This document shows, piece by piece, positions 1 through 38,378 of a DNA stretch of 38,378 bases (position 1 is its first letter; every line of letters starts with the position of its first letter). The position numbers and the translations under genes are program-made. The stretch lies in NCBI GenBank assembly GCA_014381465.1, contig JACNLP010000060.1:1-38378 (forward strand). The letters run 5' to 3'. Under the pieces are notes generated by a model. It was not told the DNA's origin, made no database searches, and saw only the letters and a program-made list of their open reading frames with translations. Source of the stretch: Flavobacteriales bacterium (GTDB lineage Bacteria; Bacteroidota; Bacteroidia; Flavobacteriales; BACL11).

Positions 1-171
1 GCAATTGTTGAAGAGTATCTGTATTCAGGTCAAGTTCCTGAAATGGACTATAAGGTTTCAGATGCCATTAATACTAAATTAATGCTTAAAGAGAAGATAA
101 TAACAAAGGACAGAGTAATAGATAGAATTATGGTTTTCGTAAACACCTTCTTTGAAGGATTGGCTGCCTAA
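1..171 (+). CDS. C-terminal fragment of an unrecognised protein
   Basis: Frame 1 is open from the first base of the window and stops with TAA at 169-171, giving 56 C-terminal residues; the start lies outside the window. The sequence is moderately charged, with a lysine-rich stretch (KLMLKEKIITKDR) and a hydrophobic end (MVFVNTFFEGLAA). I do not recognise a family. It overlaps by a few bases the stop of the convergent small gene at 168-416, a packing common in phage or mobile DNA. It could also be chance open frame. Confidence 0.4.
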   Translation, partial: AIVEEYLYSGQVPEMDYKVSDAINTKLMLKEKIITKDRVIDRIMVFVNTFFEGLAA

Positions 172-416
172 AAAAAACCTGCATCAAAAGGCTCATTATA
201 GGTGTGTCCGATTTTGTCCACTTTTGGTAGTATAAAGGGTAATATCTTAATCACTAACTCTAATCTTTCTTTAGGCTCTAAAGACTCCAATAACTCTTCA
301 ATCTTTTCTAATTCATTATATAGAACATCTTTTAAGATTGTCCTTAATTCTTTTGTTAATCTATTTGGTGTGCCTTTTTGTCTTCCACCATATTTCTTTC
401 CTGTTGTATTTGCCAT
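168..416 (-). CDS. Small basic protein, phage/mobile-element-like
   Basis: 82 residues, ATG start. The N-terminus carries a basic GGRQKGTPNRLTKELR stretch, followed by a predicted helical, charged segment (ELEKIEELLESLEPKERLEL) and a hydrophobic end. Small proteins beginning with a GGRQKGTPN-type motif are familiar from Bacteroidota accessory DNA and often lie near phage terminase genes; a DNA-binding or small-terminase-like role is an inference from that resemblance. It is convergent with, and slightly overlaps, the gene fragment at 1-171. I see no TAnnTTTG promoter just upstream. Function unknown. Confidence 0.6.
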   Translation of the reverse strand: MANTTGKKYGGRQKGTPNRLTKELRTILKDVLYNELEKIEELLESLEPKERLELVIKILPFILPKVDKIGHTYNEPFDAGFF

Positions 417-602
417 TCTATTTTAATCTATTATAGTTTAATTCCTTTACTGTAGTAATGTATTAGTCCGTTTATCTCTAAGAAAATGTGGGTTTATTGG
501 GTAATTACTTAATCCTTCTTGTGTAAGGGGTATTCTTAGGTCGTAGAGTAGAAGAAGGTCTTTATATAAAAGTTCAAGAACTGACTCGTCCTGTGTACAT
601 AG

Positions 603-643
603 CGGGAGGTTATCGAAAGATAGTCTCCCGTTTTTGTTTTTTT
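603..643 (+). terminator. Strong intrinsic terminator without an evident upstream gene
   Basis: A 12-bp stem (603-614 with 619-630, two G-U pairs) closes a GAAA tetraloop and is followed at once by a T-tract interrupted by one G (631-643). It acts in the plus direction, but the nearest upstream genes are a fragment ending at 171 and a minus-strand gene. It therefore appears to end a transcript whose gene has been lost or is non-coding. The stretch 417-602 shows no recognisable gene. One frame is open from 527 into the next gene, but it runs through this hairpin. Confidence 0.8.
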
Positions 644-644
644 A

Positions 645-652
645 TACCTTTG
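645..652 (+). promoter_or_regulatory. Bacteroidota -7 element (TACCTTTG) of the PHP gene
   Basis: The sequence matches the Bacteroidota sigma-ABfr -7 consensus TAnnTTTG exactly. It lies directly after the terminator T-tract and ends 9 bases before the ATG at 662, so the transcript would have a leader of only about 5 bases. I see no convincing -33 TTG at the right distance; that region is the terminator stem. Confidence 0.5.
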
Positions 653-661
653 CATTTCCTT

Positions 662-3025
662 ATGAAAAAAAATAATTTAATACTTTTTGTTTTTATTTTT
701 AGTGTTATTTCTGCTTTCTCACATGATAAAGAGCATCATGATAAAAAGAAAGATGACAAGCAAGTAAATAAACTCGGTTCTGAGATATTTGCGGATGCTC
801 CTTGGAGAATGAATAAGTTCGATATCAATGGAAATGTTAATTCGGTTCCTATTCATGTTTTTGCTCATGATGCTTCATCTTTTGGATACTCTATTGATTT
901 AGAGGCAATAAATATTCGGATTAAGAATGCATCAGATACAAGTTTTGGTAATATTTTTCTTTTTGACACCTTATTTAACAACAACTTTCAGCAACTTTTT
1001 GTAGATAAATCTATTTTTAATTCGGATTTAGATATTCAAGATTTTGATAGCTCATTAAGTAGTTCTTCATCTAATTATAGTATAGCATTTAATTCAGATA
1101 CTTGCAGTTGGTTCTCCTGTACTTATACGCATATTGATGCAGAATATTGGTATTTTACATTTATGATTCATCCAAACTATTTAATTGGATTTGATGATGT
1201 TATTGATATTGATATAGAGTTTATAATCAATGGAGGTATAGATAGATACACAAGACTGAGGGTGTTTAGAGATAGTGAAAATATACCTTCATTAATCAAT
1301 TGGTACAGAGGTGATGTGCATGTTCATTCTGTTTACACACAAAATTCAGCAGAAATTGGCTTGCCATTATCCATGACTAAAACAGCAGCAAAGAATATTG
1401 GACTTGATTGGATTACTACTACTGACCATACCTCAGATTTTGATAATTACGGAACATCAATAAATAATAATTGGAGTCAGCTAGAAACAGATGTTTTTTT
1501 GAGCAACTCTAGTGATTCTTCCTTTGTTTTTATTAAAGGGCAGGAAGTTGCAGTAAATAATAGTCAACAGCAATTAGTTCATATGCTTGCCTATCCTAGT
1601 CCTAATAATCCTGTAATTTTCCCCTTTTTAGGAGATGGTCATGGAGATTTGACACCTACAAATGTTAGTTTAGTTGATGTGCTAGATACGCTTTCAGATT
1701 TTGGTGGTTTTGCTTATGCAGCTCATCCTTTTGCTAATGGAGATAAGCTGCCAGATTTTCCTATTAATGGAGGTTTGTGGAATCTTTCTGACAGCAATTT
1801 TACAGCTAATGATTCCTCATATTCAAGTATAGGTTTGGTATCTTGTAATGACACAAATTTTCTTTCTGATGTGTTCTCAGCAAACTCAAATTATTTAATT
1901 CATGAATCCTTAAAGGGAGGGCAAATTTGGAATGTAAAACACAATTTGACAGCAACTGGAGATCAACAAAATCCATGGGATATTTTTCATACATCAGATA
2001 GCACTGCATTTGTTTTAGCCGATACAAATACAGAAAATTATTATCTGAATAGGTTTAGGCAAAGCATGGAAGTAGTGGATTTTATAAATCGAAAAGGGTT
2101 AATATTAAAAAATCAAAATACAAATCTGGAAAATTGGAAATTCTTTTATTCGGCAGGTAGTGATGCGCATGGCTCTTTTAATTATAGTAATACAGATGAT
2201 TTTATGCAGGTTGGAGAGATGCATAATAATGCATTAGGGAAATTAACTACTTTGGTTTACTCTGAGCAGGGAATGGGAAATCAAGGATCAGCTATACTTA
2301 AGCAGCTTAAAAATGGACATGCAATTATCTCAGACGGACCCTTAGTTGAAGCTTTTATTTCCCTTTCAGCTACTCAAAATAAGGATTTAATTATTGGAGA
2401 AGATTCTGTAATAAGTTGGGGTAATTATAAGAACTCTGAATTGATAATAAATGTAAACACAACATCATTTTATGGAAGTGTAGAGTATCTAAAAATGCAC
2501 TTGCAGACAGCTAATGAAAAATACAGCATAAGTTTAAATATTCAAAATGCAATTGGTTTAAATCAGTATGTTTTTGATTTATCCGATATAATTGATTCGT
2601 TAATGATTAATGAGATAGTAAGTGAACAATGGTTGCAATTTTCTTTTGAGCTTAAAACTAAGAAACAGTATCAAGGAGTGGAACATATACATAGACTTTC
2701 TCAGGAGAGTTTCTATTGTTTTACCAATCCTATTTGGATGAAGGTAAATAACCCACTAGTAGTTCAAGAATTTACGACTTTTAGTGCAAAACTGTATCCC
2801 AATCCAAGTAATGGAATCAGTTATTTGGAGTTAAATCTTAATAGGAAATCAGTTGTTACAATTCAAATATTTAATGAATTAGGCCAATTAATAGATGAAG
2901 AATATTTCAATAATTTAGCAGCAGGAAACCAATTATTATTTATTGATGTAGTTGAAAAAGGAATCTATTTTGTTCATCTTAAAATAAATGATGAGCAAAA
3001 GGTGTTAAAATTACTTAGATTTTAG
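662..3025 (+). CDS. Secreted PHP-type metallohydrolase with T9SS sorting domain
   Basis: 787 residues from the ATG at 662. An in-frame GTG at 593 would add 23 residues encoded by the terminator hairpin, so I reject it. The order is: signal peptide (1-20), His/Lys-rich linker (21-35), beta-rich N-terminal region, PHP-like metal site, and C-terminal type A sorting domain (about 700-787, starting near KLYPNPSNG). Metal-site candidates are H220-x-H222, D255-H256 in TTDH, E295 in GQE, H355 in AHPF and D501-x-H503 in SDAH. This pattern fits the PHP superfamily (CehA/McbA-like phosphoesterases). The likely role is an exported metal-dependent phosphoesterase, released or surface-attached through T9SS; the substrate is unknown. 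The last 280 bases of the locus are duplicated at 6380-6659. Confidence 0.85.
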   Translation: MKKNNLILFVFIFSVISAFSHDKEHHDKKKDDKQVNKLGSEIFADAPWRMNKFDINGNVNSVPIHVFAHDASSFGYSIDLEAINIRIKNASDTSFGNIFLFDTLFNNNFQQLFVDKSIFNSDLDIQDFDSSLSSSSSNYSIAFNSDTCSWFSCTYTHIDAEYWYFTFMIHPNYLIGFDDVIDIDIEFIINGGIDRYTRLRVFRDSENIPSLINWYRGDVHVHSVYTQNSAEIGLPLSMTKTAAKNIGLDWITTTDHTSDFDNYGTSINNNWSQLETDVFLSNSSDSSFVFIKGQEVAVNNSQQQLVHMLAYPSPNNPVIFPFLGDGHGDLTPTNVSLVDVLDTLSDFGGFAYAAHPFANGDKLPDFPINGGLWNLSDSNFTANDSSYSSIGLVSCNDTNFLSDVFSANSNYLIHESLKGGQIWNVKHNLTATGDQQNPWDIFHTSDSTAFVLADTNTENYYLNRFRQSMEVVDFINRKGLILKNQNTNLENWKFFYSAGSDAHGSFNYSNTDDFMQVGEMHNNALGKLTTLVYSEQGMGNQGSAILKQLKNGHAIISDGPLVEAFISLSATQNKDLIIGEDSVISWGNYKNSELIINVNTTSFYGSVEYLKMHLQTANEKYSISLNIQNAIGLNQYVFDLSDIIDSLMINEIVSEQWLQFSFELKTKKQYQGVEHIHRLSQESFYCFTNPIWMKVNNPLVVQEFTTFSAKLYPNPSNGISYLELNLNRKSVVTIQIFNELGQLIDEEYFNNLAAGNQLLFIDVVEKGIYFVHLKINDEQKVLKLLRF

Positions 3026-3036
3026 AAAGAATTCGC
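2757..3036 (+). repeat. 280-bp direct repeat, copy 1 (3' end of the PHP gene)
   Basis: This segment recurs at 6380-6659 with no indels and, by eye, two mismatches (2780 T versus 6403 G; 2791 A versus 6414 G). It covers the last 89 codons of the PHP gene, which encode the T9SS sorting domain, plus 11 bases after the stop. Identity breaks sharply at both ends. Confidence 0.95.
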
Positions 3037-3101
3037 AACCTAGCTTACACTTTATTTAGATTACGAACAAACTAGTAACCTTAAACATAGAGTATCTTAC
3101 T

Positions 3102-3129
3102 GTTAGTTAGTTAGTTAGTTAGTTAGTTA
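3102..3129 (+). repeat. Tetranucleotide microsatellite (GTTA)7
   Basis: Seven perfect GTTA copies lie in the 218-base gap between the PHP gene and the IPT/PKD-like gene. They directly abut a hairpin (3129-3148) and the predicted promoter of the downstream gene. Tracts of this kind can change length by slipped-strand mispairing. Confidence 0.95.
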
Positions 3130-3148
3130 CGATTTCTTGTGAAATCGT
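3129..3148 (+). terminator. Weak hairpin after the PHP gene
   Basis: A perfect 8-bp stem (ACGATTTC / GAAATCGT) with a TTGT loop. The following bases (AAGAAATTTT) form only a poor T-tract, so termination would be weak. The loop also supplies the TTG used as a possible -33 box of the next promoter. It may instead be an operator-like palindrome. Confidence 0.45.
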
Positions 3149-3169
3149 AAGAAATTTTACATATATTTG
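3137..3169 (+). promoter_or_regulatory. Predicted promoter of the IPT/PKD-like gene
   Basis: TTG at 3137-3139 and TATATTTG at 3162-3169 are separated by 22 bases, within the 17-23 range of the Flavobacterium consensus TTG-N17-23-TAnnTTTG. The leader to the ATG at 3244 would be about 70 bases. The (GTTA)7 tract ends 7 bases before the -33 box. Confidence 0.6.
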
Positions 3170-3243
3170 CAAAGAAATATTTTTCAAAGTGGCGATAAAG
3201 GGTTACTTGTCATTAAAATGAAAAAAATAAAAATCATTGTTTT

Positions 3244-4032
3244 ATGAAAAAATTGTTTACTTTATTATTTATTTGTGTTTTTGGAATTGCAAATGCACAA
3301 ACTGTTATTGTTAATTCTATTGTTCCAAATAGTGGAGAGAACTGTGAAACACTTTCTGTCACTATAAGTGGCTCCTATCTTGGCCAGTTTTCCGGAACTT
3401 CCTTTGTTCCAGATTTATCATTTACTCAGACAACTTCATCTACCACTTTTTATGGCGCTGTTACTTCCCATTCGTCTAATACTATCTTAGCTGATGTAAC
3501 TATACCAAGTAATGTACCGACAGGATTGTATGATGTAGTAGTACACAATTCAAATGTTATTTACCCACCATACAGCTCCACGGGTGTATTAAGTAATGGT
3601 TTTGAAGTAACCGCCCCTACTACTGCTGCCACTATGATTTTAGGAAATACACAACCAGCCCTTTCATCTATGGAAACATATTCTGTCTCTCAAGTTTTAG
3701 GGTCAACTTTTACCTGGTTCAATGCTGCAGGAGCAATAGTAAGTGGACAAGGAACAAACTCTATTGATATCCAATGGGGGAATACTGCTGGGGTATTTGA
3801 CGTATGTGTTGTAGAATTAGTTGGGTCGCAGTTATGTCCGTTAGACACACTATGTTTAAGTATTAATGTTGGATCTGGATCTAATATTGAAGATTATAAT
3901 TTAACTAATAAGAAGTTGGTTAAAATAATAGATGCTCTTGGCAGAAAAGTAAGTCTAACGTCAAACCGAAAAACTACTTTATTCTACATCTATGATGATG
4001 GAACGGTAAAGAAAAAACAGTTTATTGAATAA
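3244..4032 (+). CDS. Secreted IPT/TIG- and PKD-like protein with Bacteroidota C-terminal tail
   Basis: 262 residues, with a clear signal peptide (1-18, cleavage after ANA before Gln). Residues about 20-120 look like an IPT/TIG immunoglobulin-like fold (SIVPNSGENCETLSVTISG). Residues about 130-210 look like a PKD-type beta-sandwich (FTWFNAAGAIVSG...NTAGVFDVCV). The last 40 residues (KIIDALGRKV...LFYIYDDGTVKKKQFIE) resemble a short C-terminal segment that I recall on many exported Bacteroidota proteins; a sorting or anchoring role for it is inference. No catalytic motif is visible, so this is probably a structural or binding protein. It sits between the PHP gene and the ligase-like gene with its own promoter. 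Confidence 0.75.
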   Translation: MKKLFTLLFICVFGIANAQTVIVNSIVPNSGENCETLSVTISGSYLGQFSGTSFVPDLSFTQTTSSTTFYGAVTSHSSNTILADVTIPSNVPTGLYDVVVHNSNVIYPPYSSTGVLSNGFEVTAPTTAATMILGNTQPALSSMETYSVSQVLGSTFTWFNAAGAIVSGQGTNSIDIQWGNTAGVFDVCVVELVGSQLCPLDTLCLSINVGSGSNIEDYNLTNKKLVKIIDALGRKVSLTSNRKTTLFYIYDDGTVKKKQFIE

Positions 4033-4086
4033 GTCAAGTTTTTAGAATAATCGTATTTCTTTTGATTCAATTTTTATATTCTTAAT

Positions 4087-6189
4087 ATGAAAAGGATCTT
4101 ACAGGTATTTATAGTACTTATTCCATTATTAGTTTCATTCTCAACTACTGACCCAACTTTACATATAAGGTTCTTAGTGTTATCTATTTTTGTTGCACTT
4201 TCATTACTCCTGTTTTTAATTAACAACAAGAAGATTTGCAAGGCTGTTCTTTTTCATCCATTAGCAATTGCTTTTCTTATCCTTATTGTAGGATATCTTG
4301 TTTCTACTTTTTATCATGGTTTTGGTTCTGAATCTATTTATATTTTGTCAAAGATGTTGCTGCTTTATTTATTTATGATTATTTCGACACATCTAGTATT
4401 AGAATATGGCTTTAAGGAATTTATCAAATCGTTTGTATTATTTTCTTTCTTAGCATCATCAATCTACATCTTTCAATTTTTCTTATATTTTGAACGAATT
4501 AATTTAATAGAGAATCCATTGCAAAGAAATATTGCATTTGACAATATTTCAGGCACTATGGGACATAAGAATTTGCTATCATCTATACTTTTTTTAACCC
4601 TACCCTTTGTGATTTATTTAATAAGAGTTGGCAAGAAACTATGGAGGTTATTAAGCATTGTCTTACTTGCTTGTATGTTATTAATTATTTTGCAAACACA
4701 AACAAGAGCAGTATTTGTTGCTTTGGGTTTATTTGTAATCACTATCGCCATAGTATATAAATCACAAATAAAATTAAAACAGCTTTCTCTTTTATTGGGT
4801 TCAGTAATAGTTGGGCTCTCACTTTTTTTTACGATATTAAAATATACAGATCGGTATGATGCGCTTGTTCATGAGATGCACACAGCATTAGATTATAAAA
4901 ATAGTTTAAGATATAAACTTTATAAAAGCTCTTTTTATTTGATATCTAAGAATCCATTATTAGGTGTAGGCCCGGGTAATTGGCGATTGACAATTCCAAA
5001 GTATGGATTATATTTTGATTCATTTGGAACAAATTATGCTCAGCGACCTCACAATGATTTTTTGTGGGTATTTGCAGAAGGAGGTCTTATTCCAGGAATC
5101 TCATTCATTCTGATTTTCTTAATATTGTTAAGAGATTCATACTATTTGCATAAGAATAATAAAAAATCAAGTTTATTTTATTCTTTACTTTTCGCAACTT
5201 TCATTGGATTCTCTTTCATCAGCTTGGTGGATTTCCCACTGGAGAGATTCTCTCATAATATTATCTTTTTCTTTCTAGCAGCAATAATTATAGCAGGAAA
5301 ATTAAAACACACGGGATATAAAAAAGAACTTTTACCAAAGTGGTTAAATTTTTCTTTCTTAGGGGTTGTATTTTTTGTGATTTATGTAGCTGTTGTTAGA
5401 TACCAAGGAGAAGTGTATGCTACTAATGCAATTAATTTTCAAGCTAAACAAGATTGGAGTAGCGTAGTAGGAAATATCGACAAAGCATATAATAAAACAT
5501 ATTATGAGTTAGAGAACACATCAACTCCATTATTATGGTATAGGGGTGTTGCCTATTTTAATCAACAAAGATCTAATCTAGCTTTGAAGGATTTTAAAGA
5601 AGCATATAAGGTTCATCCATATCATGAACATGTCCTCAATAATTTAGCAAGTTCTTATGAAATGACAGGAAATCATCTTAAAGCAAAACAGTTTTATTTA
5701 GAGGCTCTTAGAGTAAATCCAACATTTAAAGAAGTACGAATTAACTTAGCAGCAATATTATATAATGAAAAGAATTATATCCAAGCATTGGATATTATTT
5801 TAAACAGTCTAGTTCTTCCTTTTCAAAAAAGAAAGGAGACTAATGATAATTATGATTTATACTTAAAAACAATTTTTAAAGGATGGGCAAATAGTGTTTC
5901 TGACTTATCAAGTGAAAAACAAAAGATGATTTTAAACGATATGCTTAATCGATTTGAGGAAAATCCTCAACAAGCAGAGAAAATTATGCGAAAAGCAATA
6001 CAGAGACGTACAACTTTTAATCTAGATTATTTATCTATCTTAGAGAATATGTTCTCAAAAATAAACTTACAAATAGATAAGATAAAAAATAATAAGGATT
6101 GGTATCATGATATAAAGATAAAGTCATTAAAAAATAATATTTCAATTGAAGATCAATTGTTTGAAGACGCATTATTTCTCTGGCACTAA
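4087..6189 (+). CDS. O-antigen ligase/Wzy-like membrane protein with C-terminal TPRs
   Basis: 700 residues. About a dozen hydrophobic segments fill residues 5-440. The Wzy_C-type signature lies between the late segments: GVGPGNW (293-299) and RPHNDFLW (320-327) followed by EGGLIPG. GHKN at 159-162 is also typical of this family. Residues about 480-580 contain two to three TPR-like repeats (LLWYRGVAYF..., VLNNLASSYEMTG..., VRINLAAILYN...), and a charged helical tail follows. The family joins or polymerises polysaccharide chains at the periplasmic face of the inner membrane, and TPR fusions are common in Bacteroidota. No other polysaccharide genes are nearby. The stop lies just before an IS256 remnant, so a shortened C-terminus cannot be excluded. 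Confidence 0.8.
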   Translation: MKRILQVFIVLIPLLVSFSTTDPTLHIRFLVLSIFVALSLLLFLINNKKICKAVLFHPLAIAFLILIVGYLVSTFYHGFGSESIYILSKMLLLYLFMIISTHLVLEYGFKEFIKSFVLFSFLASSIYIFQFFLYFERINLIENPLQRNIAFDNISGTMGHKNLLSSILFLTLPFVIYLIRVGKKLWRLLSIVLLACMLLIILQTQTRAVFVALGLFVITIAIVYKSQIKLKQLSLLLGSVIVGLSLFFTILKYTDRYDALVHEMHTALDYKNSLRYKLYKSSFYLISKNPLLGVGPGNWRLTIPKYGLYFDSFGTNYAQRPHNDFLWVFAEGGLIPGISFILIFLILLRDSYYLHKNNKKSSLFYSLLFATFIGFSFISLVDFPLERFSHNIIFFFLAAIIIAGKLKHTGYKKELLPKWLNFSFLGVVFFVIYVAVVRYQGEVYATNAINFQAKQDWSSVVGNIDKAYNKTYYELENTSTPLLWYRGVAYFNQQRSNLALKDFKEAYKVHPYHEHVLNNLASSYEMTGNHLKAKQFYLEALRVNPTFKEVRINLAAILYNEKNYIQALDIILNSLVLPFQKRKETNDNYDLYLKTIFKGWANSVSDLSSEKQKMILNDMLNRFEENPQQAEKIMRKAIQRRTTFNLDYLSILENMFSKINLQIDKIKNNKDWYHDIKIKSLKNNISIEDQLFEDALFLWH

Positions 6190-6379
6190 CCCATAAAGTG
6201 TGTAAGTTTAAAAAATAAACTAATTTTATAATTTTAAATTTACCACTATGAACAAAGATGACTTATTAAATGGGGATTTCCTCAAACAATTTAAAACAAG
6301 AGATGAATTAACCTCCTTTATGGAACATTTACATTCAAGAGGTATTGAACAATTACTAGAAGGAGAATTAGATGCTCAT
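6190..6379 (+). mobile_element. Left-end remnant of an IS256-family insertion sequence
   Basis: An ATG at 6248 opens 44 codons (to 6379) reading MNKDDLLNGDFLKQFKTRDE, continuing to LLEGELDAH. This is the typical start of IS256/Mutator-family transposases, in which GEL-AHLGY follows. The frame is cut at codon 44 by the duplicated segment; a TAG made at 6380-6382 ends it. The catalytic DDE region and the right end are missing. The 58 bases before the ATG include AAAGTGTGTAAGTTTA, plausible for an inverted-repeat end. The exact left edge, and any target duplication, cannot be fixed. Confidence 0.8.
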
Positions 6380-6382
6380 TAG
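6248..6382 (+). pseudogene. Truncated IS256-family transposase (44 codons)
   Basis: Only the N-terminal helical segment remains, ending in LLEGELDAH, after which intact family members continue with LGY and the catalytic domain. The stop codon TAG is created by the first bases of the fused 280-bp repeat. No activity is possible. Family assignment rests on my recognition of the N-terminal pattern. Confidence 0.78.
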
Positions 6383-6659
6383 TAGTTCAAGAATTTACGA
6401 CTGTTAGTGCAAAGCTGTATCCCAATCCAAGTAATGGAATCAGTTATTTGGAGTTAAATCTTAATAGGAAATCAGTTGTTACAATTCAAATATTTAATGA
6501 ATTAGGCCAATTAATAGATGAAGAATATTTCAATAATTTAGCAGCAGGAAACCAATTATTATTTATTGATGTAGTTGAAAAAGGAATCTATTTTGTTCAT
6601 CTTAAAATAAATGATGAGCAAAAGGTGTTAAAATTACTTAGATTTTAGAAAGAATTCGC
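6380..6659 (+). repeat. 280-bp direct repeat, copy 2 (orphan T9SS sorting domain)
   Basis: Near-identical copy of 2757-3036. It still encodes the sorting domain in an open frame (to the TAG at 6646-6648) but has no signal peptide, no credible start and no cargo domain, so it is a gene fragment. Its left edge falls exactly inside the IS256 transposase frame. Its right edge ends 34 bases before the korB stop, which is on the other strand. Confidence 0.95.
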
Positions 6660-6693
6660 TCAGTTGCTCCTAAAACAAAGGCAAAAACTATTT

Positions 6694-7716
6694 TTAATTC
6701 ACCACCCAAGTATCTCCACTATTGAATAAATCATCAGAAGTTTTGAACTTAGTATTTTTAATATTTTCTTCAAGTTGACTCGCCATTCCATCATCATATG
6801 TTAATTGTTCTACCGCTCTAATCACCCCCATTGCAACAGGAAATTCGGGAGCACTCATAGTAGCTAACATCATGTGTAAAGTAATGTCATTTTCTTTTTC
6901 ATCATGCACTAAAATGTCTTCTTCAGTAATTCCATTTTCACCAATAGTTACTACTTCTAACTTTAATCCGTTAAGAATAATTCCTTTATTCATTTCAGAG
7001 CCAAAAATCATTGGTTTTCCATCCTCAAGCCAAAGTTGCATGTCTTTTTTTACATCTTTCCCAGTAACTGCACCATGTATTTTGTCATTAAAAATAACAC
7101 AGTTTTGTAGGATTTCTACCAAAGAAGTTCCTCTATGATTTTCAGCAGCTAAAAATACAGCTTGCATTGCTTTTGGGTTAGTATCAGGAACTCTAGAAAT
7201 AAAAGTACTTCCACACCCTAAAGCTAATTTTACAGGGATAAAAGGATTATCTGTTGTTCCGTGAGGATTAGATTTTGTTTTAATTCCTTTTTGTGAGGTG
7301 GGTGAAAACTGACCTTTTGTAAGCCCATAAATCTCATTGTTAAATAAGATAATATTGATGTCAATATTTCTTCTAATAGCATGTATAAAATGATTTCCTC
7401 CAATTGCTAAAGCATCACCATCACCGGTAATTTGCCATACTTTTAATTTAGGATTTGCTAATTTTACTCCTGTTGCAATTGCTGGAGCTCTACCATGTAT
7501 CGTATGAAATCCGTAAGTATTCATATAATAAGGAAAACGAGATGAACAGCCAATTCCTGCAATAAACACATAATCCTCTTTATTTGTTTCTAGTTGAGGC
7601 AATGCTTTTTGCATTGATCTTAAAATTGCATAATCCCCACAACCAGGACACCACTTTACTTCTTGGTCGGATGTGAAATCTTTATTTGTTAATGTTTTAA
7701 CTTCTAATTCTGACAT
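6694..7716 (-). CDS. korB: 2-oxoglutarate:ferredoxin oxidoreductase, beta subunit
   Basis: 340 residues. It carries the thiamine-diphosphate half of the enzyme that converts 2-oxoglutarate, CoA and oxidised ferredoxin to succinyl-CoA, CO2 and reduced ferredoxin in the cytoplasm. C23-x-x-C26 in the CPGCGDYAIL motif, together with a later Cys (GIGCSSR), fits the cluster-ligand pattern of this subunit family. GDGDALAIGGNH followed by NNEIYGLTKGQ is the TPP/Mg binding motif. The HGRAPAIATG segment is typical of KorB/PorB. It starts 2 bases after the korA stop, so the two are co-transcribed. Confidence 0.93.
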   Translation of the reverse strand: MSELEVKTLTNKDFTSDQEVKWCPGCGDYAILRSMQKALPQLETNKEDYVFIAGIGCSSRFPYYMNTYGFHTIHGRAPAIATGVKLANPKLKVWQITGDGDALAIGGNHFIHAIRRNIDINIILFNNEIYGLTKGQFSPTSQKGIKTKSNPHGTTDNPFIPVKLALGCGSTFISRVPDTNPKAMQAVFLAAENHRGTSLVEILQNCVIFNDKIHGAVTGKDVKKDMQLWLEDGKPMIFGSEMNKGIILNGLKLEVVTIGENGITEEDILVHDEKENDITLHMMLATMSAPEFPVAMGVIRAVEQLTYDDGMASQLEENIKNTKFKTSDDLFNSGDTWVVN

Positions 7717-7718
7717 AA

Positions 7719-9557
7719 TTATGATAATAAAGTGTTAAAGTGTTCTTTTAATTCTGTTGTTTTAAATGGTAAACCTTGTATATGATTGAATTGTTCATAT
7801 TTAAATTCAGGGTGTTTCATTCTTAAAAGACTTACAAACTGCCCTTTATTTATTTCACAGACTACAATAGTTTTATAGTTTGAAAAAATCTCTGCTGTAT
7901 TTTTTGGAAGAGGGTTGATGTAGTTAAAGTGTGCAAGAGAAACATCTTTTCCTTCTTCTCTTAATTCTTTTACTGCTGTGTAGAGGGAGCCGTAAGTTCC
8001 TCCCCACCCAACAACTAATACATCTCCTTTCTCATCCCCAAAAATTTCCTGATTAGGAATAAAATTAGTAACTCTTTCTACTTTTTCTGCTCTAAGGCTA
8101 CACATTACTTCATGATTGTCTGGGTCGTAAGAGACATTTCCTGTAAGCTCATCTTTTTCTAAACCACCTAATCTGTGTTCTAGTCCTTTCGTTCCTGGAA
8201 TTGCGTGTTTTCTTGCAAGTTTTTCTACATCTCTTGCGTAGGGTTGCCAATCTTCTCCTTGAGTTGCTACTAATGGATTGATGTTTGGCATATCCTTTAC
8301 AGAACGAATTTTCCAAGGACCAGCTCCGTTTCCTAGATACCCATCAGTTAATAAAACTACTGGGGTATTGTGCTCTAATGCTAATCTGGAAGCTTCAAAA
8401 GCCCAATCAAAACAATTTGACGGAGTGCTTGCTGCTACTACTACTACAGGACTTTCTCCATTTCTTCCATAAAGCGCTTGTAATAAATCAGATTGCTCGG
8501 TTTTTGTCGGCAATCCTGTTGAAGGACCTCCTCTTTGAACATTTACAACAACAAGTGGTAATTCTGCAATCATTGCTAGTCCTAAAGCCTCACCTTTCAG
8601 GGCTAAACCAGGGCCAGAAGTTGTAGTAATTGCTAAATCTCCAGCAAAACTAGCTCCAATTGCAGAGCAAATTCCAGCAATTTCATCTTCTGCTTGAAAA
8701 GTTTTAACCCCCAAGTTTTTATGTTTTGCTAATTCATGTAAAATATCAGTTGCAGGAGTAATAGGGTAAGATCCTAAAAATAATTCTTTGCCCGATTTTT
8801 CAGCAGCTGCAATAAATCCCCAAGCAGTTGCTTGGTTCCCCATTATATTTCTATAAGTTCCTTTATCAATATCTGCTTTTGCAACAGTATATGATGAAGG
8901 TAAAGCCTCAATTGTGTCAGCAAAATTATAACCAGCATGTAAAACTTTAATGTTGGATTCAACAATTAAAGGTTTTTTTGCAAATTTTGCATTTAAGAAA
9001 TTTTCTGTTTGCTCCATTGGTCTGTTAAACATCCAGTAAACCATTCCTAAGGCAAACATATTTTTACTTCTTCCAATGCTTTTCCCATCTAAGCCAGAAT
9101 CTTTTAGCGTTTCTCTGGTTAAAGATGTAATTGGAGCTTGCACAAGATTATAGGCATCAAAAGTTTCATCTTCTAAAGGGTTGGTTTGATAGCCTGCTTT
9201 TTCTAAATCTTTTTTAGTAAAAGAATCAGAATTTACAATTATAGTTCCGCCATCTTTAATCCAAACTCTATTTGCTTTAAGTGCAGCAGGGTTCATTGCA
9301 ACTAATACATCAGCAATGTCTCCTGGCGTATTAATTTCAACATTTCCAATATGAACTTGAAACCCAGAAACCCCTGCTACTGTCCCTATAGGGGCTCTAA
9401 TTTCTGCTGGATAATCTGGGAAAGTTGCTAAATCATTCCCTAAAAGTGCGGATGTGTCGGTAAATTGTGTTCCTGTTAATTGCATTCCGTCTCCGGAATC
9501 TCCTGCAAACTTGATTACTACTTTCTCAAGATCTACAGCATTATTTTTTGTACTCAT
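7719..9557 (-). CDS. korA: 2-oxoglutarate:ferredoxin oxidoreductase, alpha (gamma-alpha fused) subunit
   Basis: 612 residues, the length usual for the fused form. The gamma-type domain is N-terminal (FAGDSGDGMQLTG, about residues 12-190). The pyrimidine-binding and transketolase-like domains follow, with GSYPITPATDILHEL, EDEIAGICSAIGASFAG and TTTSGPGLALKGEALGLA. The C-terminal domain contains VVGWGGTYGSL. Together with KorB it forms the oxygen-sensitive route through the TCA cycle that many Bacteroidota use instead of, or beside, the 2-oxoglutarate dehydrogenase complex. The ferredoxin gene is divergent, 198 bases away. Confidence 0.93.
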   Translation of the reverse strand: MSTKNNAVDLEKVVIKFAGDSGDGMQLTGTQFTDTSALLGNDLATFPDYPAEIRAPIGTVAGVSGFQVHIGNVEINTPGDIADVLVAMNPAALKANRVWIKDGGTIIVNSDSFTKKDLEKAGYQTNPLEDETFDAYNLVQAPITSLTRETLKDSGLDGKSIGRSKNMFALGMVYWMFNRPMEQTENFLNAKFAKKPLIVESNIKVLHAGYNFADTIEALPSSYTVAKADIDKGTYRNIMGNQATAWGFIAAAEKSGKELFLGSYPITPATDILHELAKHKNLGVKTFQAEDEIAGICSAIGASFAGDLAITTTSGPGLALKGEALGLAMIAELPLVVVNVQRGGPSTGLPTKTEQSDLLQALYGRNGESPVVVVAASTPSNCFDWAFEASRLALEHNTPVVLLTDGYLGNGAGPWKIRSVKDMPNINPLVATQGEDWQPYARDVEKLARKHAIPGTKGLEHRLGGLEKDELTGNVSYDPDNHEVMCSLRAEKVERVTNFIPNQEIFGDEKGDVLVVGWGGTYGSLYTAVKELREEGKDVSLAHFNYINPLPKNTAEIFSNYKTIVVCEINKGQFVSLLRMKHPEFKYEQFNHIQGLPFKTTELKEHFNTLLS

Positions 9558-9587
9558 TTGTATTTAAGTTGAGTTATAAATTGCAGG

Positions 9588-9595
9588 CAAAAATA
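9588..9595 (-). promoter_or_regulatory. -7 element (TATTTTTG) of korAB
   Basis: Exact TAnnTTTG match on the minus strand, ending 30 bases before the korA ATG and implying a leader of about 26 bases. No -33 TTG is visible at the usual distance in this A/T-rich gap. Confidence 0.5.
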
Positions 9596-9699
9596 CATAG
9601 CTTCAACTATTTAATCCCTTTTTTTTAAACTTTTTTTAAGGTTTTTTAACAAGAATGAAATTAGACTATTTAGAATGGAAAAAAATTCTAATTGTATGC

Positions 9700-9727
9700 T
9701 TTGTCATTGAAAAATTCTATACTTTTG
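9700..9727 (+). promoter_or_regulatory. Promoter of the ferredoxin gene
   Basis: TTTG at 9700-9703 and TACTTTTG at 9720-9727, 16 bases apart (one below the usual 17-23). The ATG is at 9756, giving a leader of about 24 bases. Confidence 0.55.
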
Positions 9728-9755
9728 CAAGTATAATTTAACCAATAAAATAAAA

Positions 9756-10073
9756 ATGGCAATTAAAATTACTGATGACTGTATCAATTGTGAAGCATGC
9801 GAACCCGAATGTCCTAACAATGCAATTTACGCTCCAGAAGAAGCTTGGAAGTTTTCAGACGGAACAACTATGGAAGATGATCAAGAACATGAGGATGGAG
9901 GTTTTTCTGATGAGTTCTTTTATATAGCGACTGATAAATGTACAGAGTGTAAAGGATTTAATGATGAGCCAGCTTGTGAGGCGGTTTGTCCTGTTGATTG
10001 TTGTGTTCCTGATGAAGATAATGAAGAAACAGAAGATGAATTGTTAGCAAAAAAAGATAAGCTGCACGCTTAA
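9756..10073 (+). CDS. 2[4Fe-4S] ferredoxin
   Basis: 105 residues, ATG start. The first cluster motif is C9-x2-C12-x2-C15-x3-C19-P. The second is C62-x2-C65-x8-C74-x3-C78-P, the elongated form seen in YfhL/Fdx-type bacterial ferredoxins. A long acidic insert (about 38-54) and an acidic tail (DEDNEETEDE) follow the general acidity of ferredoxins. Its place next to, and divergent from, korAB suggests it is the electron acceptor of that enzyme; this is inference from context. Confidence 0.92.
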   Translation: MAIKITDDCINCEACEPECPNNAIYAPEEAWKFSDGTTMEDDQEHEDGGFSDEFFYIATDKCTECKGFNDEPACEAVCPVDCCVPDEDNEETEDELLAKKDKLHA

Positions 10074-10099
10074 TATAAAGTGTGTTTATTTTTGAAAAG

Positions 10100-10122
10100 G
10101 GAAGCAAATGCTTCCTTTTTTT
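10100..10122 (+). terminator. Terminator of the ferredoxin gene
   Basis: A GGAAGC / GCTTCC stem with an AAAT loop (10100-10115) followed by seven T (10116-10122). It overlaps the stop codon of the convergent gene at 10121. On the minus strand the inverse hairpin is followed only by a short CTTTTC, so it may work weakly both ways. Confidence 0.8.
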
Positions 10123-10825
10123 ATTTTGCAAAAAAGTATCTGAAATCTAAAGTTACAAAAGCCCCAAAAATATCTAACGAAAACTCAGTGTCATCATTAA
10201 AGATATTCGTGTTATCATTATATTCTGGGTAAATCATACCTATTGTTTTCCAAGGCCTATGCAGGCTAGTTCCAAAATAGAAAAAACCTTTTTTTTCTGT
10301 TCGGTATTCCATTCCGATATTAGCGAGTAACGCTCTGTAACCACCACTTTTTCTGTAAGTATTCTGAAAAAAGTTTTGATTTTCTTCTCCATAAGAAAAA
10401 ATATTAGAAGCCAAAATATTGTTTGATATTCCAAAAGCAACATTAAGATACCATTTTTCTGATGCTCTTACATAGGCAAGTAATTGAATCGGTAATTCGT
10501 ATGATCTCATTCCAAAATCGGTAAAATCATTAAACCCAATTTTATTATTATATCCTTTTAATCTATAATTTCTTTGTATGTAGTTTAATCCAGATTCAAT
10601 GGAAAAAACAGCATTTATTTGGTGCTTTATTATCATCCCAAATGAGTTGCTGTATTTAGGAGTTAAAGTAAAGCTGTATCCATTTATCATTTTACTTTCT
10701 CCAGATGAATTAAAATATGCTGCTGGAACAATGGGTTTGTATTGCAAACCAAAAGTTGTTCTGTTCTGTGATTTTAAACTTAATGAAACTACAAATACAA
10801 ATAGGAAAAGAAATTTATGTTTCAT
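10121..10825 (-). CDS. Outer-membrane beta-barrel protein
   Basis: 234 residues. The signal peptide is KHKFLFLFVFVVSLSLKSQ. It is followed by alternating polar/hydrophobic strands with many aromatic residues (SFTLTPKYSNSF, IESGLNYIQRNYRLKGY, WYLNVAFGISNN) and ends in FRYFFAK. This fits the PorT/OMP_b-brl type of 8- to 10-stranded barrel; no specific function can be given. Its start overlaps the stop of the nfu gene by 11 bases, so the two are translationally linked. Confidence 0.75.
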   Translation of the reverse strand: MKHKFLFLFVFVVSLSLKSQNRTTFGLQYKPIVPAAYFNSSGESKMINGYSFTLTPKYSNSFGMIIKHQINAVFSIESGLNYIQRNYRLKGYNNKIGFNDFTDFGMRSYELPIQLLAYVRASEKWYLNVAFGISNNILASNIFSYGEENQNFFQNTYRKSGGYRALLANIGMEYRTEKKGFFYFGTSLHRPWKTIGMIYPEYNDNTNIFNDDTEFSLDIFGAFVTLDFRYFFAK

Positions 10826-11408
10826 TGGCTATTACCTCAACATCTGGGTTTAATTTTTGTTTTAATAGGCTTTCAATTCCTCCTTTTAGTGTGGAGGTTG
10901 CAGATGGGCATCCGCTACAAGCCCCTTTTAAATCAACACAAACTATATTATCTTTATAATAGTTTAAAGTAATTGCACCTCCATCACCTTCAACAGCTGG
11001 TTTTATATATTCATTTAAAAGAGCTTCTACTACTTTTTCATCATCTGAAAATTCTTTAGAAATCATTTTTTTTGTTTCAGCATCCTTAACAATTACTTTA
11101 TTTTCAGTTGTAATATGCTCAGTATAATTTTTTAGTTTATTACTATTTAAATGGTCAGCAATAAAAATTCTTAACTGCATTGCTATACCCTCCCATTGTA
11201 TTGCATCTATTTTTGTTATAGAAATAAAATTTGAACTAAGGTAAATACTTTTAACAAACGGAAAGTTGAATAATGCCTCCGCAATTGAAATTCCTTTTGC
11301 TTCTGCTAGAGAGTTCATCTCAATACTTTTATCAGCTAACATTCTGTTTGCAACAAATTTCATCACTTCTGGATTTGGAGTGCTTTCGGCATATATACTA
11401 TAATTCAT
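10815..11408 (-). CDS. Nfu-type iron-sulfur cluster carrier
   Basis: 197 residues from the ATG at 11408; a TTG at 11435 would add nine residues lying within the promoter region. The N-terminal Nfu_N domain (about 1-90) has the family mark ESTPNPEVMKFVANR. The C-terminal NifU-like domain (about 110-197) has C164-x-x-C167 (GACSGCPSATSTLKGG), which binds a bridging [4Fe-4S] cluster between two monomers. It delivers clusters to apo-proteins in the cytoplasm; plausible clients encoded nearby are the ferredoxin, KorB, ActB and QueG. Transcription is divergent from the hexapeptide-repeat gene. Confidence 0.9.
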   Translation of the reverse strand: MNYSIYAESTPNPEVMKFVANRMLADKSIEMNSLAEAKGISIAEALFNFPFVKSIYLSSNFISITKIDAIQWEGIAMQLRIFIADHLNSNKLKNYTEHITTENKVIVKDAETKKMISKEFSDDEKVVEALLNEYIKPAVEGDGGAITLNYYKDNIVCVDLKGACSGCPSATSTLKGGIESLLKQKLNPDVEVIANET

Positions 11409-11414
11409 AATGTT

Positions 11415-11422
11415 TACTTTTG
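11415..11422 (+). promoter_or_regulatory. -7 element (TACTTTTG) of the gamma-CA-like gene
   Basis: Exact TAnnTTTG match, with the ATG at 11447 (leader about 20 bases). It is separated by two bases from the opposing -7 element of the nfu gene at 11425-11432. Confidence 0.5.
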
Positions 11423-11424
11423 TA

Positions 11425-11432
11425 CAAAAATA
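11425..11432 (-). promoter_or_regulatory. -7 element (TATTTTTG) of the nfu gene
   Basis: Exact TAnnTTTG on the minus strand, with the ATG at 11408 (leader about 12 bases). A second TATTTTTG lies at 11437-11444. Face-to-face -7 elements in a 38-base gap suggest the two genes compete for polymerase. Confidence 0.45.
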
Positions 11433-11446
11433 CAAACAAAAATACT

Positions 11447-11962
11447 ATGGCATTAATAAAAAGTGTAAAAGGTAAATCACCAACTTTTGGTAAGGATGTT
11501 TATTTGGCAGAAAATGCAACTGTTGTTGGGGAAGTAAAGATGGGGGACAATTGTAGTGTATGGTTCTCGGCTGTGGTTAGGGGAGATGTAAATTCTATAG
11601 AAATTGGCAATAAAGTGAATATACAAGATGGTGCAGTTATACATTGCACTTACAAAAAGGCCAATACAATTTTAGGGAATAATGTTTCTGTTGGGCATAA
11701 TGCCTTGGTGCATGGGTGCAGAATAAAGGATAATGTACTTATTGGAATGGGTGCAATAGTAATGGATGGAGTGGTAGTAGAAAGTAATTCAATTATTGCT
11801 GCAGGAGCAGTAGTTTTAGAAGGAACTCATGTGGAATCAGGAACAATTTATGCAGGTGTTCCTGCCAAAAAAGTAAAGGATTTAAATCAGGAACAAACTG
11901 CTCGATTAACAGAAGGAATTTCTGATAACTATGTGATGTATTCTTCTTGGTTTCAAGAATAA
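11447..11962 (+). CDS. Gamma-carbonic-anhydrase-like hexapeptide-repeat protein
   Basis: 171 residues from the ATG at 11447; a TTG at 11420 is rejected because it lies in the -7 element. It is a left-handed beta-helix of hexapeptide repeats (for example VVGEVKMGDN, ILGNNVSVGHNALVHGC, VLIGMGAIVMDGVVV) with a C-terminal helix (TARLTEGISDNYVMYS). The three metal-ligand His of the family are present: H66, H84 and H89. This is the YrdA/PaaY/gamma-CA group, which are trimeric cytoplasmic proteins; true carbonic anhydrase activity varies within it and cannot be read from sequence. Confidence 0.88.
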   Translation: MALIKSVKGKSPTFGKDVYLAENATVVGEVKMGDNCSVWFSAVVRGDVNSIEIGNKVNIQDGAVIHCTYKKANTILGNNVSVGHNALVHGCRIKDNVLIGMGAIVMDGVVVESNSIIAAGAVVLEGTHVESGTIYAGVPAKKVKDLNQEQTARLTEGISDNYVMYSSWFQE

Positions 11963-12045
11963 ATTTTTAGGCAAAAGTACCTAGGAACTAATATTTTGTA
12001 TAATCAAAAAATTTGCTTTACAAAGTTTGCAAACACATCAAATAT

Positions 12046-12846
12046 TTAAACAAACAAATTCACTTCCTCTAATTTTATGTCTTCTTGAAAAAAGAATTTA
12101 GCACTTTTTTCAAATGCCTTGGTGTAATTAGAAACATAAAAATGACGCTCTCTTTTTTGAGTTTCATTTAGCAGATTTTTATCTTTTAATTCTGTTGCAA
12201 TATGCTCGGCAACAATATTTGTCGAATTAATAACACTTATTTCCCCTTTATAGTAATCTCTGATTTCTTTGTAAATAAGCGGATAATGTGTGCAAGCCAA
12301 TATTAACTGATCAATTCCGTGCAATTTTTTATTGGACAAATAATTTGCAATAATCTTTTTACTGATGTCTCCACCTATAAATTTTTCTTCAATCATAGGC
12401 GCCAAAAGAGGTGTAGCTAGTGCAGAAACTATTGCTTTAGGACATTTTGCATTTATTTTACTTTTATAAATATTTGAACTAATGGTGGCTTTTGTTCCGA
12501 TTACGCCAACTTTACAGGCATTACAACTGTTAGCCACTTTCTCTATTACTGGGTCAATCACATTAAAAACAGGAATATTTTTAACTGTTTTCTTTATAAT
12601 CTCAAAAGCAACTGATGAGGCACTATTACAAGCTATCACAATACATTTACAGTTTTTTTCAAGAAGAAATTTCGCAATTCTTTTAGAGTAATTTCGTAGT
12701 GCCTCAGCAGATTTTTCACCATAAGGCAAATGTTCGGTATCTCCAAAATAAATAATAGATTCATTGGGGAGTTTTTCCTTCAAAGCATGGGCAACAGTAA
12801 GTCCGCCAATGCCAGAATCAAATATTCCAATAGGAAATTTTTTCAT
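12046..12846 (-). CDS. murI: Glutamate racemase
   Basis: 266 residues from the ATG at 12846; a GTG at 12873 would add nine residues inside the terminator. It makes D-glutamate for peptidoglycan in the cytoplasm. IGIFDSGIGGLTV is the N-terminal signature. The two catalytic cysteines are C73 (IACNSAS) and C185 (LACTHYPL), and FGDTEHLPYG is also diagnostic. It lies downstream of the two ompH genes, but a hairpin terminator separates them. TACTTTTA (12851-12858, minus) could be an imperfect -7 box only 4 bases from the ATG. Confidence 0.95.
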   Translation of the reverse strand: MKKFPIGIFDSGIGGLTVAHALKEKLPNESIIYFGDTEHLPYGEKSAEALRNYSKRIAKFLLEKNCKCIVIACNSASSVAFEIIKKTVKNIPVFNVIDPVIEKVANSCNACKVGVIGTKATISSNIYKSKINAKCPKAIVSALATPLLAPMIEEKFIGGDISKKIIANYLSNKKLHGIDQLILACTHYPLIYKEIRDYYKGEISVINSTNIVAEHIATELKDKNLLNETQKRERHFYVSNYTKAFEKSAKFFFQEDIKLEEVNLFV

Positions 12847-12862
12847 GAGATAAAAGTATAAA

Positions 12863-12886
12863 AAAAGCACCACAAAGGGTGCTTTT
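12863..12886 (-). terminator. Terminator between ompH and murI
   Basis: A 9-bp perfect stem (AAAAGCACC / GGTGCTTTT) with a six-base loop. On the minus strand it is followed by further T residues running into TATACTTTTA just before murI. It would end the envelope operon after the second ompH. Confidence 0.8.
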
Positions 12887-12908
12887 CAATATCTGAATTT
12901 TAGTTTTA

Positions 12909-13406
12909 TTAAAGCCCTAATTTCTTTTTAACAAGAGGTAAAACATTTTCATTTTCATCTGCATAAAGGATACTCCCCATGCTGGAATCAAAAATATAAG
13001 TAAACTTGCCTTCAGTAGCAACATCTTCAATAGCAGTTCTTGCTTTTGTTAAAATTGGTTCTAATAATTCTTGTTCTTTAGTTTGCAATGCTTGTTGTGC
13101 ATTTTGTTGAAAAGCCTGTATTCTCTGCTCTAATCCAGTAATTTCAGCTATTTTATCTTGTTTTACTAAGTCAGTGTATGCTGTTTCATTTGCTTGGTAA
13201 TCCTGCACAGACGCTTGGTATTCCGCTTGCATAGCACCCAATTGCGATTCTAAACTTTTAGCAAAAGTTTGCAATTCTCCTTCTGCAGTTTTCTTCTCTG
13301 GCATCAAGGACAATAACTCGCTAGAATCGATATAGCCAAATTTGTTTTGTGCTAAAGTGCTAAAGCTTAAAAGTGCTAAAAAGCTTAAAATAATTAATTG
13401 TTTCAT
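12909..13406 (-). CDS. Skp/OmpH-family periplasmic chaperone (second copy)
   Basis: 165 residues. A signal peptide (about 1-19, LLSFSTLAQ) is followed by a short beta segment (KFGYIDSSELLSLMPE) and long Gln/Ala/Glu-rich helices (about 40-125) that form the tentacle-like coiled coil. A C-terminal beta part (TYIFDSSMGSILYADE) closes the core. Skp-type trimers hold unfolded outer-membrane proteins in the periplasm. It follows a paralogue after a 32-base gap, with bamA upstream, and is the last gene before the terminator. Confidence 0.88.
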   Translation of the reverse strand: MKQLIILSFLALLSFSTLAQNKFGYIDSSELLSLMPEKKTAEGELQTFAKSLESQLGAMQAEYQASVQDYQANETAYTDLVKQDKIAEITGLEQRIQAFQQNAQQALQTKEQELLEPILTKARTAIEDVATEGKFTYIFDSSMGSILYADENENVLPLVKKKLGL

Positions 13407-13438
13407 TTTTTGATTTGTTTTTGTATTAATATTAGTTT

Positions 13439-13957
13439 TTATTTTCCTATGTAGCCCATATTTTTTAAAATCTTATCGCTTTTATCTAAGTTTGGGTTTG
13501 AGTAGAGCATTATTAAATCGCTTGAACTATCAAAAATTACTGCATATTTGCTATTGGCTGCCAACTGCTGAATGGCATCATAAACCTTATCTTGCAGAGG
13601 TTTTATGAGTTCCTGTCTTTTCCCGTACAAATCTCCATCTGGACCGAATCGTTTTTTCTGTAAATCTTTAGCCGATTTTTCCTTTGCAATAATCGCTTCT
13701 TCTCTTTTTTTCTTCATCTCATCTGTAAGTAAAACTTCTTGTATTTGATAGTCTCGATACATCTTATCTACATCAGCATAAATGGCTTCAATCTCCTCTT
13801 GCCACTGCTTTGAAATTTCATCTAATTTGTCTTGTGCCTGATTAAATTCAGGAATATTATTCAAGATATAATCCGTATCCACATAAGCAAACTTTTGAGC
13901 ATAACTACCTACTGAAAGAATTAAAGAGCTTATTAAAATTAAAAGTGTTTTTTTCAT
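13439..13957 (-). CDS. Skp/OmpH-family periplasmic chaperone (first copy)
   Basis: 172 residues. Signal peptide about 1-20 (ending SVGSYAQ). KFAYVDTDYILNNIPEFNQAQ is the typical start of the mature protein. The charged helical middle (about 40-125) is richer in Lys/Glu than that of the neighbouring paralogue. YAVIFDSSSDLIMLYS forms the closing strand. Lies 35 bases downstream of bamA, whose substrates it presumably escorts. Confidence 0.9.
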   Translation of the reverse strand: MKKTLLILISSLILSVGSYAQKFAYVDTDYILNNIPEFNQAQDKLDEISKQWQEEIEAIYADVDKMYRDYQIQEVLLTDEMKKKREEAIIAKEKSAKDLQKKRFGPDGDLYGKRQELIKPLQDKVYDAIQQLAANSKYAVIFDSSSDLIMLYSNPNLDKSDKILKNMGYIGK

Positions 13958-13992
13958 TATAAATAAATTTTAAAAGTTTACAAATATATAAA

Positions 13993-16524
13993 TTAAAACT
14001 GTTGTCCAATTGAAAAATGGAACTGTCCGCCATTGGCATCCGGATTTCCAATAATATCATCATACCCCCAACCATAATCCAAGCCCATTAAACCAAACAT
14101 GGGCAGCATAATTCTAACACCAAATCCTGCAGATCTCTTTACTTGAAACGGATTAAAAGTGTCAAAATTATTCCAAGCATCACCAGCTTCCAAAAATCCT
14201 AAAACATAAACCGTAGAGGTTGGATTTAAGCTAACGGCATACCTTAATTCTGCTGTATATTTATTATAGATTGTTCCTCCAGTAGAAGGAGATAGAGAGT
14301 TATTAGAATAACCTCTTAAAGCCACCAATTCACGACCATCCATTATTCTTCCATAACCTGATAAGCCATCTCCCCCCACATAATATCTTTCAAAAGGAGA
14401 AATCCCCAAATCATTATTATAAGCTCCTAAAAGCCCCATTTCAATTCGAGTACCTAATACAAGCTTATCAGTAAAAGCAGTGAACCATGAGGATTTGTAT
14501 TTCCATTTGTAATACTCAATCCATTTGTATTTTTCTTGATCTTCTAAAATAGAATAATCATCTACACCATCAAATAAAGAATAAGGAGGCGTTACTTTCA
14601 AACTAAGTGAAAAGTTTGATCCTTTTCTTGGGAAAGTAGGTTGATCCACTGAGTTTCTGCCAAGGGTAATACCATAACTCATATTATTGGAATAGCCAGT
14701 AGAATAGGAAAAGAAAGATTGGGAATTGTTTAATTCATATCGCTGGAAATTCACATTCTGAAAAAGCGTAAAATAATCATCTGGAAATTTTAGTCGTTTA
14801 CCAAGCCCAATTGTTACGCCAGTAATTTCAATAGATTCTCTATTCTCTCCTGTTTGCCCATTTGATGAAACCGATTTATATAATGAAAAAGTAAGGGAAG
14901 TTGGTTTTTTTCCGCCAAGCCAAGGTTCGGTAAAAGATATATTATAATTTTGATAATAAATCCCATTTGAAGATGCTGTTAAGGATAGTTTTTGCCCATC
15001 ACCAGAAGGCAGTGGTGACCAAGCATTTTTCTTAAAGATATTCCTTGCCGAGAAATTATTAAACACCAAACCCAATGAGCCAACAACTCTTCCTGCCCCC
15101 CACCCACCTTGCAAATTAATTTGATCAGAAGGTTTTTCCGCTACAATATAATTTACATCTACAGTGTGTTTTACAGGATCTGGATCAATATCCACATTTA
15201 ATTTCTCAGGATCAAAATAGCCCAATTGAGCCAACTCTCTTTGCGAACGAATAATATTCGATCGGTTAAACAAATCTCCCGGTTTTGTTCTTATCTCTCG
15301 CATTACTACATGGTCGTTGGTTTTAGAATTTCCAATTACTGTTACTTTATTAAGTCGAGCTTGTTTGCCTTCATAAATCCGCACTTCCAAATCGATAGAA
15401 TCGTTATTTGTAGCGATTTCAACAGGAGTAATATTAAAGAAAAGATAGCCATCATCTAAGTACAAAGAACTAATATCCGTTCCATTAGGATTTCCGAAAA
15501 GTCGAGAATCTAAAACGCTTTGATCAAAAATATCTCCCTTTTTTATCCCAAGTAATTTATCTAATTGTTCATTGCTAAATTTTTGATTTCCAACCCAACT
15601 AACATTTCTAAAATAGTAAGGGTTTCCTTCCTCTATTGTAAGTTCAATATTTAAGGTGTTTTCGGTATTTAAGTAAGTTGTATCACTAATTATCCTTGCA
15701 TCCCTAAACCCTTTTTCATTGTATTTTGTAATGATGTTGTTTTTATCGGTTTTGTAAGCATCAGCCAAAAATTTTGATGCCTTAAAAATTCTATACCATT
15801 TTTTTTCTTTGGTATCTTTCATTGTTTTTTTTAGTTTTCTTTCCGATAAGATATAGGGCTGCTCATTTCCAAAAAAGGTTTTCTTTTTTACTTCTCTTTC
15901 TTTTAGTCCAATAAATTTAATTTCATTGATTTTTACCTTCTTCTTTTTGTTAATAGTAAAGACTAAAATAGCAGAATTAACAAGAGTTGAATCCGGAGTT
16001 TGTCTGGCATTTACTTCAATATTCAAAAATCCTTTTTCAATAAAATAATCCTTTATTTTTTGATTGCTATTGTTTACAATATTTTGAGTAAGGATTTTTC
16101 CCTTCATCAATTTCAACTTTTCTTTTATGGTAGTAATGTCCGATTTTTTTAGTTTCCCAACAAATTTGAATTTAGAAAGTCGGGGGTGTTCTTCCACATA
16201 AAAATCCAAAAAAATACTATTACCCTGAATTTTCGTAGCCGAAACTTTAATATCGGCAAACAAACCTTGCTTCCATAGTTTTTTTATTGCAGAACTAATA
16301 CTTTCTCCTGGTACAATTATTTTATCTCCAACTTCTAAGCTAGAAATACTAATAAGTGTATTATGATCCAAATATTTTGTTCCAGAAATTGTAATCCCAC
16401 CAATTATGTATTCAGTAGGATTGGAGTAGTCAATTGCCGATAAATCCTTGTGTAAGGAAACTTGAGCTTTTAATGATGTAATTGCCAATAAAAAGGCAAT
16501 AAATATTATTATTTGTTTTTTCAA
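13993..16524 (-). CDS. bamA: Outer-membrane protein assembly factor BamA
   Basis: 843 residues. It inserts beta-barrel proteins into the outer membrane. A signal peptide (about 1-20) is followed by five POTRA-like units (about 38-470; repeated 'I-G---' starts such as IGGITISGTKY, KINEIKFIGLKE and ARLNKVTVIGNS). The 16-strand barrel fills about 480-843 and ends in Phe (FHFSIGQQF). The start is TTG at 16524: the upstream frame stops at once (TAA), no ATG occurs within the signal peptide, and Lys-Lys followed by a hydrophobic run fits a signal. It lies 22 bases after uppS and is followed by two ompH genes. Confidence 0.93.
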   Translation of the reverse strand: MKKQIIIFIAFLLAITSLKAQVSLHKDLSAIDYSNPTEYIIGGITISGTKYLDHNTLISISSLEVGDKIIVPGESISSAIKKLWKQGLFADIKVSATKIQGNSIFLDFYVEEHPRLSKFKFVGKLKKSDITTIKEKLKLMKGKILTQNIVNNSNQKIKDYFIEKGFLNIEVNARQTPDSTLVNSAILVFTINKKKKVKINEIKFIGLKEREVKKKTFFGNEQPYILSERKLKKTMKDTKEKKWYRIFKASKFLADAYKTDKNNIITKYNEKGFRDARIISDTTYLNTENTLNIELTIEEGNPYYFRNVSWVGNQKFSNEQLDKLLGIKKGDIFDQSVLDSRLFGNPNGTDISSLYLDDGYLFFNITPVEIATNNDSIDLEVRIYEGKQARLNKVTVIGNSKTNDHVVMREIRTKPGDLFNRSNIIRSQRELAQLGYFDPEKLNVDIDPDPVKHTVDVNYIVAEKPSDQINLQGGWGAGRVVGSLGLVFNNFSARNIFKKNAWSPLPSGDGQKLSLTASSNGIYYQNYNISFTEPWLGGKKPTSLTFSLYKSVSSNGQTGENRESIEITGVTIGLGKRLKFPDDYFTLFQNVNFQRYELNNSQSFFSYSTGYSNNMSYGITLGRNSVDQPTFPRKGSNFSLSLKVTPPYSLFDGVDDYSILEDQEKYKWIEYYKWKYKSSWFTAFTDKLVLGTRIEMGLLGAYNNDLGISPFERYYVGGDGLSGYGRIMDGRELVALRGYSNNSLSPSTGGTIYNKYTAELRYAVSLNPTSTVYVLGFLEAGDAWNNFDTFNPFQVKRSAGFGVRIMLPMFGLMGLDYGWGYDDIIGNPDANGGQFHFSIGQQF

Positions 16525-16546
16525 TGTTTAGTTTTTTATTTGTTTC

Positions 16547-17260
16547 TTAACTTTTACCGAACCGTCTTTCTCTTTTTTGATAATCAATAATTGCATTAAT
16601 TAAATCCTCTTTTCTAAAATCGGGCCAAAGAGTATCGGTAAAATATAATTCACAATAGGCGATTTGCCAAAGTAAAAAATTACTTATTCTTTTCTCCCCA
16701 GATGTTCTGATTAAAAGCTCAGGGTCAGGAACGCTTTTTGTATTTAAATATTGCTGAAAAGTTTCTTCCGTTAATTCTTTTTTAGAATTCTTTTCCTTTA
16801 AAATCTTATTTACAGCATTTACAATTTCCCATCTTCCACTATAACTAAGAGCTAAGATAAGTGTCATTCGTTTGTTATTTTTAGTTTTTTCTATAGCTTC
16901 TTCCAACTCCTTCAAACATTTTTTTGGTAATTGCTGCAAATTTCCAATGGCAAGAAGGCGTATATCATTTTTCATTAAAGTTTTTGTTTCCTTATTTATA
17001 GTAGAAATAAGAAGTGACATAAGGGCATTTACTTCCCTTTCTGAACGATTCCAATTTTCTGTTGAAAATGCATAAAGAGTAAGGTATTTTATGCCAATTT
17101 CTGCTGCTGTTTCTACAGTTCCCCGAACTGCTTTTACTCCATTTTGGTGACCAAAAACTCTGAATTTTCCTTTCTTTTCAGCCCATCTTCCATTACCATC
17201 CATAGTGATAGCAATATGCTTTGGTAAATTTTCTTTTTCTATCTGCTCTATCAAAGCCAT
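16547..17260 (-). CDS. uppS: Isoprenyl transferase (undecaprenyl diphosphate synthase)
   Basis: 237 residues, a usual family length. It makes the C55 lipid carrier used for peptidoglycan and surface polysaccharides by adding isopentenyl units to farnesyl diphosphate at the cytoplasmic membrane face. D21 in ITMDGNGRWA is the catalytic Asp. GHQNGVKAV, LYAFSTENW and PDPELLIRTSGEKRISNF (diphosphate-binding Arg residues) are all present, as is the C-terminal ELYFTDTLWPDF. It lies between DUF6089 and bamA in a compact run. Confidence 0.95.
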   Translation of the reverse strand: MALIEQIEKENLPKHIAITMDGNGRWAEKKGKFRVFGHQNGVKAVRGTVETAAEIGIKYLTLYAFSTENWNRSEREVNALMSLLISTINKETKTLMKNDIRLLAIGNLQQLPKKCLKELEEAIEKTKNNKRMTLILALSYSGRWEIVNAVNKILKEKNSKKELTEETFQQYLNTKSVPDPELLIRTSGEKRISNFLLWQIAYCELYFTDTLWPDFRKEDLINAIIDYQKRERRFGKS

Positions 17261-17280
17261 TTTATTTAAAAAAATAAGAA

Positions 17281-18183
17281 TTAATAGTTACACTTTGTGG
17301 TTTCTGACAAAAGCTTAAAGGAAAGCGTTATGCCAGTAAAAGTGTACCAATCATTATTTTTAGAGTTTCCTCTTTGGGTGTCTTTCCCTCTAGATTGCCA
17401 TTGAGAATCCCATGGTTTGTAAGGGTCACCATCAGAATTCTTAGTATCTATATTTCTATCGGACATTTCAATCGCTAATGTGCTCATATCAATTAGGTTT
17501 TGCCCTGTATAAGTTGTACTAATATCATCCAAATAATCAGTAAATGTTTTTCGGATTCCATACTCAATAATTATATTGAAAGTTTTATTTACAGCAATTT
17601 TTACCCCCCCTCCCATTGGAATGGAGAATTGAGTAAGTGCATATTTTTTTCTATCTGGAAAAGAAGTTGTTCCTTGCCCTTCAGTTCCTAATGGCTGTAA
17701 ATCAACCCACTCCCCATTATTTGCTTCTGCTTGTGGATTAAACCTAAAAAGTGAAACGCCAGCAAAAATAAAAGGAGTCCAAGGGTAGAGAGAGTTCCCT
17801 GTTTCATAGGGTAAAAAGTTGAATTCTACCTGTCCCGAAAGCTCATAAATAGGCGAACGAAAATGCAAATTTCTATTTAACAAAGAGGTATCATTTGTAT
17901 TTCTATTATCATTTGCTCTTATGTAGCCCAAAAGCAATTCTCCCTTCATAGTAATTCGTCTATCAATATTTTTTCGCACCACTATCCCTCCAGAAGGCAT
18001 CATATAATCAAAATGATTACTATTAATATCTCCTAAATAATAAGAGCCCCCAGCCATAATCCCGATTTCAGTTGAGGAAACAACTTGGGCATTTGTACTA
18101 GAAGTAAAAAACAAAAAAGAAAGCAAAAAAATTGCTAGAATTCGATTTGTATTTTGGATATTATTTTTTAGTTTTCTAATCAT
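17281..18183 (-). CDS. DUF6089-type outer-membrane beta-barrel protein
   Basis: 300 residues from the ATG at 18183; a longer start at 18210 would put nine charged residues before the signal peptide. A signal segment (IFLLSFLFFTSSTNA) is followed by EIGIMAGGSYYLGDIN and many amphipathic strands. FNIIIEYGIRKTFTDYLDDIS and DWYTFTGITLSFKL resemble DUF6089 proteins, which regularly sit between nadK and uppS in Bacteroidota. Function unknown. Its position suggests an envelope role. Confidence 0.8.
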   Translation of the reverse strand: MIRKLKNNIQNTNRILAIFLLSFLFFTSSTNAQVVSSTEIGIMAGGSYYLGDINSNHFDYMMPSGGIVVRKNIDRRITMKGELLLGYIRANDNRNTNDTSLLNRNLHFRSPIYELSGQVEFNFLPYETGNSLYPWTPFIFAGVSLFRFNPQAEANNGEWVDLQPLGTEGQGTTSFPDRKKYALTQFSIPMGGGVKIAVNKTFNIIIEYGIRKTFTDYLDDISTTYTGQNLIDMSTLAIEMSDRNIDTKNSDGDPYKPWDSQWQSRGKDTQRGNSKNNDWYTFTGITLSFKLLSETTKCNY

Positions 18184-18246
18184 AAATTTGTGAAAATTTT
18201 CCTCAGGCAAATATAAAGTAATTTCAATTTTATGGGGTTTATTCGG

Positions 18247-19125
18247 TTAATTTCTTTTATCAATACCCCACATCAATTTACTTCTGATAGTAGAAATGAA
18301 AGAATGGGATTGTGGTTCTACCAAGTTTATCTTGAAATCAGCTTTTTTAATAATAAGTGTAATACTAGAATCAAAAGCTCTGAAACGAGAATCTAAAGAA
18401 ACCAATGCCAATTGGTCCCTATCCACTACTTTTAATTTTAACATACTATTATCAGTAAGTACAATTGGTCGTACATTCAAATTATGCGGAGCAATAGGTG
18501 TAATAATAATATTTTCGGAACCAGGAAGAATAATAGGTCCGCCACAACTAAGGGAATAGCCAGTAGAGCCAGTTGGAGTAGCGATAACCAAGCCATCTGC
18601 CCAATAGGAATTTAAAAATTCATCATCCAAAAAAGCATCAATACGAATCATGGAAGATGTATCTTTTTTTACAATTGACACTTCATTAAGAGCAAAATTA
18701 ACATTCCCAAATAAATTATTTTCCGTTTCCAAACTAAGCAAAGTCCTGCTTTTAATTTGATATTTCTTTTTCAACACATCTGTTATTGCCGATTCAATTT
18801 GGTCGGTAGAAACACTTGAAATAAAACCAAGCCTACCAGTGTTTATTCCCATTATAGGGATGTTGCTATCTCTTACCAAAGTTACAGATCCAAGCAAAGT
18901 ACCATCTCCGCCAATACTAAATAAAAAATCGGCATTATCTTTAAGCGTTTCGTAAGAATCAAAAACTTTTGGTTGCTGAATAAATTTTACTTTTTTTTCT
19001 AGAAAAGAAAAATAATCTTCATAAACTAAAATAGAAACATTTTCGGCTTCTAATCGGTTTACCAAATGCTGAATGTATTTAGTAAATTGATCTGAACATG
19101 GAGTTCCAAATAATGCTATTCGCAT
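18247..19125 (-). CDS. nadK: NAD kinase
   Basis: 292 residues. It phosphorylates NAD to NADP in the cytoplasm. GGDGTLL (72-78) is the family's catalytic motif, followed by MGINTGRLGF. The second conserved block is NEVSIVKKD, and WADGLVIATPTGSTGYSLSCGGP is the NAD-binding signature. It begins 2 bases after the BamA-like gene's stop, so it is co-transcribed with it. Confidence 0.95.
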   Translation of the reverse strand: MRIALFGTPCSDQFTKYIQHLVNRLEAENVSILVYEDYFSFLEKKVKFIQQPKVFDSYETLKDNADFLFSIGGDGTLLGSVTLVRDSNIPIMGINTGRLGFISSVSTDQIESAITDVLKKKYQIKSRTLLSLETENNLFGNVNFALNEVSIVKKDTSSMIRIDAFLDDEFLNSYWADGLVIATPTGSTGYSLSCGGPIILPGSENIIITPIAPHNLNVRPIVLTDNSMLKLKVVDRDQLALVSLDSRFRAFDSSITLIIKKADFKINLVEPQSHSFISTIRSKLMWGIDKRN

Positions 19126-19127
19126 AA

Positions 19128-20513
19128 TTAAAAAGGATTTGTAAAGTGCAAAAATATACCTTTTTCGCCTAATCTGTTTATTCCATACTCAATTCTTAAC
19201 AATTTATCGTAATAAGTTACATAATCCAAACTGATACCTTTTCCAATAAGCAAGCTGTTTGCTAAAGAATTTTCCATATTATTTTGGGTGTCAATTACAT
19301 AACCCATATCAGAAAAAACAGAGACATAAAGTGAAAAATGAGATTTTTTGAATTGCGACATTTTTACATAAGGAAGCTCAAAATTTGTTTTTTCGAAAAG
19401 TGCATATTTGATGGCATTTTTGCTAAGCCAAAAGTTTTGTCCATCTATCACATAGTATTCGTAAGTGCGTACATAATCATCAAATCCCAATGCTTTTTGT
19501 GCAAAATAGGGCTGATAGCCATTAGAAGATATTTTTGCTTTAAAACTTGATCCGATAAAAAGTCGGTTTTGAATTTTCATATATTTTTCAATTTTTCCCA
19601 CTGCCTCAAAATGATTTACGGGGCTAGTTCCTGCAAAGTTTTTTGAAAGCTCAAAATGCAAATAATGTCCATGCAAAGGGTATTGAACATAATCCCTTTG
19701 CTCATTTGCATATTGGTACGAAAACCTGTAAAAACCTCCTTCTGTTTTGGTGTTTCTTAGATAATTAGAATTATTTAAAGAAATAGAATCCGCTATATTG
19801 CTTTGGAAATACTGAAGTTTTAATTTGTGTTTGTGCCGAGTACCTTTTCTATATAACAAACTTATTTGGAGTTCAAAATCTTTAGAGGTATAATCGGCAT
19901 CCTCATAATAGATTAGTTGATTATCAATTGTTTTGTAAAAAGATTTTTTTCTTCTGAAAAGCTGTGCAAAAGCATTTACCCCAATTGTTTTTTGTTTATT
20001 AAAATACGGAATATTATAATTAAATAAATACTGTTCTTTAAACCCTCTTCTGTATTTGATTTTTAGTAGTTCATTTCGTCCTCTAAAATTTTCCCAAACC
20101 AAGTACACGCCATAATTTGTTCTGGAAAAATCGGAATAATTACTTTCTTTAAACTCATCCCACCATACATTAAAATTTCGTTCTGAAAGTTCAAAAATTG
20201 GATAAGGCCATACATACCACTGCTCTACCACATTAATAATTATTACTACTTCTGATTGATAAAAAACACTTTTAATATCAATAAAGTTGAAAAGTGATAA
20301 ATTGTTAAGATTTTCCTTGCTTTGTTTTATTTTAGATTGTAAGTTTTCTTTATTTGTATTTTCTCCAACTACAAATGTAAGCTCTCTTAAAATAATCTCT
20401 TTTTTTGTAATTTTGTTACCAATTATTGTAATCTCAGTAATTTGATATTGCTCTTGCGAAAAGCAAAGAATAGAAATGAAGAATGTAAAAAACCAAATAA
20501 TTACCCTTTTCAT
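19128..20513 (-). CDS. BamA/TamA-like outer-membrane protein with one POTRA domain
   Basis: 461 residues. A signal peptide (about 1-19, FFTFFISILCFSQ) is followed by a single POTRA-like domain (about 22-95: YQITEITIIGNKITKKEIILRELTF..., VVIIINVVEQW). A barrel-rich region (about 115-461) ends in Phe (IFLHFTNPF). It is about half the size of BamA and lacks four POTRA units, so it is not a second BamA. This resembles the short Omp85-superfamily proteins that accompany nadK in Bacteroidota. Substrate unknown. Confidence 0.8.
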   Translation of the reverse strand: MKRVIIWFFTFFISILCFSQEQYQITEITIIGNKITKKEIILRELTFVVGENTNKENLQSKIKQSKENLNNLSLFNFIDIKSVFYQSEVVIIINVVEQWYVWPYPIFELSERNFNVWWDEFKESNYSDFSRTNYGVYLVWENFRGRNELLKIKYRRGFKEQYLFNYNIPYFNKQKTIGVNAFAQLFRRKKSFYKTIDNQLIYYEDADYTSKDFELQISLLYRKGTRHKHKLKLQYFQSNIADSISLNNSNYLRNTKTEGGFYRFSYQYANEQRDYVQYPLHGHYLHFELSKNFAGTSPVNHFEAVGKIEKYMKIQNRLFIGSSFKAKISSNGYQPYFAQKALGFDDYVRTYEYYVIDGQNFWLSKNAIKYALFEKTNFELPYVKMSQFKKSHFSLYVSVFSDMGYVIDTQNNMENSLANSLLIGKGISLDYVTYYDKLLRIEYGINRLGEKGIFLHFTNPF

Positions 20514-20516
20514 TTT

Positions 20517-21179
20517 CTAGGGATTCAAGTATCGCATTAAAGATTCATATCTTTCCGTAAAATCATCTTGCAAACTACTTTCTTTGTAGGATGCCATTAC
20601 CTTATATTCAAATCGCTCGAAATCTTTAATAATAGCATCTATATCGGTTTTGTTTACTTTTATAGTAAGTTCCATTTCTGTAGAAGTTGGAGTAGATGTT
20701 ATATAGGAACTTAATATTTTTCCGTCATTTGATTCAATAATTCGAGCAATTTCACTCATGGAATAATCATTTTGATTCATTGTAAGCACAATAATACCAC
20801 CAACACTTTGTACTGCCGAACTTTTAGCAATAGTATAGAGTAATTTTCGATTTGTTATAGAACCCAAATAATATTTTTTTTCATCTAAAACAGGAATAAT
20901 ACTCAAACTATTGCTCTCTACTTCTTGAATAATATCGAATAAATGTTGCGAACCAATTACAGATGGAGCAGAAAGCTCTGCCAGATGTTCTTCAATAAAC
21001 TCATCAGGATTATCCCAGCTCAAAATCTCTTTTTCTGAAAGAATTCCCAAATAAAAGTTTTTTCTAACTACAGCCAAATGATTCACTCTAAGTTCATCCA
21101 TAAGAAATAAGGCTCTGTTTCCATCATCATCAGGATGCAGATTAATCAATGAAGATGAAATTAAATCACTTGCTTGCAT
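20517..21179 (-). CDS. CBS-pair plus ACT-like domain protein (AcuB-like)
   Basis: 220 residues. Two CBS motifs lie at about 1-60 (LISSSLINLHPDDDGNRALFLM) and 65-125 (SLSIIPVLDEKKYYLGSITNRKL). An ACT-like fold lies at about 130-200 (IIVLTMNQNDYSMSEIARII...). CBS pairs bind adenine nucleotides and ACT domains bind small ligands, so a cytoplasmic sensing role is likely. It is the first gene of the envelope operon. The predicted -7 element lies 4 bases before the ATG, so the mRNA may be leaderless. Confidence 0.82.
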   Translation of the reverse strand: MQASDLISSSLINLHPDDDGNRALFLMDELRVNHLAVVRKNFYLGILSEKEILSWDNPDEFIEEHLAELSAPSVIGSQHLFDIIQEVESNSLSIIPVLDEKKYYLGSITNRKLLYTIAKSSAVQSVGGIIVLTMNQNDYSMSEIARIIESNDGKILSSYITSTPTSTEMELTIKVNKTDIDAIIKDFERFEYKVMASYKESSLQDDFTERYESLMRYLNP

Positions 21180-21183
21180 ATTG

Positions 21184-21191
21184 CAAACATA
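21184..21191 (-). promoter_or_regulatory. -7 element (TATGTTTG) of the CBS/bamA operon
   Basis: Exact TAnnTTTG on the minus strand, 4 bases before the ATG at 21179. With transcription starting about 5 bases after the element, the mRNA would begin at or next to the ATG. Confidence 0.5.
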
Positions 21192-21199
21192 CTATTTTT

Positions 21200-21207
21200 T
21201 ACTTTTG
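21200..21207 (+). promoter_or_regulatory. -7 element (TACTTTTG) of pdxJ
   Basis: Exact TAnnTTTG, ending 10 bases before the ATG at 21218. TTG at 21174-21176 is 23 bases upstream and TTG at 21181-21183 is 16 upstream; either could be the -33 box. The predicted leader is about 6 bases. Confidence 0.5.
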
Positions 21208-21217
21208 CTTTCAGAAT

Positions 21218-21928
21218 ATGACAAAATTAAGTGTCAATATAAATAAGGTTGCCACTATCAGAAATGCTAGAGGAGGAAATACACCATCAGTAGTTGAAGC
21301 GGCAGTTAATTGTCAAAAATTTGGTGCTGATGGAATTACCATTCATCCTAGACCTGATGAAAGGCACATCACTAATAAAGATGTATATGACATTAAACCA
21401 ATAATAACTACTGAATATAATATTGAGGGCTACCCATCAGAAGATTTTATTAAAATGGTGATTGCGGTAAAACCCGAACAAGTTACTTTAGTCCCTGACG
21501 GGCCTGATGTTATTACTTCTTGTGCGGGTTGGGATATATTAAAATTTAAAGATTATTTAAAGGAAATTATTACTGAGTTTAAAGAAGCTGGAATTAGAAC
21601 TTCCATTTTTGTTGACCCAAAATTAGAAATGATTGAAGGTGCAAAATTATGTGGTAGCGATAGGATAGAATTATATACTGAAGATTTTGCTACAAATTAT
21701 ACTGAGGATAAAGAAAAAGCTATTGCTCCCTATGTTTTGGCTGCCAAAAAAGCAAATGAACTTGGCTTGGGGATAAATGCAGGACATGATTTAAGTTTGG
21801 AGAATTTAGAGTTTTTCGCACAGGAGATTCCTAATTTGGCTGAGGTTTCTATTGGGCATGCTCTTATTAGTGATGCTCTTTATTTAGGGTTAGAAAATGC
21901 AATTCAGATGTATAAACGATTATTGTAG
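21218..21928 (+). CDS. pdxJ: Pyridoxine 5'-phosphate synthase
   Basis: 236 residues from the ATG at 21218; the upstream in-frame ATG at 21149 would overlap the divergent CBS gene and its promoter. It condenses 1-deoxyxylulose 5-phosphate with 3-amino-2-oxopropyl phosphate in vitamin B6 synthesis. Typical marks are LSVNINKVATIRNARGG, GADGITIHPRPDERHI, the catalytic ELYTEDFA and the closing GLGINAGHDLSLENL and VSIGHALISDAL. The next gene starts on the base after its stop. Confidence 0.95.
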   Translation: MTKLSVNINKVATIRNARGGNTPSVVEAAVNCQKFGADGITIHPRPDERHITNKDVYDIKPIITTEYNIEGYPSEDFIKMVIAVKPEQVTLVPDGPDVITSCAGWDILKFKDYLKEIITEFKEAGIRTSIFVDPKLEMIEGAKLCGSDRIELYTEDFATNYTEDKEKAIAPYVLAAKKANELGLGINAGHDLSLENLEFFAQEIPNLAEVSIGHALISDALYLGLENAIQMYKRLL

Positions 21929-22699
21929 ATGAAATTATTTTCAAAAAAATATGGCGATAAAGGGCAGGATTTAATTGTAATTCATGGACTTTTTGGCATG
22001 AGTGATAATTGGAATACCTTAGGGAAACAGTTTGCTAAATATTGCAAAGTTCACTTAATTGATTTAAGGAATCATGGTCGTTCACCACACTCAACTGATT
22101 TTAATTATGATGTAATGTGTGAGGATATTTTGGAATATATGGCTGATAATAACATTACAAAACCCATAATTTTAGGACATTCTTTGGGAGGTAAAGTGGG
22201 CATGAAATTAGCTTTTTCTTATCCTGATAAAATAGAGAAACTGATAGTTGCAGATATTGCTCCAAGAAAATACAATACTGACTTCCATCAAAATTTATTA
22301 GCCACTTTATATAAATTGCCTTTGGAAGATTTTAATAAAAGAGAAGAGGTAGATGCTGCACTTTCTTTGTTTTTGGATGATAAAGGAATCCGTTTATTTT
22401 TATTGAAAAACCTTTATAGAAATAAGGATAAAGAATTTGCTTGGCGCTTTAATATTGAGGTACTATTAGAAAAAGTAAGTAATATACAAGAAGCATCTTT
22501 TGTTGTTGGAAAAATTGATGTTCCCACTCATTTTATAAGAGGCGGTAATTCCAATTATGTTACTAGTGATGATGAATTACTTATTAATAAGCATTTTTCT
22601 GATTTTAGTATTTGTACTATTGATGGTGCTGGGCATTGGCTGCATGCTCAATTCCCTGAACGCTTTTATAATGAAGTGATGGGCTTTTGTTTGATATAG
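21929..22699 (+). CDS. Alpha/beta-hydrolase, YbfF-like
   Basis: 256 residues. The fold marks are HGLFGMSDNW (oxyanion region), GHSLGG with the nucleophile S85, and DGAGHWLHAQFPE with the catalytic H236. DLRNHGRSPH is typical of the YbfF acyl-CoA/ester hydrolase group. It starts directly after the pdxJ TAG with no gap, which implies translational coupling. The natural ester substrate cannot be told from sequence. Confidence 0.87.
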   Translation: MKLFSKKYGDKGQDLIVIHGLFGMSDNWNTLGKQFAKYCKVHLIDLRNHGRSPHSTDFNYDVMCEDILEYMADNNITKPIILGHSLGGKVGMKLAFSYPDKIEKLIVADIAPRKYNTDFHQNLLATLYKLPLEDFNKREEVDAALSLFLDDKGIRLFLLKNLYRNKDKEFAWRFNIEVLLEKVSNIQEASFVVGKIDVPTHFIRGGNSNYVTSDDELLINKHFSDFSICTIDGAGHWLHAQFPERFYNEVMGFCLI

Positions 22700-22844
22700 A
22701 ATTCAGAAACCTCTTTTTTAGTTGGGATGAATAGACAACCCATCTTCTTACCTTCAAATTAGTACATCAAACGCCATCTATTTAGAACAGTTATAAATTA
22801 TACCAAATAATGATATTGCTCATATTTAGGTATTATTAAAATTC

Positions 22845-22852
22845 TAAATTTG
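22845..22852 (+). promoter_or_regulatory. -7 element (TAAATTTG) of the act operon
   Basis: Exact TAnnTTTG in the 182-base gap before actA, with a leader of about 25 bases. TTG at 22816-22818 is 26 bases upstream, longer than usual, so the -33 box is uncertain. The rest of the gap (22700-22844) shows no other structure. Confidence 0.5.
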
Positions 22853-22881
22853 CAGCCGAAAATTGAATACATAAAATAAAG

Positions 22882-24093
22882 ATGATTCTAATAAAAGACC
22901 TTAAAAACCGCCTAGGGCTTCTTGCGGTTTTAATTTTACTCTCGACAAATACATTTGCACAAACAGAAGGAGAGCAAATATTCAAGCAAAATTGTACGGC
23001 TTGTCATACCATAGGAAATGGGCGTTTGGTCGGACCTGATTTGGAAGGAATAACCAAAAAAAGAGATGCTACTTGGCTCTCTGCTTGGATTACTAATTCA
23101 TCAGAACTTATTGCAAGTGGAGATGCTGATGCTATAGCAATTTTTAAGGAGTACAATAATATTCCAATGACGGCTTATGATTTTTCTGACAAGGAAATGA
23201 AATCCTTATTAGAATATCTTGCTATTGAAGTAGAAGAAGATGTTGCAACTGCTAAAGTAGGAACTGAAGCTACATCAAAAGGAATGAGTAGTACTACATT
23301 ATTACTGATTGTTGCTGTTGTATTATTACTACTAATTTTTGTATTAACCTCTGTAAAAAATAGCTTAAAAGAAAGTTTGCAACAGCCAACTGAAACCGTT
23401 TTTGAAACAATAGAAAATTTCTTTAAAGCAATTTGGGCAAATTCCCCAGCGGTAGTTGCTCTTGTTTTTGTTGTATTTATTATTTTATTAAAAGTAGCAT
23501 TTGATGCCATGATGGGTGTTGGCGTTACTACTAATTATATGCCGGAACAACCTATTGCTTATTCTCATAAAATACATGCTGGTGATAATGGTATTGATTG
23601 TAACTACTGTCATACAGGTGCAAGAAACTCTAAAATGGCGGGCATTCCATCAGCAAATGTATGTATGAATTGTCATACTTATATTTCAAGTGGCTCAACT
23701 ACTGGAGAAACTGAAATTGCAAAAATTTATGATGCTATTGGTTTTGATGTAAAAACAAGAACTTACATTGAAGGGTACGAGCAAAAACCAATTAAGTGGG
23801 TAAGAATTCATAATCTTCCTGACTTATCTTACTTTAACCACTCTCAGCATGTTACTGTTGGTAAAATTGAGTGCCAAGAATGTCATGGTGCTATTGAAGA
23901 AATGGATGTTGTTAGACAAGAAAATGATTTAACAATGGGATGGTGTATTGAGTGTCATAAAGAGACTGAAGTAAAAATGGAGGGTAACGATTACTACACT
24001 TTGATGCATGAGAAAATGAAAGAAAAATATGCTGGGCAAAAAATAACAGTTGATAAAATTGGTGGTTTGGAATGTGGTAAGTGCCATTATTAA
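22882..24093 (+). CDS. actA: Alternative complex III multihaem cytochrome c subunit ActA
   Basis: 403 residues. A signal peptide (about 1-26) is followed by a class I-like mono-haem domain (CTACH at 38-42) and two membrane segments (about 136-156 and 190-212). A pentahaem part follows with CNYCH, CMNCH, CQECH, CIECH and CGKCH, the last at the extreme C-terminus. It accepts electrons from the menaquinol-oxidising complex and passes them towards cytochrome c or oxidase on the periplasmic side. The total of six CxxCH is one more than the classical pentahaem ActA. First gene of actABCDEF. Confidence 0.93.
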   Translation: MILIKDLKNRLGLLAVLILLSTNTFAQTEGEQIFKQNCTACHTIGNGRLVGPDLEGITKKRDATWLSAWITNSSELIASGDADAIAIFKEYNNIPMTAYDFSDKEMKSLLEYLAIEVEEDVATAKVGTEATSKGMSSTTLLLIVAVVLLLLIFVLTSVKNSLKESLQQPTETVFETIENFFKAIWANSPAVVALVFVVFIILLKVAFDAMMGVGVTTNYMPEQPIAYSHKIHAGDNGIDCNYCHTGARNSKMAGIPSANVCMNCHTYISSGSTTGETEIAKIYDAIGFDVKTRTYIEGYEQKPIKWVRIHNLPDLSYFNHSQHVTVGKIECQECHGAIEEMDVVRQENDLTMGWCIECHKETEVKMEGNDYYTLMHEKMKEKYAGQKITVDKIGGLECGKCHY

Positions 24094-24123
24094 AAAAATA
24101 TTTAGATTTAATTTCTATATAAT

Positions 24124-27078
24124 ATGACAAAAGCAAAAAAATATTGGAAGGGTTTAGCAGAGCTAAATAACGATCCGATTGTTGAAAAATTAAGACAAAA
24201 TGAATTTATGGAAGAAATCCCTGTTGATGAGTTTTTAGGCGATAAAGATTTGTCATCTTCTTCCACTTCCCGTAGGGACTTTTTAAAGTTTTTAGGGTTT
24301 ACTACTGCAGCAGCAACCCTTGCAGCTTGCGAAACACCTATTAATAAAGCTATTCCTTATGTTGTAAAACCTGAAGAAATTACTCCTGGGATTGCTAATT
24401 ATTATGCATCTACAATATATGACGGTCATGATTTCGCATCTGTTTTAGTAAAAACAAGAGAAGGAAGACCAATTAAAATTGATCCGAACAAAACTGCTGT
24501 TAATGCTAGAATCCAATCTTCTGTTTTATCTTTATACGATTCTTCAAGATTAAGAAATCCTATGAAAGATGGAGTAGATTCTGATTGGGAAACAGTTGAT
24601 GCAGATATTACTTCTAAATTAAATGAAATTGCTGCTAATGGTGGAAATATTGCTATTTTATCTTCTACTATTATCAGTCCTACTACAGAAAAATTAATTG
24701 CTGACTTTTCTGCAAAATATGGAAATGTAAAGCACATTCAAATGGATGCAGTTTCTTATAGCGGAATGTTGGATGCTAATGAAGCTTCATTTGGTGTAAG
24801 AGCATTGCCAACTTACAATTTTGATAAAGCTGAGGTTATCGTTTCTTTTGGAGCTGACTTTTTAGGAAACTGGTTAAATACTGATTATGCTACTCAATAT
24901 GCTGCTGCAAGAAACCCAAAAAACGGGAAGATGGCAAAGCATTATCAAGTAGAATCTACTTTAAGCCTTACAGGTTCTAATGCGGATGATAGAATTCAGA
25001 TTAAGCCATCAGAACAAGCTGGTTTATTATCTAACTTATACAATGCCTTAAATGGTAGTACAGCAGATAGTAGAATTGCTAAATTAGCAAATGACCTTTT
25101 AAATAATAAAGGAAAATCGTTAGTTGTTTGTAATAGTAATGAGCCGCAAGTTCAAACTTTAGTAAATGCTATTAATAATATTCTAGGAAATTATGAAAAC
25201 ACATTAACTCTATCGTCCCCTTCTTATTTAAAGAAAGGAAATGATACTGATGTTGCAACTTTAATTTCTGACATGAATGCAGGAAATATTGATGCACTTA
25301 TAACTTATAATGTAAATCCATCTTACACTTTGGCAAATGCGGATGAATTTAATACAGGACTTGCAAAAGTTGGACTGAAAGTTTCTACTTCATTATATAT
25401 GGATGAAACGGCAACTAAGATGGATTATGTTTGTCCGGATAACCATAACCTAGAAAGTTGGGGAGATGCAAATCCATCTCATGGAACATACACTTTAATG
25501 CAACCTACAATTAATCCATTATTTAACGGAAGACAATTTCAAGATTCTTTACTTTCTTGGTCTGGGTCTGATACAAAATATTACGATTATTTAAAAAATT
25601 ACCATTCTGATAATTGGGAACAAAAATTACATGATGGGTATTCTAGTGAAGTTAAGAGTGCAATAATTCTAAAAAAAATAAATGCAGTTACTCCATCCTT
25701 CAAATTAGTAAAATCAGATGCAATTGAATTTGAAATTTCTGAGAAAATCTCAATGGGAGATGGTTCTGGGGCGAATAACCCATGGTTACAAGAATTACCT
25801 GACCCTCTTTCAAGAGCATGTTGGGATAATTACTTAACTATGTCAGCTTCTACTGCTCGTGATTTAGGAATTACAAACTGGAATATTTCTAATGGTGCCT
25901 TAAATGGTAACATGGTAAACATTACTGTAAATGGAACTACTTATAATAATGTTCCTGTAATGATTCAGCCAGGGCAAGCAGTAGGTACTGTTGCTATGGC
26001 AGTTGGTTATGGTAGAACAGCAGCAGGAAAATGTGGTGATGGAATCGGATTTAATGCATTTGCATTAGGAAATGGAGAGGCTATCATTGAAGTTGTTGGA
26101 GGTGAATACGAATTTGCGGCTACTCAATTGCATCATACTATGATGGGGAGAGATATTGTAAAGGAAACTACTCTTGCTGACTTTATAAATGACCCTACAT
26201 CAGGAAACGAAACGGTATTATACGCTACTCATGATGGAAATAAACCTGCTGACCAAGTTACTCTTTGGGATGAATTTGATCATTCTACTGGTCATTTCTG
26301 GAATATGTCAATTGATTTAACTTCTTGTATTGGTTGTGCAGCTTGTGTTATTTCTTGTCATGCTGAAAATAATGTGCCAGTTGTAGGAAAAGAAGAAGTA
26401 AGAAAATCAAGAGATATGCATTGGCTCAGAATTGATAGGTATTTCTCTTCTGATATGACTAAAGAATTATCGGCAGAAGAAAAAATATCAGCTATTGATA
26501 TGTATGCTGAAATGGAAGAACCATCAGCAAATCCAGAAACGGTTTATCAACCAGTAATGTGTCAACATTGTAATCATGCTCCTTGTGAAACTGTTTGTCC
26601 TGTTGCGGCAACTTCTCATAGTGCAGAAGGACAAAACCATATGGCTTATAACAGATGTGTGGGTACGAGATATTGTGCAAATAACTGTCCTTATAAAGTT
26701 AGAAGATTTAACTGGTTCCAATATTCAGAGAACGATAAGTTTGATTTCAATATGAATGATGACTATGGTAAAATGGTATTGAATCCTGATGTAGTTGTTC
26801 GTTCAAGAGGAGTAATTGAAAAATGTAGTATGTGTATCCAAAAAATTCAAGAGATAAAATTGGAAGCTAAAAAAGCAGGGAAAACTGTGAAAGATGAGGA
26901 TGCACAAACGGCTTGTTCATCAGCTTGTCCTACTAATGCGATTGTATTTGGTGATGTAAATGATGTATCACATGAGGTATCAAAATTAAAAGATGACCCT
27001 AGAAAATACGATTTATTAGAGCATTTGAATATTGCTCCATCTGTATTCTATCAAACAAAAATTAGAAATAAAGCTTAA
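24124..27078 (+). CDS. actB: Alternative complex III iron-sulfur subunit ActB (fused B1-B2)
   Basis: 984 residues. A Tat-like signal (SRRDFLKFLGF, Arg50-Arg51) precedes a lipobox-like AATLAAC69. Residues about 75-720 match a molybdopterin-oxidoreductase-like domain, which in ActB carries no cofactor. From about 730 a ferredoxin-like domain carries four cysteine groups: CIGCAACVISC, CQHCNHAPCETVCP, CVGTRYCANNCP and CSMCIQKIQ with ACSSACP. Family knowledge assigns three [4Fe-4S] and one [3Fe-4S] cluster. Periplasmic side, membrane-anchored. Confidence 0.94.
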   Translation: MTKAKKYWKGLAELNNDPIVEKLRQNEFMEEIPVDEFLGDKDLSSSSTSRRDFLKFLGFTTAAATLAACETPINKAIPYVVKPEEITPGIANYYASTIYDGHDFASVLVKTREGRPIKIDPNKTAVNARIQSSVLSLYDSSRLRNPMKDGVDSDWETVDADITSKLNEIAANGGNIAILSSTIISPTTEKLIADFSAKYGNVKHIQMDAVSYSGMLDANEASFGVRALPTYNFDKAEVIVSFGADFLGNWLNTDYATQYAAARNPKNGKMAKHYQVESTLSLTGSNADDRIQIKPSEQAGLLSNLYNALNGSTADSRIAKLANDLLNNKGKSLVVCNSNEPQVQTLVNAINNILGNYENTLTLSSPSYLKKGNDTDVATLISDMNAGNIDALITYNVNPSYTLANADEFNTGLAKVGLKVSTSLYMDETATKMDYVCPDNHNLESWGDANPSHGTYTLMQPTINPLFNGRQFQDSLLSWSGSDTKYYDYLKNYHSDNWEQKLHDGYSSEVKSAIILKKINAVTPSFKLVKSDAIEFEISEKISMGDGSGANNPWLQELPDPLSRACWDNYLTMSASTARDLGITNWNISNGALNGNMVNITVNGTTYNNVPVMIQPGQAVGTVAMAVGYGRTAAGKCGDGIGFNAFALGNGEAIIEVVGGEYEFAATQLHHTMMGRDIVKETTLADFINDPTSGNETVLYATHDGNKPADQVTLWDEFDHSTGHFWNMSIDLTSCIGCAACVISCHAENNVPVVGKEEVRKSRDMHWLRIDRYFSSDMTKELSAEEKISAIDMYAEMEEPSANPETVYQPVMCQHCNHAPCETVCPVAATSHSAEGQNHMAYNRCVGTRYCANNCPYKVRRFNWFQYSENDKFDFNMNDDYGKMVLNPDVVVRSRGVIEKCSMCIQKIQEIKLEAKKAGKTVKDEDAQTACSSACPTNAIVFGDVNDVSHEVSKLKDDPRKYDLLEHLNIAPSVFYQTKIRNKA

Positions 27079-27088
27079 TATATTTAAT

Positions 27089-28468
27089 ATGCAAAAAGAA
27101 GCAGAAATTAGAGATCCGTTAATACTTGGTAAAAAATCTTACCATGATATTACAAAAGATATAGCAAGACCTGTTGAGGGGAAAGCTAATAAATATTGGT
27201 GGATATTATTTTCATTATCATTCGGATTATTCCTTTGGGGAGTACTCTCAATGGCATATACGGTTGGTACTGGAATAGGGGCTTGGGGACTGAATAAAAC
27301 AGTAAACTGGGCATGGGATATTACAAACTTTGTTTGGTGGATTGGTATTGGGCATGCAGGAACATTAATCTCAGCAGTACTTTTATTATTCCGTCAAAAA
27401 TGGAGAATGTCAATTAACCGTTCAGCTGAGGCAATGACAATTTTTGGAGTATTACAGGCATCATTATTTCCAATCATACACATGGGAAGACCATGGCTTG
27501 CTTATTATGTATTCCCAATTCCAAATCAGTTTGGATCGCTTTGGGTAAACTTTAACTCTCCACTGCTTTGGGATGTATTTGCTATTTCTACTTATTTTTC
27601 TGTATCACTTGTATTCTGGTACATTGGTTTAATCCCTGATTTTGCAATGCTTAGAGATAGGTTCAGTGAAAAAACAGCACCAATGAAAAAGAAATTATAT
27701 TCATTTCTTTCATTTGGTTGGAGCGGAAAAGCAAAACATTGGCAAAGGTTTGAGGAAGTTTCCTTAGTACTTGCAGGGCTTGCAACTCCACTTGTATTTT
27801 CAGTACACTCTATTGTAAGTATGGATTTTGCTACTTCTGTAATTCCAGGTTGGCATACTACTATTTTTCCTCCTTACTTTGTTTTAGGAGCATTATTCTC
27901 TGGTTTTGCCATGGTAGAAACGCTTCTTATAATTATGAGAAAAGTAGTGAGTTTAGAATCCTACATTACTATTAAGCATATTGAATATATGAATATAATC
28001 ATCTTACTTACTGGCTCACTTGTAGGCACTGCTTATATTACAGAACTTTTTATGTCATGGTATTCTGGTGTTGAATTTGAGCAGTATGCATTTATTAATA
28101 GAGCAACTGGTCCTTATTGGTGGGCTTATATGATTATGATGTCTTGCAATGTACTTACTCCTCAGCTATATTGGTTTAAAAAAATAAGAACATCATTTGT
28201 AGCAACATTTATCCTTTCGATTTTTGTAAATATTGGCATGTGGTTCGAGCGTTTTGTAATTATTGTTACATCTTTACATAGAGATTTCTTACCATCATCA
28301 TGGAGTATGTTCTCGCCTTCATTTATTGATATAGGAATCTATTTAGGAACAATAGGGTTTTTCTTCACTCTGTTTTTACTATACGCAAGAACTTTCCCAG
28401 TAATTGCTCAAGCAGAATTAAAAACTATTGTTAAATCTTCAGGTTCAGAATATAAAAACAAAAAATAA
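27089..28468 (+). CDS. actC: Alternative complex III membrane subunit ActC (NrfD-like)
   Basis: 459 residues from the ATG at 27089, 10 bases after actB; an earlier in-frame start at 27032 lies inside actB and is not needed. About ten membrane helices. Marks of the NrfD/ActC family include RPVEGKANKYWW, WWIGIGHAGTLISA and HMGRPWLAYY. This integral subunit contributes the menaquinol site and probably a proton path. Its TAA overlaps the actD start by one base (TAATG). Confidence 0.95.
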   Translation: MQKEAEIRDPLILGKKSYHDITKDIARPVEGKANKYWWILFSLSFGLFLWGVLSMAYTVGTGIGAWGLNKTVNWAWDITNFVWWIGIGHAGTLISAVLLLFRQKWRMSINRSAEAMTIFGVLQASLFPIIHMGRPWLAYYVFPIPNQFGSLWVNFNSPLLWDVFAISTYFSVSLVFWYIGLIPDFAMLRDRFSEKTAPMKKKLYSFLSFGWSGKAKHWQRFEEVSLVLAGLATPLVFSVHSIVSMDFATSVIPGWHTTIFPPYFVLGALFSGFAMVETLLIIMRKVVSLESYITIKHIEYMNIIILLTGSLVGTAYITELFMSWYSGVEFEQYAFINRATGPYWWAYMIMMSCNVLTPQLYWFKKIRTSFVATFILSIFVNIGMWFERFVIIVTSLHRDFLPSSWSMFSPSFIDIGIYLGTIGFFFTLFLLYARTFPVIAQAELKTIVKSSGSEYKNKK

Positions 28469-28989
28469 TGAGTACAAATACACTATACGGAATTTTTGAT
28501 GATGAGGAAGTTTTGCTTTCCTCAGTAAAAGAAATTCGTGCAAATAATATTGAGATTAAGGAAGTTTATTCTCCTTTCCCAATTCATGGTTTAGATAAAG
28601 CATTAGGATTAAAAGAAACTAGAATGGCTATAACTGCTTTTATTTATGGATGTTTGGGTTTAACACTAGGAAGTTTAATGATTTATTATATGATGCAAAT
28701 TGATTGGCCACAAAATATTGGTGGAAAACCAAATTGGTCGTTCTATCATAATCTACCTGCATTTGTTCCTGTTCTTTTTGAGTGTGTTGTTTTATTTGCC
28801 GCTCATTTAATGTCTATTACATACTTAATAAGAAACGGTCTTTACCCTGGAGGAAAATCAGATTCTCCTGATGAGAGAACTACTGACGATAAATTTTTGA
28901 TGGAAATCCAGGTGGAAGGAGATGCAACTATTATAAAAGAAATGCTTACTAAAACTGGAGCAACTGAAATTAACGAAAAAGAAGCTTAG
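28468..28989 (+). CDS. actD: Alternative complex III subunit ActD (DUF3341)
   Basis: 173 residues. The N-terminal soluble part (YGIFDDEEVLLSSVKEIR) is typical of DUF3341. It is followed by two membrane helices (about 52-75 and 95-120) and a small C-terminal domain (TTDDKFLMEIQVEGDATIIKE). A structural subunit of the complex with no cofactor motif. Overlaps actC by one base. Confidence 0.93.
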   Translation: MSTNTLYGIFDDEEVLLSSVKEIRANNIEIKEVYSPFPIHGLDKALGLKETRMAITAFIYGCLGLTLGSLMIYYMMQIDWPQNIGGKPNWSFYHNLPAFVPVLFECVVLFAAHLMSITYLIRNGLYPGGKSDSPDERTTDDKFLMEIQVEGDATIIKEMLTKTGATEINEKEA

Positions 28990-28992
28990 ATT

Positions 28993-29577
28993 ATGAATAA
29001 TGTTATTTTAAAAATTGGATTATTAGCAGGAGTTATCTTCCTATCGGCTTGTACTGGTGGGGATTCAAGCCCTGGTTATGAGTTTATGCCAAACATGTAC
29101 CGTTCAGCATCATTGGAAACTTATGGTGAAAATACAATTACAGGAATGAATGCTTTGCAACCTGTTGAAGGGACTGTAGCAAGAGGACATCTTTCTACAT
29201 TTAACTATGACGAAACTTTAGAAGGGTACTTATCAGCTGGAGAAAATGCTGTAAATCCAATAAAAAATACACCAGAAAATATGGCGGATGGTAAAGCACT
29301 TTACGGGATGTTTTGTGAGCATTGTCATGGTAAAACTGGCGCAGGAGATGGTACTGTAATGCACGCTCTTTACTCAGCAGTGCCTCATTATAATGACAAT
29401 AAATTATTAAGAAGGTGTAATTTACCAATGTGTGATTTAAAAGCAGGGCATATTTTTCATGCAATTACTTTCGGATTAAACTCTATGGGACCACATGCAT
29501 CACAAATTAATGAAGAGGAAAGATGGAAAATAACTCTTTACATACAAGAAGAATTACAACATTACGGATTAGAATAA
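28993..29577 (+). CDS. actE: Alternative complex III mono-haem lipoprotein cytochrome ActE
   Basis: 194 residues. Lipoprotein signal with lipobox LSAC (Cys20). One haem motif, CEHCHGKTGAGDG, in a class I cytochrome c fold. The Met ligand is probably in the LNSMGPHA segment. A pair of extra cysteines (CNLPMC) lies between them and could form a disulfide. It takes electrons out of the complex towards a soluble cytochrome or oxidase. Confidence 0.93.
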   Translation: MNNVILKIGLLAGVIFLSACTGGDSSPGYEFMPNMYRSASLETYGENTITGMNALQPVEGTVARGHLSTFNYDETLEGYLSAGENAVNPIKNTPENMADGKALYGMFCEHCHGKTGAGDGTVMHALYSAVPHYNDNKLLRRCNLPMCDLKAGHIFHAITFGLNSMGPHASQINEEERWKITLYIQEELQHYGLE

Positions 29578-29589
29578 AAAATAAAAAAG

Positions 29590-30780
29590 ATGTTTACAAT
29601 AGATAAAAAAGCAAAAAATCTTTCAATGGCACTTATGGCTATTGGACTAGTTGCACTAATTTTTGGATTTGTTTCGAATCCGCATGACACATGGCCAGCA
29701 TTATTATTTAACACTTATTTCTATTTAGGGATATCAGTATTTGCTGTATTTTTTGTAGCAATGCAATATGTTTCTGAGGCAGGATGGTCAATTGTTCTTA
29801 AAAGAGTGCCGGAAGCAATTATGGGTGCACTACCTGTATTTAGTTTTATTATGTTGTTTATAATAGTTGCTGCTACAAGTCATTTTGGAGGAAATCATAT
29901 TTACCATTGGTTGCAGGAAGGAATCATGGATCCTGCAAGCGATCATTACGATAAAATACTTGCCGGTAAAGAGCCTTACTTAAATGCTACTTTCTTTATT
30001 GCAAGAACTAGTATTTATCTTATAATTTGGAATTATTTTGCTGAGAAATTAAGAAAACTATCCATTTTAGAGGATAAGCAAGGAGGTACAGGAAGTCATT
30101 TTAAAAGTGTAAGTACTTCTGCTTGGTTCATGGTTTTCTTTGCGGTAACTTCTGCAATGGCTTCTTGGGATTGGATCATGTCCATTGACGCCCATTGGTT
30201 CTCTACTATTTTTGGATGGTATGTGTTTGCAGAATGGGCTGCAATTGGATTTACAACTATTTTATTATTTACTCTTTACTTGCAAAGACAAGGTTATTTA
30301 AAAGATGTTAATGAAAGTCATATTCATGATTTAGGAAAATGGGTATTTGCATTCTCATTGGTTTGGACTTATATTTGGTTCTCTCAATTTATGCTTATCT
30401 GGTATTCCAATATCCCTGAGGAAGTAACTTATTACACTGCAAGATTGGAAGTTGAAAATTATAAATTCTTATTTTGGTTTTCTATGTTGATTAACTTCAT
30501 CCTTCCTATCATTTTACTAATGAGTAGAGATGCAAAAAGAAATAATGGAAGATTGATTTTTGTAAGTATTTTCATCCTAATCGGTCATTGGTTAAATTCT
30601 TATTTGCTTGTTACGCCAGGAACTTTAAATACTCATGGTCATATTGGGTTTACTGAAGTAGGAATTGGTCTTGGATTTGCAGGATTATTAATATATCTAA
30701 CGCTTTACACTTTAGCAAAAGAGCCGTTGGAAGCTAAAAATCATCCAATGCTTGATGAGTCTAAACATTTACATACATAA
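29590..30780 (+). CDS. actF: Alternative complex III membrane subunit ActF
   Basis: 396 residues with about ten membrane helices, the second NrfD-like subunit. Family-like stretches include HFGGNHIYHWLQEG, SWDWIMSIDAHWFSTIFGWYVF, YIWFSQFMLIWYSNIPEE and IGHWLNSYLLVTPGTL. Last gene of the operon. In many Bacteroidota cytochrome oxidase genes follow here; in this window the operon ends with a strong terminator. Confidence 0.94.
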   Translation: MFTIDKKAKNLSMALMAIGLVALIFGFVSNPHDTWPALLFNTYFYLGISVFAVFFVAMQYVSEAGWSIVLKRVPEAIMGALPVFSFIMLFIIVAATSHFGGNHIYHWLQEGIMDPASDHYDKILAGKEPYLNATFFIARTSIYLIIWNYFAEKLRKLSILEDKQGGTGSHFKSVSTSAWFMVFFAVTSAMASWDWIMSIDAHWFSTIFGWYVFAEWAAIGFTTILLFTLYLQRQGYLKDVNESHIHDLGKWVFAFSLVWTYIWFSQFMLIWYSNIPEEVTYYTARLEVENYKFLFWFSMLINFILPIILLMSRDAKRNNGRLIFVSIFILIGHWLNSYLLVTPGTLNTHGHIGFTEVGIGLGFAGLLIYLTLYTLAKEPLEAKNHPMLDESKHLHT

Positions 30781-30804
30781 AATTGTATTGTTAATATAAA
30801 TTTG

Positions 30805-30832
30805 AAGGGCTAGTATTTCTAGCCCTTTTTTT
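30805..30832 (+). terminator. Terminator of the act operon
   Basis: A 9-bp stem (AAGGGCTAG / CTAGCCCTT), five-base loop TATTT, and seven T at 30826-30832. It lies 24 bases after actF. The ruvB -7 element starts 15 bases later. Confidence 0.9.
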
Positions 30833-30847
30833 ATGAATTACTTTGCT

Positions 30848-30855
30848 TACATTTG
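30848..30855 (+). promoter_or_regulatory. -7 element (TACATTTG) of ruvB-queG
   Basis: Exact TAnnTTTG ending 8 bases before the ruvB ATG at 30864, so the leader would be about 4 bases. No TTG is seen at the -33 distance because that region is the act terminator. Confidence 0.5.
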
Positions 30856-30863
30856 CTTTTCTA

Positions 30864-31889
30864 ATGAATGAAGAATTAAATCCTAATATCGAAAACCTTT
30901 CTGAAGAAGAAATTGTATTTGAGCATGCCCTACGCCCAAAGCAATTTGATGATTTTTTTGGACAAGAGCAAATTGTAGAAAATCTTAAAGTTTTTATTGA
31001 AGCGGCAAGCAGGAGAAATGATGCACTTGACCACACCCTTTTGCACGGCCCTCCCGGGCTTGGTAAAACTACTTTGGCATATATTATAGCTAACGAATTA
31101 GGCGTAAATATCAAAACTACTTCTGGACCTGTATTGGATAAGCCTGGAGATTTGGCTGGTTTGCTTACCAGTTTAGAAGAAAGAGATGTACTGTTTATTG
31201 ATGAGATTCATAGATTAAATCCAATAATTGAAGAGTATCTATATTCTGCAATGGAAGATTTTCAAATTGATATTATGATTGAATCTGGACCGAATGCGCG
31301 TTCAGTTCAATTACAAATAAATCCCTTTACACTTATTGGCGCTACTACTCGTTCGGGTTTGCTTACCTCACCACTTAGAGCCCGATTTGGAATAAATTCT
31401 CGCCTTTCTTATTATCCTTCCGAATTATTATCAGGAATTGTAAATCGATCTGCTTCTATATTAGATGTTGGTATTACAAAAGATGCAGCAAATGAAATAG
31501 CCAAAAGAAGTAGAGGAACGCCAAGAATTTCAAATGCAATACTCAGAAGAATCCGTGATTTTGCACAAATAAAAGGAGATGGAAGTATCAATTTAGATAT
31601 AACCAATTCCTCTTTAAAAGCCCTAAATGTAGATGCTCACGGACTAGATGAAATGGACAATAGAGTTCTTTTGGCTATTATCGATAAATTTGGAGGTGGC
31701 CCTGTTGGGATAAGTACAATTGCTACTGCAGTTGGCGAGCAAGCAGATACTATTGAGGAAGTCTATGAGCCGTATTTAATTCAGGAAGGTTATTTAATGC
31801 GAACTCCAAGAGGCAGACAAGCGACTGAAAAAGCATTCAAGCATTTGGGTAAAACAGGACCAACAAAGCAAACAGATTTGTTTGATTAA
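30864..31889 (+). CDS. ruvB: Holliday junction branch-migration ATPase RuvB
   Basis: 341 residues from the ATG at 30864; an upstream TTG at 30843 would place the -7 box inside the gene. A hexameric AAA+ motor that drives branch migration with RuvA in recombination repair. Walker A is GPPGLGKTT (62-70) and Walker B is [29 protein letters not shown] carries sensor 1 and the arginine finger. The winged-helix end has [18 protein letters not shown] and [12 protein letters not shown]. queG follows after 2 bases. Confidence 0.96.
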
Positions 31890-31891
31890 AA

Positions 31892-32836
31892 ATGCTCTCT
31901 GAACATCATACTTTTTTATTAAAAGAAAAAGCCAAAGAATTGGGCTTTACTTTTTGCAAAGTATCCAAAGCAGATTTTTTACATAAAGAAGCCCTGCAAT
32001 TAGAACGGTGGCTTGCAAAAGATTACCATGGAGAGATGAGCTATATGGAAAATCATTTTGATAAAAGGCTCGACCCAAGATTATTAGTAGATGGGGCAAA
32101 GTCAGTTATTTCATTAGCATATAATTATTATTCAACTGCAAAGCAAGAGGATAAAAATGCACCTAAAATATCTATGTATGCTTATGGGAAGGACTACCAT
32201 AAAGTAGTAAAGAAAAAATTAAAATTACTTTTTGAGTTTTTGCAAGATGAGATTGGAGATATTAATGGTCGCTATTTTGTGGATTCAGCTCCTGTATTAG
32301 AAAAAACTTGGGCAAAGAAAAGTGGTATTGGCTGGATTGGTAAACACACTAACTTAATAAGTAAAAAGCAGGGTTCCTATTTTTTCTTAGCGGAACTTAT
32401 TGTAGATGTTCCTTTTATATATGATGCCCCAATAAATGATTATTGTGGAACATGCACAAAATGCATTGACGCTTGCCCAACAGATGCGATTACCGAGCCT
32501 TATGTATTGGATGGCAGTAAATGCATATCTTATTTTACGATTGAACTGAAAAATTCTATTCCAAAAAATGTGAATGGTAAGTTTGAAAATTGGATGTTTG
32601 GCTGTGATATTTGCCAAATTGTTTGCCCATGGAATAAATTTTCAATGCCTCATAATGAGCCTGATTTTCTGCCGAAAAAAGAATTATTATCGCTTAAAAA
32701 AGAAGATTGGGAAAATCTAAGGGAAGAGAAATTTGAGAAAATTTTTGAAGGCTCAGCAGTAAAACGAACAGGCTTTAAAGGTCTAAAAAGAAATATAGAA
32801 TTTATTAAGAAACCTGGTCGAACACTTCCAGGATAA
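31892..32836 (+). CDS. queG: Epoxyqueuosine reductase
   Basis: 314 residues. Reduces epoxyqueuosine to queuosine in tRNA using a cobalamin cofactor and two [4Fe-4S] clusters. Cluster ligands: C185-x2-C188-x2-C191-x3-C195-P, then C211 and C238-x2-C241-x3-C245-[22 protein letters not shown] (Asp131) is the family's catalytic and cobalamin-binding segment. Its last 32 bases overlap the convergent small gene at 32805-32990. It is probably co-transcribed with ruvB. Confidence 0.95.
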
Positions 32837-32990
32837 TATTTTTATATTGGGAAAAAGTTGTTAGTGCCCAAATTTTTAAATGAGATAATTCTTTTTGGCT
32901 TACCCACCTTATGCTTTTCTGCAACTCTTTTTTAAATAACTTTTTATCGAAACTGACTTTATTGAGTACTTTTTTACTGAATTCTAACAT
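32805..32990 (-). CDS. Conserved small helical protein of unknown function
   Basis: 61 residues, ATG start. Basic and helical: [20 protein letters not shown], then [18 protein letters not shown] and a final VFDQVS. The pattern 'FSKK-L-KVSFD--LF-KEL-K' is one I associate with short conserved Bacteroidota proteins, but I know no function. It lies 41 bases downstream of ubiX on the same strand, so it may end that operon. It overlaps the queG 3' end by 32 bases in the convergent sense. Confidence 0.65.
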
Positions 32991-33031
32991 AATTTATTTT
33001 TATCTCTAACAATAACACAAAGTTGGTCAAA

Positions 33032-33604
33032 TTATTGTTTATCTCCCCAACTATATGCCTTATTTTGTAAACCAGCGAGTGTTAATACCCTATCAACTAC
33101 GGTTGCTGCAAGGGCTTCAAAAGTTTTAGGATTACTATAAAAAGATGGGCTGGCAGGGCAAATAATTCCGCCAGCTTCTGTGATGCTTTTCATGTTATTA
33201 ATATGAATTAAATTGTAAGGGGTTTCCCTAGCCACTAAGATGAGTTTGCGTCTTTCTTTAAGGATAACATCAGCAGCTCTTGTTGTTAAATCATTAGAAA
33301 TTCCTGATGCAATTCTCCCCATTGTACCCATTGAACTAGGGCAAATTATCATAGTTCCAAAATTTGCAGAACCACTAGCAAAAGGAGCTGTGAAATCTTG
33401 TTTTTTATAAAAAGTAAAAGGTAAATTTTTATAGTCTTTATTTCCTAACTCTGTCTGCCAAACAAATTTTGCATTCTCACTCATCAATATGCCAACTTCT
33501 TCAATTTGCTTTTCTAACTGCAGGAGTTTATCAAACAAAACTTTTGCATAAATTGCACCGCTCGCTCCTGTTACTGCTACTATTATTTTGTGTTTTTTTA
33601 TCAT
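33032..33604 (-). CDS. ubiX: Flavin prenyltransferase
   Basis: 190 residues. Makes prenylated FMN, the cofactor of UbiD-type decarboxylases, from FMN and dimethylallyl phosphate. IIVAVTGASGAIYAKVL is the flavin-binding start. CPSSMGTMGRIASGISNDLTTRAADV and KLILVARETPYNLIHI are diagnostic. The C-terminal TVVDRVLTLAGL is typical. No ubiD is in the window. Its ATG overlaps the upstream gene's TGA (ATGA), which implies coupling. Confidence 0.95.
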   Translation of the reverse strand: MIKKHKIIVAVTGASGAIYAKVLFDKLLQLEKQIEEVGILMSENAKFVWQTELGNKDYKNLPFTFYKKQDFTAPFASGSANFGTMIICPSSMGTMGRIASGISNDLTTRAADVILKERRKLILVARETPYNLIHINNMKSITEAGGIICPASPSFYSNPKTFEALAATVVDRVLTLAGLQNKAYSWGDKQ

Positions 33605-34197
33605 CTTATTTTATAATGAATAGCAAAACTTAACACGGTATTATATTGCCCTTTGTTTAATCCGAAAGTAGCACCAGAAGTATGAGGACGAATAGGAATG
33701 ATGGAATTACTAATTCTTGTATTTAGGAGTATATTATTAGTTAAATGATAATTAATTCCAGCAAAAACACCAAAGTCATATTTTTCAAAAGGTGGAGAAA
33801 TTTCTGTTTCAGAATAGTAATCATTCATTTTAGAATTTATTATAAAAGCAGGCAAAACCCCAACCTCTACCCCTAAATTTTCTTTTTGTTGTAAATTGAT
33901 ACTTATTGGCACTTCCACATAAGAAAGAGAGATTTCCTGAATAGCGTTTTTTTGAATGTTTGGGTTCTTACTTCCCTTCTCAATATAAGTAATTTCAAAT
34001 TGAAAACTCATATTTTCATTTACTTTTAAGTTGGTATAAGCGCCAGTCAATAATCCAATTTTATTAAAACCTCCCAACATATCGCCAGCAACTTGGCTTG
34101 TGCTTACCCCAGCAATAAGTCCGCCACCAAAATTTTGAGCTTGTATATTTGAGATTAGAAATCCACAAAGAAGTAATATTGCAAATTTCTTTTTCAT
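33601..34197 (-). CDS. PorT-like outer-membrane beta-barrel protein
   Basis: 198 residues. Signal peptide about 1-20 (LLLCGFLISNIQAQ). FGGGLIAGVSTSQVAGDMLGGFNKIGLLTGAY is the usual start of small PorT/OMP_b-brl barrels. Strands alternate through YIEKGSKN, LSYVEVPISINLQ and LGVEVGVLPAFII to the end. Function unknown. Coupled to ubiX by a 4-base overlap. Confidence 0.78.
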   Translation of the reverse strand: MKKKFAILLLCGFLISNIQAQNFGGGLIAGVSTSQVAGDMLGGFNKIGLLTGAYTNLKVNENMSFQFEITYIEKGSKNPNIQKNAIQEISLSYVEVPISINLQQKENLGVEVGVLPAFIINSKMNDYYSETEISPPFEKYDFGVFAGINYHLTNNILLNTRISNSIIPIRPHTSGATFGLNKGQYNTVLSFAIHYKIR

Positions 34198-34198
34198 T

Positions 34199-35155
34199 TT
34201 ATCTTAAACTAACTCCCAAGCCAACTGTAGCGGTTGGGTACTCAGAGAAAGTATAATCTGCTTGTATAGTTACAACAGTAATATTAAATCTTAATCCAAC
34301 ATTTGCTCTTAAATTATTTTTAGATTCAAAGTCCATTTCAATTTTATTATCAAATTTAATTCCATTTAGTTCAAATTCAGTGTCAGCTGAAAAACTAGTA
34401 GTTGATGAATTATACCCAATTCCAGCATAACCAGTAACCATTAATAGTTTTTTGGAAGCAACTAAATTAAATGTTGTAGCTTTTGTACTTAATGCAACTT
34501 TTTGGCCAGATATTTCTAGCTCAGTATTTAATGAAGTATAACCACCTTGAATAGATAAACTCATAGGAATTGCATCTCCTATTCCTGGAATCCATTGAAG
34601 TAAATCATGTTTTACACCAATTCCAAAAAGGTTTACATTAATACTTTTTCCTACATTCATCATTGGCATAAATCTAACATCAATAGCAGTATTTTTTATT
34701 AAACCTATTCCTGCCTGTATCATTGGTAATGGCATTGCAGGAGTTTTTAATCCTCCTGGCATATCAAAGTTAGCAGATGTATTTGTGCTACTATTCGTGT
34801 ATGTCATTGCTGTTTTGTCCGAACTTCCAAAAATAGTAGAAGCCTCAGATTCAGTTGAAGTAAATACATCACCTCCTGCTTCTTCAATATTGAAAGTTTC
34901 AGCAGAGTTTGGTATGATAACTGTATTTAAAGTAAATGTTAAATCAAATCCACCTAAGCTATGAGGTTTTGCTGTATTGTACCAACCATTGTTCAATCCT
35001 GCCCCAAAGCTTTCAGCCATTGGAGTGAAGTAAGCTTCAATCATTTTTTCTCCTTTCTCAAGATCATTAGAAAAATAACTTATAAAGTTTGGTGCCTGCC
35101 CATAAGATGAGAACCCAATAATTCCTGCTAATAATGTAAATACATACTTTTTCAT
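34199..35155 (-). CDS. DUF6588-like outer-membrane protein
   Basis: 318 residues. Signal peptide about 1-19 (GIIGFSSYGQ). The mature start YFTPMAESFGAGLNNGWYN followed by KPHSLGGFDLTF matches my memory of DUF6588 proteins, which look like FadL-type or other barrels. Later strands include AGIGLIKNTAIDVRFMPMM and GIGVKHDLLQWIPGIGDAIP. Function unknown. One base separates it from the next gene. Confidence 0.72.
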   Translation of the reverse strand: MKKYVFTLLAGIIGFSSYGQAPNFISYFSNDLEKGEKMIEAYFTPMAESFGAGLNNGWYNTAKPHSLGGFDLTFTLNTVIIPNSAETFNIEEAGGDVFTSTESEASTIFGSSDKTAMTYTNSSTNTSANFDMPGGLKTPAMPLPMIQAGIGLIKNTAIDVRFMPMMNVGKSINVNLFGIGVKHDLLQWIPGIGDAIPMSLSIQGGYTSLNTELEISGQKVALSTKATTFNLVASKKLLMVTGYAGIGYNSSTTSFSADTEFELNGIKFDNKIEMDFESKNNLRANVGLRFNITVVTIQADYTFSEYPTATVGLGVSLR

Positions 35156-35166
35156 AATTTAATTTT

Positions 35167-36075
35167 TTAGTTATTTAAATGTGTTTCTTCAACTTGTAAT
35201 ATTTCTTTTGTAATTGTATTGTAAATATAAGCAACTATATTCATATTATCAGCATTCCATCCTCCCGCATTTCCATTTCCTTGAAAAAGAGTGTTTTTGG
35301 AATAATCAATATTGAATTGTTCTAGTGAAGTTAAATTAATATTGAAAGTATGGGTAAAATTATCTCCAGATAAAAGAGAAGTGCTTGCTGTTAGTTGCTC
35401 GCCCCATTCTGAATTTAAAACAGTTCTAAGCACATGCTTATGCTCATAATTCTCAACTTCAACTTGCCCGTCTTTTTGCCAATTAATAATAGTATCTTCT
35501 GTAAGGCACACTACCAAATTATATGAGCCACTAATGTTATTCAACACTTTTGTATTAATAGAAATTGTCCCACTTTCTCCACTTATATTAGATGAAATAA
35601 CAATTCCTAAATCAACATCTTTATTTAGCTCTGCTTGTACGGCAGCTCCCCACTCATTCTTCCCTTTTCTGTGCTCATCATTAGGGTAGTCAATTCTGTT
35701 TATCATCCCCTTTGGAAGTCCAGCTGTTCCTATTCCAAAAAAGCTATCCCAAGTTTCTCCCCAAGTAGTTCTGAAATCATATTCGAATTTTCCTGTTCCT
35801 AAAGGGAAAGGCCGAGCAAAAGTTTTCCCAACATGCACTGCCATCCCAATAATTTGATCTCCATAAATTTCATGTATTGCATCTAATTCTCTAGCTGCAT
35901 CTGGGCAGTTAGGACAAGTATGTCCTGTAAAATCTTCAATTAAAATCTTTTTTACAAAACTATTAGTACTTGTATCGATAGGGTTGATTATATTATCAGT
36001 CATAAAAGGTCCTTCCAATTTATCGCATGATGCAAAAATTAAAACTGCTATAAATAAATAAATGTATTTTTTCAT
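35167..36075 (-). CDS. Omp28-related lipoprotein with thioredoxin-like CPNC site
   Basis: 302 residues. Lipoprotein signal ending IFASC (Cys17). Residues 43-60 read KILIEDFTGHTCPNCPDA, a thioredoxin-like fold with C54-P-N-C57. IIGMAVHVGKTFARPF and AGLPKGMINR (with the probable cis-Pro) follow. The C-terminal half (about 155-302) is a beta-rich Omp28-type domain. It could be an outer-membrane-anchored thiol oxidoreductase or disulfide carrier; this is inference. Lies between DUF6588 and DUF6029. Confidence 0.82.
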   Translation of the reverse strand: MKKYIYLFIAVLIFASCDKLEGPFMTDNIINPIDTSTNSFVKKILIEDFTGHTCPNCPDAARELDAIHEIYGDQIIGMAVHVGKTFARPFPLGTGKFEYDFRTTWGETWDSFFGIGTAGLPKGMINRIDYPNDEHRKGKNEWGAAVQAELNKDVDLGIVISSNISGESGTISINTKVLNNISGSYNLVVCLTEDTIINWQKDGQVEVENYEHKHVLRTVLNSEWGEQLTASTSLLSGDNFTHTFNINLTSLEQFNIDYSKNTLFQGNGNAGGWNADNMNIVAYIYNTITKEILQVEETHLNN

Positions 36076-36077
36076 TT

Positions 36078-37757
36078 TTAAAAACTTGATGATATATTTA
36101 AACTAAATCCGTTTGAAGATGGAACGAGTTTGCAAACTCCCCCAACACAAAAGATTCCCTCTCTTTTTTTACCGTAACCAATTGAAAATCGATTAGATCC
36201 TTTAATAAAGCCAGCATTAACATTTACATAATGTAGTTGTTTTTCTACATCTTCATTCCCCCAATTGTACATGTCTTGCACTGCAAAAAACCAATGAGGA
36301 GAAATGGTGTATTCTACAAGTGCCATACTCCAACTTCCTTCCTCATTTTCTTCAGCATGTTCTAATTGTTTTGCTAATAATTCTTGCAATTCCATTCTGA
36401 TAGTATGTCCTTTTTTTATTTTATAACTAACATCTAATACCGCAATAGTAGAATTGATTACGCCATAATCACCAGGAGTATGTCCCTCTAAAAAATCTTT
36501 GTTATAAGTTTGATTTGCAATCACAAAATTTGTTTTTATTTTTTTGTTAATCTTTTTATTTATTTCTAGGTTAATATCCTTAAAATATAACTCTTCTCCT
36601 TTAATGCTTATCAGCATTGGAGTATGATCTGTATTGTCATTTAAGAATGAGCCCTTTAAATCTTCAGAATTTAGAGTTATTCCTCCACTATTTAAAGCAT
36701 TAATTCTTGAGTAGTTAAAATTTAATTTGGTTCCGTACTTGCCTCCAAATAATGTTCCTTTTTTAATTTTATAAAACAAATCAATCTGAAAGCCAAGCTC
36801 ACCATCTGCTTGAGTGGCACAAGGATATAATGCCAACAATGTATAAGCATGTGGTTTGCTAAGTGTTGGTATATAATTTATTAGGTATGCTTTTCCATCT
36901 TTATCTCTATCGGATTTAAAAGTCATATTATCACTTCTGTGCATCTCGGCAGTTACTCCAAATCCTTTTTTTGAAAAAGTAATACTATTTGTAAAAGCAC
37001 TTCCGCTTGCGTAATTCATTTCATTTTCTTGCAAAGAATTTGCAGGGTCATTAATTTTATAAGCATACTCCCCATAATAGTTCCAGCCACCTTTTATTAT
37101 ATTTAATCTGCCAGCATACGCACTTACATTTTGGGGTAAGTTAAATTTTGGGTTAGCCCTTTGTTGATATCTACTTATAAAACTACCTCCTAATATAATG
37201 GCTGTTTTACTTTCAAGCCCAAAAGCATCATTAATATTTACCTCTCCATCAAGCCCTCTAAAAATCCCATCTGCATAAGTAAAATAAGTTCTACTTTTCC
37301 CAATAAATGTTTTTAAACTTATCCCTGAAAAAGGAGAATATTTTAACCTTACACCATCCATTGCATTATCAATTCCAAGTCCTTTTTCTTCATAGCTTCT
37401 AAAAATAAGTCCGCTACCAAATTGTTCATAAAAATTTCCAGCAGTAATTTCTAATCCTTCCAAATTGTAAGTTGCAAATCGATAAGGGATACCATTTCCT
37501 TTAAATTCAGGATCATAATCTGCAAGTGCATTTAAGTAACTTTCGTATCTAATTCCTGTAGAAAAATTTCCTTTAATATAGTTAATGTTTAAATAAGCAT
37601 TGTTTAAAATAACTTCATCAGCCCCAATTGCATCAATCTTAATATCATCTTTATAGCTTTGCAAACTAAGGTTAAAATCACCATGAATTTCTCCACTATT
37701 ATTTTGGGCTATTCCAATAAGTGGTAACAGAAAAAGAAAAGAAATTAACTTTCTCAT
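36078..37757 (-). CDS. DUF6029-like outer-membrane barrel protein
   Basis: 559 residues. Signal peptide about 1-17 (FLFLLPLIGIAQ). The mature part is rich in amphipathic strands (for example FSTGIRYESYLNAL, YNLEGLEITAGNFYEQFGSGL, WNYYGEYAYKI) and ends in Phe. AGNFYEQFGSGLIFR-YEE is a mark of DUF6029 proteins. Near the end, C537-VGGV-C542 forms a close cysteine pair suited to a disulfide. Neighbours on both sides have thioredoxin-like CxxC sites. Confidence 0.78.
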   Translation of the reverse strand: MRKLISFLFLLPLIGIAQNNSGEIHGDFNLSLQSYKDDIKIDAIGADEVILNNAYLNINYIKGNFSTGIRYESYLNALADYDPEFKGNGIPYRFATYNLEGLEITAGNFYEQFGSGLIFRSYEEKGLGIDNAMDGVRLKYSPFSGISLKTFIGKSRTYFTYADGIFRGLDGEVNINDAFGLESKTAIILGGSFISRYQQRANPKFNLPQNVSAYAGRLNIIKGGWNYYGEYAYKINDPANSLQENEMNYASGSAFTNSITFSKKGFGVTAEMHRSDNMTFKSDRDKDGKAYLINYIPTLSKPHAYTLLALYPCATQADGELGFQIDLFYKIKKGTLFGGKYGTKLNFNYSRINALNSGGITLNSEDLKGSFLNDNTDHTPMLISIKGEELYFKDINLEINKKINKKIKTNFVIANQTYNKDFLEGHTPGDYGVINSTIAVLDVSYKIKKGHTIRMELQELLAKQLEHAEENEEGSWSMALVEYTISPHWFFAVQDMYNWGNEDVEKQLHYVNVNAGFIKGSNRFSIGYGKKREGIFCVGGVCKLVPSSNGFSLNISSSF

Positions 37758-37760
37758 AAT

Positions 37761-38258
37761 TTAATTTGTAAGCTCCACTATTCTATCATATAATTCATCT
37801 TCATCTCCATCAATATATCCTCTGTGTTGCCATACAATTTCTTTTTTTTCGTTAAGTAAAAAGGTGTGAGGAACTGTAGAAACTCCAAGTACACGACATA
37901 GGTCCTTGTTAGGATCTAAATAAACTTCATAATCCCAATCGGAAGAGTTAACATAAGGAGCAACTCTTATCATTGATCTTGAATCATCAATAGAAATAGC
38001 CACCAGTTTCACTCCAGTTTCCTCTTGCCAATCTTCATATATTTCGGCAATAGTGTTTAATTCTTTTTTACATGGCTTACACCAAGTAGCCCAAAAAGAA
38101 ATTACAATTGGCTTGCCATCATTTTCTAATTCAGAGATGTTAAAAGAACCACCCTCTAATGTCTTTACTTCTACGCCTGGAAGCGTTCGGTTTTCTTGAG
38201 TCCAAGCAAAAGTAGATGTAATTAATACTAATAATAAAGTTAAAGTTTGTTTCTTCAT
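37761..38258 (-). CDS. TlpA-like thioredoxin-fold protein
   Basis: 165 residues. A signal peptide (about 1-20, ITSTFAWTQ) places it in the periplasm. VISFWATWCKPCKKEL gives the active site C60-K-P-C63. VSTVPHTFLL supplies the cis-Pro loop. It fits the TlpA/ResA reductase group. First gene of the run tlpA / DUF6029 / Omp28 / DUF6588 / barrel / ubiX, in which gaps are 1-11 bases or overlaps. Confidence 0.9.
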   Translation of the reverse strand: MKKQTLTLLLVLITSTFAWTQENRTLPGVEVKTLEGGSFNISELENDGKPIVISFWATWCKPCKKELNTIAEIYEDWQEETGVKLVAISIDDSRSMIRVAPYVNSSDWDYEVYLDPNKDLCRVLGVSTVPHTFLLNEKKEIVWQHRGYIDGDEDELYDRIVELTN

Positions 38259-38327
38259 TTTTTATTTTTTTTAATTTGGATTGCTAAAATAATTATATAA
38301 AGTAAATAAATAGGGTATTATGCTAAT

Positions 38328-38354
38328 AAAAAAGCCAGCAATGCTGGCTTTTTT
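38328..38354. terminator. Bidirectional-looking terminator at the window edge
   Basis: A near-perfect palindrome: AAAAAAGCCAGC (38328-38339), loop AAT, GCTGGCTTTTTT (38343-38354). It has U-tracts on both strands. In the minus sense it would end a gene lying beyond the window and insulate the tlpA operon. The gap 38259-38327 shows no clear TAnnTTTG; TATTTTAG (38284-38291, minus) is only a near match. Confidence 0.8.
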
Positions 38355-38378
38355 ATGTATTAACTAATTATTGGTTAT

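What the first reader, a model, noticed from the sequence alone, without database searches (positions are those of the whole stretch)
6190..6659. IS256 transposase remnant fused to a duplicated T9SS sorting domain
The first 44 codons of an IS256-family transposase end exactly where a 280-bp copy of the 3' end of the PHP gene (2757-3036) begins. The copies are 3623 bases apart, have no indels and differ at two positions, so the event is recent. The copy keeps a complete sorting-domain frame without a start. This looks like IS-associated capture or shuffling of a secretion tag, a possible way for T9SS tags to spread to new cargo genes. Microhomology TAGTAG is at the left junction, and a sequence like the reverse of the IS end (CTTACACTTTAT) follows copy 1 at 3042-3053. 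An assembly chimera is the main alternative.
Basis: partly seen in the sequence, partly recalled or inferred. Interest (0 to 1): 0.65.

Follow-up and report, generated by a model that had tools for sequence, protein, structure and literature searches.

The report
Broken IS256 patched with duplicated gene end
A dead fragment of a jumping gene sits directly against a fresh 280-base copy of the tail end of a nearby secreted-protein gene; it is most likely a DNA-rearrangement scar with no working product, although neighbouring genes elsewhere in this genome also appear to share copies of their secretion tags.

Summary
The repeat is real in the assembly. 2757-3036 and 6380-6659 match over 280 bp with two differences and no indels, and there are no other copies in the 1.98-Mb genome. 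The left partner is a true IS256-family left end, starting at 6182 rather than 6190, with 44 transposase codons.

Three details fail. The 'IS-end' at 3042-3053 is at chance level. TAGTAG is part of the copied unit, not demonstrable microhomology. There is no fusion gene: the transposase frame stops at the junction, and the sorting-domain frame is in another phase with no signal peptide or good start.

Homologues show that the sorting domain is native to the PHP gene, so copy 1 is the source. The best reading is an IS-associated deletion scar that acquired a copy of a nearby 3' end. A k=55 short-read assembly cannot exclude misresolution.

A related genome (G012) has an IS256 remnant abutting an unrelated sorting domain, best explained by deletion in place. 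In this genome, neighbouring cargo genes with unrelated bodies share 91-96% identical tag DNA (p about 1e-5 against distant pairs), suggesting local tag copying without any IS. Tag capture by the IS is not supported.

The parts
662..3025 (+). PHP / CehA-McbA-type metallohydrolase gene with its native T9SS type A sorting domain; source of the copy
   Evidence: NCBIfam NF038032 residues 236-716 (2e-15), TIGR04183 residues 734-807; of 26 homologues found, those whose C-terminus lies in the record end in TNPIW(+) followed by a C-terminal domain, except the two Acidobacteria homologues, which stop right after TNPIW
2757..3036 (+). Copy 1 of the 280-bp unit: linker + sorting domain + stop + 11 bp
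3244..4032 (+). Putative secreted protein (PKD-like domain) ending in a short conserved tail ...LFYIYDDGTVKKKQFIE
   Evidence: Pfam PKD_6; tail shared with 20+ proteins of the genome
4087..6189 (+). O-antigen ligase/TPR (Wzy_C) gene; its stop codon lies in the IS terminal repeat, so the IS sits at or in its 3' end
   Evidence: Pfam Wzy_C 6e-20; homologues align only to about residue 652-656
6182..6379 (+). Left end of an IS256-family element (terminal repeat GGCACTAACCCATAAAGTGTGTAAGTT, leader, 44 transposase codons); about 198 of about 1297 bp kept, right end absent
   Evidence: 77% nt identity to the intact element G058:C152 (L019 548-1844)
6248..6379 (+). First 44 codons of the IS256 transposase; frame closes at TAG 6380-6382 created by the junction
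   Evidence: 75% aa identity to the G058 transposase
6380..6659 (+). Copy 2 of the unit: orphan sorting-domain sequence, out of phase with the transposase, no signal peptide; only a TTG (6448) inside the domain could start it
6694..7716 (-). korB-like 2-oxoacid oxidoreductase gene, convergent right-hand neighbour; marks the right limit of the scar
   Evidence: 71-85% identity to korB-like genes of relatives; nothing downstream of korB conserved

Best explanation
A non-functional rearrangement scar. An IS256-family element inserted at the 3' end of the O-antigen-ligase gene (shown: its left repeat starts at 6182 and supplies the stop codon). A later break inside or next to the element removed its remaining ~1.1 kb and right end (shown: absent). 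The gap was closed with a 280-bp copy of the 3' end of the PHP gene 3.6 kb upstream in the same orientation, most simply by repair synthesis with template switching (inferred). The copy is a gene tail with stop codons at its left edge, no start and no signal peptide, so it makes no secreted product and cannot move by itself.
For: IS256 left end and its truncation. No other IS256 transposase in the genome, so no helper element is present in the assembly. Exact direct repeat with only two copies genome-wide. The copied domain is native to the PHP family, so the direction is copy 1 to copy 2. The junction closes the transposase frame and the domain is in another phase. Other IS256 remnants in the order are also truncated and decayed without any tag, so broken IS256 copies are ordinary. 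Both differences lie 23 and 34 bp from the left junction and none in the next 245 bp, as error-prone repair near a switch point could give (inference; assembly collapse could do the same).
Against: No intact ancestral locus is available, because the PHP gene was not found in the 39 relatives searched (they match only its sorting domain). Deletion plus templated insertion therefore cannot be told from duplication followed by deletion. The left edge of the copy falls at the boundary between the enzyme and its tag, which a random template switch would hit only by chance. Reads across the junctions were not available.
Confidence: 0.5

Rival explanations
1. Duplication first: the PHP gene, or its 3' part, had already been duplicated to a place between the ligase gene and korB. 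The IS inserted in front of it, and an IS-adjacent deletion ran from transposase codon 44 into the start of the duplicated sorting domain.
For: G012 has this outcome at another locus: IS256 codons 13-149/150 joined within 12 bp to an unrelated sorting domain present once in that genome. Sister genome G058 has an intact IS256 at the same locus, without an obvious target duplication, running straight into a long repeat-protein ORF in the same direction. This reading explains why the left breakpoint sits at the tag boundary in both cases.
Against: Needs more steps (duplication, trimming on the right, IS insertion, deletion). No trace of any other part of a second PHP gene is in the genome.
Confidence: 0.22
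2. Assembly or strain-mixture artefact: the repeat, or the order through it, was misresolved in a short-read graph.
For: Of eight exact matches between sampled contig ends, six are 55 bp (others 56 and 45; a masked contig left out), as in a k=55 de Bruijn assembly. The perfect part of the repeat (2792-3036, 245 bp) is longer than that, so it was passed only with read pairs, and real differences inside it could have been collapsed.
Against: Four distinct flank-to-repeat junctions exist, and the two left ones carry different bases at 2780 and 2791, so each needs its own reads. The only other pairing gives PHP-copy-korB plus a closed 3.6-kb circle. No inverted chimeras were seen in about 890 kb sampled.
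Confidence: 0.2
3. The copy is a recent member of a general process in this genome: tag-bearing gene 3' ends are copied or converted between nearby genes, and this one landed beside an IS remnant instead of a cargo gene. (This can be true together with the best explanation.)
For: Neighbouring cargo genes with unrelated bodies share tag DNA: L160 15353-15460/17089-17196 96%; L161 13269-13386/14867-14984 95%; L163 2203-2345/3437-3580 91%. Same-codon use in these tags is 0.86-0.91 against about 0.5 expected. Same-strand pairs within 5 kb average 0.79 identity against 0.64 for all others, Mann-Whitney p = 1.1e-5 (pairs not fully independent).
Against: Those pairs belong to a different, shorter tag family, are older (91-96%), and lie in intact genes. 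Conversion between existing tags is a different event from a new copy beside an IS.
Confidence: 0.25
4. IS256-mediated capture of a secretion tag as a route for tags to reach new cargo genes.
For: Physical adjacency; both truncated IS256 remnants found in the family lie against a sorting domain, against none of about 45 IS256 loci elsewhere in the order.
Against: No right IS end, no transposition unit, no in-frame product, no signal peptide; only two cases, one of them explained by deletion. G012's domain has a frameshift near its end.
Confidence: 0.04

Closest known systems
IS256-family insertion sequence (Mutator-like p-MULT 1, PMC3942029)
   Same: Terminal repeat GGCACT..CCCATAAAGTGTGTAAGT, leader and N-terminal transposase residues match an intact element of a same-family genome
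   Different: Only about 15% of the element remains; catalytic domain and right end are gone, so it cannot transpose
T9SS type A C-terminal sorting domain (TIGR04183 / PF18962)
   Same: Copy 2 keeps the whole domain to its stop codon
   Different: No signal peptide, start or cargo; T9SS cargo needs an N-terminal Sec signal peptide as well (PMC10202324)
IS-adjacent deletion scars (from general knowledge)
   Same: IS left end kept, right part lost, abrupt join to other DNA; G012 shows the same outcome with another sorting domain
   Different: Here the joined DNA is a duplicated, not an in-place, gene end
Templated insertions at break-repair junctions (template switching; from general knowledge)
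   Same: Direct copy of DNA a few kb away, differences clustered near one junction
   Different: 280 bp is longer than typical filler DNA; the mechanism is inferred only

Membership tests
IS256-family insertion sequence | IS256 transposase (Mutator-like DDE) | tested here: inconclusive
   Only 44 N-terminal codons remain; they match the intact G058 transposase at 75%, which passes NF033543. The catalytic part is absent, and the NF033543 match in the G058 protein begins only at residue 41, so the fragment itself cannot be expected to hit it
IS256-family insertion sequence | Terminal inverted repeats at both ends | tested here: not met
   Left repeat present at 6182; no right repeat at 3026-3100 or 6650-6720 above chance. 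The feature is therefore filed as a remnant, not as an element
IS256-family insertion sequence | Short target-site duplication | not testable with these tools
   The right junction of the element is lost
T9SS type A sorting domain | Match to TIGR04183 over the domain, ending at the stop codon | tested here: met
   Copy 1 1.6e-10, copy 2 (from TTG 6448) 4e-8
Functional T9SS cargo (copy 2) | N-terminal Sec signal peptide and cargo in frame with the domain | tested here: not met
   Stops TAGTAG in the transposase frame; domain frame open only from about 6349, beginning inside IS sequence; only TTG 6448 within the domain
Mobile tag cassette carried by IS256 | Tag between two intact IS ends, or repeated in several places | tested here: not met
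   One IS end; two copies of the tag in the whole genome; no IS256 transposase elsewhere in it

The most novel reading that the evidence does not exclude
In this flavobacterial lineage, the 3' ends of genes that carry T9SS-type tags are copied or converted locally between neighbouring, otherwise unrelated genes. The window catches a fresh copy that landed on a broken IS instead of a gene, so tag spread would be an ongoing process driven by repair near break-prone sites such as IS remnants.
Probability: 0.22. Interest if true: 0.6.

Novelty: new member of a known kind. Interest (0 to 1): 0.28.

Why it matters
As a single locus it is a genome scar with no product. It matters slightly more because it led to two comparisons. 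IS256 remnants in this family twice end exactly at a sorting domain. And cargo genes next to each other share secretion-tag DNA although their bodies are unrelated. The second bears on an open question, how so many unrelated proteins in Bacteroidota came to carry nearly the same T9SS tag, and it can be tested with strain collections.

Tried and rejected
- Right IS end at 3042-3053: rejected by shuffles and window tiles.
- In-frame fusion of transposase and tag: rejected by reading frames.
- Other copies of the unit or other IS256 elements in the genome: none.
- PHP homologues in plasmids or viral contigs: none. IS-copy segment in phage records: none.
- Ancestral arrangement from korB or ligase neighbours in relatives: neighbours not conserved.
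- MDA chimera: an apparent palindromic contig (L211) proved to be a masked run of N, so it was discarded.
- Rfam: no RNA family in 1-9800.
- Literature on tag shuffling, gene conversion or IS-linked duplication of T9SS tags: nothing direct found.

Full report
WHAT IS THERE. The window is a whole contig (C4, 38,378 bp) of an 85-contig, 1.98-Mb genome that is 97% complete. Bases 2754-3036 and 6377-6659 form a direct repeat, spacing 3623, without gaps. They differ at 2756/6379 (C/T), 2780/6403 (T/G) and 2791/6414 (A/G). Nothing else in the genome matches the unit at DNA level.

THE LEFT PARTNER. 6248-6379 encodes MNKDDLLNGDFLKQFKTRDELTSFMEHLHSRGIEQLLEGELDAH. A genome of the same family (G058) holds a 398-aa transposase that is 75% identical over all 44 residues and matches NCBIfam IS256 at 2e-122. 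Its element runs from L019:548 to 1844, with ends GGCACTGTCCC(G/A)(A/T)AAAGTGTGTAAGT. The window matches it from 6182 on (77% over 196 bp). The element therefore starts at 6182 and about 198 of about 1297 bp remain. The upstream O-antigen-ligase-like ORF (4087-6189) ends on a TAA inside the IS repeat. Its homologues align only to about residue 652-656 of 700, so the IS sits at or just inside the 3' end of that gene.

WHAT IS NOT THERE. The right IS end is missing. The microhomology TAGTAG belongs to the copied unit in both places, and the related intact IS has CTGGGG at that point, so it cannot be called microhomology. The transposase frame closes at TAG 6380-6382. The sorting-domain frame is another phase and has no start except TTG 6448 within the domain, so there is no fusion protein. 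T9SS cargo needs a Sec signal peptide as well as the C-terminal domain (PMC10202324), which copy 2 lacks.

DIRECTION OF COPYING. The PHP gene is a CehA/McbA-like metallohydrolase with a type A sorting domain. A scan of 84,980 species found 26 homologues. Those whose C-terminus lies within the record end in the same TNPIW motif followed by a C-terminal domain, except the two Acidobacteria homologues, which stop directly after TNPIW. The domain is thus native to the PHP gene and copy 1 is the source. The left edge of the unit lies within a few codons of that boundary. Among 39 relatives only the sorting domain found clear matches, so there is no close ancestral locus to compare.

IS IT ASSEMBLY? 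Of eight exact matches between sampled contig ends, six are 55 bp, as in a k=55 short-read graph (one masked contig discounted). A perfect 245-bp repeat cannot be passed by k-mers alone, and differences inside it may have been merged. Each flank-to-repeat junction still needs reads of its own, and the only alternative pairing gives PHP-unit-korB plus a 3.6-kb circle. I keep about one chance in five for an artefact or strain mixture.

COMPARISON ACROSS RELATIVES. In 52 genomes of the family only three IS256 loci of this kind were found: G058 intact, the window remnant, and G012. In G012, codons 13-149/150 are joined within 12 bp to an unrelated sorting domain that has a frameshift near its end. 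That domain occurs once in G012. G012 and G058 share the left-hand neighbours, and in G058 the intact IS runs straight into a long repeat-protein ORF with no obvious target duplication. An in-place deletion explains G012, although G058's contig ends before the far end of that ORF, so its own sorting domain is presumed, not seen. Among about 45 IS256 loci elsewhere in the order, none is joined to a sorting domain; one has an ordinary gene end about 140 bp from the element. Type A-like domains make up 0.77% of the sampled 887 kb, so two joins out of two remnants is striking, but the sample is far too small to claim a mechanism.

A WIDER PATTERN SEEN ON THE WAY. The gene at 3244-4032 ends in a short tail, LFYIYDDGTVKKKQFIE, found on more than 20 proteins of this genome (26 in the 887-kb sample) with mostly unrelated bodies. 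No Pfam or NCBIfam family reaches its cut-off for it. It resembles the D-E motifs of a type A domain (my reading); for HBP35 those last 22 residues are reported to be sufficient for secretion (PMC10202324). Neighbouring genes share this tag DNA at 91-96% over 108-144 bp (L160, L161, L163), while their bodies show no homology by BLASTP beyond signal peptides. Same-codon use is 0.86-0.91 against about 0.5 expected. Same-strand pairs within 5 kb are more alike than other pairs (0.79 against 0.64, p = 1.1e-5; pairs not independent). It is a different tag family, so linking it to the window event is inference.

VERDICT. The most likely origin is a one-step or two-step rearrangement at a broken IS256, which picked up a copy of a nearby gene end and left a dead scar. 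IS-driven capture of a secretion tag is not supported.

Noticed in passing
window 3244-4032; L160 13024-17203, L161 13269-14984, L163 2203-3580, L170 1198-4316: A short C-terminal tail family (..LLKIVDVLGRET.PTKNTPLFYIYDDGTVEKRIVIE) on at least 26 proteins in about 45% of the genome, unnamed by Pfam/NCBIfam; neighbouring genes with unrelated bodies share near-identical tail DNA, sometimes with up to 160 bp of 3' flank.
   Followed up: partly
L018 1500-2174 (G012:C2:490881-491555): Independent IS256 remnant joined within 12 bp to an unrelated T9SS sorting domain with a frameshift near its end; sister genome G058 has the intact IS at the same locus.
   Followed up: yes
window 587-645; L026 7622-7680; L027 5132-5185: A 55-59 bp stretch with a GC hairpin just upstream of the PHP gene is 92% conserved in two other genera at other loci; no Rfam match.
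   Followed up: no
window 6694-9557: korAB-like genes are 84-85% identical (KorB) to those of other genera (G023, G009) but only 71-75% to same-genus genomes G001 and G002 and not found in G003; patchy distribution, possible horizontal transfer.
   Followed up: no
window 3105-3128: Short tandem run of TTAG units between the PHP gene and the next gene; possible slippage site.
   Followed up: no
window 593-3025: The PHP/CehA-like gene with sorting domain was not found in 39 relatives, although homologues occur across Flavobacteriales and Bacteroidales MAGs (51-66% identity in the catalytic part): an accessory gene in this family.
   Followed up: partly
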